Positions 1 through 64,000 of a stretch of DNA of 64,000 nt are shown piece by piece (position 1 is the first letter of the stretch; each line of letters opens with the position of its first letter). This stretch comes from Hirschia maritima DSM 19733 (GTDB lineage: Bacteria; Pseudomonadota; Alphaproteobacteria; Caulobacterales; Hyphomonadaceae), in contig NZ_KB899546.1 of assembly GCF_000378345.1 (NCBI RefSeq), positions 62,001 through 126,000 on the forward strand. The letters are read 5' to 3'. Both the position numbers and the translations under genes were made by a program. The notes below the pieces were generated by a model. It was not told the DNA's origin. It made no database searches and was given only the letters and a program-made list of their open reading frames with translations.

Positions 1-1298
1 GTGGCATATTCTGGGAAACGGTACGTCTTTACGAGATTTCAAACAAAAAAGTGAAGCCGGTTGGTTTTACATCAGATGACTTCATCTACCGTCCGCCTCT
101 GAACCCAACGGATTTTGAAGACTTCACAATGCCGGGTGTTGCAGGTTTCCGCCTAGCCTACCCTCTAAACACAGACGAATACAAAGACGAGCTCGTTTCT
201 TTTATTGGTGCAAGCTATTTCCGCGCTCTTGGTCAGGGTAGCCTTTACGGCCTCTCAGCGCGCGGTCTTGCTGTAAACACAGCAACTAAATCTGGTGAAG
301 AGTTTCCACGTTTTACAGATTTTTACATTGAAACACCAAAACCTGATGCACAAGATGTCACTGTCTATGCGGCAATGGATAGCAAGTCCCTAACAGGTGC
401 CTTTAAATTTGTTATCACTCCCGGGCCAGACACCGTAATGGATGTCACAGCCCGTCTATACTTTCGAAACGATGTGGCCCGCTTGGGGGTTGCTCCTCTT
501 ACAAGCATGTATCTGTATTCGGACACTAATCACCGCTTTGATGATTACCGTGGCCGGGTTCACGACAGCGACGGCCTTAAAATTATCCGCGAAAATGGCG
601 ATGTCCTTTGGCGCAATCTGAACAATCCTCAAAAGCTCGCCAATTCTTACTTTGCTGAAACTAACCCCAAAGCTTTTGGTCTCATGCAGCGCAATCGCAA
701 TTTTGATATGTATCAAGATGCAGAAGCCCACTATGAACGTCGACCATCTTTGTTAGTTGAACCAATTGGTGATTGGGGTAAAGGGCATGTTTCTCTGGTT
801 GAGATCCCGACAGACCTTGAAATTAACGACAATATTGTTGCCTTCTGGACACCTGCTGTAGCACCCAAAGCTGGTGAAAGTCGTGAATATGCCTATCGCC
901 TTAGCTGGGGAGACGTTGAACGTCCCGAGCAAGAGATAGAAGAGTACACAGAAAACTATGCCCAAGTCATCGGACTTCGTGGTGGCATGGGCGGTGTCTC
1001 TGGAACAGCTGGAATTACTAAACTTCGTAAATTCGTTGTCGACTTTGAAGGTGGCTATCTGAGCGCCCTTCCAGAAGGCAGCGATGTAAAATCAGTCATC
1101 AATATTAGTCGCGGTGACCTCGTAAGCACTTCATTGTCTCGCATTGGCGATAGCAATGTCTGGCGCTTAGTCGTTGACGCACAACCAAACTCTCAAGCTC
1201 CCATGGAACTCAATGCTTATTTGAAAAATGGGGAAAAAAGGCTCTCAGAAGTCTGGCTATATCAATGGAGATCAGGCGATGAAAAACGTCACGAATAA
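1..1298 (+). CDS. opgG: Glucan biosynthesis protein G/D (OpgG/MdoG), 3' part
   Basis: Periplasmic protein needed to build osmoregulated periplasmic glucans; it works with the membrane glucosyltransferase OpgH on the backbone or its branches. The reading frame is already open at base 3 and the preceding residues (IFWETVRLYEIS) match the family, so the true start and signal peptide lie upstream of the window; the GTG at 51 is not the start. About 431 codons are visible, most of the usual ~500-residue protein. Features seen include the GLSARGLAVNTA stretch, WRNLNNP, and the C-terminal domain ending in LYQWRSGDEKRHE. The next frame begins inside its last 20 bases, followed by opgH and opgC, as in a glucan operon. 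Family assignment is confident; the choice between OpgG and OpgD is not. Confidence 0.9.
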   Translation, partial: GIFWETVRLYEISNKKVKPVGFTSDDFIYRPPLNPTDFEDFTMPGVAGFRLAYPLNTDEYKDELVSFIGASYFRALGQGSLYGLSARGLAVNTATKSGEEFPRFTDFYIETPKPDAQDVTVYAAMDSKSLTGAFKFVITPGPDTVMDVTARLYFRNDVARLGVAPLTSMYLYSDTNHRFDDYRGRVHDSDGLKIIRENGDVLWRNLNNPQKLANSYFAETNPKAFGLMQRNRNFDMYQDAEAHYERRPSLLVEPIGDWGKGHVSLVEIPTDLEINDNIVAFWTPAVAPKAGESREYAYRLSWGDVERPEQEIEEYTENYAQVIGLRGGMGGVSGTAGITKLRKFVVDFEGGYLSALPEGSDVKSVINISRGDLVSTSLSRIGDSNVWRLVVDAQPNSQAPMELNAYLKNGEKRLSEVWLYQWRSGDEKRHE

Positions 1299-1437
1299 AC
1301 TTTCTTCAGGTTCAAAATCATCTATGCGCGGCCTCCCCAATGCGCCAATGGCTATGCCAGCTCAATCTCTTGAGCGCCGTCGCGAACGCCGTACAACGAC
1401 ATTATTGCCCTTCGCTGGACGTTTGGCGACAAAGTAA
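1279..1437 (+). CDS. 52-aa peptide resembling the detached N-terminus of OpgH
   Basis: A small frame starting at ATG 1279, 20 bases inside the end of opgG, with a good ribosome-binding site (GGAG at 1267-1270). The product contains LPNAPMAMPAQSLERRRERR, which resembles the conserved motif (LP-x-AP-x-AMP-x-QSL, then arginines) that normally sits just before the first membrane helix of OpgH. It ends at TAA 1437. OpgH itself starts 79 bases later in another frame without this motif. Either opgH has been split by a frameshift or small insertion, or the segment is made as a separate peptide. The motif match is from memory of the family. An upstream GTG or ATG near 1228 is less likely as the start. 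Confidence 0.6.
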   Translation: MKNVTNKLSSGSKSSMRGLPNAPMAMPAQSLERRRERRTTTLLPFAGRLATK

Positions 1438-1516
1438 ATATATGAGAGTTAAAGACGTCTAACTTCTCAACAAGTCTAACGCCAAATCGTAAGGCAAGAA
1501 GTTCACAGGTTGCCTT

Positions 1517-3331
1517 ATGCTATTCATCAGTCGTTTCATATCAATTGCTTATGCATTAGTCATCGCGCTGACGGCCACGCGCTTGTCAGCGGAAGTGTTC
1601 TTTGCAGATGGCAAGGATTGGCTTGATTACGTCAGGATTGCCTTACTCGGCATTTCATCTGCATGGATTGCCTGGGGTGGCTCAATGGCATTGGGCGGCT
1701 TGCTAGCCCCAAAACCTGCAGCACCAGTTAAATCGTCTGGCAAACCTATAAATCCAAATCATCGAACTGCGGTTTTGGTTCCGGTGTATAATGAAGAGCC
1801 CTCCAAAACCTTTTCTCATATCGCCGCAATGGTTGAATCTTTGGCTTCCACCAATTCCGGACAGCACTTTGATTTTGCTGTATTATCAGACTCAAACACT
1901 CCGGATGCCATTTCAACAGAGGAAGAATGGTTTGACCGACTTTCCGAAGAATATGGCCAGAAATGCAATATTTTCTACCGTCGCCGCGAAAACAATGAAG
2001 GCAAAAAAGCCGGTAACATTGAAGACTTCATTCGCACCTCGGGCGGCGCATATGAATATCTCATCATTCTAGATGCAGACAGCCTAATGGAGGGTGACAC
2101 ACTCCTGCAAATGGTTGAGCGTATGGAAGAAGATAAGCACATCGGTCTCTTTCAAACTCTTCCCAAAGTCATCTGTGCTCGCACATGGTTTGGACGGTCC
2201 ATTCAATTTGCGGCCAATTATTTTTCCCCTTCATTTGCGCGCGGGCTTGCCAGTACACAAGGAACCGAAGGTCCATTCTGGGGCCACAATGCTATTGTTC
2301 GTACACATGCTTTCGCCACAAGTTGCGGTCTTCCAGCCCTGAAAGGAAAGCCTCCTTTTGGCGGACACATCCTTAGCCATGATTATGTCGAAGCGGCCCT
2401 TCTATCCCGCGCTGGCTGGAAAGTCATAGTCGATCCAGAAGTTGAAGGATCTTATGAAGAAGGTCCTGAAAACATCATCGATTTTGCCAAACGAGACCGT
2501 CGATGGTGTCAGGGTAATTTGCAACATGTAAGGCTCGTGAGCGCTCCTGGCCTCACCACTTGGTGTCGTTTTACCTTCGCTCAAGGGATCATGTCTTACC
2601 TTGCATCTCCAATATGGGCGTTGTTCATCATCGCTTCCATCATTGCACCAACACTTGTTGAAACAACGACGAATTATTTCCCTGTTCCTGGCCAAAGACC
2701 GGTCTTCCCCGTTTCTGCTGAAACACAAGCTTTCGCTTTGATTATTGGGGTGATCGTATTGCTAATCGGCCCCAAATTCCTGATCACCTTGCGCGGCCTT
2801 CTAACAAGAGAAAACAAAAGCTTTGGCGGTACTCTCACAGCACTCTGGAGCACATTAATCGAGATTATATGGTCATCTATCTTTGCCCCAATAATGCTCA
2901 TGTTTCAAACGCGTGCCTTCATTGAAATTGTATCAGGCCGTGATGGTGGCTGGCCATCATCTAATCGCGAAGCAAATACAGTGGGCTTAAAGGAAAGCTT
3001 CTTGGCATCATGGTGGATATCGCTCACAGGCATCATAATTATGAGCGCCGTTTGGTATGTCGCTCCCCAATTGATTTACTGGTTTATGCCTATTGCTTTA
3101 CCGCAAATCCTTGCACCAGTTTTGATCACACTCTCTTCAACGCGCACGAGCGGTACATTAGCAGCATTCTTCGGAGCATTTTGGACTCCCATGGAGTATG
3201 CTCCTTCCAATGTACTGCAATTGCAAAAGAAAATCTTGAATGAATGGCGGAATGCGCCAATCATTCCTGAAACGGAAAACACCTCTACCACGATTGATAA
3301 CTCTGATTTAGGCTCAGCCACTCATGTCTAG
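1517..3331 (+). CDS. opgH: Glucans biosynthesis glucosyltransferase OpgH (MdoH)
   Basis: Inner-membrane family-2 glycosyltransferase that polymerises glucose from UDP-glucose into the beta-glucan backbone of periplasmic glucans. The 604-residue product has two N-terminal membrane helices (about residues 5-25 and 37-63), a nucleotide-sugar site LVPVYNEEP (88-95), a DAD motif at 186-188, the acceptor region LSHDYVEAALLSRAGW, the RDRRWCQGN signature, and several C-terminal helices. It is much shorter at the N-terminus than the enterobacterial protein, as in other alphaproteobacteria, and also lacks the LPxAPxAMP motif, which lies in the separate frame just upstream. An in-frame TAA at 1490 rules out a longer form. 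The 3' end overlaps opgC by 8 bases. Confidence 0.93.
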   Translation: MLFISRFISIAYALVIALTATRLSAEVFFADGKDWLDYVRIALLGISSAWIAWGGSMALGGLLAPKPAAPVKSSGKPINPNHRTAVLVPVYNEEPSKTFSHIAAMVESLASTNSGQHFDFAVLSDSNTPDAISTEEEWFDRLSEEYGQKCNIFYRRRENNEGKKAGNIEDFIRTSGGAYEYLIILDADSLMEGDTLLQMVERMEEDKHIGLFQTLPKVICARTWFGRSIQFAANYFSPSFARGLASTQGTEGPFWGHNAIVRTHAFATSCGLPALKGKPPFGGHILSHDYVEAALLSRAGWKVIVDPEVEGSYEEGPENIIDFAKRDRRWCQGNLQHVRLVSAPGLTTWCRFTFAQGIMSYLASPIWALFIIASIIAPTLVETTTNYFPVPGQRPVFPVSAETQAFALIIGVIVLLIGPKFLITLRGLLTRENKSFGGTLTALWSTLIEIIWSSIFAPIMLMFQTRAFIEIVSGRDGGWPSSNREANTVGLKESFLASWWISLTGIIIMSAVWYVAPQLIYWFMPIALPQILAPVLITLSSTRTSGTLAAFFGAFWTPMEYAPSNVLQLQKKILNEWRNAPIIPETENTSTTIDNSDLGSATHV

Positions 3332-4499
3332 CCAGTCTGATACAAATGACAGGGTACAACCACCTCCTGCAAAGAGAGATAGGCGACTAGACATTTTTAG
3401 AGGATTTGCCGTCCTCACTATTTTTATCAACCACGTCCCCGGAAATGCTTTTGAGCACTACACGTCTCGCAATTGGGGATTTTCAGACGCTGCAGAGGCC
3501 TTTGTGCTAATGTCAGGCATTGCTGTCGGCCTTGCTTACACAGGAACATTTCTGCGCGGCGAAAACTTTGTCGGCTTAAAGAAAATGTGGGAACGTGCCT
3601 TCAAGCTGTATTGGTCACACTTACTCGTGGTCGCAGCATGTTTTGTTATTTTGGCTGTGTCCATAAGTGTTTTCGATGCTGAACGCATGATACGTGCAGT
3701 CTCGTTAAAACCACTTATCGAGGATCCTGCGCGTGCTTCTATCGGTGTCGCGTTGCTCACCTATCAGATCGGCTATGTAAACATATTGCCGCTGTATATG
3801 ATGTTGCTATTGATGGCCCCTGGATTTATGTGGATTGCCACCAAAAATAAGTGGGCTCTTTTGCTTATATCTGGCTTGGTTTGGTATGCGTTGCACGCCC
3901 TGTTTTACGAACGCATTTATATCAATATGCCAAACTGGCCGCATAATGGACGATGGTTTTTAAATCCGTTTGCATGGCAATTCATATTCGTTATCGGACT
4001 ACTTGGCGGCATGGGTGCACGTACAGGCAAAGCCTTTACTTCATTCAACCCCATCCTCTACGGCTTAGCTTTGGCCTACGCAATTTTTGCTTTTTATTGG
4101 ATCAATCAGCGCATGGGTGCATTACCGTTTAACGACCACCTGCCCACCATTATGAAAGACTTCAATAAAGCTTACCTCTCCTTGCCTCGCCTGCTTCATG
4201 TCTTGTCGTTGGCTTATCTAGTCATCTTCACCAAATGGCCCAGTTGGTTGGGAGCTACACGTCTTTGGGATGGCTTGGAACTGATGGGCAAGCATGGACT
4301 ACCCGTGTTCGCCGTCGGCACAGTTTTATCCATATTTCTACAATGCTTCCGTTCCATCGTACCGCCTACATTCTGGATGGATGCCATCCTGTTTAGTCTT
4401 GGCATTTGGATACAATATCAGGTCGCTATTTTTGCCAGCAAGAATAAGAAAAGAAACTCTCCGACAACTGCCAAATCCCCAAATGGACTTATCGCCTAA
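3324..4499 (+). CDS. opgC: OpgC-type membrane protein (glucan substituent transfer)
   Basis: Integral membrane protein of 391 residues in the OpgC family, which transfers succinyl or related groups onto periplasmic glucans. The N-terminus carries the acyltransferase-like signature RRLDIFRGFAVLTIFINHV and the OpgC-typical FSDAAEAFVLMSGIAVGLAY; about ten hydrophobic segments follow. It overlaps the end of opgH by 8 bases, so it is very probably co-translated as the third glucan gene. The C-terminal tail is short and basic. The substituent transferred cannot be told from sequence. Confidence 0.85.
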   Translation: MSSQSDTNDRVQPPPAKRDRRLDIFRGFAVLTIFINHVPGNAFEHYTSRNWGFSDAAEAFVLMSGIAVGLAYTGTFLRGENFVGLKKMWERAFKLYWSHLLVVAACFVILAVSISVFDAERMIRAVSLKPLIEDPARASIGVALLTYQIGYVNILPLYMMLLLMAPGFMWIATKNKWALLLISGLVWYALHALFYERIYINMPNWPHNGRWFLNPFAWQFIFVIGLLGGMGARTGKAFTSFNPILYGLALAYAIFAFYWINQRMGALPFNDHLPTIMKDFNKAYLSLPRLLHVLSLAYLVIFTKWPSWLGATRLWDGLELMGKHGLPVFAVGTVLSIFLQCFRSIVPPTFWMDAILFSLGIWIQYQVAIFASKNKKRNSPTTAKSPNGLIA

Positions 4500-4601
4500 C
4501 TCAGCAAACTATCTAGCTTAAACCCTGATAGCGATTGGCTTCTGTTAATCCATTTTGTGTGTATATTCGTATAAACAGTGATTCACACAGGCGGAAATGG
4601 C

Positions 4602-5606
4602 ATGTCAGGCAAGCTTATCACGGTATTTGGCGGTTCAGGTTTTATTGGACGTTATGCTGTTCGAGCGCTTTGTAATGCCGGCTGGAGAGTCCGCGTAGCT
4701 GTACGTAATCCAATGAATGCTGGTGACATGCGAGTAGGCCCTGAAGTCGGCCAAGTACAAATCATCCAAGCTAATGTTAGAAATCGCCCTTCCATTGTTC
4801 GCGCGTTAGAAGGTGCAGATGCTGTCCTCAATCTTGTTGGTCTCTTGTATCAATCCGGCAAAAACACATTTAACGGCACGCAAGCTTTAGGTGCTGCAAA
4901 TATTGCAAAATACGCCGCTGAAGCTGGTATCACTCAATTCATTCAAATGTCTGCGATTGGTGCCAATATTACCAGCCAAGCCAATTATGCCCGCACAAAA
5001 GCTGAAGCTGAAAAAGCTGTTTTAGACCAAATTCCCTCGGCCACAATACTACGTCCTTCGCTTGTATTCGGCCCAGAAGATGAGTTCTTCAATAAATTTG
5101 CTAGCCTGTCCAAATTCTTGCCATTCCTCCCACTTATAGGTGGAGGCAAAACACAGTTTCAGCCGATATTTGTTGGTGATTTAGCGGATGCAGTTGTTGC
5201 TTCTTTGAACAATCCAGCTGCACAAGGCCGCACATATGAAATTGGCGGTCCCAAAACATATACATTCAAAGAATTGCTGGAATTCATCGGCGAACAAACT
5301 GACCGCAAACGCGTCTTGATGTCTATCCCGTTCTTCTTAGCAGAATTCAAAGGGTTGCTATTTGCTGGCCTGTTCAAACTATGGCCATTCCACGCACCAC
5401 CTCTGACACGCGATCAGGTCTACTTGCTTAAATCTGACAATATAGTTGGGCTGGAAACAGATCAAAATTTTGGAACGATCTCAGAACTTGGTATCACCGA
5501 GCTAGAAACAATTGAAGCCATCGTTCCAAACTATTTATGGCGACACAGAGAATACGGCCAATTCCACGTCAAAGAGAAAGATGATGTTTCGCGCGTGGAT
5601 GTTTAA
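4602..5606 (+). CDS. NDUFA9-like NAD(P)-binding SDR protein
   Basis: Atypical extended short-chain dehydrogenase of about 334 residues related to the complex I subunit NDUFA9 of mitochondria and its alphaproteobacterial homologues. The nucleotide-binding motif VFGGSGFIGRYAVRAL is at the extreme N-terminus and is followed by the family's NVRNRPSIVRALEGADAVLNLVGLL stretch and ARTKAEAEKAV. It lacks an obvious YxxxK catalytic pair in the classical place, as is usual in this subfamily. I chose ATG 4602 because AGGCGG sits just upstream (4589-4594); a GTG at 4578 would add eight residues. It stands alone, with a 100-base gap after opgC. Confidence 0.85.
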   Translation: MSGKLITVFGGSGFIGRYAVRALCNAGWRVRVAVRNPMNAGDMRVGPEVGQVQIIQANVRNRPSIVRALEGADAVLNLVGLLYQSGKNTFNGTQALGAANIAKYAAEAGITQFIQMSAIGANITSQANYARTKAEAEKAVLDQIPSATILRPSLVFGPEDEFFNKFASLSKFLPFLPLIGGGKTQFQPIFVGDLADAVVASLNNPAAQGRTYEIGGPKTYTFKELLEFIGEQTDRKRVLMSIPFFLAEFKGLLFAGLFKLWPFHAPPLTRDQVYLLKSDNIVGLETDQNFGTISELGITELETIEAIVPNYLWRHREYGQFHVKEKDDVSRVDV

Positions 5607-5679
5607 CGCCTCCCCTATAAAAGATGCTTCGTCAACCAATACAAACCTGATGTAGACAACAACGTATTACAATATTGAG

Positions 5680-6738
5680 TTAAACATTATTCAAGTCTGG
5701 AATCGTGCCATCAGGAAGTTTCGCTCCAGCTTCCATAATGATTTTAATACAATTCTTCATCCTGATTGACATCTCTTCATATTGAGAAGCATGCAAAACA
5801 TTCAAACAATGCTCCAATAAATTAGGTGCATTGCGAATATTTACGTTCGCGCCTGATAAAATCAGCAACCTAACACACTCATAGTGACCATTGCCTGCCG
5901 CCTGTAAAAGAGGATACCAGCGAAACAATGAATCGACAAAATTTACATGCGCTCCGGCTTCAAGAAGGAGCTTTAAACACTCATAATTGCCTGCCATTGC
6001 CGCACCTATCATAGGTGGTGGTTGTGCATTTGATTCAAAATTCAACTTAGCACCAGCATCTATCAATATCTTCACGCATTCCAAATGCCCCCAGTCAATT
6101 GCTAACTGTATTGGATAAGTGCCGTTATTTTCCTCTCCACAATTAACATCTGCACCTGCTTCTATTAAAGCGCGCAAACAATCGACAAACCCAGCTTCAG
6201 CTGCAATATGAACTGCCGAGAATTGATCTTCAGGATCATAGAAATTTACGTCCGCACCTGCACGTAGAAGCAAATGCACCGCTTCAACATTTCCGGAATG
6301 CGCTGCTATCGATAAAGGTGGAAGTTGCCCGTTTAGATTCGTCAAATTTACTTCAGCGCCCGCATTAATTAATGAACGCATACATTCAAATAAGTGAGGA
6401 CCCGAGATCGACTGCAAAGGAGATTTTCCATTCATAGAATTTTTCATTCTAATGTCGGCACCAGCTGACAACAGTAAATCTATACACTCTACTCGACTAT
6501 TTTCAGTTGCAATAAATAGAGGAAATCCACCTCTTTCTTCATCAACCAAATTCACATTTGCACCAGCTAAAATTAGTGCTTTCAAACTCTCGACTAAATC
6601 AAGTTTTATAGCAACAAAAACTGGATAATCATTTAATGTAGAATCTTTCAAATCTAAGTTTGCTCGATTACCAATCAATTGACTAATTCGGTCCAATTTG
6701 GCTTGCTTTTGCTTGGCGTAAAATTCGTCTGGTGTCAT
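5680..6738 (-). CDS. Ankyrin-repeat protein
   Basis: A 352-residue protein built almost wholly of ankyrin repeats: about nine units of ~33 residues, each with a helix pair and an AGA(D/N/H)VN turn (LILAGANVN, LLSAGADIR, LINAGAEVN, LLRAGADVN, LIEAGADVN, LIDAGAKLN, LLEAGAHVN, LILSGANVN). No signal peptide, membrane helix or enzyme domain is seen, so it is predicted to be a cytoplasmic protein-binding scaffold with no identifiable partner. It lies 37 bases upstream of uppP on the same strand, so the two may share a transcript. Its codon use is more AT-rich than neighbouring housekeeping genes. Confidence 0.85.
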   Translation of the reverse strand: MTPDEFYAKQKQAKLDRISQLIGNRANLDLKDSTLNDYPVFVAIKLDLVESLKALILAGANVNLVDEERGGFPLFIATENSRVECIDLLLSAGADIRMKNSMNGKSPLQSISGPHLFECMRSLINAGAEVNLTNLNGQLPPLSIAAHSGNVEAVHLLLRAGADVNFYDPEDQFSAVHIAAEAGFVDCLRALIEAGADVNCGEENNGTYPIQLAIDWGHLECVKILIDAGAKLNFESNAQPPPMIGAAMAGNYECLKLLLEAGAHVNFVDSLFRWYPLLQAAGNGHYECVRLLILSGANVNIRNAPNLLEHCLNVLHASQYEEMSIRMKNCIKIIMEAGAKLPDGTIPDLNNV

Positions 6739-6775
6739 AAAACTTCTTTACCTGATGTTGCCGTTAACAGTCTCT

Positions 6776-7624
6776 CTACCCCACAATATGTGGTGCCATG
6801 AACAACAATAGGCCGCCGAGTGCGAAGCGGTAAATCACGAATGGCAAGAAGCTCATACGCTTCAAGATTGCCATCAATGCTGCAATAGATACGATACCCG
6901 ACACAAAAGACAGCGCAGCCACATAAAGCCCGTCCATCAACGTTGCATCGCCTGTATTCCCGCCCGCTTGGGATAATTCAAGGAATGCATATAATCCCAC
7001 AGCCGCAAGCATAGGTGCTCCGATCAGCATCGAAAAACGCGCGGCTTCTTCGCGGCTAAAACCAAGGGCCCGGGAAGCTGTCATTGTGATCCCAGAACGG
7101 CTAGTGCCCGGGATTAACGCTGCAACACATTGTGTCAAACCAATCAAGAAAGCATCCTTAATCGACATATCTTTTTCTGTGCGATGCGTTTTACCTTTGG
7201 CATCCGCCCACCATAAAAGTGCACCAAAGAAAATTGTTGATCCCGCTACAACATATGCATTGCGCATACTGTCCTTCATCGCATCGCTGGCTAAGATTTC
7301 CCAACCAGCAGCAATTCCAAGTGCGAGTGGCGTTGCCACGATGATCATCAGAGCCAGATGCGCCCCATCGGAAAGCGGCTTTTTCGACATAGGAGAAGCG
7401 AAAAGCTCCACACCTCCAATGCTAGCCTTTACAAAATCACGCCAAAAATAGATCAGGATCGCAAACAATGTCCCCAAATGCGCCATTGCATTGATCAACA
7501 ATTCTTCCGGACCTTCAAGCCCGAAATAGTCTGCTGCCAGCAGCACATGAGCTGATGAAGAAATAGGCAACCACTCGGTAATACCTTGAACCAAAGCGAT
7601 CAAAGCCAATTGCAAATAGGACAT
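6776..7624 (-). CDS. uppP: Undecaprenyl-diphosphatase UppP (BacA)
   Basis: Inner-membrane phosphatase that converts undecaprenyl diphosphate to the monophosphate lipid carrier used for peptidoglycan and surface polysaccharides; over-expression of the family gives bacitracin resistance. The 282-residue product has the two family signatures: the N-terminal QGITEWLPISSSAHVLL (glutamate- and serine-rich) and the central PGTSRSGITMTASRALGFSREEAARFS, with about eight hydrophobic segments. Length is typical. The start ATG 7624 leaves almost no N-terminal extension before the first helix. Confidence 0.96.
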   Translation of the reverse strand: MSYLQLALIALVQGITEWLPISSSAHVLLAADYFGLEGPEELLINAMAHLGTLFAILIYFWRDFVKASIGGVELFASPMSKKPLSDGAHLALMIIVATPLALGIAAGWEILASDAMKDSMRNAYVVAGSTIFFGALLWWADAKGKTHRTEKDMSIKDAFLIGLTQCVAALIPGTSRSGITMTASRALGFSREEAARFSMLIGAPMLAAVGLYAFLELSQAGGNTGDATLMDGLYVAALSFVSGIVSIAALMAILKRMSFLPFVIYRFALGGLLLFMAPHIVG

Positions 7625-7916
7625 GTTGTTATTTAGCCTTTAAACTCTACGAATATGCAAACTCGTAACACAGAACATGTCTAATAGTTTGCAATTATTA
7701 CAGCTTGATGAACTGCAATTTGTAAGCCAAACCCCAGATATGCACCATATGAGATATATATTTTTGAGAACGATTTTCATCTAGCTCGAAATTCTTCCAA
7801 AAAGGCAAGTTATATGATCCATATGGTTCCAATTAATTCAATTTGCCACTTGCAGCCCTGTTTTCTTCGCATTATGACACTCCTCCCGCAATAAAACCGA
7901 TAAAAAGAAGCTCGTC

Positions 7917-9365
7917 ATGTCTGAGAAAATGCTAAAATTCATCTCACTCGATAAAGAGATGCCTAAAAAACGTGACGCAAAAGCTCGCAAAAAAGACTTC
8001 CACGAGATTTACTCTGAATACATTGATGCGAAAGCAGAAGAGCAATCGTCTCGTTGTTCACAATGTGGTGTTCCTTTTTGTCAGCAACACTGTCCGCTTG
8101 GCAACAATATCCCAGATTGGCTCAAGCTAACTGCTGAGGGTCGTTTGGAAGAAGCGTATCAATTGTCTTCTTCTACAAACAACATGCCTGAAATCTGTGG
8201 CCGTATCTGTCCACAAGACAGACTGTGTGAAGGTAGCTGTACAATTGAACAATCCGGTCATGGTACAGTGACTATCGGTTCTGTAGAAAAATATATCACC
8301 GATACAGCATTTGAAAATGGTTGGGTTTCACCTGTGAAGCCGCCAAAAGAGCGCGAACAATCTGTTGGAATTATTGGTGCAGGCCCTGCTGGATTTGCAG
8401 CAGCAGAACAGTTACGCCGCTATGGGTATCAAGTTACAGTTTATGACCGCTATGATCGTGCGGGTGGTCTACTTATCTATGGAATTCCCGGCTTCAAGCT
8501 AGAAAAAGAAATCGTTCTTCGCCGCGAACAATACTTAAAAGATTCAGGTGTCGAATTTGTCTACAACACGAATGTTGGTGAAGACATCACAATTCAGGAA
8601 TTGCGCCAAAAGCATGATTCAATCCTAATCGCCACGGGTGTTTATAAAGCACGTGAACTTGGAATGCCCGGTGAAGATGCAGACGGTGTCTACCCTGCTC
8701 TGGATTTTCTGATCACGTCCAACAAATTAAACCTCGGTGATAAGGTCGAACGTTTTGAAAGCGGCGAGTTAAATGCCGAAGGTAAACGCGTTGTTGTAAT
8801 TGGTGGTGGTGATACAGCTATGGACTGTGTTCGTACCGCAATCCGTCAGGGTGCTAAGGCCGTGACCTGTATGTATCGCCGCGACCGCGAAAACATGCCT
8901 GGTTCTCAGAGAGAAGTACAAAATGCTGAAGAAGAAGGTGTTAAGTTCGACTGGCTTTCAGCACCTAAAGAAGTCGTTGAAAAGAAAACTGGTGGCGTAA
9001 AAGCTGTAAAAGCTCTTCGCATGAAACTTGGACTTGCCGATGCTTCTGGCCGCCGTTCACCTGAGCCAATCGAAGATTCAGAATATGAAGTTAAAGCCGA
9101 CATGGTGATCAAAGCTCTTGGCTTCAGCCCTGAAGATTTGCCAAAACTCTTCAACGAAGATGCTCTAACTGTGAACCGTTGGGGCGCATTAAAAGTGAGC
9201 CACTCAAATCTAATGACTTCTCTAGACGGCGTATTTGCAGCTGGTGACATCATGCGCGGTGCTTCACTGGTTGTTTGGGCCGTAAAAGACGGACGTGATG
9301 CAGCAGAACACATGCACAAATACATGAAGAGTAATGCCGCGTCAGAGAAAGTCGCAGCCGAATAA
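7917..9365 (+). CDS. gltD: Glutamate synthase (NADPH) small subunit
   Basis: Beta subunit of NADPH-dependent glutamate synthase; it takes electrons from NADPH through FAD and passes them to the large subunit for conversion of 2-oxoglutarate plus glutamine into two glutamates. The 482-residue product has the low-potential iron-sulfur region with two groups of four cysteines (C47, C50, C55, C59 and C94, C98, C104, C108), the FAD-binding GIIGAGPAGFAAAE and the NADPH-binding VVIGGGDTAMDC. It precedes gltB by 83 bases, the reverse of the usual order gltB-gltD. Confidence 0.96.
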   Translation: MSEKMLKFISLDKEMPKKRDAKARKKDFHEIYSEYIDAKAEEQSSRCSQCGVPFCQQHCPLGNNIPDWLKLTAEGRLEEAYQLSSSTNNMPEICGRICPQDRLCEGSCTIEQSGHGTVTIGSVEKYITDTAFENGWVSPVKPPKEREQSVGIIGAGPAGFAAAEQLRRYGYQVTVYDRYDRAGGLLIYGIPGFKLEKEIVLRREQYLKDSGVEFVYNTNVGEDITIQELRQKHDSILIATGVYKARELGMPGEDADGVYPALDFLITSNKLNLGDKVERFESGELNAEGKRVVVIGGGDTAMDCVRTAIRQGAKAVTCMYRRDRENMPGSQREVQNAEEEGVKFDWLSAPKEVVEKKTGGVKAVKALRMKLGLADASGRRSPEPIEDSEYEVKADMVIKALGFSPEDLPKLFNEDALTVNRWGALKVSHSNLMTSLDGVFAAGDIMRGASLVVWAVKDGRDAAEHMHKYMKSNAASEKVAAE

Positions 9366-9448
9366 AATCGAGTTTAAACAACTCGCTATTGCACAAGATT
9401 TTTTGGGGAAGATTATCTTTCTTCTCCTACCTAATAAGGTAAAAACCG

Positions 9449-12400
9449 ATGACCGAACAAAACAACAATTATAAAGCAGACTATCTGGCTAAACGTCAGC
9501 GTTTAATGGATGCAAACGCATACAATCCTGCAGATGAACATGATGCATGTGGTGTTGGTCTAGTTGTCCAAATGGATGGATCACCAAACCGCAAAATTGT
9601 TGAAGCTGGTATTAAAGCTCTTAAAAATGTGTGGCACCGTGGTGCTGTAGATGCAGATGGTAAGACTGGTGATGGTGCAGGTATACGTTTGGATGTACCG
9701 CAAGCATTCTTCCAAGCGCAGATTAAGAAGACAGGTCATGCGCCCAACGAAGACCAACCTATCTGTATTGGTCAGATCTTCTTGCCGCGCGAAGATCTAA
9801 GCGCTCAAGAGCACGCACGTACAATTGTTGAAACTGAAGTCGTTGGTTTTGGTTTTCAGGTATATGGTTGGCGCCAAGTTCCCATCGACACATCTGTGAT
9901 TGGTGAAAAAGCTGATGCCACTCGTCCAGAAATTCAGCAAATTATGTTCTGTGACCCCACAGGACGCGACGAAGCTGAATTAGAAAAAATACTTTATGTA
10001 TGTCGCCGCCGCATTGAAAAGCGCGTGCGTGAAGCGGGCATTCCTAGCTTCTATATTTGTTCATTTTCTGCAAAGGCGATCATCTATAAAGGGATGTTCC
10101 TTGCCGAAGATATCGACAAATTCTACCCTGACCTTCAAGATGAAAAATTCATCTCTTCTGTCGCGATTTATCACCAACGTTATTCGACCAACACCTTCCC
10201 GCAATGGTGGTTGGCGCAACCTTTCCGTATGTTGGCTCACAATGGTGAAATCAATACAATTCACGGCAACATGAACTGGATGAAGTCTCACGAAATCCGT
10301 ATGGTTTCAGACACTTTTGAAGGTCACAAAGACGATATCCGTCCTGTCATTACGCAAGGTTCTTCAGACTCAGCTGCTCTTGATGCTGCGTTTGAATTAC
10401 TCGTACGTGCGGGCAGAAAAGCAACAATGGCTAAAACGCTTCTAATACCTGAAGCTTGGTCCAAGCGTGAAGACGTCATGCCTCAAGCGCACCAAGGGCT
10501 TTATGCTTATGCGAATGCTGTGATGGAGCCATGGGATGGGCCAGCTGCAGTATGTGCGTTTGATGGCCGGTGGGCTGTCGCTGGTCTAGACCGTTCCGGT
10601 CTACGTCCGATGCGATACGCACTGACAACAGATGGTATTCTAGCATGTGGATCAGAAACAGGAATGTGCCCGCTTGATTCTGACAGCATTGAAAGCCGTG
10701 GGCGTGTAGCTCCTGGTGGAATGATTGCCGTCAACATTGATGAAGGCAAATTTTACTCCCACAAGGAAGTGATCGACGCGCTTGCTGCTCAACACCCTTA
10801 TGACGAGTGGCTGGAAAATGTGATCGAGCTGGACGAGCGTGTTACAGAAGGCAAAGAACCAAAGACATTTGACAAAGATGAATTGCTTCGTCGCCAGACA
10901 GCAGCTGGTTTCTCAATGGAAGAAACAGAGCTTATTTTATCACCAATGATTGAAGGTGGAAAAGAAGCCATCGGATCTATGGGAGATGATAGCCCGCTTG
11001 CCGTATTGTCTGAAGGCTACCGCCCTCTTTCTCACTATTTCCGTCAGAACTTCTCGCAGGTAACTAACCCACCAATCGACCCGTTACGCGAAGATCGTGT
11101 AATGAGTTTGAAAACACGTTTTAAAAACCTCGGAAACATCCTTGCTGATGATGAAGCACAATCAAATGTGTTCATTCTAGACAGCCCTGTTTTGACAACG
11201 GGTATGTACAACAAACTGGTGGAAACACTTGGCGAAGGCGTTGCTGTCATCGACTGTACATTCAATGTAGACGCAGCCAACTCAGCGGCCGGTGGAACTT
11301 TGCATGCCGCATTGGAACGTATTTGTACTGAAGCTGAAGATGCAGTTTCTCAAGGTAAAGAACACATTGTTCTTTCTGATGAAGCTCTAAACGCTGAGAA
11401 TGCTGGTATTCCAATGATCTTGGCTGTGGGTGCTGTGCACTCTCACTTGGTCAATAAAGAACTTCGCTCTTTCTGTTCTATCACAGCACGCTCTGCAGAG
11501 TGTATGGATACACACTATCACGCAGTACTCATTGGTGTTGGTGCAACATGTGTGAATGCGTATCTTGCAATGGAAACAATTGCAGACCGCCATGCACGTG
11601 GCTTGATCGCTGATATTTCACTTGAAGAAGCGTCTCAAAACTTCAAAAAAGCCATTGATGCAGGTCTTCTTAAGATCATGTCTAAAATGGGTATATCGGT
11701 TATTTCGTCCTATCGTGGTGGTTATAACTTTGAAGCGTTGGGCCTCTCGCGTGCACTTGTTGATAGCTACTTCCCAGGTCTTACATCAAAGATATCTGGT
11801 ATTGGTCTAAATGGTTTGGCAAAGAAGGCCCTTGGACTGCACGAAAAAGCATTTGATTCACAAGTCACTGCGTTGCCAGTTGGTGGTTTTTACCGCATTC
11901 GTCGTTCAGGTGAACGTCACGCTTTGACAGGCGACCTTATCCACCAGCTACAAAAAGCATGTGATACAGGAAGCTACTCGGAGTGGAAAAAATACTCTGA
12001 AGCGATCAAATCAGAAGCCCGAGAACACCCAATTCAATTGCGTGATCTGCTTGATTTTGACTCACCCAGAAAATCACTTCCAGAAGAAGACATCCAATCC
12101 GTCAACGAAATCCGCAAACGCTTTGTAACACCAGGAATGTCTCTAGGTGCGCTTAGCCCTGAAGCACACGGTACGCTGAACGTTGCAATGAACCGCATTG
12201 GTGCAAAATCTGTGTCTGGTGAAGGTGGAGAAGTTCGCGAACGCTATAAGCCAATGGCGAATGGCGACAACATGAACTCTGCCATCAAACAGGTTGCATC
12301 TGGTCGTTTCGGTGTAACAGCCGAATACCTCAACCAATGTAGAGAAGTTGAAATTAAAGTCGCTCAAGGTGCTAAGCCAGGTGAAGGTGGTCAACTTCCG

Positions 12401-14008
12401 GGTTTTAAAGTAACGGAATTTATTGCGAAAAACCGGAATGCAACACCCGGCGTGACTTTGATCTCACCGCCACCACACCACGATATCTATTCCATCGAGG
12501 ACTTGGCTCAACTCATCTATGACTTGAAACAAATCAACCCTGATATTCGCGTATGTGTGAAATTGGTTGCGCGTTCAGGTGTGGGGACAATTGCTGCTGG
12601 TGTGGCGAAAGCTAAAGCTGATATCATCCTCATAGCAGGTAATGTTGGAGGTACAGGTGCCAGCCCACAAACATCAGTGAAATTTGCTGGTCTACCTTGG
12701 GAAATCGGTCTAGCTGAAGCACATCAAGTTCTAACCCTCAACAACCTACGTGACCAAGTTACATTGCGTACGGATGGTGGCCTTCGCACTGGTCGTGACA
12801 TCGTAATGGCTGCGATGCTTGGTGCTGAAGAATACGGTATCGGAACAGCTTCTCTTGTGGCCATGGGGTGTATTATGGTGCGCCAGTGTCACTCAAACAC
12901 TTGCCCAGTCGGTGTGTGTACTCAACGTGATGATCTGCGTGAGAAGTTCACTGGCCAGCCGTATAAAGTGGTCAACCTAATGACTCACATTGCTGAAGAA
13001 GTTCGTGATATCCTCGCGGAACTTGGCTTTTCTACACTTGATGAAGTTATTGGGCGCACTGATCTTCTTTCACAGGTGTCTCGAGGATCAGAATTCCTTG
13101 ATGACCTTGATCTAAACCCGCTATTGATCCGCGCGGATGCAGATCAACAAATCGAGTACAAGCCGACACTTCGCAATGATGTACCTGATTCATTGGATGC
13201 CGAAATCCTACGTGATGCTTCTGCATTCTTTGAAAAAGGCGAGAAAATGCAAGTGGACTATAAAGTTCGCAATGTTCAGCGTGCGATTGGTACACGTGCT
13301 TCATCAGCGATTGTTCGCAAATTTGGAGCAGATGACCCACTTCCGGAAGGCCGTTTATGGGTAACTCTGGATGGTTCCGCTGGTCAGTCTCTTGGTGCCT
13401 TTTGTGTGAAAGGACTCACACTTGAAGTTATCGGGGACGCCAATGACTATGTAGGAAAAGGGTTGTCAGGAGCGACTATTATTCTGCGTCCGTCATCTGG
13501 TGCGCGCTTCCTAGCACACGAAAACACCATCATCGGAAACACATGTCTTTATGGAGCGACATCAGGATACCTTTTCGCCGCCGGCCAGGCTGCAGAACGG
13601 TTTGCTGTTCGTAACTCTGGTGCAACTGCAGTCATTGAAGGGTGTGGTTCCAATGGTTGTGAATACATGACAGGTGGTAGAGCTGTTATCCTTGGAGCAA
13701 TCGGCGATAATTTCGGTGCGGGTATGACAGGCGGAATGGCCTACATATATGACCCCGAAGATAAATTCGACGTATTAGCAAACCCTGATGCAATTGTTTG
13801 GGATACAATCAAATCCAAGCATTGGGAAAAAGAACTAAAAGGCCTCATTCAAGAGCACCAATCTCGCACAGGTTCAGAGCTTGCCCATTCTATTTTGGCA
13901 AATTGGAAATTGGAACTTTCCAACTTCAAACAGGTTTGCCCAAAAGAAATGCTCTCCCGTCTTGAAAACCCTCTTGATGACTCTGCCACAGCAACAGCCG
14001 CGGAATAA
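9449..14008 (+). CDS. gltB: Glutamate synthase (NADPH) large subunit
   Basis: Alpha subunit of glutamate synthase, 1519 residues. Order of domains: class II glutamine amidotransferase with nucleophile Cys34 in HDACGVGLV (a 33-residue propeptide is expected to be removed), central domain, FMN-binding synthase domain (GEGGEVRERY, PGEGGQLPG, NVGGTGASPQTS), the cysteines of a 3Fe-4S cluster (MGCIMVRQCHSNTCPVGVC), and the C-terminal GXGXG beta-helix domain (GCGSNGCEYMTGG). Ammonia made at the first site is channelled to the FMN site. AAGG upstream supports the ATG. Expected to be co-transcribed with gltD. Confidence 0.97.
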   Translation: MTEQNNNYKADYLAKRQRLMDANAYNPADEHDACGVGLVVQMDGSPNRKIVEAGIKALKNVWHRGAVDADGKTGDGAGIRLDVPQAFFQAQIKKTGHAPNEDQPICIGQIFLPREDLSAQEHARTIVETEVVGFGFQVYGWRQVPIDTSVIGEKADATRPEIQQIMFCDPTGRDEAELEKILYVCRRRIEKRVREAGIPSFYICSFSAKAIIYKGMFLAEDIDKFYPDLQDEKFISSVAIYHQRYSTNTFPQWWLAQPFRMLAHNGEINTIHGNMNWMKSHEIRMVSDTFEGHKDDIRPVITQGSSDSAALDAAFELLVRAGRKATMAKTLLIPEAWSKREDVMPQAHQGLYAYANAVMEPWDGPAAVCAFDGRWAVAGLDRSGLRPMRYALTTDGILACGSETGMCPLDSDSIESRGRVAPGGMIAVNIDEGKFYSHKEVIDALAAQHPYDEWLENVIELDERVTEGKEPKTFDKDELLRRQTAAGFSMEETELILSPMIEGGKEAIGSMGDDSPLAVLSEGYRPLSHYFRQNFSQVTNPPIDPLREDRVMSLKTRFKNLGNILADDEAQSNVFILDSPVLTTGMYNKLVETLGEGVAVIDCTFNVDAANSAAGGTLHAALERICTEAEDAVSQGKEHIVLSDEALNAENAGIPMILAVGAVHSHLVNKELRSFCSITARSAECMDTHYHAVLIGVGATCVNAYLAMETIADRHARGLIADISLEEASQNFKKAIDAGLLKIMSKMGISVISSYRGGYNFEALGLSRALVDSYFPGLTSKISGIGLNGLAKKALGLHEKAFDSQVTALPVGGFYRIRRSGERHALTGDLIHQLQKACDTGSYSEWKKYSEAIKSEAREHPIQLRDLLDFDSPRKSLPEEDIQSVNEIRKRFVTPGMSLGALSPEAHGTLNVAMNRIGAKSVSGEGGEVRERYKPMANGDNMNSAIKQVASGRFGVTAEYLNQCREVEIKVAQGAKPGEGGQLPGFKVTEFIAKNRNATPGVTLISPPPHHDIYSIEDLAQLIYDLKQINPDIRVCVKLVARSGVGTIAAGVAKAKADIILIAGNVGGTGASPQTSVKFAGLPWEIGLAEAHQVLTLNNLRDQVTLRTDGGLRTGRDIVMAAMLGAEEYGIGTASLVAMGCIMVRQCHSNTCPVGVCTQRDDLREKFTGQPYKVVNLMTHIAEEVRDILAELGFSTLDEVIGRTDLLSQVSRGSEFLDDLDLNPLLIRADADQQIEYKPTLRNDVPDSLDAEILRDASAFFEKGEKMQVDYKVRNVQRAIGTRASSAIVRKFGADDPLPEGRLWVTLDGSAGQSLGAFCVKGLTLEVIGDANDYVGKGLSGATIILRPSSGARFLAHENTIIGNTCLYGATSGYLFAAGQAAERFAVRNSGATAVIEGCGSNGCEYMTGGRAVILGAIGDNFGAGMTGGMAYIYDPEDKFDVLANPDAIVWDTIKSKHWEKELKGLIQEHQSRTGSELAHSILANWKLELSNFKQVCPKEMLSRLENPLDDSATATAAE

Positions 14009-14037
14009 ACTCCATAAGCTTGTGGTATAGACCCCAG

Positions 14038-14074
14038 ACAAAGCGTCGACATCTGTCGGCGCTTTGTTTTGTTT
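14038..14074 (+). terminator. Rho-independent terminator after gltB
   Basis: An inverted repeat CAAAGCGTCGAC / GTCGGCGCTTTG (one mismatch) with a four-base loop is followed by TTTTGTTT. It lies 30 bases past the gltB stop, in the right orientation to end the gltD-gltB transcript. Confidence 0.8.
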
Positions 14075-14230
14075 CAATTCTGAAAATAGATCAAATCGGC
14101 ACAAAACTCTTACGAATGCGCAATAACCATAAAAAATTTTAGATATTAGACACAATCTGAAACAATTTTTTGCTCGCATTCATCCGTGCTTAGTGTTGCC
14201 ATTATTTAATTTGGCATATATGCGCGAATA

Positions 14231-14893
14231 ATGACCCAAGAATTATTGAACCTCGCACTCGCCACATTTGTCACATTTTTTGTGTTGATCGACCCTCCCG
14301 GTGTCGCGCCCGTTTTCGCATCTTTGACTGCACCCGGTGGTCCCAAGTTTGCTCGGAAAATGGCATTTAAATCTGTCATAGTTGCAGCAATAATTATTGT
14401 GGGGTTTGCTTTTGGTGGTGCTTGGCTACTCGGGGCTTTGCACATATCCATCGATGCTTTCAGAGCAGCCGGTGGTATTCTCCTATTCTTAATCGCTTTG
14501 GATATGGTGTTTGAAAAACGCCAAGAACGCCGCGAAAGCCGTGCAGAAGCACTATTGGAAGATGAAGAACATAAAGAGCTAGATGACGTGTCCGTCTTCC
14601 CTCTGGGAATACCTATGCTTGCGGGCCCCGGTTCCATCGCAACGGCTATGCTTTATATGCAAAACTCCAGCGGCAACGCCGTTGAGCAAGGCATTGTCAT
14701 TGGCGCAATATTAGCCAACCTACTGCTCTGTTATTTTGTGTTCCTCGGTGCGGCCCCGCTTATCCGCATGATGGGAGACAGCGTTGCTGGTGCGATCACA
14801 CGTATCTTTGGTGTTATCCTCGCCGCCCTCTCCGTTCAGCTATTGATCGACGGTATCAAAGGTGCGTTCGGCCTAGTTGGCGTTGGGCATTGA
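14231..14893 (+). CDS. MarC family integral membrane protein
   Basis: A 220-residue membrane protein of the MarC/UPF0056 family with six hydrophobic segments. Recognisable stretches are LIDPPGVAPVFASLT near the N-terminus, DAFRAAGGILLFLIALDMV and the PLGIPMLAGPGSIATAM motif. The biochemical function of the family is not established; the old link with antibiotic resistance of E. coli marC has been withdrawn. Transcribed alone after the gltB terminator. Confidence 0.88.
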   Translation: MTQELLNLALATFVTFFVLIDPPGVAPVFASLTAPGGPKFARKMAFKSVIVAAIIIVGFAFGGAWLLGALHISIDAFRAAGGILLFLIALDMVFEKRQERRESRAEALLEDEEHKELDDVSVFPLGIPMLAGPGSIATAMLYMQNSSGNAVEQGIVIGAILANLLLCYFVFLGAAPLIRMMGDSVAGAITRIFGVILAALSVQLLIDGIKGAFGLVGVGH

Positions 14894-14970
14894 ATTTCAA
14901 CTTGAGTATCACCCATTTCAAGAACGTTAATATCGGCCTCTTACACCAAAACTTTGTACAAGGCTCAATT

Positions 14971-15915
14971 ATGAAATTCTTTTTAGGTCTTCCGTTGCTA
15001 CTAGCATTGGCGTTGGCTACATCTGAAGCTCAGGCTTCACCAACGCCTGATCCATGTGAATTAGATCATCTACAACTAATTGGACCATTTCCCAACGACA
15101 TCGAAATACAAAATGTTTCATATCTCTGGACTGCCGTTGATGGAAATTTACACAAAATACTTCATTTAGGACCTAAATCACTTAATCAGAAAGCTGCTGA
15201 ATTTTATTTAAATACGGAACCAACAAATAGGGACACTCTCAGTCAAATTTCGATGATGAATTGGGTCGCCAACATTGCTATTGCCCATGAAATGGACATT
15301 TTAAATTCGCGTTCAAAAAATCACGAAAATGAGAAAAAGTTTTATCTCCCCGTAGACACATTGAATCAAATTTTACAGGAATTAAAATATGGCTTTTTCC
15401 ATGAGTTATCAACGCGTGACCCTCCTTGGGTCATCGAAACACATAGATTAAATTTCTGCACTGCTGCCACAATTCTCGGAACAATTAATGAGATCTCTAT
15501 TCCTGAAATTCTCATAGCTGAATGCAAAAAAAGACTACATTCAGCTGCATTATCATTGCTTACCTCTGCCCAACATCCGATGGTTTCAACTTATCACCCC
15601 GACTGGTCTTCAATATGCACTACATATGGTTACAGGATGAGATCAATTGTATTCTTGAAACTCTTAGCTCAAAGAATTGACGATACTCGAATAGCTTCTC
15701 TTCATGGAAAAGAGCCAGCAATTCTTCCATACAACTTACAATTTAGAGAACCATTTCACTATCGGATTGAACATGGAAAATTCATGAAATCCCTTTTTAT
15801 GAAAATGAAATCTGAACTCTACCAAGTCATTTCAGAAAAATCAGACTCAGAACATTTGAAGCAACAATATGCTGAAAAAGCTTCTTACTATAGTTGGCTT
15901 AGCCAAATAAACTAA
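14971..15915 (+). CDS. Secreted protein of unknown function
   Basis: A 314-residue protein with a clear Sec signal peptide (MKFFLGLPLLLALALATSEAQA) and probable cleavage before SPTPDPC. I recognise no family. The mature part is rich in Leu, His and Ser, probably helical, with four scattered cysteines and no membrane helix. Start ATG 14971 is chosen for the signal peptide and the AAGG upstream; a TTG at 14890 overlapping marC would give an implausible extension. The gene is notably AT-rich compared with marC and pseB on either side, which may mean recent acquisition. Confidence 0.6.
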   Translation: MKFFLGLPLLLALALATSEAQASPTPDPCELDHLQLIGPFPNDIEIQNVSYLWTAVDGNLHKILHLGPKSLNQKAAEFYLNTEPTNRDTLSQISMMNWVANIAIAHEMDILNSRSKNHENEKKFYLPVDTLNQILQELKYGFFHELSTRDPPWVIETHRLNFCTAATILGTINEISIPEILIAECKKRLHSAALSLLTSAQHPMVSTYHPDWSSICTTYGYRMRSIVFLKLLAQRIDDTRIASLHGKEPAILPYNLQFREPFHYRIEHGKFMKSLFMKMKSELYQVISEKSDSEHLKQQYAEKASYYSWLSQIN

Positions 15916-15969
15916 ATTTGTTAAATTAAAAAATCTCGATAGAAATTACTCTACAATACGAGACCGAAG

Positions 15970-17130
15970 TTAAACGTTTTTCCGTCTACGCTTCTTCGGC
16001 GCACCAGACACGCTAATATCTGTATCTGCTAGAGATTCAGGTGTGTCACCCTCACGGCGTTTCATTTTGTTAGCCATTGTTTTTAGGCTTTCACCTGGGA
16101 AAGTCAGCGCGAGCATTTCTAGGACTGAGACTTCATCCAACACTTCATCATTTTGATCAGATGAATAAGCAAAACCGTCAGCAACAGGACTTGCACCAGC
16201 GGCAATCCAATCATCCATTAATCGCTGACGACCAGCCGGTAAAATTACATATCGATCAGATACTTCAACCGTTGAACGACCATCATCTTCCGGCACCATA
16301 ATCTCATGCAGTTTTTCACCGGGACGAATGCCGACAACTTTTTGAGGCAGATCTGGCGCAACCGCCGATGCAAGCGTTCCGATTGTGGATGATGGAATTT
16401 TAGGTACAAAAATCTCTCCTCCACGTGTTTGCGCAAGGCCTGACAACACAAAGTTCACACCCTGCTCCAATGTAATCCAGAAACGTGTCATGCGTTGATC
16501 TGTAATTGGAAGGTGATATGCTCCTTCAGAAATGAGTTTACGGAAAAAGGGCACGACTGAACCACGGGAACCAAGCACATTCCCATATCGTACGACAGAA
16601 AATTTTGTTCCATTCGCACCAGATAGATTGTTTGCTGCCACAAACACCTTGTCAGCTGCAAGCTTGGAAGCACCATAGAGATTGATCGGGTTTGCCGCTT
16701 TATCAGTCGAGAGTGCAACGACGGTTTTAACACCAGCTTTGATGGAAGCATTCACCACATTTTCTGCCCCAAACACATTCGTGCGAATACATTCCATCGG
16801 GTTATATTCTGCGATCGGCACATGCTTTAGCGCGGCAGCGTGAATGACATAATCAACACCACGCATTGCCATTTCCAGACGCGCTTCATCTCTTACATCT
16901 CCAATGAAGTACCGCATAAATGGATAATCTTCTGGAGGGAACATCTGCGCCATTTCATACTGCTTAAGCTCATCGCGAGAGAACACAATTAGCTTATTAG
17001 GCGTCCAACGTTCGGAAACGATTTTGACAAATTCTTTTCCAAAACTTCCCGTTCCACCCGTCACCAGAATATTCTTGCCATTCAGGTCAGGAGAAGAATC
17101 CATAAAGTCTCGGAAGAAAGATTTAGTCAT
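15970..17130 (-). CDS. pseB: UDP-GlcNAc 4,6-dehydratase-like SDR (PseB/FlmA type)
   Basis: Extended SDR enzyme expected to convert UDP-N-acetylglucosamine to the 4-keto-6-deoxy sugar, the first step towards pseudaminic acid-type sugars. Seen: nucleotide motif VTGGTGSFGKEFV, HAAALKHVPIAEYNP, STDKAANPINLYGASK (YxxxK pair), NVLGSRGSVVPFF and RPGEKLHE. A basic tail ending in KKRRRKNV extends the usual ~335-residue protein by about 40 residues. ATG 17130 is preferred to an upstream TTG. It is transcribed away from the sugar operon starting at 17317, and is probably the orthologue of Caulobacter flmA. A role in lipopolysaccharide or capsule sugars cannot be excluded. Confidence 0.82.
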   Translation of the reverse strand: MTKSFFRDFMDSSPDLNGKNILVTGGTGSFGKEFVKIVSERWTPNKLIVFSRDELKQYEMAQMFPPEDYPFMRYFIGDVRDEARLEMAMRGVDYVIHAAALKHVPIAEYNPMECIRTNVFGAENVVNASIKAGVKTVVALSTDKAANPINLYGASKLAADKVFVAANNLSGANGTKFSVVRYGNVLGSRGSVVPFFRKLISEGAYHLPITDQRMTRFWITLEQGVNFVLSGLAQTRGGEIFVPKIPSSTIGTLASAVAPDLPQKVVGIRPGEKLHEIMVPEDDGRSTVEVSDRYVILPAGRQRLMDDWIAAGASPVADGFAYSSDQNDEVLDEVSVLEMLALTFPGESLKTMANKMKRREGDTPESLADTDISVSGAPKKRRRKNV

Positions 17131-17316
17131 GATCAATACTCAATCTGTAAGATTTCACATAAATGATAAAGGCCTTGTTAAGAATCAAACTCTCTTAAAG
17201 GGCTTAAGCATTGGTTTACGGGATGCAGGTTATTTTTAAGCTTCAATTTCGGGTTTACTCAGATTGCAGATATTGGATTTAGCAATCACAACCCATATAA
17301 GGCTTCCGAGGTATCC

Positions 17317-18102
17317 ATGACGCTCGCAATTATCGTTCAAGCGCGTTGGAATTCGAGTAGATTACCAGGTAAAATTCTTGAAGATCTTGGAGGAGCTCCC
17401 GCTCTGAAAAGGTGTCTCGATAGATGCGATCAAATTCCGCAATCTGATGTCGTGGTATGTGCTGTACCAGACACCGCAGAAAATGATCCTATTGCAAAAG
17501 CTGCGGCAAGCTGGGGTTATGTTGTTTCTCGAGGGTCGGAAGATGATGTTCTTTCTAGATATGCAAAAGCCGCTCGCGAAGTTGATGCAACTACAGTCAT
17601 GCGTGTAACTTCAGATTGCCCCATGATTGACCCAAAAATATGTGACAGTGTGCTTAGCTTATTGAAACGCCAGGGGGTTGGTTACGCTTGCAATAATATG
17701 CCTGCGCGTTTCCCGCATGGTTTAGATTGTGATGCATTCTCTGCCGAGCATTTGTATGAAGCAGACAAGCAAGCAAATACGCAATACGATAGAGAACATG
17801 TGACACCATGGATACGCTCCAAAAAAGGTATAAAACGCGCCTCTCTTCAAGGGCCCGGCGAGCCTTTGGCTTCATTGCGCTGGACGCTCGATTACAAAGA
17901 AGATCTGCTCTTTATGCAGGCATTGTACGAAGCAATGGGAAACAGAGCTGCAACGGCTAGCGCAGCTGAATACGCACGCATGTGTTTGATGCGCCCTGAT
18001 ATTCAATCCATCAACGAGAAACATATCAATAGAAATAGATTAGCACTCTCTGAACATGCCCACATTGAAACATCACCCGTTTCATTAGAGATAGCTGCTT
18101 AA
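17317..18102 (+). CDS. SpsF/PseF-like cytidylyltransferase
   Basis: Nucleotidyltransferase of the GT-A fold, 261 residues, similar to spore-coat protein SpsF and to PseF-type CMP-sugar synthases. The N-terminus IIVQARWNSSRLPGKIL has the signature R-x-x-S-x-R-L-P-x-K that binds the CTP phosphates; a VTSDCPMIDP motif supplies the metal-binding Asp. In this cluster it would activate a nonulosonic acid with CMP. Its stop and the next start share one base (TAATG), so it heads a tight operon with the reductase, the NeuB-like synthase and the acetyltransferase. The exact sugar is not readable from sequence. Confidence 0.75.
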   Translation: MTLAIIVQARWNSSRLPGKILEDLGGAPALKRCLDRCDQIPQSDVVVCAVPDTAENDPIAKAAASWGYVVSRGSEDDVLSRYAKAAREVDATTVMRVTSDCPMIDPKICDSVLSLLKRQGVGYACNNMPARFPHGLDCDAFSAEHLYEADKQANTQYDREHVTPWIRSKKGIKRASLQGPGEPLASLRWTLDYKEDLLFMQALYEAMGNRAATASAAEYARMCLMRPDIQSINEKHINRNRLALSEHAHIETSPVSLEIAA

Positions 18103-18950
18103 TGTCACAACGCTGGCTCATTCTTGGTGCAACGGGACTATTGGGCCCCTGCTTCGTCAAAGAAATCAAAGACCGTGGATATCAGGCTATTACAGCGGCG
18201 CGTTCAAATGCAGATGTTTGTTTTGATTTATCAGATCAAAGTCAACTTCATCAAACTCTCGAAGATACAAAACCAGATAGCGTCATAAATTGCGCGGCCA
18301 ATATCTATGTAGATTTATGTGAAAATGATCCTGCTGGCTCATATTTACTAAACACACGTCCATTATCGACTCTAGCAGATTGGAGCCGTGAAAATGACAA
18401 GCCTCTGTTGCAAGTCTCAACCGATCATTACTTTACTCAGGGTGGCAACAATCCTCAATCTGAAGATGCTCCAGTTGATTTAGTCAATGAATATGCACGT
18501 TCAAAATACCTCGCTGAACATTTGGCCCTGACAGCGCCTAAAGCTTTAGTATTGCGAACGAATATCGTTGGCGCACAAAAGGGACACGGCCGCTGGGTGA
18601 AAGAAAGCCTCTTGAACAAAGCTCCGATGACTCTGTTTATGGATTTCTTTGCATCACCTCTGCATGTGCAAGATATGGCTCGTATCAGTTTGGATTTGGC
18701 CCAAAAGCAAGCAAACGGAATATATAATGTCAGCTCACGAGATGTATCATCCAAAGGTGAGTTTATATACGCCGTGGCAAAAGCCATGAATATCAATCCA
18801 GATTGGGTGATAGAAGGAACAGGACATCAATTAGCTACCAAACGCGCGATGTGCTTGGGGCTTGATGTATCAAAAGCTGAATCCACGCTCGGCTATCAAT
18901 TGCCAACTTTGGAAGAAACAGCAAAAAAACTAGCAAATGAGGCATTATAG
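18102..18950 (+). CDS. RmlD-like NAD(P)-dependent sugar reductase
   Basis: A 282-residue SDR similar to dTDP-4-dehydrorhamnose reductase. It has an N-terminal LILGATGLLGPCFV dinucleotide motif, the STDHYF segment (usual form STDYVF) and the catalytic pair in YARSKYLAEHLAL. It starts one base inside the preceding cytidylyltransferase gene and ends two bases before the sialic acid synthase-like gene, so it belongs to the same pathway. Because no rmlABC genes are nearby, a role in a pseudaminic- or legionaminic-type sugar is more likely than rhamnose. Confidence 0.75.
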   Translation: MSQRWLILGATGLLGPCFVKEIKDRGYQAITAARSNADVCFDLSDQSQLHQTLEDTKPDSVINCAANIYVDLCENDPAGSYLLNTRPLSTLADWSRENDKPLLQVSTDHYFTQGGNNPQSEDAPVDLVNEYARSKYLAEHLALTAPKALVLRTNIVGAQKGHGRWVKESLLNKAPMTLFMDFFASPLHVQDMARISLDLAQKQANGIYNVSSRDVSSKGEFIYAVAKAMNINPDWVIEGTGHQLATKRAMCLGLDVSKAESTLGYQLPTLEETAKKLANEAL

Positions 18951-18952
18951 AC

Positions 18953-20038
18953 ATGCGCTACAATAATCATTTCAAAGTCTATGATCGCGAAATTGCCCTA
19001 GACCAGCCCACCTATTTCATCGCTGATATTGCTGCCTCTCACGATGGCGATTTAGAACGCGCTAAGGACCTGATTTGGAAAGCAAAAGAAGCTGGTGCTG
19101 AATGCGCTAAGTTCCAACACTTCTTAGCCAAAGATATTGTGTCAGACCGAGGGTTTAAACAACTAGGCGGGCAGATGGCGCACCAGTCCAAATGGAAAAA
19201 GTCAGTCTATGATATTTTTGACGAATTCCACCTTCCCCGTGAATGGACACCAACCCTCGCAGAAACATGCCAAAAAGCTGGCATTCATTATATGACGACT
19301 CCCTATGATATCCCTGCGATTGATATGAATGATGACCTTTGTGGTGCTTGGAAAATTGGGTCTGGCGATGTTAGCTGGCCGCAATTCATTTCTGAAGTAT
19401 CCAAACGCGGAAAACCTATGTTTGTTGCCACTGGTGCATCTGACATGGAAGAATCCATACGCGCTGCCGAAGCTGTTCTCGCGCATAATCGCGAGCTGTG
19501 CTTAATGCAGTGTAATACGAACTATACAGGCAGCGACGATAATTTTGCTAATGTGAATTTGAATGTTCTCAAAGCATTCGCCATGGCCTTTCCCGGATTG
19601 CCGCTTGGTCTATCTGACCACACACCCGGGCATTCTGCTGTATTGGGGGCTGTTGCATTGGGAGCCCGCGCGATTGAAAAACACTTTACAGATGACAATA
19701 ATCGCGAAGGCCCCGATCATGGTTTCTCCATGACACCTACCACATGGCGCGACATGGTGGATCGTACGCGAGAACTAGAATCCGCTCTTGGGGATGGTGT
19801 GAAACGCGTGGAACCCAACGAGGGAGATAGCATCGTGGTTCAACGTCGCTGTTTGCGCGTAAAACATGCTCTACCTAAAGGTCATGTTCTATCGCAAGAT
19901 GATATTGAAGCTCTACGCCCAGCCCCCCGCAATGCTTATGAACCTCATGCATTGGATACTGTAATTGGCCGTGAATTACTGGACGATCTCGTTTTTGGAG
20001 ATGCACTTACACCGGATAACACAAAGGCGAAAAGCTAA
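18953..20038 (+). CDS. NeuB/PseI-like nonulosonic acid synthase
   Basis: Condenses phosphoenolpyruvate with a six-carbon amino sugar to give a sialic acid-like nine-carbon acid. The 361-residue product shows the family features ADIAASHDGDLERAKDLI, AECAKFQHF, KIGSGDVSWPQFI, QCNTNYTG, LSDHTPGHSAVLGAVALGARAIEKHFT, and a C-terminal SAF antifreeze-like domain (RRCLRVKHALPKGHVLSQDDIEALRP). Length is normal for NeuB. Which sugar it makes (pseudaminic, legionaminic or neuraminic) is undecided; the PseB-like gene next door favours pseudaminic. Confidence 0.85.
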   Translation: MRYNNHFKVYDREIALDQPTYFIADIAASHDGDLERAKDLIWKAKEAGAECAKFQHFLAKDIVSDRGFKQLGGQMAHQSKWKKSVYDIFDEFHLPREWTPTLAETCQKAGIHYMTTPYDIPAIDMNDDLCGAWKIGSGDVSWPQFISEVSKRGKPMFVATGASDMEESIRAAEAVLAHNRELCLMQCNTNYTGSDDNFANVNLNVLKAFAMAFPGLPLGLSDHTPGHSAVLGAVALGARAIEKHFTDDNNREGPDHGFSMTPTTWRDMVDRTRELESALGDGVKRVEPNEGDSIVVQRRCLRVKHALPKGHVLSQDDIEALRPAPRNAYEPHALDTVIGRELLDDLVFGDALTPDNTKAKS

Positions 20039-20568
20039 TGCTGTCAGGTGAATTTGTAAATTTACGCGCCATCGAGCAAACAGACCTCGAACCATTGCGT
20101 CAATGGCGAAACAAACCCGAAATGCGTCGCTTCTTCAGAGAGTACAGAGAGATCTCACCAGAGATGCAACAAAAATGGTTTGAAAACCATGTTCTAAACG
20201 ACCCTCGGACACGCATGTTTGCGATTGAACGCAAATCAGATTCCGCACTCATGGGTGCTTGCGGGTTGTGCTATATAGATGCGATCAACCAAAATGCGGA
20301 TTTTTCAATTTATTTGGGAATTGACGATCTCTATATAGACGAAAAATTCGCTTCTGACGCTGGTAAAGTTCTGATCCAATACGGCTTTGAAGAGTTAAAT
20401 CTACATCGTATTTGGGCTGAGATTTATTCCATCGATGAACCCAAACAAGCATTCTTGCCAAGCCTTGGATTTGAACTGGAGGGCACTCATCGCGAGACAC
20501 ATTTCACTGAGGGTAAATGGGTAAATAGTTTATTCTATGGATTGCTTTCTTCTTCCCAAGCGCGCTGA
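20038..20568 (+). CDS. GNAT acetyltransferase (PseH/RimJ-like)
   Basis: A 176-residue N-acetyltransferase of the GNAT fold. The family pattern is visible: LRAIEQTDLEPLRQWRN at the N-terminus, the acetyl-CoA loop near FASDAGKVLIQYGFEELNLHRIWAEIYSIDEP, and LGFELEGTHRE. Such enzymes acetylate the 4-amino group in pseudaminic acid synthesis, which fits its place as last gene of the operon (TAATG overlap with the synthase). Its 3' end overlaps the convergent gene at 20535 by 34 bases. Confidence 0.78.
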   Translation: MLSGEFVNLRAIEQTDLEPLRQWRNKPEMRRFFREYREISPEMQQKWFENHVLNDPRTRMFAIERKSDSALMGACGLCYIDAINQNADFSIYLGIDDLYIDEKFASDAGKVLIQYGFEELNLHRIWAEIYSIDEPKQAFLPSLGFELEGTHRETHFTEGKWVNSLFYGLLSSSQAR

Positions 20569-21803
20569 TCCAATCCATAAACCGCACTTCGGCGAACTTG
20601 GCGTCCACGGCGAATAGACCGAAAAAAAGTATCTAGGGTTAACCACACCAGAGTTAATCCCATACCAATTAACAACGTCATCATCACACGAAGTTTAGAA
20701 GTCCATTTAACTGGTGTTTGTGCTGCCGTAAGTGCCGATCCACCTTCCATAGACAACAACGCTAAAGCTCTATCTCCACCAGCTTCGGTAAGTAAAATTG
20801 CGCGCTGAAGATCCAAATCGTTTCGTACATATGAAAGCAAACGAATGGTCGCATGTGGAGAAATTTTCTCAGAAACACTGTGAATTAAACGCAGCTGTTC
20901 TTCCAGCCCCTCCAATTCCCTCACATCAATTCCTTCACGGATGATATCAAGAACGACATCCCCTTTAGCTGCAATTCCCAATGCACCCGAAAAACGAACT
21001 GTTAGATCGCGTTTTATACGTTCGGGCGGAGCAACATTAAATAATCGACGTTGGAAATGCCTTCTAAAATCTTCATTCATATTGCCCGAACGGTCGGCTG
21101 CTCGAACGATTGAAGCACCAGCACGCTCTTTATCTCCAAGGGCACTAAGACCGATTCCAGACAGAGTAAAAGCAAAACTGTCAATCTTCTGCCCTCTCAC
21201 CCATTGAGCAGCTTGTAGCGCCAAATCTCTTTCATCACCAAGTACGTTTAGCCCTGCATTGGCCGAAGCATTTCTATCGATAATTTCGTCACTTTGCTCA
21301 CTCAATGTTGATTGCGGGTCGGCTGTTTGCGTAGCTGCACGCCAAATCGCCCTCAAAGGTGAAATGGCTTGCTCATATGAATATCGCACATCTTCATCGA
21401 GGTATTTTAACGCGGCTTGTTCAATCGCGGCATCACCTTGAACCTCGAGAACTTTAGCCGATACAAGCAAAGATGCTGAATTCTTCTCATCCAACATGTT
21501 CGGAGCTGCCAACAACAGGCCATGTGCTGTTCTCAAATTCCCACGTTCAACTTGCTCTTTCACCAATCGCGACCAAGTTTCACGCCGAGACCCCTGACCA
21601 GACATTAGAGACTGGAAACGTTGATCGATCACATCTCGTGTCTCAGCAAGAGAACCAGGCGTAACGTCAAAATCCATACCGTGACGACTAAAAGTATCAG
21701 AAACAATACGTGCTGCCAAAAGAGGTATTAGTGCCAAAAGCGCTAAAAAGAGCGCAGCACTTAACCAAGCAAAAGGAGCAGGTCGCTTTCGTTTATGATA
21801 CAT
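20535..21803 (-). CDS. Two-TM membrane protein of unknown function
   Basis: A 422-residue protein I do not recognise. It has an N-terminal membrane helix after a basic start (MYHKRKRPAPFAWLSAALFL), a long, probably helical middle region (about residues 40-360) and a second helix near the C-terminus (VMMTLLIGMGLTLVWLTL) followed by a basic tail. Topology suggests a periplasmic middle region tethered at both ends. ATG 21803 is preferred over an upstream TTG because AGG lies close by. It is divergent from the FlaEY-like gene and sits beside the sugar operon, so a part in flagellar or surface glycan assembly is possible but is only a guess from position. Confidence 0.65.
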   Translation of the reverse strand: MYHKRKRPAPFAWLSAALFLALLALIPLLAARIVSDTFSRHGMDFDVTPGSLAETRDVIDQRFQSLMSGQGSRRETWSRLVKEQVERGNLRTAHGLLLAAPNMLDEKNSASLLVSAKVLEVQGDAAIEQAALKYLDEDVRYSYEQAISPLRAIWRAATQTADPQSTLSEQSDEIIDRNASANAGLNVLGDERDLALQAAQWVRGQKIDSFAFTLSGIGLSALGDKERAGASIVRAADRSGNMNEDFRRHFQRRLFNVAPPERIKRDLTVRFSGALGIAAKGDVVLDIIREGIDVRELEGLEEQLRLIHSVSEKISPHATIRLLSYVRNDLDLQRAILLTEAGGDRALALLSMEGGSALTAAQTPVKWTSKLRVMMTLLIGMGLTLVWLTLDTFFRSIRRGRQVRRSAVYGLDQRAWEEESNP

Positions 21804-21969
21804 TTGCAACCTGACACTCAACTCTTGGACACAGATCAGACAAGGATAACACAGGAATCAAAATCAATTTAATCCTGTTAGCTATTTCGTCACGACATTC
21901 GATTATATTCAAGAGTGAATTCCCGCCTAAACGGTAATTTCTGTGGGTTTCGTCAATGGATGTGTCGCA

Positions 21970-24783
21970 ATGGTTGTAAATGTCGATTTTTCGCTTGTAG
22001 GTGCGTACATGAATGCTCGTATGAACGAGCGTCTTGTTGGCACGAGCTTTCAAGCCAATTCTACGCAGCAGGCTCCTTCTGCGCAAGCAACTGATGAGCT
22101 TGCAGCGGGTACTCCACCTTGGAAAGCAGCTGAAGAAACTCAATCCGATGACGATATCCTTTCCACAGCATTTGCTTCTTTAAAATCAGGCAATTTCATT
22201 TCTGCCTCTGATAAAAGAACAGCTCTCGAGGCCAAAGACGATTCCACCAAACTGTTCATTGCGTATGAAGCACTTGAATCCTTGCAAACAATCGCAACGG
22301 CGGTGGAAAAAGGACTACTCAAAGAATCTTACTACGAGTTGGCAGAAAAGCGGCTAAATGAAGGCATTGCAGAGATCTCTGAGTTTATTGGAAGCTCGGA
22401 TTTTGACTCAGTTACTATGCTGGCCAGTGCCAAACTAGATAAAACAACGTCTGAAGTTACCATTGCACGCGCCTCATATGAATACACAACAGATATAACC
22501 CACTCGGGCGCTAAAGATGACCCAGTCACGGCATGGGCGGGTATATCCGGTTTTTCGATCACGGTTGATCGTGTCAATCAATCTGACACTCTCAACATCG
22601 ATCTTTCTTCTCTAGCGGATAATGAACGTACGCTGGAAAACGTGACCGACCTAATCAACCAACAGCTAGAGTCTGTTGGGGCATCATCAAAATTTTATCC
22701 GCAACAAATCGGTGAGAAAAACGAATACGGCGTATATGCGGGTGATGATTGGGGAATGAAAATCAAAGGCTTACAAGGAGAGCACCTATCCTTCACAGCC
22801 AATACTTCTGCGCCTGCCCTCTTCATGGTTGGAGGTAGCGGTGCAGCAGGAGACGACAACACATTATCTGCGCAAATATCTAAATGGACTGGTTTAAGTG
22901 AGGCCTCACCAACCCGCACTAAAACAAATCTTTTCCTTGCTGAATCTACGGTCACACAAGAGGCAAAAGACGAAGACGAAATTGACCTAACAGAGCACAA
23001 TGACTCTCAATTCATCGCAACCAAAGCCGGACCAGATGGATCTATTTACGCGCTGGCGAATGTTGAAAATGATGTGAATGGCCAAAAAATTCTGAGCGAT
23101 AATGATCTGGCACTCGTCAAATATGACAGCACAGGAAAAGAGCTCTGGACACGCATTGTCGGTAATTCGGCCGAAATCACAGGAACCGATTTAGCGGTCG
23201 CACCAGATGGCCGCGTTGCGATAGCTGGATCTACAACCGACGAATTTGATTCCACTGCATTTGGTGGTGGCACTGATGGCTTCGTTATAATGTATAACGC
23301 AGATGGCCTTGAAACATCTGTTTATCAAGAAGCCACCCGCTTTGAAGACAAAATTACCTCTCTCGCTTTTGACTCCGCAGGTGCACTTTACATAGGTGGC
23401 AGCACCACAGGAAACATTGACGGCAATGGAAATGCTGGCGGTGTAGATGCTTACGTTGAAAAGCTGGATGTGCTGGGCAACAGAATGTGGATTAATCAAT
23501 TTGGGTCCGCAGAAGATGATACAGTAACTGCCATTACAATTGCTGATGATGGCACACCAATCGTCGCCACACGCAATGGCGAAGAAACAACTATTCAATC
23601 TGTAACAGGCGCGAGCTTTAGTGCATCAGATTGGTCGCATGATATTGGAAAAGCCAGTGTCACGACAATGGATTTCGATAGTGACGCCCTCTATCTAGGC
23701 GGTTCAACACGATACCCTACTCGCACAGCCAATGAATTTGGTGGAACAGCTTCCACTGATTATGACGCATTCGCGATCAAACTGAATGTCACAGATGGCG
23801 GCGGTAGCACCACTGTGACCGAAGATTGGTATCAAGGCTTCGGTGGCAGCGGCGAACAGGGAATATCTGAAGTTATCGCGCATGATGGCGCGCTTTACCT
23901 ATCAGGAACAGCTGGGAATTCCTTTGGCAGCCAAAGCATTGATGCAGATGAAAAACACGCCATCATAGCGTCTTTAGATGCATCAACCGGTGCCGAAAAC
24001 TGGGTCAACAGCCTAACAGGGCGTGGTAGCCAAGCTAACAGTGCCGGCATGACGCTTTCATCAACTGGATCTAGTGACCTTGATGCATTTGGTCTGCCCA
24101 ATGGCAAGCTAACAATGGGCGGCACATCTTATGTGAGCGATCATTCCGCAGCGCGTGTGGGCGACCATTTCACTCTCATTGTCGACGGTAAAGAAACCAA
24201 GATTGAGCTAGAAAGAGAAGACACGTATCGCGCGCTTACCTTCAAATTAAACGCCGCACTGGGACAAGATGGTACAGCCCTCGCGCGTCGTTCCAGCACC
24301 GGCGCTCAGGCACTCAGCATTCGCCCCGCCGAAGAAACCATTATTGAACTTGTCCCAGGTGATAAGGGCTCCGACCTTCTAAATGCCTTGGGATTAACGG
24401 CAGGGTTCCTCTATGATGAGCCGTCTTTGCTAGATGAAGACAAAAGCTCTGATGCACCTCCCCTCATTTCGCTGGATTTAGAATCGGCAGTTACGCTAAC
24501 CAGCGCTGCCTCAGCCAAATTTGATGTGGATGAAGATGGTAAATTGACCGAGAAAGAAAAACCCGTCACAGATGTGCTCAAAATGTTTGATGTCGCCTTG
24601 GCCAGTATCCGTACAGCCTATCGCCACGCAATTGATGATCCAACACTGAAAATTGATACATCGACAAATGCCAACAGCACGCAAGCATCAGCCTATCAAT
24701 TGGCCCAACAAGCCAACCTCCAAGCCGGCCTAGATCGCCTAACTGGCGGCGGTGGGGGTGGAACATTAGGTTTGTTTGCCTAA
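21970..24783 (+). CDS. flaEY: FlaEY-like flagellar regulatory/assembly protein
   Basis: A 937-residue protein resembling Caulobacter FlaEY, a product needed for normal flagellin assembly. N-terminal part is helical; the middle (about residues 330-680) has repeated propeller-type strands of the form D-x-A-x-x-V-K-x-D-x-x-G-x-x-x-W (for example LALVKYDSTGKELWTR, AYVEKLDVLGNRMWI); the C-terminus ends with helices and a glycine run followed by TLGLFA. A DVDEDGKLTEKEK segment looks like an EF-hand loop. No signal peptide is seen. ATG 21970 has GGA nine bases upstream; a GTG at 21943 is the alternative. Position beside pseudaminic-type genes supports a flagellar role. Identification is from memory of the family. 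Confidence 0.6.
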   Translation: MVVNVDFSLVGAYMNARMNERLVGTSFQANSTQQAPSAQATDELAAGTPPWKAAEETQSDDDILSTAFASLKSGNFISASDKRTALEAKDDSTKLFIAYEALESLQTIATAVEKGLLKESYYELAEKRLNEGIAEISEFIGSSDFDSVTMLASAKLDKTTSEVTIARASYEYTTDITHSGAKDDPVTAWAGISGFSITVDRVNQSDTLNIDLSSLADNERTLENVTDLINQQLESVGASSKFYPQQIGEKNEYGVYAGDDWGMKIKGLQGEHLSFTANTSAPALFMVGGSGAAGDDNTLSAQISKWTGLSEASPTRTKTNLFLAESTVTQEAKDEDEIDLTEHNDSQFIATKAGPDGSIYALANVENDVNGQKILSDNDLALVKYDSTGKELWTRIVGNSAEITGTDLAVAPDGRVAIAGSTTDEFDSTAFGGGTDGFVIMYNADGLETSVYQEATRFEDKITSLAFDSAGALYIGGSTTGNIDGNGNAGGVDAYVEKLDVLGNRMWINQFGSAEDDTVTAITIADDGTPIVATRNGEETTIQSVTGASFSASDWSHDIGKASVTTMDFDSDALYLGGSTRYPTRTANEFGGTASTDYDAFAIKLNVTDGGGSTTVTEDWYQGFGGSGEQGISEVIAHDGALYLSGTAGNSFGSQSIDADEKHAIIASLDASTGAENWVNSLTGRGSQANSAGMTLSSTGSSDLDAFGLPNGKLTMGGTSYVSDHSAARVGDHFTLIVDGKETKIELEREDTYRALTFKLNAALGQDGTALARRSSTGAQALSIRPAEETIIELVPGDKGSDLLNALGLTAGFLYDEPSLLDEDKSSDAPPLISLDLESAVTLTSAASAKFDVDEDGKLTEKEKPVTDVLKMFDVALASIRTAYRHAIDDPTLKIDTSTNANSTQASAYQLAQQANLQAGLDRLTGGGGGGTLGLFA

Positions 24784-24809
24784 GGAGGTTTTGTAGGTAT
24801 CGAGCCGTT

Positions 24810-24864
24810 TATCGCCCAAAAGGGACCCATTACCAAAATGGCAATGGGTCCCTTTTGGGCGATA
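24810..24864 (+). other. Very long hairpin (25-bp stem) after flaEY
   Basis: TATCGCCCAAAAGGGACCCA... pairs with its inverted copy ending in GGGCGATA: 25 bases per arm, one mismatch, five-base loop AAAAT. It lies 26 bases past the flaEY stop. No run of T follows, so it is not a standard terminator, though it would halt or protect a transcript. It could also be a remnant of a palindromic mobile element. Confidence 0.75.
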
Positions 24865-24925
24865 TGTAGCCTGGTTTCTAATATCCATAGAGTGGAGCGA
24901 AAAAGCGTTGGGACGTTTATTGGCT

Positions 24926-24960
24926 GAAAAAAGGGCGCGATGGTCATCACGCCCTTTTCG
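24926..24960 (-). terminator. Bidirectional-looking terminator
   Basis: GGGCGCGATG / CATCACGCCC (one mismatch) with AAAAAA before and TTTT after, so it can form a stem with a U-tract in both directions. It separates the flaEY side from the leftward lyase remnant and lipoprotein gene. Confidence 0.7.
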
Positions 24961-24974
24961 GTATGCAAATGGTT

Positions 24975-25343
24975 CTATTCGTAGCTAATATTTGTCACGG
25001 AATAGTCTTCGCTGTTCGCTTCTATTTTTCCAGAGTTGATAAGCTGGATATCTCCGATAACCGTAATTGGCCCACCATTGGTTAGAAATAGCTCTAGCGG
25101 CGCACCATCATTCCACGTCGTATCTGAGATATTCAAGCGCTGAACACCATGGAAGTACATTGATGCGCCAGATCTGTGAGTAGACCGTTTACCAACATTT
25201 GTAAGCGTGTTGTCAGTAACGGTTACCATAGATCCAAAAGTACTCTCATCTCTACCCCCCACAATACACAGTAGCGACTTCTTCTTTGATGTCTGTGAAA
25301 GTATTACCTGAGATCGTTAAATTCTGAAAAGGCTATATCCTGC
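24975..25343 (-). pseudogene. Remnant of a PL6-type alginate/chondroitinase-B-like lyase
   Basis: Reading leftward, bases 25343 to about 25262 encode FQNLTISGNTFTDIKEEVATVYCGG and then stop; one base out of phase, inside a run of six G, the frame continues as GRDESTFGSMVTVTDNTLTNVG and on to a stop at 24975. Joined, they form about 120 residues of right-handed beta-helix resembling the C-terminal part of family 6 polysaccharide lyases (the YxGGxDESTFG and SGASxYFHGVQ stretches). An in-frame TAG just upstream and the absence of the catalytic domain show it is a fragment, not a working gene. Family assignment is from motif memory. Confidence 0.65.
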
Positions 25344-25362
25344 TCGTGAAAGGATCTAATGT

Positions 25363-27153
25363 TTAGGGAATAATATCAACTGCTCGAAGATACCTTATCT
25401 CGCCCGTCTCTGGATAAGAGACTAAAATCCAATTTGTAAAATCTGTTTCAGTTTCTGTCGCGACTTCTTCAGCTCTTACACTAATCGCTGACCCAGCCCC
25501 TACACCATTGTCAAAACGTGTGGGTTCCTCAAACACTGGAAACTCGGCAATCCCCGCGTGGTCGTCCAAAATGTTTTCAAAATACAGCCCCTCACCGCCT
25601 GTCTTGGTGATGATAGCTAGGTCTAAACGAGTTTGGTCACCTGGCCGAATACCGCCAAAAGCTCCAGCAACTATTTGAACCGGTACACCTTCAGTCCAAC
25701 GGTATAGCTTGTGCTCTATATCGAGAGTATTTATTGTAAAAGAAAATCCAGCCGGATTTTGTGCTCTAAAACTCTCGCCCGACGGGAATTTTAAATAGAG
25801 TAGCAAATGCTCCCCCGGGTCTGCCCCTGTAGTCATCAGAATCAACATATAATCAGGGGTCGAACTTGCGCCTCCTCCGCCAACCACTTGAACGATTTCC
25901 AAATCTTCCTCAACTCCAGTTGGAAGCGGAACAGAACCCAATTCTTCATAGGGGTGATAAGGGTAAATCAATCCGTTCTCGGATACAGAGACATCTCCGC
26001 CATAAAAAACCAACTCTTTGCTTTTATAATCGACAGCTATAAAATTCCATGCAGAAAAAGGCGTTTCCATAGCAAACGGATAATACTGGTTATCAATTGG
26101 ATAAACGTAACAAAGTGACCTGCCTTCACCCAGGGTTTGATAGATTTCATACTCAAAAGACAAAGCCGTGTTGCCTCCGTAAGTTGGCTCTTTTGGCTGA
26201 ATCCCCATGATGGATATGCCCCTTTCTCGATGCCCAACCCATGCAAAATCAATTCCCTGCTCAGGCGTACCTTTCACAAAACATGCATCTTCAAATGGTA
26301 TTTCTTCCCTTTGGACGTAATGCCTAGACTCCGCGCCATTAGATGATCTCTCATAATCCTCCCCAAACCATTTTAAAGCACCTTCATTTTGGGAAAGAAT
26401 CGTCATTTCATTCCCTCCCAAGGAAACGAATTCTGAACAACATCCATGATAATTCAAGCTTGGAGCATCGATAAAAGAAATATCCTTTAGATCTACATCC
26501 CCAAGTGGATAATGGATCGGGTTCTGAGCAAATAGAGAGTCGGACCAAAATACGACTCTATAATCTTCGTTGGTAAGAGGGTTGGGCTGTTGAACTGCCA
26601 CAATCGCACCAACACTTCCGATCCCGCTAGAGGCCTCAGACAAAAACTTTCGTTCGCCTATTTTAAGCTCAAGTGCGGGCTGGACGACGTCTAGAATTTC
26701 ACCGGGACCCGAAGGAGAGGGCTTCACAAAAACCGAAAAAGTTTCAGTTTTTTCAACGTTCCCCAGGCGTGAAGCGCTGACTTCAAAAACCAACTCAACT
26801 GGTTCATTACCAATTAAGTCTGGAGCAACAAATTCAAATAGTCCAACCAGAACTTCTAATTTGTTATATGCTGCTGGCCCTTCAGTTTGTGTGACGAAAC
26901 CGCGATAGGTTTCATTGTCCGCTAATTCTCTAAGGTCGATCCAGAATTTTCTGTTTTCCCACACTTCGGCGGGAGCAATAATGTTTAGCTCGACTTCCTC
27001 TGTTGGAGTAGGTGTAGGCGTGGGAGTTGATGAGGGACTGGGACTTGCTATTGGAGTTGAGGCAACAGGGGACGTAGAATCTCCCCCTCCCGAGCACCCG
27101 ACAAATAAAACCTGAGCAGCACAAGCAGCGAGCAACCGCAATCCATTTTTCAT
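25363..27153 (-). CDS. Lipoprotein of unknown function
   Basis: A 596-residue predicted lipoprotein: signal peptide with lipobox LFVGC and lipidated Cys20, then a Ser/Pro/Thr-rich linker (STPTPTPTPT), then a large domain rich in beta strands, Tyr, Glu and Phe. The first ~110 residues of the mature part look like an Ig-like or cadherin-like module (VELVFEVSASRLGNVEKTETFSVFVKP). The rest may be a beta-propeller of FG-GAP type, but I see no firm repeat motif. Probably anchored to the outer membrane. It sits directly next to the decayed lyase fragment, so the pair may be left over from a polysaccharide-use island. Confidence 0.7.
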   Translation of the reverse strand: MKNGLRLLAACAAQVLFVGCSGGGDSTSPVASTPIASPSPSSTPTPTPTPTEEVELNIIAPAEVWENRKFWIDLRELADNETYRGFVTQTEGPAAYNKLEVLVGLFEFVAPDLIGNEPVELVFEVSASRLGNVEKTETFSVFVKPSPSGPGEILDVVQPALELKIGERKFLSEASSGIGSVGAIVAVQQPNPLTNEDYRVVFWSDSLFAQNPIHYPLGDVDLKDISFIDAPSLNYHGCCSEFVSLGGNEMTILSQNEGALKWFGEDYERSSNGAESRHYVQREEIPFEDACFVKGTPEQGIDFAWVGHRERGISIMGIQPKEPTYGGNTALSFEYEIYQTLGEGRSLCYVYPIDNQYYPFAMETPFSAWNFIAVDYKSKELVFYGGDVSVSENGLIYPYHPYEELGSVPLPTGVEEDLEIVQVVGGGGASSTPDYMLILMTTGADPGEHLLLYLKFPSGESFRAQNPAGFSFTINTLDIEHKLYRWTEGVPVQIVAGAFGGIRPGDQTRLDLAIITKTGGEGLYFENILDDHAGIAEFPVFEEPTRFDNGVGAGSAISVRAEEVATETETDFTNWILVSYPETGEIRYLRAVDIIP

Positions 27154-27501
27154 CAGACCGATTTCCTATTTTAAGCACGCAAATGAGGTATTTAGTGAAA
27201 CAACTTAACCAAGCATATCAACTAAAACGGGAAACCCAAATATGCAATGGCTTATTAAACTCTTGATTGGGTGTCTTAATAAGCCAAGGCATGCTAGTTT
27301 CCGATGCTCGCGTTTGCAATTAGAACAAGTACAAGGCCTGCTGAATAAGGCAGGTTGCGAAGGGAAATAAAATACCTTTTCTGCATGAGGCTTTACGCAA
27401 CGGCATAACAGCCATTCATGTAGGTGAGTGAAGTGTCGGTTATTGGCGAAAAGCCGCCCTTCTCAGGACGGCCTTTCTGACATCAAATTCTTCAGAGCTA
27501 T
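27154..27501. other. Non-coding stretch with inverted repeats
   Basis: No credible gene. It holds an 11-bp perfect inverted repeat (TGGCTTATTAA ... TTAATAAGCCA, 27248-27286, 17-base loop), a small hairpin CCTGC/GCAGG (27337-27354), and the terminator of divL at its right end. Promoter elements for the leftward lipoprotein should lie near 27160-27200 but none is clear. Confidence 0.6.
27449..27480 (-). terminator. Terminator of divL
   Basis: On the minus strand GCCGTCC-TGAGAA-GGGCGGC (one G-U pair) is followed by TTTT. It begins about 29 bases after the divL stop. Confidence 0.75.
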
Positions 27502-29958
27502 TTACTGCGCGGCTACACTTGGGTTTGCCAGATCAAGTGTTGGAGGCATGTCTTTTGGTGATGCCACTTCCGGCAGACAACAAATCACTGTGGCGCCTTT
27601 ATTCGGCTTGGATTTCATAGCCACCCAACCGCCATGCAACTCAACAAATGAACGCACCAGCGCAAGGCCTAATCCAGCACCGCGATTATCTCCGCTAGTG
27701 AATGCATCAAAGGCTTCTGTTTGCTGTTCATAGGCCACGCCTTTACCTGTGTCAGTTACCTGTAAGCGCACAACGCCTTCAGCTTTTTCAGCTTTCACTT
27801 TGATCGTGTCACCCGGCGCTGTGAAGCGCACTGCGTTGGTTAGCAGGTTAAACAATACTTGTTTAATTCGGCGCTCGTCAGCATGGATATTTCCAATTGA
27901 ATCTGGGCAATCTACCTTGATGGACACTTTCGTATCCGCTGCATTCACCACAACCATATCCACGCTTTCATGAATAAGGTTTTTCAGATCTAGTTCTTTT
28001 AAGTCCAGATCCATCCGGCCAGCCTCAATAGTGGCGAGGTCTAGGATGTTTTCAATCAAACGAGACAAGTGGTCAGACGCAGATAGGATGGATGTTACAT
28101 GCTCCATCTGTTGCGCATTCAAGCTGCCCTGTTTGCCGGACTCAAGGAACTCAGCATAGCCAAGAATTGTCGTCAGCGGAGAACGCAATTGATATGATAC
28201 ATTCTGAACGAATTCTGTTTTCAGACGGTCTGCTGCTTGGAAAGCTTCAGCTCGATCTCTAAGCGCACTTTCAACACGGCGCGCGGCTGTAGCATCTACA
28301 AACGCGATCAACGTTGCCCCATCTGGTAAGGGTTGCGTCAGGAAGGTCACGATAGATCCATCCGCGCGCTTCATCTCACCACGAAATTCCTGACGTGCAT
28401 CTGGTGTTGGGTTTGTCACCCGCCCCTTTATCGCTGCCCATACAGATTTATCATGGAATAGTGGCGCACTCATTTCAGCCACTTCATCAAACTCAGGCGA
28501 GTTTTTCAGTTTTTCAGGATCAATCTGCCATAGTTTTTCAAATGACGAGTTATGCAGACGCAATCCGCCATCACCACCATAAACAACAACAGCTTCGTTC
28601 AGTTTGTCCAATGTCGCTTTTTGTTGGTTGATCAGCGCATTATAATTCGCTTTCAGGCTCAGCTCGTCTGTAATGTCTTTAAACAGAAGCAAAATACCGC
28701 CCAGAGGGTGCTTCTGGCGCGTGACCTGCAGTGTGCGGCCATCGGGCAACATCCACATATTTTCGTCGATTGAACGCTTAGAACCACCCTGATTGTAATC
28801 TAGCTCTTTTGTGCGCCAATCAGAATATTTCTGCTGTGCAGGCAATAATTTACTCTCGCGAAGACGATCAAGAAACTCACCGTGGGATGGTTTTTCCAAC
28901 AAAAAGCGAGGATCTAAATCCCATAATTCTTCAAAGTGCTTATTGTGAAAACTCAGCTTACGGTCAGCACCGAAAATCGCCACGGCGTCTGATACGTGGT
29001 TAAGCGTGTCATCGTGTGCTCTTTGGTGGCGCTCCAGCTTTTCACGAGCTGCTTCTTCTTCAGAAACATCAAATGCCATACCCGCAACACCGCCCGATAA
29101 TGGGAACATCAAAACGCGCATTGCACGGCGCTCACCATCGATCACAATATAGCGTGTTTCGCGAGAATCTTCTTTTTCAGTCAGAACTGTCTGTGCCTGA
29201 CTCGCAATGTCTTGATCGAGCATGATCTGCTTATCAAGAACATGATCAAGGTTCACGCCTTCAACTGCTTTGAGATATGACTCATTCACCCATTGCAGAC
29301 GCCCTGCTCCTGACAAACGCCATGCAATGAAAGGCGCTTTACCCAACATTTCAAGGAATGCTGTTGGATCACGTGCAATAATCTGACGCGCTTCTTCCAA
29401 ACGTCCACGAGCACCAGATTCTTCAAGACCTTTAATTGTTGAATCTGATACCCACAACACAGCGCGGCCACCGGCTGTTCGCCCATCGGCTTCAAGGAAA
29501 CGACCATTCGGCCCGATAATTGTCAGTGAAAAAGGAGCACCTTCAGTACGAAGCTGCATCAAGCGCTCGCGCAAAGTCGCATCGCGGCCTGCACCATCAC
29601 GCGCTTCAAGATCCCCTAATCCTTCCAAAAGACGCACGGCTGGGTCTTTGGACATGGAATCATCGGTAAAATTCAATACAGCAGCAAGCGCGACGTGTGA
29701 TCCATAAACGCCTGGATTACCCCACGAGCCTTCTAGGATTTCATCTTCTTCCCAGACCAGTACAACACCGGGGTGGGCACCAAAAACACTATCAGAACGA
29801 GCAAGTTTTTCTTCCAGCTCACGTGCACGTTCACGGTATTTCTTTGCAGCGCCTCTTGCTCCGTCTGAAATACGTAGCGCCCACAACAACGCAGCGATGG
29901 CGATACCCGCCCCACCCGCTACGAGGATTGTGAAAGCCTTGATCATGCCGTCTTCCAT
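27502..29958 (-). CDS. divL: DivL-type atypical sensor kinase (Tyr in place of His)
   Basis: An 818-residue membrane-anchored PAS-domain kinase. Order: one N-terminal membrane helix (about 7-28), several PAS-like segments (about 200-300, 315-430, 445-560), the dimerisation helix, and an ATPase domain with NLLTNAVRFT, DTGKGV and GAGLGLALV. The H-box reads NVSYQLRSPLTT, so the phospho-accepting His is Tyr589. This matches Caulobacter DivL (Tyr550), a polar protein that binds phosphorylation-free DivK and controls CckA and hence CtrA. The start could also be Met5. A perfect CtrA-type box lies about 90 bases upstream. Confidence 0.88.
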   Translation of the reverse strand: MEDGMIKAFTILVAGGAGIAIAALLWALRISDGARGAAKKYRERARELEEKLARSDSVFGAHPGVVLVWEEDEILEGSWGNPGVYGSHVALAAVLNFTDDSMSKDPAVRLLEGLGDLEARDGAGRDATLRERLMQLRTEGAPFSLTIIGPNGRFLEADGRTAGGRAVLWVSDSTIKGLEESGARGRLEEARQIIARDPTAFLEMLGKAPFIAWRLSGAGRLQWVNESYLKAVEGVNLDHVLDKQIMLDQDIASQAQTVLTEKEDSRETRYIVIDGERRAMRVLMFPLSGGVAGMAFDVSEEEAAREKLERHQRAHDDTLNHVSDAVAIFGADRKLSFHNKHFEELWDLDPRFLLEKPSHGEFLDRLRESKLLPAQQKYSDWRTKELDYNQGGSKRSIDENMWMLPDGRTLQVTRQKHPLGGILLLFKDITDELSLKANYNALINQQKATLDKLNEAVVVYGGDGGLRLHNSSFEKLWQIDPEKLKNSPEFDEVAEMSAPLFHDKSVWAAIKGRVTNPTPDARQEFRGEMKRADGSIVTFLTQPLPDGATLIAFVDATAARRVESALRDRAEAFQAADRLKTEFVQNVSYQLRSPLTTILGYAEFLESGKQGSLNAQQMEHVTSILSASDHLSRLIENILDLATIEAGRMDLDLKELDLKNLIHESVDMVVVNAADTKVSIKVDCPDSIGNIHADERRIKQVLFNLLTNAVRFTAPGDTIKVKAEKAEGVVRLQVTDTGKGVAYEQQTEAFDAFTSGDNRGAGLGLALVRSFVELHGGWVAMKSKPNKGATVICCLPEVASPKDMPPTLDLANPSVAAQ

Positions 29959-30024
29959 GTCACACCGTGCTTTCTGTCCGTTAACTATAAAATCGGCTCT
30001 ATCCTTAATAGAGGATTTTCTAGA

Positions 30025-30051
30025 TTAACGGAATGGCGCATTTTCCGTTAA
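30025..30051. repeat. 9-bp inverted repeat upstream of divL
   Basis: TTAACGGAA and TTCCGTTAA are perfect inverted copies with a nine-base spacer. The right arm shares its TTAA with the CtrA-type box that begins at 30048. A dimeric regulator could bind here. Confidence 0.6.
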
Positions 30052-30062
30052 CACGTCGTTAA
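30048..30062. promoter_or_regulatory. CtrA-type box upstream of divL
   Basis: TTAA-CACGTCG-TTAA, an exact match to the CtrA consensus TTAA-N7-TTAA, 90 bases before the divL start in the only gap between divL and the next gene. Binding is inferred from the motif. Confidence 0.55.
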
Positions 30063-30102
30063 TTGATGTGAACAAAGTCCTTCAAATCTCGACACGTTTG
30101 AT

Positions 30103-31161
30103 TCACGCCTTTTGAAAGAACCATTTTAGAATAAGATTGTTCTGAGTAATCAACAAACTACGCAATAACCGATTCATTGGTTTTTCAAAAAATTCAAAAC
30201 TAAAGTGAGCACCTACTATAGTACCAATCAATACAAACCCAATAACAATGAAACTGGTAATCTCACTATTTCCAAAAATCATATATGCTAGAGAAAAACC
30301 AAATGAAATCAAAGGAACATGAATTAAGTATGCTGAATAACTGCTATCTCCCAATTGGGTCAGAACCCCTCTTTTAAATCCTCGAAAGAACAAATCATTT
30401 TGAGCAACCGCCAACACCAGAAATATTGAAGGGACTCCAAACGCTACAAATCTATCCATCTCATTGTGATTTAAGCCACTATATAGAAAGCCACACACAG
30501 CGATTACCCCAAAGCAGAGAGGCGAAATGTTTTTCCACACCTGACTTAACATCGGTGTCTTTAAGGCATAAGCAATCAAACTTCCAGCTAAAAACTCCAA
30601 CACAACTGAAGCCCCGTAAAACTGAAATATTGTACCCTCACCAAATTCTCTTGCTAAGCTATACCCTCCCACAATTAATACAGACAGCCCTATTAAACGA
30701 ATTTGTGGCGGCAAAATAAGAGTGACAGCAAAAATCAGATAAAAAACCATTTCCATGTTCAAAGTCCACCCGACAAGCAGTATTGGTTCCCATGAACCAT
30801 TTTCGGCTTGAAAGGGAATAAACAGAAGGCTCTTAAATAAACTGAGTGGAGTACTTTCAACTCTTCCAAAGAAACTTGGAGCCAATAAACTTCCGGCAAC
30901 CAAAGTCAACGTAGCCAACCAGTATATGGGCACTATTCGAACGATACGTTTTGCAAAAAACGCAATAGGGTTTTCATTATCCTTTGCAACATAAACCATC
31001 ACAAAGCCGCTTAGTACAAAAAACACATCCACACCTGCCGCAGCAACCGAGATATTACCTATCAACCAGGGTTCAGATGTATTTAAAGCTGCTAGTATGT
31101 GAAACACTACAACAGAGTAAGCAGCAACTGCTCTTAAATTTTGAAGCCCAACCAACATCAC
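30103..31161 (-). CDS. Membrane acyltransferase (acyltransferase 3 family)
   Basis: A 352-residue multi-pass membrane protein of the acyltransferase-3 family, which O-acetylates sugars of lipopolysaccharide, exopolysaccharide or peptidoglycan. It begins with the family's N-terminal LQNLRAVAAYSVVVFH (catalytic-type His) and has GVDVFFVLSGFVMVYV, RIVPIYWLATL, and YSAYLIHVPLI near the end. About ten helices. More AT-rich than divL and ahcY on either side. The acceptor is unknown. Confidence 0.85.
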   Translation of the reverse strand: MMLVGLQNLRAVAAYSVVVFHILAALNTSEPWLIGNISVAAAGVDVFFVLSGFVMVYVAKDNENPIAFFAKRIVRIVPIYWLATLTLVAGSLLAPSFFGRVESTPLSLFKSLLFIPFQAENGSWEPILLVGWTLNMEMVFYLIFAVTLILPPQIRLIGLSVLIVGGYSLAREFGEGTIFQFYGASVVLEFLAGSLIAYALKTPMLSQVWKNISPLCFGVIAVCGFLYSGLNHNEMDRFVAFGVPSIFLVLAVAQNDLFFRGFKRGVLTQLGDSSYSAYLIHVPLISFGFSLAYMIFGNSEITSFIVIGFVLIGTIVGAHFSFEFFEKPMNRLLRSLLITQNNLILKWFFQKA

Positions 31162-31216
31162 CTTAACCCAATCAATTAGAAATCCACAAACTTAGACAGC
31201 AAAACTCGTACCAATA

Positions 31217-31241
31217 GGCAGCACATTTCTGCGCTGCCTTT
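31217..31241. terminator. Possible terminator between acyltransferase and ahcY
   Basis: GGCAGC-ACATTTCTGC-GCTGCC followed by TTTT on the plus strand. The only gene ending here is ahcY on the minus strand, where the U-tract is poor, so it may act as a plain hairpin. Confidence 0.4.
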
Positions 31242-31270
31242 TCGAATGTGATCTACCGTTTCAGAAAAAC

Positions 31271-32668
31271 CTAATACCGATAATGCTCTGGCTTGAATGG
31301 GCCTTCAGTTTTTACACCGATATAGTCAGCTTGTTCTTGCGATAATTCAGTCAGCTCAACGCCGATTTTCTCAAGGTGAAGACGCGCAACTTTTTCATCC
31401 AAATGCTTTGGAAGAATATAAACTTCGTTTTTATATTCATCACCTTTAGTCCAAAGCTCGATCTGAGCCAGAACTTGGTTTGTGAAAGACGCTGACATCA
31501 CGAATGACGGGTGTCCTGTCGCGTTACCAAGGTTTAGCAAACGACCTTGAGACAACAGGATCATACGATTACCAGATGGCATTTCATACATGTCCACCTG
31601 ATCTTTGATGTTTGTCATCTTCAAATTTTGTAGGCTCGACACCTGAATTTCATTGTCGAAGTGACCAATGTTACCAACAATGGCCATATCTTTCATTTCG
31701 CGCATGTGCTCAAAACGGATGATGTCTTTGTTACCTGTTGTGGTCACAAAGATATCTGCTTCGGGAACAGCTTTTTCCAATGTCGTAACTTCAAAACCGT
31801 CCATAGCAGCTTGCAATGCACAGATAGGGTCGATCTCTGTCACCTTCACACGTGCACCAGCACCGCGCAGAGACGCAGCAGAGCCTTTACCCACATCTCC
31901 ATAACCACACACAACAGCTGTTTTACCTGCCATCATCGTGTCAGTTGCGCGGCGGATACCATCCACAAGAGACTCTTTACATCCATATTTGTTGTCAAAC
32001 TTGGATTTCGTCACACTGTCGTTTACATTGATAGCCGGGAAAGGAAGCAGCCCTTTTTCAACCAATTCATATAAACGGTGCACACCTGTTGTCGTCTCTT
32101 CGGAAACACCTTGGATTGCATCACGCTGTTTAGTAAACCAACCTGGAGATGCCTCTAAGCGAGTTTTAATCTGAGCGAAGATTGCTTCTTCTTCTTCAGA
32201 TTTTGGGTTTTCAAGAAGTTCCATCTCGCCATTTTCAGCGCGCGCTCCCAAAAGCACATACAATGTAGCGTCACCACCATCATCAAGGATCAAGTTGGCT
32301 GTACCTTCTTCAAATTGGAAAATACGGTCTTGGTAATCCCAGTGTTCTTCTAGGTTTTGACCTTTAACAGCGAAAACAGGAATTTCTGCTGCAGCCATTG
32401 CAGCAGCTGCGTGATCTTGTGTTGAGAAAATGTTACAAGAAGCCCAGCGAATTTCTGCCCCAAGCGCCGTCAGCGTTTCCATCAAAACTGCTGTCTGAAT
32501 GGTCATGTGAAGAGAGCCAGCGATACGTGCGCCTTTGAGAGGCTGTTCTTCTTTATACTCTTCCCGGATAGACATCAGGCCCGGCATTTCCGTTTCTGCG
32601 ATGTCTAATTCTTTACGTCCAAAATCAGCTAGAGCAATGTCTTTTACGAGGTAATCAGTAAATGCCAT
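31271..32668 (-). CDS. ahcY: Adenosylhomocysteinase
   Basis: Cytoplasmic NAD-dependent hydrolase that splits S-adenosylhomocysteine into adenosine and homocysteine, keeping methylation reactions running. The 465-residue product shows [56 protein letters not shown], the NAD-binding [30 protein letters not shown] and the C-terminal [10 protein letters not shown] ending that contributes to the neighbouring active site. Length is typical for the proteobacterial form with its inserted segment. AGGA lies upstream of the start. I looked for an SAH riboswitch upstream and did not see one. Confidence 0.97.
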
Positions 32669-32893
32669 GACTTATTTTTCCTAAATCCGAAAACCAAATC
32701 CAGCTTTTCGCTGAATTCATATTGAGAAATTGTGTGCATCTATAGCAGTGCTCAGAGCATATATCAAATGATATAAAGATTTCCTTATATCTTTATATAT
32801 TGTTCGATAGAAAATTACTTCAGCTCAGGCCTTTCATTTGCCGTAATCCATGCCAAGATTGTATTTACAAATGAAAAACACGCTGGAAGCGCT

Positions 32894-33484
32894 ATGAAAA
32901 ACACTTCAAGATTGGGTATGGTTTTAACTCTAACTGCATGTATTGCAGCACCTTCCTATGGACAGGTAGAACCAGTGGAAACAACGCCCCTTCCTCAAGA
33001 AATTGAAGCGACAAGCAACGTTGAATTAATTCCTCAGAGGGTCGTTGGAAAAGGTCGTGATCTAAGAGGTATTCGCGTAGCCAGATCTGGTGCATTGCTA
33101 CTTGCAAGTTTCGATGACGATCACTCTCTCAGCGTCTCTCTGGCAGAAATTGAAAAAAACGCAGAATCCGCATTCCAGCGAGCTGATACAAATAATAGCG
33201 GCACTCTTTCTATTTTTGAACAGCAAGACTGGGCCCGCGCGGTTGGCTCAGATGATGGACCGCTCGCAAATACAGTCACTTTCGATGCAAATATTGACCG
33301 TCAAATAACTTCAGACGAATTCAAAGCCGGGCTAATCCGTTTAGGAAATTCATATATGAGTGAAGGTGAAACAGAAATTCTGTTTGCGGACTTATTAATC
33401 AAACCCAATGGGAAAAAGTCCGAAAAACGTAGAACAGAAAACAAAGACAATCGGCCGCAACGTCAGAACAATTCAATTAAATAA
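32894..33484 (+). CDS. Secreted EF-hand protein
   Basis: A 196-residue protein with a signal peptide (cleavage probably after SYG-Q at 23-24) and three canonical EF-hand loops: residues 74-85 (D-D-D-H-S-L-S-V-S-L-A-E), 98-109 (D-T-N-N-S-G-T-L-S-I-F-E) and 131-142 (D-A-N-I-D-R-Q-I-T-S-D-E). It is therefore likely to bind calcium in the periplasm or outside. The C-terminal 30 residues are basic and disordered. GGAAG precedes ATG 32894. The gene lies in the opposite direction between ahcY and the PTS genes; no partner is obvious. Confidence 0.82.
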   Translation: MKNTSRLGMVLTLTACIAAPSYGQVEPVETTPLPQEIEATSNVELIPQRVVGKGRDLRGIRVARSGALLLASFDDDHSLSVSLAEIEKNAESAFQRADTNNSGTLSIFEQQDWARAVGSDDGPLANTVTFDANIDRQITSDEFKAGLIRLGNSYMSEGETEILFADLLIKPNGKKSEKRRTENKDNRPQRQNNSIK

Positions 33485-33499
33485 GTTTCTAATAGAAAA

Positions 33500-33769
33500 C
33501 TATTCAGATTCTCCAAACTTGTTCTCTATCAATGAAACTATAGCGTTCAACGCGACTTCTGCATCAGGACCTTCAGCACTGACCTCAACCTGACAGCCTT
33601 TATAAGCTGCAAGCATCAGCAAATCCATTACAGCAATGGCTGATGCATTTTCTCCTTCGTGAGATACGGTTATTTGTGCATCATGCTTTTGCGCTTCTCT
33701 TGCCAGAGCAGCCGAAGCTCTCGCGTGCAGCCCTTTTTTGTTACAAATTTCTGTCGTTTGGGAGATCAT
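33500..33769 (-). CDS. ptsH: HPr-like phosphocarrier with Ala at position 46
   Basis: PTS phosphocarrier protein, 89 residues. The catalytic histidine is His15 in NKKGLHARASA, so phosphotransfer from enzyme I to EIIA should work. Aligned without gaps to E. coli HPr, position 46, normally the serine phosphorylated by HPr kinase, is alanine (NASAIAVMDLLML). No hprK gene is present in the cluster. It follows the EIIA gene by eight bases and is likely the last gene of the ChvI-ChvG-EIIA-HPr unit. In alphaproteobacteria such incomplete PTS systems act in regulation rather than sugar uptake. Confidence 0.92.
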   Translation of the reverse strand: MISQTTEICNKKGLHARASAALAREAQKHDAQITVSHEGENASAIAVMDLLMLAAYKGCQVEVSAEGPDAEVALNAIVSLIENKFGESE

Positions 33770-33777
33770 TGAACTTA

Positions 33778-34182
33778 TTATGATTTCTGCAGAACCAACG
33801 AGGCTATGGAAATATACTTGCGGCCAGCCTCTTGTACAGCCAGTGCCACCTCGTCCATTGATCGGTCTTTACGCACTTCCGCGACTTTTATCAGCATGGG
33901 TAAGTTTACCCCCGCAATCACTTCAATCTTAGCCTGCCCCATTACTGAAATGGCCAAATTGGAAGGTGTGCCACCAAACATGTCAGTAAACACAATTACG
34001 CCTTCACCGGAGTCACACTTAGCAGCAATGTCTATGATCTCTTGACGACGCTGTTCCATGTCATCATCGGCATCTATACAAATAGCTTCAAACGCTTCTT
34101 GCTGCCCAAATACATGCTCAGTTGCAGCTACAAACTCTCTGGCAAGACCACCATGAGTTACGACGACGACGCCAATCATCAA
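33778..34182 (-). CDS. PTS EIIA component, mannose family
   Basis: A free-standing EIIA of the mannose/fructose family, 134 residues, with phosphorylated His10 in VVVVTHGGLAREF and the FTDMFGGTPSNLA segment. No EIIB, C or D genes lie nearby, so it is part of the regulatory PTS (EIIA-Man) known from alphaproteobacteria. It precedes HPr by eight bases and follows chvG after 77 bases, the place where hprK usually sits; no reading frame of that kind fits there. Confidence 0.9.
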   Translation of the reverse strand: MMIGVVVVTHGGLAREFVAATEHVFGQQEAFEAICIDADDDMEQRRQEIIDIAAKCDSGEGVIVFTDMFGGTPSNLAISVMGQAKIEVIAGVNLPMLIKVAEVRKDRSMDEVALAVQEAGRKYISIASLVLQKS

Positions 34183-34259
34183 TTATTCTCCAAATTTCTT
34201 CTTGAAGAAAATCAGACGTCTGAAATAGCTTCGGGTCAAGACAAAAATGTCAGGATTCA

Positions 34260-35882
34260 TCAGCGAATAGGTAAACGTACGACAAACTGTGCCCCTAAAA
34301 CCTCACCTAATGAACCGTTGGCGTTGTTTTGTTTACGATTCCGCACAAATACCTGACCATAATGCGTTTCCACAATTTGCTTCACAATGGATAAGCCAAG
34401 TCCTGAATTATTTCCGAACTGAGCGCCTTTGGGACGGTCGGAATAAAACCGTTCAAATATTTTCTCTAATTTGTCCTCAGGGACACCCGGCCCATCATCA
34501 TCAAATGTCATTGTTATAAATTCAGATTCGCGCACAGCCGTAATGGTTACAGTACCGTTTTCTGGAGAGAAAGAACGGGCGTTTTCCACAAGGTTTCGGA
34601 TCACCTGTGCTAATGGTCCTTCGCGCGCTTTCAAGGCCAAAGCGCCTTCAGTCGTGTCGATATTCAACACAACATTAGGCTGCCCCTCTTTTCGAGTATC
34701 TTGCCAAATAGACACGAGGTCTTCCAACAATTTTTGAAGATCAACATTGGTCGCTTTTTCGCGCGCTATTTCAGCTTCCAATCGTGATGCGTTCGAAATA
34801 TCTGTGATCAAACGATCAAGCCTGACAACATCCTTTGCAATCACTGCTCGCATACGATCTCTCACCGCGGGATCATCAACAACTTCAGAGGTTTCAACGG
34901 CTGAACGAATAGACGTCAGAGGGTTTTTCAACTCATGCGCAACATCTGCTGCAAAGCGTTCATTTAGAACGATGCGGTCATGTAAAGCCCCCGTCATCGC
35001 TTCAAGCGCTTTGGCGAGATCTCCAATTTCATCATTGCGTTTGGACATGACCGGCATATCCAGACGTTTGAGTTTTCCCGACCGAACCCGGTCTGCGGCT
35101 ATAGAAAGACGCCTTAAAGGGCGCGCAATACCAGCAGTCAACAAGAATGAAGTGACCAATGATACCAAGACGGCAACAGAGATAATAGGAGCAAGAGCTG
35201 CACGCTCTGCCCTGATGATATCCTCAACATCACTTGCCTCAACGGTCAGTACCCCTACAACGGCAGATACATATTTGACCGGCACAGACACCGAGATCAC
35301 GCGCTCACCTCGTTCAGTGAAACGTTGCGCAGCAGCGTTTTTGCCAGACAAAGCGATAGATAATTCTTCTTCTAAAGATTGCGCTGCATTGGCGCTTGAG
35401 TTTTCACTACGCCTGTTGATCATGTTGGAAATATTGCGCGATATTCCAACAGCCATCTTATCTAGCATTCCCGGTTCTTTTAACGGGGGCAATTCAGACG
35501 TTTTGATAAATTCTTCGAGCAGAAAACTATCAGCGATCAATTCAAGATCAGCTGAATACAATCGCACTCTTGTTTTTTCCGGCGCTTGAAGCCGTTTCAA
35601 AGAAGAACGCGACAGGCTTTCATTTAGTGTTGGTTTTGGTACGCCCGATGTCGCAGTCAACGATAGCACAGACTCATATGTGAGCGCCTGCGCCTCAAGC
35701 GAATCCGTACGTGCTTGAACGAGCCCAGCACGGATTTCGTTGACAAACAAAGCTCCCGCAATCAGCACCAACAAACCTGCAAGATTAGATGCCAGAATCA
35801 ATCGTGCTATGCGAGACGTAAAAAGTGATTTTAGACTTTTTAAAATTGGTTCAAAGAGGCCTAGCCGTTTGCTATCCATCAT
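34260..35882 (-). CDS. chvG: Sensor histidine kinase ChvG (ExoS)
   Basis: Membrane sensor kinase of the ChvG-ChvI pair, which responds to acid or cell-envelope stress in alphaproteobacteria. The 540-residue product has two membrane helices (about 26-48 and 235-260) flanking a large periplasmic domain, a HAMP linker, the H-box FAADVAHELKNPLTSI, N-box NLVENARSFS and the G-boxes DDDGPGVPEDKL and SGLGLSIVKQIVETHYG. It lies 43 bases after chvI on the same strand. Confidence 0.92.
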   Translation of the reverse strand: MMDSKRLGLFEPILKSLKSLFTSRIARLILASNLAGLLVLIAGALFVNEIRAGLVQARTDSLEAQALTYESVLSLTATSGVPKPTLNESLSRSSLKRLQAPEKTRVRLYSADLELIADSFLLEEFIKTSELPPLKEPGMLDKMAVGISRNISNMINRRSENSSANAAQSLEEELSIALSGKNAAAQRFTERGERVISVSVPVKYVSAVVGVLTVEASDVEDIIRAERAALAPIISVAVLVSLVTSFLLTAGIARPLRRLSIAADRVRSGKLKRLDMPVMSKRNDEIGDLAKALEAMTGALHDRIVLNERFAADVAHELKNPLTSIRSAVETSEVVDDPAVRDRMRAVIAKDVVRLDRLITDISNASRLEAEIAREKATNVDLQKLLEDLVSIWQDTRKEGQPNVVLNIDTTEGALALKAREGPLAQVIRNLVENARSFSPENGTVTITAVRESEFITMTFDDDGPGVPEDKLEKIFERFYSDRPKGAQFGNNSGLGLSIVKQIVETHYGQVFVRNRKQNNANGSLGEVLGAQFVVRLPIR

Positions 35883-35925
35883 TTGCGCTAAACCTCGTTA
35901 AACCTATTGATACCACTAGCCAGCC

Positions 35926-36618
35926 TTAAGCTTCTTTGTAGCGATACCCAACCCCATAGAGCGTTTCTATTGAATCAAACTCATTATCTTGGTCGCGGAA
36001 TTTTTTACGCAAACGTTTGATGTGACTATCAATCGTGCGATCATCCACATAGACCTGATCATCATAGGCAGCGTCCATCAATTGATCACGGCTTTTCACA
36101 TAACCTGGACGGGTCGACAGTGCTTGCAGAATTAAAAACTCTGTCACTGTCAGGCGAACAACCTCGCCTTTCCAAGTACAAGCGTGGCGATTTGGATCAA
36201 GCGTCAAAGAACCACGAACAATCGTTTTCTTGTCGCCCTCTTCAGACACATTCACACCGCGCGAACGGCGCAATACAGCTTTAACACGCTCAGATAATAA
36301 GCGCATAGAACAAGGCTTACGGATAAAATCATCTGCTCCGATGTTGAAGCCAACAACTTCGTCGATTTCGTCATCTTTAGAAGTAAGGAATATCGCTGGT
36401 AAATTGGATGTCTGACGCAAACGACGCAGCAATTCCATTCCATCCATCTTCGGCATTTTAACATCAAGAATAGCCAGCTCTGGTGGCTGCTCAGCTAAAC
36501 CTTGCAGTGCGGACTCCCCGTCATGGTAAGCACGTACAGTATAGCCCTCAGCTTCAAAAAACAGTTTTAAACTTTCAACAATGTTTTCGTCATCATCTAC
36601 CAAAGCGATAGTCGTCAT
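35926..36618 (-). CDS. chvI: Response regulator ChvI
   Basis: OmpR-family response regulator, 230 residues: receiver domain with phosphorylation Asp in [13 protein letters not shown] and acidic pair DDDEN at the N-terminus, then a winged-helix DNA-binding domain ending in [16 protein letters not shown]. It is the partner of ChvG downstream. First gene of the leftward chvI-chvG-EIIA-HPr group; its promoter should lie in 36619-36740. Confidence 0.94.
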
Positions 36619-36702
36619 ATGGGTGTCCCCTTATTTTTGACCGTTTTTCACGTATCAAAATGCAAATCAGTTAGCCTACTATAACGCAACCGCCAATCGG
36701 GC

Positions 36703-36735
36703 CAAGTGCTGACCGCTATAAGGTTTAATTTAGGC
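36703..36735 (+). repeat. 33-nt dispersed repeat, copy 1
   Basis: CAAGTGCTGACCGCTATAAG and the following TTTAATTTAGGC recur with about three differences at 39157-39189, in the same orientation. The two copies flank the chemoreceptor gene. Copy 1 lies upstream of chvI. Confidence 0.75.
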
Positions 36736-36878
36736 AAAAAGGTCGAATTACCTATGGAGCAGCGTAATCATTCCATAATGACTAACACTTAGGGAATCAG
36801 ACAATAAAGCTTCCCTTTTTAGGAATGATGGACCTACGCCTCATTTTGAACGTTTAAGCGCACAACACTCAACAAGCC

Positions 36879-38909
36879 TTAGGCCGCTTTGACCTGCTTA
36901 AGGAAATCATCGATTATTTCTTTGATTTGCTCAGAAGTTTCAACCATTTCCTCAGATGCTTCACGCACCAACACCGCGTCACTCTCGGTCAATTCTGTTG
37001 TTTTAGAAACAGCTTCAACACTTTCGAATGCCGTATGCGATCCTTGCGCTGCATATTGCACACTCTCACTTATGGAGAGCGTAGCATCCGATTGTTGGCT
37101 CATCACATCAGCAACAGCATGCGAAACTTCCGATATGTGTTGAACTTGTTCGGCAATCGCACCAATTCCTGATGAAGCTTCTTTGGTCTCTGTCTGAATT
37201 GAAGCAATTTGAGATGAAATTTGAGATGTAGCTTGCGCAGTTTGACTCGCCAATGTTTTCACTTCTTGCGCAACCACAGCAAATCCTTTCCCAGATTCAC
37301 CTGCGCGTTCCGCCTCTATTGTGGCATTCAGTGCAAGAAGATTTGTCTGGGACGCAATTTCATCAATCATGGTAATAACACTACTAATTGACTCAGCAGC
37401 ATCAGTAAGTGAATCCACCTTAGAGGTGGCGTCTATAGCGGATTGAGAAGCCGTATCAGTGGCGTTTTTAGCATCCGCCATACGGTGATTTATATCCCCA
37501 ATTGAAGCGGAAAGCTCCTCTACTGCAGCCGCCACATTTTGCACCGAAGAGGTAGCTTGATTTGACGCCGATTGTGCACCATTGGCGCTAGTGCGAGCTT
37601 CTTCTGCCGCGGATATCAACGACCCTGAAACTTGCCCCAGTTTTTGAGATGTTTCATGAACCTTGTTCAGAGTTTGACTTGCATTCAATTTAAAGTTCTC
37701 AGTTGCCTTTGCAATCATGGTTGCGCGCTCAAGCTCTTTTTTATCGAGCAGGCTTTGTTTTTCACGCAATTCACGTCGCTCAATAGCTTGCAAACGGAAA
37801 TGCTCAATCGCTCTCGCAATTTTTCCAAGAGAATCTTTTCTGTCCGTTCCAGTAATTGAAATCGAAGTTTCGCCCTCTGTTAGTTTATTGATTTCATGCA
37901 CCAAGGCCGACATAGGCTTCGTCAATCCATTTGAGAGACGCCATACAGTGATCATACAAATAGAAAATAAAACAAGAATGGAAACAACGGCAAAAACAAA
38001 TTGATTAAATGCATCGTTCGCCGCCTGAGTTGCAGCATTTACCAGATCATTTCCTACATAATCTTCAATGCTCTTCATTTTCTCTATTCGAGCTGTCGAC
38101 GCAGCAAACCAAGCTGGCCCTGTAATACCCTCAAAACCGGTTCCATTCATTACACCAGACAGTGCAACGCTGCGCATTCTGTCGACATTCTCAATTTCAG
38201 GACCAGATAATTCTTTGTTTATTTTGGAAACTTCCGCTGGCGAAGCGTTTTCAATTGCTGTTTGCAAATAAGCGACTTGTTGCCCCTGAAGAGATTCAAA
38301 CTTCTTGAAAACTGGCTGACTAAATTGTCCTGCTCCAAAACCATTCGCCCCCATTGCGCGCTCAACACCCGCCATTTCCTTCGCCATTAGCACTGAAGAG
38401 TATACGATGTTTTGGGAAACAGTCTTTCCATCTTCCATCTTTGAGGCAGCACCACCTGCAATGGATAAATTTTCTCGAATGAGTTTGGTATAAAAAGCAG
38501 CCATTTGACCAACATTGAAGTTGAAGCTGTCCACCTGTTTGCGGACTGTCTTTAATTCTTCAAGGTGCTCTTCAATTAGCTTTTCTTCTTGAGCTAAATC
38601 TTCTTCGCCAGCTAGATATTTTAACGCAGGCTGGGCTTTTCTCACTGTCTCATCTGTGAGATTGCGTTGAGATGCAAGCTCAGAAACAAATCGCCCGCCT
38701 TTTGAGCCTATATACCCGGCTGACAGACCTCTTTCTTTCTGTAGCTCATGCGCAATCTGAGCCAAAACCTCTGCATTTTCTATGCGCTCTACAGCATGTT
38801 GTGCACCTGAATAAGTTCCCCAACTTTTCAATGCATTGATAGATCCGAACACCAATAACCCAGCTAGTGAAACGAACGCAACGATAAACAGTCTAAGTCT
38901 AATTGTCAT
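36879..38909 (-). CDS. Methyl-accepting chemotaxis protein with NIT sensor domain
   Basis: A 676-residue chemoreceptor. First membrane helix at about 7-28, a periplasmic NIT (nitrate/nitrite-sensing) domain with the diagnostic [26 protein letters not shown] and a RNLTDETV segment, second helix near residue 305-330, a HAMP linker, and a cytoplasmic signalling domain whose hairpin tip reads [38 protein letters not shown]. The start is ATG 38909, which has GAGGG six bases upstream, rather than the ATG four codons earlier. No CheBR pentapeptide tether is visible. The ligand is not certain: the NIT fold suggests a small anion. Confidence 0.92.
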
Positions 38910-39096
38910 GAAAGCCCTCACAGTTTAGAAAGATTCTAACAAACCAGGGTTATCAAAAAGCAAATGCTGGACGATTTTTTCCTTAGCACCTCAAATTTTC
39001 ACAATGTCAAACATCACCAGAACTGAAAGCCTACTCTTCCCCGCTCTGGTGAATTGAATTTAGCTCGCTTTGTGAAGGCGAGGATAAGTTTTAGAT

Positions 39097-39270
39097 ATGC
39101 TTCAAGTCATACCCGACGCAGAGCGTCAGGGTATCCATCTCCAAGTGGATCAACATCCAGTGCTGACTGATATAAGGTTTAATTTAGGCGATTTGAAAGA
39201 GAGTGCGGCAGATTCCCGTGAGAGCGTTCAAACCCCACCGAAACACGCCTCCCCAGCAAAGGCTGGGAAA
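39097..39270. repeat. REP-like palindromic intergenic element
   Basis: Contains TACCCGACGC-AGA-GCGTCAGGGTA (39110-39133), a stem with one bulged base, followed by ATCCA/TGGAT and CCCAGC/GCTGGG (39252-39267) hairpins. The layout of GTCAT-stem-TCCATCTCC resembles short palindromic repeats scattered in alphaproteobacterial genomes. A plus-strand open frame of about 79 codons crosses it but has no gene-like features. It also holds copy 2 of the 33-nt repeat. Confidence 0.55.
39157..39189 (+). repeat. 33-nt dispersed repeat, copy 2
   Basis: Second copy of the sequence at 36703-36735: CCAGTGCTGACTGATATAAG followed by GTTTAATTTAGGC. About 30 of 33 bases match. Confidence 0.75.
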
Positions 39271-39282
39271 ACGGAAGTAAAT

Positions 39283-40068
39283 TTATTCAAAGACACTTTC
39301 CCAGTAATCAGCTGCTTGCGCGATCTTTGCTGATTTGATGATCCGTCTTTTTTCTACGGTAGTTAATAAATCTGACAGAATATTATTGGTGTTTGACGGA
39401 TCTTCAATACGACAATTTAAAAGCGGATTAGAAACGTCCCGCGCTAATTCGTTGAACACGTGCCCCAGATTGTCGGACAAATTAGACAATGATCTACCCG
39501 ATAGAATTTGAAACGTAAGCAAATATTCCATATACACAGACGGAAAATCTAAGCTATTTTTCTCTCTCCAAATTTTCAGTAATTTTATCTCTTTAGTTCG
39601 TCCTGATTTAGCTATGTCAATTATATGCCTACGTACATTGGTCTGAACGTAAGATTGCTTTTTCGTAGAATATATCCAATGCTTATGTGTAAAGTTTGGC
39701 ACTTTTCGAGCTGGAGTTACATCTACCGCTAAACCAGATAAGTTTAAGCCGACTGAAACATTTTGTTCCCTCAAGTTTGGATAATGGGTCTTCATTTCCG
39801 CTACAAAACTTGAATTTAAACCCCTTAACCCTCCATTCCCGTCATTGCACTTGCTAGAAAGTGAAACTACTATATCGACATCAGAACTAGGAAAGACAGC
39901 AGTGTTCTTAGCTCTAGAACCAGATATAATTATACAGTCATAACAATCGTGAGCCCATTCTTTGAGAACATCGAAGAGAAAATCCAGCTCTTCTCTATAA
40001 TCCGACAAATCAAAAACTTCATGATTTTGTAAAACCGATGTTAAATATTGATCCGCCGCACTAGTCAT
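39283..40068 (-). CDS. CD-NTase-like nucleotidyltransferase (CBASS-type candidate)
   Basis: A 261-residue enzyme of the polymerase-beta nucleotidyltransferase fold. Active-site elements are all present: GSRAKNT with Gly50-Ser51, the acidic pair Asp63 and Asp65 in SSDVDIVV, and the third Asp116 in LAVDVTPAR. The C-terminal helical part has IKLLKIWREKNSLDFPSVYMEYLL, as in OAS-like/CD-NTase proteins that make signalling nucleotides. ATG 40068 overlaps the stop of the upstream membrane-protein gene by eight bases (ATGACTAG) and has no strong ribosome-binding site, so it is probably translationally coupled. A tRNA- or antibiotic-modifying role is less likely but not excluded. AT-rich, flanked by repeats. 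Confidence 0.75.
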   Translation of the reverse strand: MTSAADQYLTSVLQNHEVFDLSDYREELDFLFDVLKEWAHDCYDCIIISGSRAKNTAVFPSSDVDIVVSLSSKCNDGNGGLRGLNSSFVAEMKTHYPNLREQNVSVGLNLSGLAVDVTPARKVPNFTHKHWIYSTKKQSYVQTNVRRHIIDIAKSGRTKEIKLLKIWREKNSLDFPSVYMEYLLTFQILSGRSLSNLSDNLGHVFNELARDVSNPLLNCRIEDPSNTNNILSDLLTTVEKRRIIKSAKIAQAADYWESVFE

Positions 40069-40570
40069 TTCGAGTTGCAATCACAGCAAGTATCAAATCA
40101 TTCACGAGCCGTCCGCGCGTATTCGTAATATTTGTCAAAGGTTTATTTGCAACTTTTGACATTTCTTCTCTTGGTATGGCACCCGGCTCTGCATAAATTA
40201 ATATAGGCGTTTGATCATTTTTTCTCATGCTAAATATCTCATCAATTGAATGGCCGAATTCTGCATAATCAACTAAAAAAACACTGCATTTTTTGGCAGT
40301 ATCCGAATCTAAAGGACGTACTTCGGAAATATTTTTTTCCTTAAAGAGTCCTGTCCGCACAATACAGTCTTTTAGCATGTGCAGACTGTCACCAGCCGAA
40401 AACACAGCAATCTTTCGCTTAGAAAGCCCTAGCCCCAAACGCAAAAGAACAGGCGAGACACCAGAGAACCAAAGAAACACATTTACCAATGTACCAAGAA
40501 GCAACACAATTGATGAAATGGCTCCTACAATATTAAAAAAGGGGTGTTGAAAGAAAGAAATTAAATCCAC
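40061..40570 (-). CDS. One-TM membrane protein with Rossmann-like domain, candidate effector
   Basis: A 169-residue protein: one membrane helix (about 13-40), then a compact alpha/beta domain (about 50-165) with strands KIAVFSAG, CSVFLVDYAE and TPILIYAEPG, ending in NTRGRLVNDLILAVIAT. I do not recognise the domain; it looks receiver- or TIR-like in layout but lacks clear catalytic residues. GTG 40570 is the start, with GGAAA upstream. It precedes and overlaps the nucleotidyltransferase gene, the typical arrangement of a nucleotide-activated membrane effector in two-gene CBASS. That role is inferred from neighbourhood only. Confidence 0.65.
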   Translation of the reverse strand: MDLISFFQHPFFNIVGAISSIVLLLGTLVNVFLWFSGVSPVLLRLGLGLSKRKIAVFSAGDSLHMLKDCIVRTGLFKEKNISEVRPLDSDTAKKCSVFLVDYAEFGHSIDEIFSMRKNDQTPILIYAEPGAIPREEMSKVANKPLTNITNTRGRLVNDLILAVIATRND

Positions 40571-41097
40571 GAAGTTTCCAGCTTTGACAAAATATCAATG
40601 TAAAATTGAAACATATATTTAAGATGGAAAAATCACAATTCAATACCAAAACAAACTTTCTTATCCCCCTCTCCCAATTCCCACCTCATCCATTCTCTAT
40701 GGGCGGCGCGCGACCGACGAGTGGGGAGTGGAATGTTGGGCTGGTTCAAACCAATTTACGAGACCGGTACGTAAATTAGGTGGCACGGCGAGAGGGAAAC
40801 CAGCACGTGCGCAGTGATACAGCACATGTGTCAATGTTTTGGGGGTATTGCCCCCCCTCTTGCAGCTTTGAAATAAGCTAAAACCATCATGCAAGGCGCA
40901 CCTTCGGGCGGCACTCTCGCTGCTTCACTTTAGAGGCAGCACCTCATGCTGTCAGAATGTGCGCCTTGCGCCCTCTTTGACTTTGGATTTTTAAGCTCTC
41001 GCGTGGATTTTCGTGGCGGAGGTGTTTAGTTTGGGAGGTGATTTGCCTATCCGCATTCCCCACGTAGGCGGAGAATACGGGTATGTTTAGTGCGGCT
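40571..41097. other. Structured non-coding region between effector and polA
   Basis: 527 bases with no credible gene, GC-richer than the cassette beside it. It contains several strong foldbacks: CCAATTTACG/CGTAAATTAGG (around 40755-40785), GGGGG-TATTG-CCCCC (40841-40855), AGCTT/AAGCT (40864-40879), an 11-bp arm pair GCAAGGCGCAC/GTGCGCCTTGC (40891-40901 and 40959-40969) enclosing an inner hairpin GGCAGC/GCTGTC, and CCGCATTC/GAATACGG near 41060-41085. A 65-codon minus-strand frame at 40697-40894 shows no protein-like pattern. It could be a structured RNA or a repeat-derived element. Confidence 0.5.
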
Positions 41098-43962
41098 TTA
41101 ATGCGCTTCAGCCCAAGAACAAGCCGCTTCTGCTTCAACGACGAGTGGCACCGATAAATCCATCACGGGGAAAGTGGCTGTTTCCATCACTTTTTTGACG
41201 ACAGAGATTGTCTTTTCCGCTTCTGACTTTGGCGCTTCAAAGATCAATTCGTCATGCACTTGCAACAGCATTTTAGCTTTCAAACCGGACTTCTCCAGTG
41301 CACTAGGCATTTTCACCATGGCGCGCTTGATAATGTCTGCGGCTGAGCCTTGAAGCGGCGCATTGATCGCCTGACGTTCGGCAAAACTACGCTCTGGCCC
41401 TTTGCCATTTATTCCCTTCACCCAGATGCGGCGCCCAAAGGCGGTTTCCACATAGCCCTTCTCTTTGGCAAAGGCTTTGGCTTCATCCATATATTTCAAA
41501 ATACCAGGGAATTTAGCATTGTAAGCTTTGATATAATCAGAGGCTTCACCGCGCGGAATGCTCAATTGACGAGCCAAACCAAAAGCGGAAATTCCGTAGA
41601 TAATTCCAAAATTAATCGCTTTGGCTTTGCGGCGTATCATCGGGTCCATGCCGTCCACAGGCACGCCAAACATTTCCGATGCTGTCATAGCGTGAATATC
41701 TATTTCATTGATAAAAGCATCTTTCAGAGCATCAATATTTCCGATGTGAGCTAGCAAACGTAGTTCTATCTGAGAATAGTCTGCCGCAATCAAGACATTC
41801 CCCTCTTCGGCAACAAAAGCACCGCGAATTTTGCGGCCTTCTTCTGTACGAATTGGAATGTTTTGAAGGTTGGGATCAGATGAAGATAAACGCCCTGTCT
41901 GTGCTCCCACCAGATTAAAGCTTGTGTGCACACGGCCAGTTACGCTGTCGATGTTTTCGTTCAATGCATCTGTGTATGTCGATTTCAGCTTGGATAAAGA
42001 TCTCCAACCCAAAATCGCTTTGGGCAATTCATGACCTTCTGCGGCAAGGTCTTCAAGCGTATCTGCACCAGTAGACCACGCGCCAGTTTTGGTTTTCTTA
42101 CCGCCGGGAAGTTCCATTTCACCAAACAGTATTTCACCCAATTGTTTGGGACTACCTAGATTAAATTCTCTTCCTGCGAGTTTATAGGATTCATCCTCAT
42201 ACTGCGCCATACGCTGGGCAAAATCACCCGACAAACGTGACAAGGTTTCGCGCTCGACGAACACACCTTCGCGTTCCATCTGCGCAACGACATCAACCAT
42301 GGGGCGCTCTATGGTCTCATACAAGGTCATCATACCTTCTGCAGACAGGCGTGGCTTTAGCAACTGCCATAAACGCAGGGTAACATCTGCATCTTCAGCG
42401 GCATATTTAGTCGCTTCGGGAACTGGCACTTTATCAAAAGTGATCTGCTTTTTGCCGGTACCAGCTACATCTTTGAAAGTAATAGGTTTATGGTCAAAGT
42501 GCAGTTCTGAAAGCACATCCATACCATGATTATGCTGTCCTGCTTCCAATGTGGCGGAGATCAGCATTGTGTCATCTACAGGATATGGATTTATCGGCGT
42601 ATCCAGATATTGCTCGCCAGCTTTATGGAAAACATTCACATCATATTTGAAATTCTGACCCACTTTCAAAATACTAGGATCTTCTAGCATTTCCTTCAAT
42701 ATGGACAAGGCCAGCTTCATATCCAGCTGTTCAGGCGCGCCATCACCTAATAAATCGCCATCGCCAGTGTGGCCAAGCGGGATATAACAAGCATCATTTG
42801 GCCCAAGCGCTAAAGACACACCGACCAAGTTTGCGCCAATAGCATCAAGGCCATCTGTTTCGGTATCAACACCAATAACACCGACCGCTTTTGCACGTTC
42901 CATCCATTCGATGAGGTCATCTTGCTTGATCACTGTCGTATAGAGTGAAGCATCTATGGCAGCTGCCTGCTGAGCCACTGGCATAGTGGCTGCCCCCTCT
43001 TCGCTCCCCCCTTGTGATAGCTCAGCTCCACCGCCGAGCTTATCAGTCACGCGGCGTGTGATGGTGCGAAATTCCATCTCATTTAAGAAAGGTACAAGCT
43101 CTTCCAAGTCTGGGTCACTTGTCCCAAATTCTTCAATTGCAACGGGCACAGGCGTATCCACATCCAACGTCACTAATTTATAAGATATCCGCGCATCATC
43201 TGTGAACTCTACCAGATTTTCGTGGCGTTTGAATGTTAACAAGTCATGCGGTTTGTTTTTCTTGTCAGGCGTGTGCTCATTTGAGAATGCAAGAAGGCTT
43301 TCAAGGTCACCAAATTCATTGATCAATTGTGCTGCCGTTTTCAAGCCGATACCTGGCACGCCCGGCACATTATCCACGCTATCACCCGCCAAAGCTTGAA
43401 CATGGGTTACGCGGTCTGGCATCACACCAAATTTAGCCTGCACTTCATCATAGGATAAATGCTTATCTTTCATCGTATCGAGCATGGAAACTTTATCAGT
43501 CACCAGCTGCATGAGGTCTTTATCAGACGATACAATAGACACACGCGCACCTTTAGCTTCAGCAATACGCGCATATGCGGCGATCAAATCATCCGCTTCA
43601 TAGTTTTCTAGTTCGATAGCAGGTGTACCAAACGCCATTGCCGCACGTCTGACCAATGGAAATTGCGGTACTAAATCTTCAGGAGCTGGCGGACGCTGCG
43701 CCTTATACCTCGGGTCAATGTCATTTCGAAATGTCTTGCTAGACGCATCGAAAATACACGCAAAGTGAGTAGCTGCATCCTTGCCTTTGGTTTCCTCTAA
43801 CAATTTGAAAAGCATGTTACAAAAACCTGACACCGCGCCGACGGGAAGACCATCAGATTTACGCGTTAACGGCGGCAATGCATGGAAGGCACGGAATATA
43901 TATCCAGATGCATCCACCAAAACCAAATGGCTGTCTTCGTTAAGTTCGCGAGTTACTGGCAT
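41098..43962 (-). CDS. polA: DNA polymerase I
   Basis: Repair and Okazaki-fragment polymerase, 954 residues. Domains: 5'-3' exonuclease (about 1-310; VSSDKDLMQLV and DNVPGVPGIGLKTA), 3'-5' proofreading exonuclease (about 350-540, with the intact acidic motif VDTETDG) and polymerase (about 560-954; LIAADYSQIELRLLAH, RRKAKAINFGIIYGISAFGLA, LLQVHDELIFE). Length is normal for alphaproteobacteria. Divergent from kdsB. Confidence 0.97.
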   Translation of the reverse strand: MPVTRELNEDSHLVLVDASGYIFRAFHALPPLTRKSDGLPVGAVSGFCNMLFKLLEETKGKDAATHFACIFDASSKTFRNDIDPRYKAQRPPAPEDLVPQFPLVRRAAMAFGTPAIELENYEADDLIAAYARIAEAKGARVSIVSSDKDLMQLVTDKVSMLDTMKDKHLSYDEVQAKFGVMPDRVTHVQALAGDSVDNVPGVPGIGLKTAAQLINEFGDLESLLAFSNEHTPDKKNKPHDLLTFKRHENLVEFTDDARISYKLVTLDVDTPVPVAIEEFGTSDPDLEELVPFLNEMEFRTITRRVTDKLGGGAELSQGGSEEGAATMPVAQQAAAIDASLYTTVIKQDDLIEWMERAKAVGVIGVDTETDGLDAIGANLVGVSLALGPNDACYIPLGHTGDGDLLGDGAPEQLDMKLALSILKEMLEDPSILKVGQNFKYDVNVFHKAGEQYLDTPINPYPVDDTMLISATLEAGQHNHGMDVLSELHFDHKPITFKDVAGTGKKQITFDKVPVPEATKYAAEDADVTLRLWQLLKPRLSAEGMMTLYETIERPMVDVVAQMEREGVFVERETLSRLSGDFAQRMAQYEDESYKLAGREFNLGSPKQLGEILFGEMELPGGKKTKTGAWSTGADTLEDLAAEGHELPKAILGWRSLSKLKSTYTDALNENIDSVTGRVHTSFNLVGAQTGRLSSSDPNLQNIPIRTEEGRKIRGAFVAEEGNVLIAADYSQIELRLLAHIGNIDALKDAFINEIDIHAMTASEMFGVPVDGMDPMIRRKAKAINFGIIYGISAFGLARQLSIPRGEASDYIKAYNAKFPGILKYMDEAKAFAKEKGYVETAFGRRIWVKGINGKGPERSFAERQAINAPLQGSAADIIKRAMVKMPSALEKSGLKAKMLLQVHDELIFEAPKSEAEKTISVVKKVMETATFPVMDLSVPLVVEAEAACSWAEAH

Positions 43963-44113
43963 GAAAGCGTCTCCTATCAGACGCTAAGGTGTATCAGGGT
44001 TTGCCAGCAGGAAAAGAGTTAAGGTTAATTCCATGCCAGAAAAAACAACATAATGTTGCATTTCCTATTTTAACTTGGCATTCCACAAACAACTTGTATT
44101 TGACCGCAAACCC

Positions 44114-44941
44114 ATGAGGCCTCTCGTGAAATCACTTATCGTCATTCCTTCGCGCTATGCCTCAAAGCGGTTTCCTGCCAAGCCACTGCACAAGATAGCA
44201 GGTCATACATTGCTATCCCGCGTGGTTCATATTGCAAAGCAGGTTTGCGCGATGGATGAAAATGTCTCTTACGTTGTAGCAACCGATGATACGCGCATTG
44301 AAGACCACGCAAAAGAGATTGGCGCACCCGTTGTTATGACCGATCCCGAACTTCCATCGGGTACAGACCGTGCTTTGGCCGCTGCAAACCTATTCGTGCC
44401 AGATGCTGAGTTTGTCGTGAACCTTCAAGGCGATGCTCCCTTTACGCCGGCCGAACATGTACTCGCAATTATCAAAGCAGGAGAAACATCCACAGCAGAT
44501 GTGGTGACCCCTGTTTTACAAATGCCCTGGGATGCTCTGGACACAATGCGGGAGCAAAAGAAAGTTCAGCCATTTTCAGGCACAAGCTGTGTGCGCCGGA
44601 CAGATGGTGAAGCTATGTGGTTTTCTAAAAACGTGTTGCCTGCCATTCGCAAAGAAGAAGCATTGAGAGACACAGATGCTCTCTCCCCTGTTTGGCGTCA
44701 TATCGGCTTATATGGCTATAAGCGCGATGCCTTAGAGCACTTTACAGCTTTGCCTGAGGGTTATTATGAAAAGCTTGAGGGGCTAGAACAGCTCCGCTTC
44801 CTTGAAAACGGTATGCGCATTATGACGGTTGCCGTTGAAACAGGCCCAAATGCAATGTGGGGCGTGGATACACAAGACGATGCAAAACATGCTGAAAAAC
44901 TGATTGCAACACATGGCGACCCAATGGAAGGAAATGCCTGA
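44114..44941 (+). CDS. kdsB: 3-deoxy-manno-octulosonate cytidylyltransferase
   Basis: Activates KDO with CTP to give CMP-KDO for the lipopolysaccharide inner core. Seen: VIPSRYASKRFPAKPL (CTP loop), ATDDTRIEDHA, PSGTDRALAA, VNLQGDAPF and GLYGYKRDALEHF. With ATG 44114 it is 275 residues, a little longer than the usual ~250; a TTG at 44075 would add 13. Its stop is followed at once by the phosphatase gene. Confidence 0.93.
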   Translation: MRPLVKSLIVIPSRYASKRFPAKPLHKIAGHTLLSRVVHIAKQVCAMDENVSYVVATDDTRIEDHAKEIGAPVVMTDPELPSGTDRALAAANLFVPDAEFVVNLQGDAPFTPAEHVLAIIKAGETSTADVVTPVLQMPWDALDTMREQKKVQPFSGTSCVRRTDGEAMWFSKNVLPAIRKEEALRDTDALSPVWRHIGLYGYKRDALEHFTALPEGYYEKLEGLEQLRFLENGMRIMTVAVETGPNAMWGVDTQDDAKHAEKLIATHGDPMEGNA

Positions 44942-44942
44942 T

Positions 44943-45554
44943 ATGCGAGACATTTATATCGTTCGTCATGGCAATACCTTTGACAAAGGTGACACAGTCA
45001 CCCGTGTTGGCGCGCGTACCGACCTACCTTTATCCGTATCAGGGAATGAACAAGCAGTTGCCTTAGCGGCCCATTTTGCCAAGCGTGTGTCTGGTTTTGA
45101 CAAAGTCTATTGCAGCCCGTTGAAACGTACGCAGGAAACCGCCGCCTCTATTCTGGCTTCTCAAAGCTTTGATGATTATGAAGTTGAAGCTTTAGAGTTC
45201 TTACGTGAAATTGATTATGGACCGGATGAAAACAAGCCCGAAGATGATGTAGTCGCCCGCATTGGTGAAGATGCTCTGAGAGCTTGGGAAGAAAAAGCAG
45301 TGCCGCCGAAGGGTTGGATTGTTGATCCGACAGAACTTATCCAAGCTTGGAAAGATTTGTTTGATAGAATTTCAAAACTGCCCGCTTCAAAAAATCCTAT
45401 TCTAATCGTCACATCCAATGGTGTAGCCCGCTTTGCCTTACAAGCAATTGAAGCGTCTGAAGGTCACACACTTAAACTGAAAACAGGGGCATATGGTGTG
45501 GTTAGAATTTCAAAAACTGGCCCGTCAATTGTGGAGTGGAATACTCGTCCATAA
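44943..45554 (+). CDS. Histidine phosphatase family protein
   Basis: A 203-residue protein of the phosphoglycerate-mutase-like superfamily. It has the catalytic RHG motif (YIVRHGNTFDKGD), the CSPLKRTQETA segment and FLREIDYGPDENKPE with an acidic residue. The second catalytic histidine of the usual GH motif near the end is not clear (VTSNGVARFAL), so the active site may be altered. Start ATG 44943 lies one base after the kdsB stop; ATG 44934, overlapping kdsB, is possible. The substrate is unknown; coupling to kdsB hints at an envelope role. Confidence 0.82.
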   Translation: MRDIYIVRHGNTFDKGDTVTRVGARTDLPLSVSGNEQAVALAAHFAKRVSGFDKVYCSPLKRTQETAASILASQSFDDYEVEALEFLREIDYGPDENKPEDDVVARIGEDALRAWEEKAVPPKGWIVDPTELIQAWKDLFDRISKLPASKNPILIVTSNGVARFALQAIEASEGHTLKLKTGAYGVVRISKTGPSIVEWNTRP

Positions 45555-45633
45555 TTGCAATTAGAATTTTCTTCCCTCTATCTTTGCAAGTCAGCACTTT
45601 CATGTTCAGACTTGGACAAAATTGGAGGGATCA

Positions 45634-46785
45634 ATGACATTCAAATACAACCGAGCACTTGTGGGCCTGCTAGCTCTGTCTTTTGGAATAACCGCTTGTT
45701 CTGCGGATACCCCTCCACCGAAACCCAAAGAAACTGCCGCAAAATCTATTGCGCTGCCCTCAGCTAGAGCAGATGTTGTTGAAGACAGATTTGCTTTGCT
45801 TGCGCTTACCTGTGTCCATCAACAATATCCTAACAAAATTTCTGTCGTCCTTAATGCAGACCAAGATGTCCGCTCTCCGAAAGAGATGTTTCCAAGCTTT
45901 TATGGATGTTTTGACTGGCACTCTTCCGTGCATGGTCACTGGTTGCTAACGCGGATTTTGAACACTGATCCTGACACACCAATGCGAGAAGCAATTCTAG
46001 CCAAACTTGAACAAAGCTTATCAGCTGAAAATATTGCAGGAGAAGTGGAGTATTTTAAAACCAATGGCAAAGGCGCGTTTGAACGCCCGTATGGCCGCGC
46101 ATGGTTACTACAATTAGTCGCAGAACTTGAAGAAAGCGAAGAAGAAAATTTCGCAGAATGGCGTAAAAATCTGCGTCCATTGGAAGATGTGATTGTTTCA
46201 CAAACACAAGATTGGCTGGAAAAGCTCGCTTACCCTATTCACTTGGGAACACACAATCAGAGCGCATTCGCATTTGGTTTGATGATTGATTACGCACGTA
46301 CGGTTGGAAATGCAGAGTTTGAAAATCAACTTGTACAGAAAACACTAGAATTCCACTCATCGGACACAAACTGCCCAATCAGCTATGAACCATCAGGAGA
46401 AGACTTTTTATCGCCTTGTTTGATGGAAGCAGACCTGATGCGCCGTGTTATGCCGCAAGAAGATTTTTCGAACTGGCTGAGTGCATTCCTGCCTAATATT
46501 CCAGAAGATGGAAATACCGATTGGTTGAAACCGGGTATTGTATTGGATGCAACTGATGGGAAACTCGTTCATTTGGATGGCGTAAACCTTTCTCGCGCTT
46601 GGAGTTTGGAGGGCATTGCATCAGATCTTCCTTTAGATGATCCAAGACGCGCAAGTCTTCTTGGATCTGCTGAACTTCACAAGGAAGTTGGTATTAAAGC
46701 GGTATCTGATGAGCATTATTCGGGTAGCCACTGGCTTGGTAGTTTTGCAACCTATCTGACAACGCGTCGCGGTATTGCTGACTAG
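45634..46785 (+). CDS. DUF2891 lipoprotein
   Basis: A 383-residue predicted lipoprotein with lipobox ITAC (Cys22) and a Pro/Lys-rich linker, followed by a DUF2891 domain: YPNKISVVLNADQDVRSPKEMFPSFYGCFDWHSSVHGHW, GRAWLLQLVAEL, GTHNQSAFAFGLMIDYA, SGEDFLSPCLMEADLM and GSHWLGSFATYL. The fold is an alpha-alpha barrel-like protein; its function is not established. ATG 45634 has GGAGGG just upstream. It ends nine bases before the transporter gene and may share its transcript. Confidence 0.85.
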   Translation: MTFKYNRALVGLLALSFGITACSADTPPPKPKETAAKSIALPSARADVVEDRFALLALTCVHQQYPNKISVVLNADQDVRSPKEMFPSFYGCFDWHSSVHGHWLLTRILNTDPDTPMREAILAKLEQSLSAENIAGEVEYFKTNGKGAFERPYGRAWLLQLVAELEESEEENFAEWRKNLRPLEDVIVSQTQDWLEKLAYPIHLGTHNQSAFAFGLMIDYARTVGNAEFENQLVQKTLEFHSSDTNCPISYEPSGEDFLSPCLMEADLMRRVMPQEDFSNWLSAFLPNIPEDGNTDWLKPGIVLDATDGKLVHLDGVNLSRAWSLEGIASDLPLDDPRRASLLGSAELHKEVGIKAVSDEHYSGSHWLGSFATYLTTRRGIAD

Positions 46786-46794
46786 GCTCTCACA

Positions 46795-48015
46795 ATGAAA
46801 TTTTCACTTCCTAAAATCGGTCCGGGTGCCTTAGTGGCGGCGGCCTTTATTGGCCCAGGTACAGTGACTGCGTGTACGCTGGCAGGTGCTAACTTTGGCT
46901 ATGCTTTGATATGGGCACTCGTCTTTGCCACTATCGCTACTATTATCCTTCAAGATATGTCTGCTCGCTTAGGCGCAGGTGCGCGGCTTGGCTTAGGCGA
47001 AGCGCTTATGCAGAGCACGTCCAATCCTGCCTTGAAAATTGTTCTTGCAACATTGGTCCTTGCAGCCTTGGCAATTGGAAACGCCGCCTATGAAGCGGGT
47101 AATCTGGCAGGTGGCGCATTGGGCATGGAAGCTCTCTTCAATGGTTCTCCACCTGATCGACGCATTTTGGTACTAAGTTTGACCGTGTTTTCAGCTTGTC
47201 TATTGCTTTATGGAAAATACAAAACACTAGAACGTATCCTAGTTGGGCTAGTGATTTTAATGAGTTTAGCATTCCTGATTACAGCTATAATGGTCAGACC
47301 GGATTTTACGGCTATTCTTCAAGGCCTTATCCCAAGCATACCGAATAATGGTTTGCTCACCACAATCGCTTTGATAGGGACAACAATAGTTCCTTATAAT
47401 CTGTTCCTGCATGCAGCGGCTGCGCGTCAACGCTGGCAATCTTCAGAAGATATTCAAGCCGCACGAACAGACACTTATATCTCTATTGGTCTTGGTGGTT
47501 TGGTTTCTATTCTTATCCTAACCACCGCAGCAGCAACCATGTTTGGCTCTGGAACGTCCATTTCCAATGCAGCAGACTTAGCTATGAGTTTAGAACCCAG
47601 TTTTGGGGAAGCAGCTAAATACCTTATAGGGATTGGTTTATTTGCGGCGGGGCTTACATCCTCAATCACAGCTCCAATGGCGACAGCTTATGTTGTGACC
47701 GAGCTGTGGCCACAAACCGATGAGCAAAAGAAACAGCTTATTTTCAAGGTTACCGCGCTGACAATTCTAGCAATTGGAACAATCTTTAACGTCCTTGGGA
47801 TCAAACCCATATCGCTTATTCTGATAGCTCAAACAGCCAACGGTTTGCTACTCCCCATAATTGCAGCATTCTTGCTCTACATCATGAATAAGAAAGCGCT
47901 GCTGGGACAATATGCCAATTCGATTGCTTCAAATTTAGCAGGTAGTTTAGTTTTGCTTATTACATTAGGCTTAGGATTACGTGGAATAGCAAAGGCATTT
48001 TCCTTATGGCCATGA
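46795..48015 (+). CDS. NRAMP-family transporter linked to 5-oxoprolinase
   Basis: A 406-residue integral membrane protein of the NRAMP/APC superfamily with about eleven helices. The first-helix motif GPGTVTACTLAGA and the later helix-6 region AAGLTSSITAPMATAYV are visible. The canonical metal-binding DPGN and MPH motifs of MntH are not intact (GPGT in place of DPGN), so it may not carry Mn or Fe. It is the counterpart of Bacillus subtilis YcsG, which is also next to ycsF (pxpA) and kipIA. It overlaps pxpA by ten bases. Plausible cargo is 5-oxoproline or another small solute, by inference. Confidence 0.8.
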   Translation: MKFSLPKIGPGALVAAAFIGPGTVTACTLAGANFGYALIWALVFATIATIILQDMSARLGAGARLGLGEALMQSTSNPALKIVLATLVLAALAIGNAAYEAGNLAGGALGMEALFNGSPPDRRILVLSLTVFSACLLLYGKYKTLERILVGLVILMSLAFLITAIMVRPDFTAILQGLIPSIPNNGLLTTIALIGTTIVPYNLFLHAAAARQRWQSSEDIQAARTDTYISIGLGGLVSILILTTAAATMFGSGTSISNAADLAMSLEPSFGEAAKYLIGIGLFAAGLTSSITAPMATAYVVTELWPQTDEQKKQLIFKVTALTILAIGTIFNVLGIKPISLILIAQTANGLLLPIIAAFLLYIMNKKALLGQYANSIASNLAGSLVLLITLGLGLRGIAKAFSLWP

Positions 48016-48767
48016 CACAAATGATCGATCTAAACGCGGACCTCGGCGAAGGTTGCGGAAATGACACTGAGATCATGCCATATATTTCCAGCTGCAATAT
48101 AGCCTGCGGCGGTCATGCTGGAGACCGTGAAAGCATTGCAGAAACAATCACGCTTGCAAAGCTGAGCAATGTACGTATCGGCGCACACCCTTCCTACCCC
48201 GACAAAGAGGGATTTGGACGAAGATCCATAGACATTACTGAATATGATCTGGAGACCAGCCTTCGCAAACAATTGCATCTCATAAAAAGTGTTGCGGCGG
48301 ACATGGGCATGCCCATCGTTCACATCAAACCACACGGAGCGCTTTATAACGATGCAGCGACCAGCGAAAAGCTCAGCTGGAACATCGTCAATATTGCCCG
48401 CGAAGTATTACCACATGCAGCGTTGATGGGCCTTCCAGATAGTAAGTTAGAATTAGTCTGCAGACAGCAAAAACGATTATTCATTTCGGAAGGTTTTGCG
48501 GACCGACGATATAACGATGATGGACAGCTTGTGCCTCGTGCACAACCCAATGCAGTCATCGAAAACAATGAAGAACGTTGTGCTCAAGCATTAGCGCTCG
48601 CACAGGGTATTCCATTGCATACTGCGAGCGGGAATTTCATAACAAAGCGGGTTGATAGCATCTGCCTTCATGGAGATGATGAAGCCGCCGTTGAAAGCGC
48701 AACTTCAATCAATCGCGTTTTAAAATCTGCACACTTTACAATTCAAGCACATATCCATGACACTTGA
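48006..48767 (+). CDS. pxpA: 5-oxoprolinase subunit A (LamB/YcsF family)
   Basis: Subunit A of the prokaryotic ATP-dependent 5-oxoprolinase, which opens pyroglutamate to glutamate. The 253-residue product has the family signature DLNADLGEGCGNDTEIMPYISSCNIACGGHAGD and HIKPHGALYND, with FADRRYNDDGQLVPR and ICLHGDD later. It begins inside the end of the transporter gene and its end overlaps pxpB by 11 bases. Confidence 0.93.
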   Translation: MAMTQMIDLNADLGEGCGNDTEIMPYISSCNIACGGHAGDRESIAETITLAKLSNVRIGAHPSYPDKEGFGRRSIDITEYDLETSLRKQLHLIKSVAADMGMPIVHIKPHGALYNDAATSEKLSWNIVNIAREVLPHAALMGLPDSKLELVCRQQKRLFISEGFADRRYNDDGQLVPRAQPNAVIENNEERCAQALALAQGIPLHTASGNFITKRVDSICLHGDDEAAVESATSINRVLKSAHFTIQAHIHDT

Positions 48768-49380
48768 ATACACGCAGATTGCGGATGATATTATTTCCGT
48801 CCCGCTATCTGCAAACCCAAACCGTAGCGCCCTCGCTAAAGCACTTCGCAAAACGGCACACATAATAGAAGTGGTGGAAGGCACTCAAACGCTTGTCATC
48901 CAATATGATTGCCTTGCTATATCTTCAACAGAAATCATTTCTACATTTGAAACCAATCTCAAAGCAAAGCATGCGGTTGATGCGCACGTTTCTAAAGTGC
49001 TTATAATCCCGGTTATCTATAATGAAGAAGCAGGACCAGATCTGAAGCAAGTCTGCGAGGCTCTGGGAGTAAGTCAGACAGAGTTTGTTGATATCCATAC
49101 GCAACAAACCTACACAATTGAGATGATAGGTTTTACGCCCGGTTTTGCATATGTTGGCGGCGCGGCATTTAATTTACCTCGTCTCAAACAACCTAGAATC
49201 CGCGTGAATGCGGGCTCCATCGGTCTAGCCGGCGGATATACTGGCCTTTATGCACTAGAAGGCCCAGGAGGATGGCCAATTGTCGGACGAACTTCAAAAA
49301 AGCTTTTTGATCCCGACCGAACAAATCCGTTCATTTTAGCACCGCAAATGCAAGTGAAGTTTGAGGCGGTTGCGTCATGA
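48757..49380 (+). CDS. pxpB: 5-oxoprolinase subunit B (KipI family)
   Basis: Subunit B of 5-oxoprolinase, 207 residues, of the KipI/allophanate hydrolase-subunit-1 family. The C-terminal signature FTPGFAYVGG...LPR, GSIGLAGGYTGLYALEGPGGWPIVGRT and LFDPDRTNPFIL is present. It overlaps pxpA by 11 bases and pxpC by 4 (ATGA), so the three are co-translated. Confidence 0.93.
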   Translation: MTLEYTQIADDIISVPLSANPNRSALAKALRKTAHIIEVVEGTQTLVIQYDCLAISSTEIISTFETNLKAKHAVDAHVSKVLIIPVIYNEEAGPDLKQVCEALGVSQTEFVDIHTQQTYTIEMIGFTPGFAYVGGAAFNLPRLKQPRIRVNAGSIGLAGGYTGLYALEGPGGWPIVGRTSKKLFDPDRTNPFILAPQMQVKFEAVAS

Positions 49381-50309
49381 GTCTCAAAATTCTTCAATCA
49401 GGTATGCAATCCACATTGCAAGGAGCACCTAGAAAAAATTTCAGGCACCAAGGCGTGCCCGCTTCTGGTCCGGCAGATGATCATTCTGCCTTGCTCGCAA
49501 ACATTGCGGTCGGAAATAAACTGGATGAAACGGTGATTGAAATAACAGCAGGTGGATTTGAAGCCAAATTTGAAAAGGCAACTGAATTTGCTTTAACAGG
49601 GGCACCCTGCCCAACATCGCTGGATGAAACGACAATTCCTTATTATAAATCACATCATACTGATGCAGGATCTGCCATAAAGTTAGACGTCCCAAAACTT
49701 GGGTTGCGTACCTATCTTGCCATTAGCGGCGGATTTAAAGCAGAGAAATTCTTAGACAGTACCTCCACCTATCTACCTGCAAATTTAGGTGGCCATGAAG
49801 GCATGCAATTAAAGCCTAATGACACGATAGAATTCTTAAATAATAAGCCTACTACCCCCCCCATTTGTATTCCTCCACGGCTTCATCCATTTTTCTCCAA
49901 TCTATGGCCATTGCGTGTTTGCAAAGGTCCTGAGTTTTCGGCTTTATCAAGCAAAAATCAAAAGTCTATTTTTAGGGAAAATTTAAAAATTGGAAGCCGA
50001 TTAAATCGAATGGGTATTCAACTGGATAATGTCAGCCTTGAAATAAACTCTGATGGACGCATGAAAAGCGAACCTGTATTTCCCGGCACAATTCAATGTC
50101 CCGAAGATGGCAACCCTTTTATCTTGCTCACGGATGCTCAAACCACCGGAGGTTATCCCCGTATCCTTCAGGTCATTTCAGCAGATCGTCACCGACTTGG
50201 GCAGATAAGACCTCATGACGGAATTTCATTTATTCTAACGAAGCCTGATGAGGCTGTGGAAATTCTAAAACAAAAGAAAAATGCTATCAATCAGCTTACT
50301 CAGCCATAA
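49377..50309 (+). CDS. pxpC: 5-oxoprolinase subunit C (KipA family)
   Basis: Subunit C, 310 residues, of the KipA/allophanate-hydrolase-subunit-2 (biotin-dependent carboxylase-like) family. Seen: FRHQGVPASGPADDHSALLAN, YLAISGGF, RLNRMGIQLDN, PVFPGTIQCPEDGNPFILLTDAQTTGGYPRIL and DRHRLGQIRPHDGISF. It closes the transporter-pxpABC unit. No terminator is clear within the next 150 bases. Confidence 0.93.
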   Translation: MSLKILQSGMQSTLQGAPRKNFRHQGVPASGPADDHSALLANIAVGNKLDETVIEITAGGFEAKFEKATEFALTGAPCPTSLDETTIPYYKSHHTDAGSAIKLDVPKLGLRTYLAISGGFKAEKFLDSTSTYLPANLGGHEGMQLKPNDTIEFLNNKPTTPPICIPPRLHPFFSNLWPLRVCKGPEFSALSSKNQKSIFRENLKIGSRLNRMGIQLDNVSLEINSDGRMKSEPVFPGTIQCPEDGNPFILLTDAQTTGGYPRILQVISADRHRLGQIRPHDGISFILTKPDEAVEILKQKKNAINQLTQP

Positions 50310-50403
50310 TGTTAAGCATAATTATCCCCTATCTGTTGTTTTTGGGAAGCTATTTCGATCACAATTACACCAATCTGACGAACTTGCTGGACGGATGTAG
50401 TGC

Positions 50404-50418
50404 TTAACAGCTAGTTAA
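50404..50418. promoter_or_regulatory. CtrA-type box upstream of peptidoglycan-binding gene
   Basis: TTAA-CAGCTAG-TTAA, exact match to TTAA-N7-TTAA, 41 bases before ATG 50459, where it could overlap the promoter. Inferred from motif only. Confidence 0.55.
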
Positions 50419-50458
50419 TATATTATATAAAATTCTAAGAATACCTGTAGGTGGTAAG

Positions 50459-51397
50459 ATGAAACACATTTCAAGAGCGCTCGCCGCTGTGTCCCTATGC
50501 GCTATTATTTCTCCAGCCTATGCTCAGGTGGATCTGCCACCTAACGCACGTGCAGGTGAATGTTATGCCAAAGTGCTGGTTCCAGCTACGTATAGCGTTT
50601 CAATACAGCAGATCATGGTGAAACCAGAATCTCAGAAGATCAAAAAAATTCCAGCGCAATATGAAACTGTGGAAGAAACATACTTGGTTGAAGAAGCCTC
50701 TTTTGAATATATACCTGTTCCTCCACGTTACGATTATGTCGACGAGCGCGTTCTTGTGACTCCTGAGCGGTTAGAAAAGAAAGTACTTCCCGCCCGCACT
50801 GAAACCGTGGAAGAAAAAGTCATGGTTCGCCCAGCTCGGGTTGAATGGAAACCAGGTCGCGGCGCACTAGAACGCATAGATGACGCAACAGGCGAAATTA
50901 TGTGTCGTGTTGAAATTCCAGCAGAATACAAAACAGTTGAACGTCTCGTTGTGATAGAGCCTGAACGTGTTGTCGAAGAACTGGTTCCTGCAAAATACGA
51001 CACTGTTCGCCGTCGTGTCGTCGTTGAGCAAGCGACAGTTCAACGCAAAGAAATTCCAGCTAAATACGACACGCGCAAATCGCGTCGTTTAGTTCAACCT
51101 GAAAGAACCGAGGTGGAATATATTCCTCCAGTTTATGACGAAATTGAACAACGCGTTCAAACAGGTAGCGAACGTATGGAATGGCGTGAAATTTTGTGTG
51201 AAACAAACACGCGTCCAGACACTATTCGCCGTCTGCAACAAGCACTTCAAAATCAAGGCTATGATGTGGGCGGTGTTGATGGCCGCGTTGGTCGCAGAAC
51301 ACTTACAGCTGTTCGTGACTTCCAACTCCGTGAAGGACTGGCAACAGGTGGGCTTACATTAAGCACATTGGAAAGATTGGGCGTGAACCCCAGTTAA
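50459..51397 (+). CDS. Exported repeat protein with peptidoglycan-binding domain
   Basis: A 312-residue exported protein: signal peptide (MKHISRALAAVSLCAIISPAYA), then about six to seven irregular repeats of roughly 25-35 residues built on the pattern (I/V)P-A-x-Y-x-T-V-(E/R)-x-x-x-(V/L)-V-x-P-E-R (for example IPAEYKTVERLVVIEPERVVE, VPAKYDTVRRRVVVE, IPAKYDTRKSRRLVQPERTE), and a C-terminal peptidoglycan-binding-1 domain (TIRRLQQALQNQGYDVGGVDGRVGRRTLTAVRDFQ). Charged, beta-prone repeats and the wall-binding end suggest a periplasmic scaffold. AGGTGG precedes the start. Expressed probably under the CtrA-type box. Confidence 0.82.
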   Translation: MKHISRALAAVSLCAIISPAYAQVDLPPNARAGECYAKVLVPATYSVSIQQIMVKPESQKIKKIPAQYETVEETYLVEEASFEYIPVPPRYDYVDERVLVTPERLEKKVLPARTETVEEKVMVRPARVEWKPGRGALERIDDATGEIMCRVEIPAEYKTVERLVVIEPERVVEELVPAKYDTVRRRVVVEQATVQRKEIPAKYDTRKSRRLVQPERTEVEYIPPVYDEIEQRVQTGSERMEWREILCETNTRPDTIRRLQQALQNQGYDVGGVDGRVGRRTLTAVRDFQLREGLATGGLTLSTLERLGVNPS

Positions 51398-51706
51398 TAT
51401 CGATTTACTCAGAATTTTCTGATGTAAACTCATTTGAGGTCTTGCGCATTTGGACGGCTCTATATAAGCGATTCTAAGGTTTTTTTTGCTTGTTTTCATA
51501 AAAACAGCAGATAATCGTGATTCATTGTCACGAAACGTTTGACTTTCTTGTATCTTGTCGTCTATATGCGCGCTTCGCGCTCTTTAACCTGATGGTGTTA
51601 TGCCTAATTTTGGGGATTAGAGTGTCTCAAGTTTTTGGATAAATTCGCGCTGGCTGGCAAGAGGCCTCCCGAGCGCGTCAACCGACAGGCAAAAGGTCGT
51701 TAAGAT
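51398..51706 (+). promoter_or_regulatory. rplU-rpmA promoter and leader
   Basis: 309 bases without a gene. A good sigma-70-type promoter is seen: TTGACT at 51539-51544 and TATATG at 51563-51568, 18-base spacer. The transcript would carry a leader of about 130 bases with a hairpin GCGCG-CTTC-GCGC (51569-51581) and CGCGCT/AGCGCG (51646-51677) just before the rplU start, a possible autoregulatory site for a ribosomal protein. Confidence 0.6.
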
Positions 51707-52339
51707 ATGTTCGCGGTCATCAAAACGGGCGGAAAACAATATAAAGTCGCCCAAGACGACGTCATCACAGTAGAGAAACTAGCTGCTAAAGCTGGTTCAG
51801 AATTCGTATTCGATAACGTACTGATGATTGGCGAAGGTGAAAAAGTAGACATGGGCGAGCCTTCATTGGCTGGTGCTCAAGTTGTAGGTGAAGTTGTAGA
51901 GCAAACACGTGCCGACAAAGTCGTCACTGTTAAAAAGCGTCAACGTAACACTTACCGTCGTAAGCTTGGCCACCGTCAGCACCAGACAGTTGTCCGTATT
52001 ACAGACATTCTTGCTAAAGGTGGTAAGAAAGTTGCCGCTGCTAAGGCTGCTCCTAAGAAAGCTGAAGCACCTAAAGCAGAAGCGAAAAAAGAAGCACCAA
52101 AGGCCGCTCCTAAAGCTGCAGCGCCTAAAGCTGCTCCTGCCGCTGCAAAAGCTGATGACCTAACTAAACTAACAGGTGTTGGTAAAGTTGCAGCTGGTAA
52201 GTTGGTAGATGCTGGCTTCACAAGCTTTGCTCAACTAGCTGCTCTGACAGACGCACAATTTGCTGAGTTAGACACAAATGTTTTCAAAGGTCGTGTACCT
52301 TTTGATCAAATCGTAGCTGAGTCTAAAGACCTAGCTTAA
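51707..52339 (+). CDS. rplU: 50S ribosomal protein L21 with C-terminal helix-hairpin-helix extension
   Basis: Residues 1-103 are standard L21 (MFAVIKTGGKQYKVAQDD, RRKLGHRQHQTVVRIT). A Lys/Ala/Pro-rich linker (about 110-150) then leads to a helix-hairpin-helix-like domain (LTKLTGVGKVAAGKLVDAGFTSFAQLAAL). Total 210 residues, twice the usual length. Extended L21 proteins of this kind are known in alphaproteobacteria. First gene of the rplU-rpmA unit. Confidence 0.96.
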   Translation: MFAVIKTGGKQYKVAQDDVITVEKLAAKAGSEFVFDNVLMIGEGEKVDMGEPSLAGAQVVGEVVEQTRADKVVTVKKRQRNTYRRKLGHRQHQTVVRITDILAKGGKKVAAAKAAPKKAEAPKAEAKKEAPKAAPKAAAPKAAPAAAKADDLTKLTGVGKVAAGKLVDAGFTSFAQLAALTDAQFAELDTNVFKGRVPFDQIVAESKDLA

Positions 52340-52384
52340 GTGTAACGTCGCGCTGACAGCGCACCTAAACATGGAGAAGCCGGT

Positions 52385-52660
52385 ATGGCTCACAAAAAAT
52401 CAGGTGGTTCGTCCCGCAACGGCCGCGATTCAGAATCCAAACGTCTTGGCGTAAAAAAGTACGGTGGTGAAGTTGTTATCCCTGGTAACATCATTGTTCG
52501 TCAACGTGGTACTCAATACTACCCAGGTGAAAACGTTGGTATGGGTAAAGACCACACAATCTTCGCTAAAGTGGAAGGTCAAGTGAACTTCCGTAAACGT
52601 GCTGGTGGCCGCCAATACATCAACGTTCTTCCAGCTGACGCTCCCAAAGCGGCTGAATAG
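52385..52660 (+). CDS. rpmA: 50S ribosomal protein L27
   Basis: 91 residues, complete, with the conserved N-terminus [23 protein letters not shown] and [29 protein letters not shown]. The N-terminal tail reaches the peptidyl-transferase centre. GGAGAAG precedes the start. Separated from rplU by 45 bases. Confidence 0.97.
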
Positions 52661-52726
52661 CGGTAGACGTCTGAGAAACAAGACCGAGCCGCTTCTGATT
52701 TGAAGTACGTGCTCGCGATAAGACCC

Positions 52727-52764
52727 AAAAAGGGGAAGCGGGTGACCGCCTCCCCTTTTTTTTG
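52727..52764 (+). terminator. Rho-independent terminator after rpmA
   Basis: AAAAAGGGGAAGCGG-GTGA-CCGCCTCCCC followed by eight T. Ends the rplU-rpmA transcript. Confidence 0.88.
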
Positions 52765-52806
52765 CTTTCATTTTGCAAACATCTTAATCTCAAGAAAGGA
52801 AAGCCA

Positions 52807-55654
<2,848 letters not shown>

Positions 55655-55706
55655 CCAAAGCCTCTCCGTAAAACGTTCCGATCTTATGACCCCAAGGATC
55701 ATCCCA

Positions 55707-56987
55707 ATGACACAAACATTCACAGAAGCCGAACTCCAAACAGAAATGCTTGAAATGGGCAAACGTTCCCGTAAAGCCTCAGCCTTACTCGCCAAAGCCG
55801 GGCCAGAAGCACGCACAAAAGCACTAAAAGCAATGGCCGCGCGTATTCGTGAAAACTCGGATGCAATTCAAAATGCCAATATGCTTGATATGGAAGCAGG
55901 TCGCGCAAAAGAGCTGACACCCGCTCTATTGGATCGATTGGAACTATCCCCTGCGCGCATTGAAAATATTGCTCAAGGCCTTGAAGCAGTTGCTGATATT
56001 CAAGATCCTGTAGGTGATGTTATGGCGAGTTGGGAACGCCCTAATGGCTTGCAGATCTCACGAGTGCGTGGCCCGATTGGTGTTATTGGCATTATCTATG
56101 AAAGCCGTCCAAATGTGACAGCTGATGCTGGTGCTCTGTGTGTCAGAGCAGCCAATGCTGCTATATTGAGAGGTGGATCCGAAAGCGCAAATTCATCGAG
56201 AGCTATCGCGAAAGCATTGAAACAAGGCCTTAACGATGCTGGGCTGCCAGAAGACGCCATTCAAATTGTTCCAACAACTGACCGCGCCGCTGTTGGTCAC
56301 ATGTTAAAAGGTTTGGATGGTAATCTTGATATCGTTGTGCCACGCGGAGGTAAAAGCCTCGTCGCACGCGTTCAACAAGAAGCCCGGGTACCTGTTTTAA
56401 GCCATCTTGAAGGCTTAAACCACACATATATCCATGAAAAAGCTGATCCAGAAAAAGCAGTTTCTGTAGCAACGAACGCAAAAATGCGTCGTACAGGAAT
56501 TTGCGGAGCAACTGAAACACTTCTCATTGATGCATCGATTGCCAACGAATTATTGCCAAAGCTCGTCGCTTCATTGACCGAAGCCGGATGTGAACTTCGC
56601 GGCGATGATGCAGCACGTGCTATTTCAGATATGACAATAGCAACCGAGGACGATTGGCGCACAGAATATCATAATCCGATCCTATCTATTAAAATCGTGA
56701 AGAGCATTGAAGAGGCTATTGCCCACATCGAGACCTATGGATCAGGTCACACAGAAGCGATTATCACAGAAGATACTGCTTCAGCTGAGCGCTTCCTAAA
56801 TGATGTGGATGCCTCCATCGTCATGCATAATGCTTCCACACAATTTGCAGATGGAGGCGAATTTGGAATGGGTGCAGAAATTGGTATTGCAACTGGTCGA
56901 TTGCATGCACGTGGACCTGTGGGTGCGGAGCAACTTACCATCTTTAAGTATCAAGTAAGAGGCACAGGCCAAACCCGCCCTACCTAA
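55707..56987 (+). CDS. proA: Gamma-glutamyl phosphate reductase
   Basis: Second enzyme of proline synthesis, 426 residues with ATG 55707 (AAGGATC upstream; ATG 55686 is an alternative). Aldehyde-dehydrogenase fold: GVIGIIYESRPNVTADAGALCVRAANAAILRGGSE, VPRGGKSLVARVQ, the catalytic-Cys segment KMRRTGICGATETLL and ADGGEFGMGAEIGIATGRLHARGPVGAEQLT. Functions directly after ProB. Confidence 0.96.
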   Translation: MTQTFTEAELQTEMLEMGKRSRKASALLAKAGPEARTKALKAMAARIRENSDAIQNANMLDMEAGRAKELTPALLDRLELSPARIENIAQGLEAVADIQDPVGDVMASWERPNGLQISRVRGPIGVIGIIYESRPNVTADAGALCVRAANAAILRGGSESANSSRAIAKALKQGLNDAGLPEDAIQIVPTTDRAAVGHMLKGLDGNLDIVVPRGGKSLVARVQQEARVPVLSHLEGLNHTYIHEKADPEKAVSVATNAKMRRTGICGATETLLIDASIANELLPKLVASLTEAGCELRGDDAARAISDMTIATEDDWRTEYHNPILSIKIVKSIEEAIAHIETYGSGHTEAIITEDTASAERFLNDVDASIVMHNASTQFADGGEFGMGAEIGIATGRLHARGPVGAEQLTIFKYQVRGTGQTRPT

Positions 56988-57043
56988 CCGGATAAACACA
57001 TGAGCAATGCATTTCAAAAATACAACAATTTGTGTGAGGCCAT

Positions 57044-57649
57044 ATGAGCCGGCAATTGTTAAGATTGCCATCTGCAACTGAGGGCATGAAGATTGGTCTA
57101 TTTGGCGGTTCATTTGATCCAGCCCATGAGGGTCATGCCCATGTTGCAGAAACTGCATTACGGCGATTACAATTGGATTATGTCTGGTGGATTCCTGCAC
57201 GCGGAAATCCTCTAAAAGACACTCAAACGGTTTTTGAAAGAAGATTTGCTTCAGCTGAAAGGATGGCGTCCGGGCCCAAAATGCGGGTGACTGACATCGA
57301 ACAACGGCTCGATTTAAGCTACACAAATACGCTCATTCAACGCCTCAAAACCGCTGCTCCCAAAGCTCAATTTGTTTGGATCATGGGCGGGGACAACCTT
57401 GCTACTTTTCACAGATGGAAAGGTTGGACTGAAATAGCAAATTCAGTTCCTATCGCGGTTGTTGCTCGCCCGGGCTCTGGGGCACGTGCTAAATTTTCAA
57501 AATTTGCTCGCCGTTACAGCCAATACCGTATCCGCGACGCAAATGCAGCTGCAGCTGCGATAACTGCTCCACCATGCTGGGTTCATATGCGCGCACCACT
57601 CAACAATGAAAGCTCAACCCGTTTGAGAGGCAAAAACAATAAATGGTAG
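57044..57649 (+). CDS. nadD: Nicotinate-nucleotide adenylyltransferase
   Basis: Adenylyltransferase of NAD synthesis, 201 residues. The HxGH-type motif is seen in GLFGGSFDPAHEGHAHVAE; the second signature is the WIMGGDNLATFHRWKGW segment. The C-terminus ends with NESSTRLRGK (usual SSTxIR). GAGG precedes ATG 57044. It is the usual neighbour of proA and rsfS in this class. Confidence 0.93.
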   Translation: MSRQLLRLPSATEGMKIGLFGGSFDPAHEGHAHVAETALRRLQLDYVWWIPARGNPLKDTQTVFERRFASAERMASGPKMRVTDIEQRLDLSYTNTLIQRLKTAAPKAQFVWIMGGDNLATFHRWKGWTEIANSVPIAVVARPGSGARAKFSKFARRYSQYRIRDANAAAAAITAPPCWVHMRAPLNNESSTRLRGKNNKW

Positions 57650-57716
57650 TAGTGTTGGGCATTGAAGCGTCTACCAACAGTTTAAAATTCATGTTTGGCC
57701 AAACTCGATCAACGTG

Positions 57717-57731
57717 TTAAAAGAGAATTAA
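57717..57731. promoter_or_regulatory. CtrA-type box upstream of rsfS
   Basis: TTAA-AAGAGAA-TTAA, exact match to TTAA-N7-TTAA, 56 bases before ATG 57788. Motif only. Confidence 0.45.
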
Positions 57732-57787
57732 GGTCGCGTTTGACCTGATAGTATTTAAGAAAGGTTCTAGCCCTGTCCGCTCAAGAT

Positions 57788-58198
57788 ATGCGTACTGCCG
57801 CTGACAAAAAAGTCAGCGATTCAGAAGAGGCCTCGCATACCGCCTCAATCGCCCGAATTGCCGAAATTACACGTACTCTTCTCGATCGTTTAGACGATGA
57901 CAAAGCTGAAGACATCGTGGAAATTGACCTGATGGGCAAATCCTCCATAGCAGATTCTATGATTATCGCTTCTGGCCGTTCTACGCGACACGTCGGTGCA
58001 TTAGCAGATCATTTATCCCGTACTTTTAAAGAGATGGGAGTTATGGGTGTACGTGTTGAAGGCCTGCAAAACTGTGACTGGGTTTTGCTTGACGCCGGTG
58101 ATGTAGTTGTCCACCTCTTCCGTCCAGAGGTTAGAGAATTCTACAATCTAGAACGCATTTGGGGTGCAGAAACACCTTCTTCAGATCACCTTTCATAA
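57788..58198 (+). CDS. rsfS: Ribosomal silencing factor RsfS
   Basis: Binds L14 of the large subunit and blocks subunit joining when nutrients are low. 136 residues, with the family pattern DIVEIDLMGKSSIADSMIIASGRSTRHVGALADHLSRTFKE and CDWVLLDAGDVVVHLFRPEVREFYNLERIWG. An N-terminal ~30-residue helical extension precedes the core. Followed by a hairpin terminator and then rlmH. Confidence 0.94.
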   Translation: MRTAADKKVSDSEEASHTASIARIAEITRTLLDRLDDDKAEDIVEIDLMGKSSIADSMIIASGRSTRHVGALADHLSRTFKEMGVMGVRVEGLQNCDWVLLDAGDVVVHLFRPEVREFYNLERIWGAETPSSDHLS

Positions 58199-58226
58199 AA
58201 CATTTGAAGATCTAAACACTGAACAT

Positions 58227-58260
58227 GCCAGCTTATTCATCTGAACAAGCTGGCTTTTCA
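58227..58260 (+). terminator. Terminator or attenuator between rsfS and rlmH
   Basis: GCCAGCTT/AAGCTGGC, 12-base loop, followed by TTTTCATTT. The rlmH ribosome-binding site begins right after it, so read-through may set rlmH expression. Confidence 0.7.
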
Positions 58261-58276
58261 TTTGGAGGATAAATCC

Positions 58277-58735
58277 ATGCACATACGAATTCTCTGCATC
58301 GGGCGCATGAAGGATTGTCCAGAACGCGAGATGGTGAATGATTACATCAAGCGTGCTCAAAAGACTGGCCGTGGATTGGGTATCAGATCTGTTGAAGAGA
58401 TCGAAGTTGAAGCAGGTGGCGGCAAATCCAAAGAGTCCGAGCGCTTAATAGCCAAAGCAGGGAAAGCAAGGCTCATCCGTCTTGACGAGCGCGGAAAGGC
58501 ACTCAAATCATTGGAATTTTCAAAAAAGATAGCAAATTGGCGTGACAGCGGAGAAGATATTGCTTTTCTTATTGGAGGGGCAGACGGACATGCACCTGAA
58601 TTGGCCGACAAAGCCAGAGAAGCCATTTCTTTTGGTGTGCAAACTTGGCCGCACAAATTAGTACGTGTCATGATTGCAGAACAAATCTATCGCGCACTAT
58701 CTATTGAAGCCGGATCACCATATCATCGAGAATAA
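58277..58735 (+). CDS. rlmH: 23S rRNA (pseudouridine-1915 N3)-methyltransferase RlmH
   Basis: SPOUT-class methyltransferase acting on helix 69 of 23S rRNA. 152 residues; core signatures ARLIRLDERGKALKSLEFS, FLIGGADGHAPEL and the C-terminal LVRVMIAEQIYRALSIEAGSPYHRE. GGAGG lies just upstream of ATG 58277 (ATG 58262 is weaker). Next to rsfS as is usual. Confidence 0.95.
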   Translation: MHIRILCIGRMKDCPEREMVNDYIKRAQKTGRGLGIRSVEEIEVEAGGGKSKESERLIAKAGKARLIRLDERGKALKSLEFSKKIANWRDSGEDIAFLIGGADGHAPELADKAREAISFGVQTWPHKLVRVMIAEQIYRALSIEAGSPYHRE

Positions 58736-58786
58736 ATGACGCGCCTATTCACCCTCGGTTAGTTAAGCTCGACTTATAGATTGGCA

Positions 58787-60037
58787 ATGTTGTATCGCTA
58801 CGCCTCTATTCTTCTTTTCATCCTCGCATGCATTACCGTGCCACTGCCCGTCTCGGCAGATGAAAAAGACAACTTTTCAGTTAGCGATCTTGAACGCGTT
58901 GAAGCTGAAAGAGACAAAGTCTTAAAGCGACTAAAAAAACTCGAAAAAAGCGGGAAGAAAGTTGATCGCGAGCTACAGGAAATAGACAATGATCTTGTTA
59001 TTGCTGCAGCTGACAGCCGACGAAGAGAAGAAGCTGCTAATGACGCACAACAAACTCTAAATGAATTAGAGATTCGCGAAATCAATGCACGCGGTGAATT
59101 ACTTTCTGATCGCGAAGCTCTTTCCGATATTCTGGCGACTCTAATGAGCTTTGGGTCTAAGCGGCCTCCTGCCCTGACAACAAGCCCGGAAGATACCAGT
59201 TCAGCAATCCGCGCGGCTATTCTTATGGGTGATATTGCACCCAAACTTGCAGAAAAAGCAGAGTCGCTAGCGATTGAACTTGAGCAACTTGCAAAGTTGC
59301 AGGCTGACATTCACAACGAAAAAGAAGGTTTAGCTCGGGCTGAACAAACGCTTCTCGCGCGCCGAGACGAAATTGAAGCACTTCATAAAGAAAAACGCGC
59401 CAAACGTATCGAACTTGCAAAAGCCACAATGGATTTAAATGCTCAAAATGACGCTCTGGCAAAAGAAGCTGATACGCTTCAAGCTCTTTTATCGTCCATT
59501 ATATCCAAGGCTCCAACTGCACCAAGTATGAAGCCACCTCCTCCCAGGAAGTTTGCAAAACACAAGAAAAATAAAATTGATGATGCAGCTCTAAAGAAAT
59601 CTAATCGATTAAAACTTCCACCCACAAGTTTTGGAAACTTATCTGGAATTCAACGCCCAGCTATTGGGCGTCTGATAAATAGCTATGGCAGCATAGATTC
59701 AATCTCGTCTCAAAAATCCAAAGGTCAAACCTGGTCGACCCGCAAGGGGGCCCAAGTCGTTGCTCCCAAAGATGGACGCGTAGAGTATGCTGGTGTTTTT
59801 CGTACCTATGGACAGATTTTGATTCTCGATTTAGGCGAAGATTACTTAATGGTTCTCGCGGGATTGGATTCTATATACGCAGAAGCGGGGCAATCTGTAT
59901 TGGGCGGTGAGCCGTTGGGAAGAATGGAAGATTCTGCCAAACAAAGGCCTGAATTATATATTGAACTCAGACATAAAGGCTCGATAGTTGATCCCGAACT
60001 TTTGCTTTCAAAAAGCACGACAGGCCTCAAAGGATAA
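58787..60037 (+). CDS. EnvC-like murein hydrolase activator with degenerate LytM domain
   Basis: A 416-residue exported protein: signal peptide (to about residue 24, PVSADE), a long coiled coil (about 28-240, Lys/Glu rich), a low-complexity basic linker, and a C-terminal LytM/M23 domain (about 300-405). None of the zinc ligands survive: the HxxxD site and the final HxH are replaced (KGQTWSTRKGAQ, ELYIELRH), so it cannot be a peptidase. This is the pattern of EnvC, which activates amidases at the division site. It comes before ctpA, as in many alphaproteobacteria. ATG 58787 chosen over TTG 58781. Confidence 0.85.
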   Translation: MLYRYASILLFILACITVPLPVSADEKDNFSVSDLERVEAERDKVLKRLKKLEKSGKKVDRELQEIDNDLVIAAADSRRREEAANDAQQTLNELEIREINARGELLSDREALSDILATLMSFGSKRPPALTTSPEDTSSAIRAAILMGDIAPKLAEKAESLAIELEQLAKLQADIHNEKEGLARAEQTLLARRDEIEALHKEKRAKRIELAKATMDLNAQNDALAKEADTLQALLSSIISKAPTAPSMKPPPPRKFAKHKKNKIDDAALKKSNRLKLPPTSFGNLSGIQRPAIGRLINSYGSIDSISSQKSKGQTWSTRKGAQVVAPKDGRVEYAGVFRTYGQILILDLGEDYLMVLAGLDSIYAEAGQSVLGGEPLGRMEDSAKQRPELYIELRHKGSIVDPELLLSKSTTGLKG

Positions 60038-60145
60038 TTTGATGTTTGGCAAAAAATATGGTGCACTAGAATATCTGAATTTGAGATCCTAGATTAGACT
60101 ATTGAAATTCATAAGAAACGAGCGCGAAAAATGGAGCGTGATTAT

Positions 60146-61462
60146 ATGCGATTGAGATTTATCGGACCAGCACTAGCAGGTGTTATAGGCTTGAGCGCAT
60201 TTGTCTGGAACGCCGACAGTTCACCTGAAAACGGGCACGCAGACACATATCAACAATTGGACTTATTTGCGGAAATTCTGGCACGTGTTCAGACAGAGTA
60301 TGTCGCTGATGTGGACGAAACAGAAGTTATGGAAGCATCTATCGATGGCATGCTCACTTCTCTAGACCCACACTCAAGCTATCTAAACCCTGAAGAATAC
60401 CGCTCAATGCAAGTGCAGGCCTCCGGAGAATATGGCGGTCTTGGCATTGAGATTACACAGCAGGATGGCTTCATTCTTGTTGTATCTCCAATGGATGACA
60501 CACCTGCAAGCAGAGCTGACATTCAATCCGGTGATTATATCTCCGCTATCAATGGTGAAACAATTGTCGGGCAACCGATGAATGACAGTTTGAAACAGAT
60601 GCGAGGCGCTCCGGGAACTGATATCAACCTGACTATTTTGCGAGAAAATGTAGAGCCATTTGATGTCTCGTTGACACGTGAAATCATTAAGCAAAACTCA
60701 GTCAGTTACCGTCTGGAAGATACTATCGGATATGTGCGGATCTCGACGTTTAATGAGCGTACAACAGACTCTTTGATCGAAGCCCTATCCTCTTTAAAAA
60801 AAGAAGCAGGCTCCACAATGACAGGACTAGTGCTTGACTTGCGCAACAACCCTGGCGGTCTCCTAAATCAAGCTGTCGGCGTGTCGTCTGCTTTTTTGGA
60901 TGGCGGAGAAGTGGTATCAACACGTGGTCGTCACCCAAACGATGTGCAGCGTTACAATGCACGTCAGGGCGAAAAAATCGCTGATGTTCCTATCATAGTT
61001 CTGATCAATGGTGGTTCTGCTTCAGCTGCTGAAATTGTGGCGGGAGCGTTGCAAGACCATAATAGAGCTATCATCATGGGCGAAACTTCCTTCGGGAAGG
61101 GATCCGTTCAATCTGTTATTCCATTGGGACCGCAGCGCGGTGCCATTCGTCTGACTACATCACGCTATTACACACCTTCAAATGCATCCATTCAAGGCGC
61201 TGGCATCGAGCCTGATGTAGAAGTAGCTCAAACGCGACTTTCCGAAGAAGAAATGGCCGACATAGAAAAGCGCCGCAAACGTTATTCTGAGGCTAACCTT
61301 AGAAATGCGCTAGAAAACGATCAAGGCCGTGAACGTCGTGCCCCACACATTCCAGCTGATCAACCGCCTGTTGATTATGAAGGCGAAGATTACCAATTAG
61401 AGCGCGCATTTGGAAAACTTCGCTCGACAGATTTTGCAAGTGATCAATCCCAAAAGGGATAA
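60146..61462 (+). CDS. ctpA: C-terminal processing peptidase (S41 family)
   Basis: Periplasmic serine protease of the CtpA/Prc family, 438 residues. N-terminal signal-anchor (about 1-20), PDZ domain (about 85-170) and S41 protease core. The catalytic Ser is in NGGSASAAEIVAGALQ and Lys in GETSFGKGSVQSV; the GYVRISTFNE and LDLRNNPGGLLNQAVGV strands are typical. GGAG nine bases ahead supports ATG 60146; ATG 60131 is possible. Likely co-transcribed with the EnvC-like gene. Confidence 0.94.
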   Translation: MRLRFIGPALAGVIGLSAFVWNADSSPENGHADTYQQLDLFAEILARVQTEYVADVDETEVMEASIDGMLTSLDPHSSYLNPEEYRSMQVQASGEYGGLGIEITQQDGFILVVSPMDDTPASRADIQSGDYISAINGETIVGQPMNDSLKQMRGAPGTDINLTILRENVEPFDVSLTREIIKQNSVSYRLEDTIGYVRISTFNERTTDSLIEALSSLKKEAGSTMTGLVLDLRNNPGGLLNQAVGVSSAFLDGGEVVSTRGRHPNDVQRYNARQGEKIADVPIIVLINGGSASAAEIVAGALQDHNRAIIMGETSFGKGSVQSVIPLGPQRGAIRLTTSRYYTPSNASIQGAGIEPDVEVAQTRLSEEEMADIEKRRKRYSEANLRNALENDQGRERRAPHIPADQPPVDYEGEDYQLERAFGKLRSTDFASDQSQKG

Positions 61463-61487
61463 ATCGGTTTTTCTTATTATTTCTGCA

Positions 61488-61516
61488 CCAGACTGGGTAA
61501 AATCTACCCAGTCTGG
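61488..61516 (+). terminator. 12-bp perfect hairpin after ctpA
   Basis: CCAGACTGGGTA-AAATC-TACCCAGTCTGG, 25 bases after the ctpA stop. No T-run follows directly, so termination strength is uncertain. Confidence 0.55.
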
Positions 61517-61633
61517 GCGTTATGTTTCCAACTTGTTAACTGCATACCCACAATACTGCATATGAAATTTCTTTTCTGAAAACGTTTGATGAATGTTCAT
61601 GCGTCTTAGAAAACACTGCAGGTAGTCACGATT

Positions 61634-62887
61634 ATGTCTTCTAATGTAAATCTTGGTGCATCTCCGGTTAGTACTGGATTGAAACATATGGCCATCGGCT
61701 TGTGCGCTATAGGCGTAATAGTTGGTACTGGTGCTGGATTTGTTCATCTCACAGGCGATGAAGATGCAAGCAGCCCGCACACAAGCGTTGGGTTATTCGC
61801 AGATAGAAACGGCCCACCTCCGGTTCTAAAAGCACGAATTGAAGATACGCCACCAATTCATGAGGCACCAAAGCAAGTATATGCCAAAGGACCAGCTTAC
61901 GACTCTGCTGAGCCAAGCCTTCCTGTCGAAGAGCCCAAATATGCTCAGGCTGCTCACACTGAATATGCAGAAACCAGCACTGGAAGCGATGTTCGTATAA
62001 CCCGGCTTTCTCAGGAAGAAGCTAAAGGCGAGAACTTAACTCGCAAAGCATTGGTACGGGCACCTGTAAAAGGTTTATATGAGAATGGCGCGGTTGGACG
62101 CCTTCCTAAAATTGCTGATGATGGGCGCCGCGCTGCTGAAGTGTATGCACGGCCTCACACGGTCGGTGACAAGCCGCAAGTAGCTCTTATTGTTGGTGGG
62201 CTAGGGATCAAACGTAGCCTCACTATGCAGGCTATCAACGACCTACCGCCTGAAGTGACACTTTCCTTTGTGCCCTACTCATCAGATCTGCAGACTTGGG
62301 TAAACCGCGCGCGCGATGCTGGGCATGAAGTTCTTTTGGAAGTTCCAATGGAGCCATATGATTATCCTAACGTAGATACTGGCCCTGACACTCTGCTAAC
62401 CACGCTTTCAGCAGAAGAGAATGAAAGACGCCTAAAAGTAATCCTAGGCCAAACAACGGGTTATTTTGGTGTGATCAACTACCAAGGAGCAAAATTGGCG
62501 ACAGATTCCAGAGCGCTGGAACCAATCATGGAGGAAGTACATAAACGTGGTCTTGCCATGATCTATGATGGTGCCGCCAATCGATCTGTCTTTCCCTCTG
62601 TTGCCGAAGACGTCGACATGAACTTCGTTGAAGCTGACCGCATTGTTGACACTGTTCCGTCTGCGGACGCTATTGATAAAAATCTTCTTCACATAGAAGC
62701 ACTTGCACTTCAAAATAACTCCGCTCTCGGTGTTGGATTTGCCTTTCCTGTTACGGTAGACCAGTTTAAACAATGGTCTGATACATTGGATATGAAGGGA
62801 TATGAATTGGTACCAGCTTCAATCTTAGCCGGTATTGATGTCTCTAGTGAGGAAAGTGGAAGTGGTGACGCAGCAGCATACAGATAA
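61634..62887 (+). CDS. Divergent polysaccharide deacetylase family protein (YibQ-like)
   Basis: A 417-residue protein with an N-terminal membrane helix (about 17-37), a long Pro/Glu/Ala-rich linker (about 45-170), and a C-terminal divergent polysaccharide-deacetylase domain: PQVALIVGGLGIKRSLTMQAINDLPPEVTLSFVPYSSDLQTW, GHEVLLEVPMEPYDYP and GVINYQGAKLATDSRALEPIMEEVHKRGLAMIYDG. Function of the family is unsettled; periplasmic cell-wall work is likely. It overlaps the RppH start by 23 bases. ctpA, this gene and rppH often stand together. Confidence 0.85.
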   Translation: MSSNVNLGASPVSTGLKHMAIGLCAIGVIVGTGAGFVHLTGDEDASSPHTSVGLFADRNGPPPVLKARIEDTPPIHEAPKQVYAKGPAYDSAEPSLPVEEPKYAQAAHTEYAETSTGSDVRITRLSQEEAKGENLTRKALVRAPVKGLYENGAVGRLPKIADDGRRAAEVYARPHTVGDKPQVALIVGGLGIKRSLTMQAINDLPPEVTLSFVPYSSDLQTWVNRARDAGHEVLLEVPMEPYDYPNVDTGPDTLLTTLSAEENERRLKVILGQTTGYFGVINYQGAKLATDSRALEPIMEEVHKRGLAMIYDGAANRSVFPSVAEDVDMNFVEADRIVDTVPSADAIDKNLLHIEALALQNNSALGVGFAFPVTVDQFKQWSDTLDMKGYELVPASILAGIDVSSEESGSGDAAAYR

Positions 62888-63383
62888 AGTGCTTCAAGGT
62901 TCACGTGATCCCAAAAATTACAGACCCAATGCAGGATTAGCGGTTTTCTCTCCCAAAGGATATGTGTTTGCGGGGCATCGTGCTGGGGCTTCTGGCCCCT
63001 ATCAATGGCAATTGCCTCAAGGTGGCATTGACGCTGGAGAAAATAGCCTTGTAGGTGCTTACCGCGAGTTGGAAGAAGAAACGGGCATTTCCAGTGACAA
63101 GGTTGAGCTTCTCGAAGAGATTGAACCATGGCTCTATTACGACTTTCCGGAAGACATATTAAAACGCTTCAAAGGAAAATATTTGGGTCAGAGACAAAAA
63201 TGGTTTGCTTTCCGTTTCACTGGCAAGGAAAGCGACATAAAATTAGATCTACACGAGCCTGAATTTGATGCGTGGAAATGGGTTCCTTTATCGGAGGTTC
63301 CAGAGCTGATCATTCCTTTTAAGCGAGATATCTACACACATATTTCAGAAAAATTCAGTCATTGGACGAATTTAACAGACTAA
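62865..63383 (+). CDS. rppH: RNA pyrophosphohydrolase RppH
   Basis: Nudix hydrolase that removes pyrophosphate from the 5' end of transcripts and so starts mRNA decay. The Nudix box is complete: GGIDAGENSLVGAYRELEEETGI. WQLPQGGIDAG and KWFAFRFTGKESDIKL are typical. The N-terminus is uncertain: GTG 62865 with AGGA upstream gives 172 residues, while TTG 62835 or ATG 62838 would be longer. Confidence 0.92.
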   Translation: MTQQHTDKVLQGSRDPKNYRPNAGLAVFSPKGYVFAGHRAGASGPYQWQLPQGGIDAGENSLVGAYRELEEETGISSDKVELLEEIEPWLYYDFPEDILKRFKGKYLGQRQKWFAFRFTGKESDIKLDLHEPEFDAWKWVPLSEVPELIIPFKRDIYTHISEKFSHWTNLTD

Positions 63384-63452
63384 AGAACAAACTCATTAAC
63401 CATTATCGCCGAAATTAACCTTCAACAAAAAAGAGTGTGGGTTGAGTAAGTT

Positions 63453-64000
63453 ATGGGTAAAACAGTTCTGTTTTTACATGGACTGGGCGGCAGTGGCGAT
63501 GATTGGAATTCTATAATTCCAATCTTTGAAACTCACGGCTGGCGCTGTGAGGCCCCAACCCTTTTTCAACACCTAAGAACACAGCAAAACCCACCTGAAT
63601 CTCTCAATGAATTGAGCATTCTGGACTGGATTAAATCCGCATCAGATTATGCAGATCAACTGCTTGAAGAAGAAGGCGAAAAACCCGTCATCATCGGGCA
63701 TTGTCTTGGTGGCTTTGTCGCGCAAAAACTCGTTGAGTTTGGTCAAGCTAAATCAGCTGCTTTTATTTCTCCCTTATGCCTGCGGGAAGACAAACACGCG
63801 ACTTCTGCTCTTCCCTTGGCGAGCCTGTTGTTACGTCAAAGCTCACAAAAAACACGCAACGCGAGCAAACTTTGCAATGTAGGCCTTTCTTTGAGCTTGC
63901 TGAATCGCACACCGAAACATGTTCGAAAAGAAATCATGGCCAATATGCGCTATGAATCTTCTCGCCTGCTAGAAGAAATCTCACAACCTGATCCATCTTT
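63453..64000 (+). CDS. Alpha/beta hydrolase, 5' part (runs off the window)
   Basis: The frame from ATG 63453 stays open to the end of the window (182 codons). It is an alpha/beta hydrolase: VLFLHGLGGSGDDWNSIIP gives the oxyanion HG motif, and the nucleophile elbow reads IIGHCLGGFVAQ, so the nucleophile would be Cys where Ser is usual. The catalytic Asp and His lie beyond the window or are not yet visible. The substrate cannot be told. Confidence 0.75.
   Translation, partial: MGKTVLFLHGLGGSGDDWNSIIPIFETHGWRCEAPTLFQHLRTQQNPPESLNELSILDWIKSASDYADQLLEEEGEKPVIIGHCLGGFVAQKLVEFGQAKSAAFISPLCLREDKHATSALPLASLLLRQSSQKTRNASKLCNVGLSLSLLNRTPKHVRKEIMANMRYESSRLLEEISQPDPS

Follow-up and report, generated by a model that had tools for sequence, protein, structure and literature searches.

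Alanine at position 46 of HPr in Hirschia maritima and the retention of Ser46 in alphaproteobacterial relatives without hprK

An HPr with alanine in place of serine at position 46 is truly rare, and the protein of Hirschia maritima DSM 19733, encoded in the window considered here (the whole stretch of 64,000 nucleotides that was analysed), is such a case. Within a known system this is a minor variant, and a joint loss of the serine and of hprK is unsupported. The locus most likely encodes part of a relay that works through His15 only (PtsP, HPr and EIIA-Man), in a lineage in which hprK was lost early and Ala46 was tolerated later. The value of the case is that it points to a retention of Ser46 for reasons other than HprK.

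The HPr gene and its neighbourhood

The gene (33500..33769, minus strand) encodes an NPr-type phosphocarrier of 89 amino acids, which matches PF00381 (PTS-HPr) over the full length of the profile (1-81 of 81, E 3.3e-24) and aligns with E. coli HPr (row 1ggr_B) from 2-81 to 2-81, so that the residue numbering is gapless. The motif GLHAR contains both the active-site His15 and the conserved Arg17. Codon 15 is CAC (His, the HPr phosphorylation site; 33725..33727, minus strand) and codon 46 is GCT (Ala, in place of a serine codon; 33632..33634, minus strand), and the description in an earlier note on this DNA, of an HPr aligned without gaps that keeps His15 and carries Ala46, is thus borne out. 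The serine at position 46 that characterises an HprK-regulated HPr is lacking from this protein; Ala46 is unable to bear phosphate and the Ser46 arm cannot operate in this species.

In the AlphaFold2 model (mean pLDDT 97), the secondary structure elements E2-7, H16-27, E32-37, E40-43, H47-53, E60-66 and H70-82 form the four-stranded sheet and the three helices of the HPr fold, with residue 46 directly before helix B (47-53), at the N-cap place. The HPr and NPr of E. coli, which is not known to have HprK, have the HPr fold and the serine is kept in both, in contrast to Ala46 in the window. A sequencing error or a wrong reading frame as the source of Ala46 was ruled out, since the HPr of the sister genome (G110) also has Ala46, with a different third base (GCC versus GCT in the window's own genome, G000). 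The two genes differ by dN 0.19 and dS 1.9 over 80 codons, the latter being near saturation; HPr is thus still under purifying selection.

The gene for an EIIA of the mannose family (EIIA-Man; 33778..34182, minus strand; PF03610, E 3.2e-29; the likelier ATG start is at 34179) ends 8 bases short of the HPr gene and carries a THGG motif with the expected histidine. It is preceded by the genes for a ChvG-type sensor histidine kinase (34260..35882, minus strand; Stimulus_sens_1, Sensor_TM1, HAMP, HisKA and HATPase_c) and a ChvI-type response regulator (35926..36618, minus strand; Response_reg and Trans_reg_C), while an S-adenosylhomocysteine hydrolase gene (ahcY/sahH; 31271..32668, minus strand; PF05221, E 4e-145) lies downstream of HPr. 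The spacer between chvG and the EIIA gene (34183..34259), which is the position of hprK in the hprK-bearing relatives, indeed measures the 77 bases given in the earlier note and holds no hprK; the count is to the TTG of the list of open reading frames and becomes 80 if the adjacent ATG, with GGAG upstream, is used.

Enzyme I is represented in this genome by one match to the EI N-terminal domain (G000:C6:38646-39002). This enzyme I is PtsP, encoded by an open reading frame of 772 amino acids with a GAF domain and three EI domains; the genome thus has the GAF-bearing enzyme I of a nitrogen-type PTS (PTSNtr).

Similar arrangements are described in two publications. One gives, for Brucella and for some further alphaproteobacteria, the succession regulator, sensor kinase, hprK, EIIA-Man, NPr and sahH, with the last four written hprK-ptsM-ptsO-sahH (PMC2937029). 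Brucella melitensis resembles the window in the neighbourhood of two-component system, EIIA-Man, NPr and sahH, and in a GAF-bearing EINtr that feeds NPr at the conserved histidine; it differs in that hprK follows the gene of the sensor kinase and that HprK/P phosphorylates a serine, Ser61; the window has neither that gene nor that serine (PMC2937029). The chvIG-hprK operon of Caulobacter crescentus likewise places the ChvI/ChvG pair beside pts genes but, unlike the window, includes hprK (PMC9731502).

Elsewhere in the window, a frame of 596 residues (25363-27153, minus strand) has neither a Pfam nor a PADLOC match, and a 265-residue CD-NTase-like (oligonucleotide-cyclase-like) protein is encoded at 39283-40080 (minus strand; PADLOC Cyclase PDLC00803, E 2.7e-77; Pfam SMODS weak), between polA (41098-43962) and an open reading frame that by eye resembles a chemotaxis receptor.

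Search for hprK in the genome and in its relatives

Profile searches were performed over the complete assembly of the window's own genome (10 contigs, 99.71% complete) and over 200 genomes of the order, in which the Hyphomonadaceae, the window's family, are designated f1. PF07475 was found to be weak for the truncated HprK of alphaproteobacteria, with several f5 genomes falling under its cut-off; therefore, an alignment (A1) was built from seven such HprK. In the window's own genome neither PF07475, searched genome-wide, nor A1, with 19 of the 22 first-look candidates scored, gave any match, and PF00381 matched only the window gene in the 10 contigs, with no second HPr. Neither hprK elsewhere nor another HPr, the two finds that the earlier note had named as fatal to its reading, has therefore come to light.

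A1 matched 66 of the 200 genomes of the order. Two of these matches, in the f3 genomes G152 and G033 (E 2.9e-5 and 5.2e-4), are partial and do not lie on the HPr contig, and were set aside. By this measure hprK is present in all 40 f2 genomes and in 24 of 40 in f5, and absent from the 41 f1 genomes, from f4 and from genus g11 of f5. Seven genomes, from f3, f4 and g11 (G008, G048, G132, G123, G188, G194 and G198), showed partial matches to PF07475 only, with G198 (f4) above the cut-off and the other six below; A1 confirms none of them, and they were taken as other kinases and counted as hprK-less. At the level of the class, A1 identified hprK in 159 of 270 genomes.

In f1, chvG and EIIA are separated by 58-158 bases, with no hprK (21 loci in 19 genomes); the separation is 61-202 bases in f3 (19 loci) and 57-193 in f4, except for one of 1849 (32 loci). 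It is 491-599 bases in the hprK-bearing f2 (48 loci, some genomes being represented twice) and 70-661 in f5 (38 loci), where both sizes are represented. In 23 of the 42 f1 genomes (18 of genus g2 and five of g3), chvG was not found beside the EIIA and HPr genes in the fetched stretches, seven of which are of only 3.2 kb; the window differs in this from all 18 genomes of g2, to which Hyphomonas polymorpha belongs. In these g2 genomes (such as L074, L075 and L080) and in the five of g3 (L091-L095), the gene ahead of EIIA is, judged by eye, another one. The usual placing of hprK between chvG and EIIA, as given in the earlier note, therefore does not fit the Hyphomonadaceae loci read here, in which chvG either stands close to EIIA or is not found beside it.

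The third genome of the window's genus (G200) has a gap of 58 bases and no HprK match in the 8.4 kb around its EIIA and HPr genes; it was counted as hprK-less from the locus alone, and its estimated contamination is 5%. Among 80 loci of named relatives, hprK is nearby in 71 and absent from nine, of which four (L201, L241, L258 and L261) offer fewer than 1000 upstream bases, too few for a verdict. The Hyphomonas and Henriciella loci (L193, L200 and L237), which belong to the window's family, are without hprK as fetched, and their HPr proteins keep Ser46, unlike the window. RapZ (PF03668) gave no match above the cut-off and one weak match in the 200 genomes of the order, so that as a possible missing neighbour it says nothing on the window locus.

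Residue 46 in relatives and the order of events

The comparison of position 46 drew on 315 HPr domains in 313 genomes, in most cases a single HPr from each; additional HPr matches, which occur in many f2 genomes and some others and mostly lie in frames of more than 700 amino acids, were left out. HPr was found in 185 of the 270 class genomes, three of which are also in the order set. Outside the order, the class contributes 113 genomes, 88 with hprK and 25 without, labelled from the A1 matches; the 88 are from the better-scoring HPr matches. G154 has no HPr match, and the weak match of G452 was not recovered.

Serine is present in 313 of the domains and alanine in two, those of G000 and G110. 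Where hprK is present, all 152 domains have Ser46 (f2 40, f5 24, other class 88). Where it is absent, 161 of 163 have it: f1 contributes 40 with serine and the two with alanine, and f3 (40), f4 (39), f5 (16) and the rest of the class (26) have serine throughout. Eight of these 163 domains lie in long multi-domain frames (G074, G221, G293, G352, G369, G402 and two in G305), two have Asp15 (G316 and G420), and the G355 match is below the family cut-off. At 99.4%, Ser46 ties with His15 and Arg17 and stands behind Gly13 only (columns 5-85). All 80 named loci, a set that overlaps the whole-genome set, also have Ser46, the HPr of L267 being read in two pieces. The Ser46 codons of f1 are TCN in all 41 rows, so that alanine (GCN) is one base away.

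A tree of the C-terminal part of ChvG with EIIA and HPr was inferred with FastTree and midpoint rooted. It covers the 143 genomes with enough of all three proteins (19 f1, 37 f2, 19 f3, 33 f4 and 35 f5), taking only those with chvG beside EIIA, which in f1 are 19 of 42. The three genomes of the genus group together (support 0.997; G000 with G110, 1.0). The families f1 and f3, both hprK-less, are sisters (0.965), and the hprK-bearing f2 adjoins this pair (1.0). Within f5 (1.0), the genomes without hprK form a single clade (1.0). The placement of f4 is weak (0.266), yet outside the group of f1, f2 and f3. If hprK is ancestral, this tree implies that the order lost it three times or more, in f1 with f3, in f4 and in g11 of f5; most likely, the loss that concerns the window took place in the common ancestor of f1 and f3.

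The HPr of G200 has Ser46. Since there is no hprK at its locus, Ala46 appears to have arisen once, within the genus and after the loss of hprK. On the evidence of the tree, with its three genomes of the genus, a single origin in the ancestor of the two Hirschia species is most likely.

Explanations for Ala46

In the preferred reading, PtsP would transfer phosphate, taken from PEP, to HPr at His15, from where it would go on to EIIA-Man, the product of the gene immediately upstream; a working relay of this kind, free of Ser46 control, is what the gene content suggests. The inhibitory Ser46-phosphate arm would have been long absent, following the loss of hprK in the ancestor of f1 and f3. Ser46 may have persisted through a role beyond HprK, probably the capping of helix B: serine at the N-cap place favours the start of a helix, which is one reason to retain it without the kinase. 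The replacement by alanine would have come later, in the ancestor of the two Hirschia species and in a gene under purifying selection, and was probably tolerated rather than adaptive.

A neutral Ala46 has a counterpoint in the near invariance of Ser46 and in the changes at its two neighbours. An adaptive or compensated change, by which Ala46 together with Ile45 and Val47 adjusts how HPr contacts PtsP or EIIA, is rather unlikely. A change at a nearly invariant position may matter; the stretch 45-47 reads I-A-V in the two sister genomes and A-S-I in G200; and a phosphate on the corresponding serine of Brucella NPr is reported to slow transfer to EIIANtr (PMC2937029). However, little can be built on three adjacent changes seen in two genomes, and other f1 genomes combine Ser46 with Ile45 (two genomes) or with Val47 (one).

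A coupled loss, in which the disappearance of hprK left Ser46 without purpose and free to decay, so that protein and locus record one loss, is decidedly unlikely. Both features are missing together in G000 and both cases of Ala46 fall in an hprK-less lineage, but the frequencies of Ala46 without and with hprK (2/163 and 0/152; Fisher p = 0.50, a rough guide owing to the kinship among the genomes) show no tie between residue and kinase gene in the comparison that the earlier note had proposed. As a general rule, the coupling is contradicted by the serine kept over at least three losses of hprK and, within the genus itself, by G200. The retention of Ser46 in nearly all hprK-less domains argues for two losses, of hprK and of Ser46, and not for one event. 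Thus, the regulatory arm is gone from both protein and locus, as the earlier note held, but its picture of a joint loss is unsupported: all 41 f1 genomes searched are without hprK, and 40 of the 42 f1 HPr proteins have kept Ser46. Its view of a PTS that signals through His15 only is a reasonable supposition.

That another kinase keeps Ser46 in place in the hprK-less alphaproteobacteria, and in the Ala46 pair uses another residue such as Ser43 or has been lost, is highly improbable: it would fit the abundance of Ser46 without HprK, the Ser43 of both Ala46 proteins and the report (PMC6916182) that Xanthomonas HprK still phosphorylates S46A PtsH via a second serine, by which an alanine at this position need not by itself abolish phosphorylation on serine, though no HprK is found in the window's genome; but Ser43 is widespread in any case (59 of 315 domains) and a structural role is a simpler account of the conservation of Ser46. 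The broader proposal that alphaproteobacterial Ser46 is held by an HprK-independent function (a second kinase, or contact with PtsP or EIIA), dropped or moved in the Hirschia pair, is rather unlikely; if true, the pair would expose the role of Ser46 without its kinase.

Under the preferred reading of a tolerated change in a relay through His15, loss of the kinase does not free its target serine, at least over the three losses in the order, and Ser46 alone is thus no marker of HprK regulation. The near invariance of Ser46 without its kinase is the better puzzle and needs another explanation, for which two species with Ala46 and a relative with Ser46 in one genus offer a natural comparison of Ser46 function. 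A search of an open-access library brought up no paper on an Ala46 HPr or on the loss of hprK in the Hyphomonadaceae.

The two HPr-like proteins with Asp15, from family f121 (L323 in G316 and L324 in G420; motif NRRGID), keep Ser46 and are not among the A1 matches to hprK. They are perhaps Crh-like, the reverse of the case in the window.
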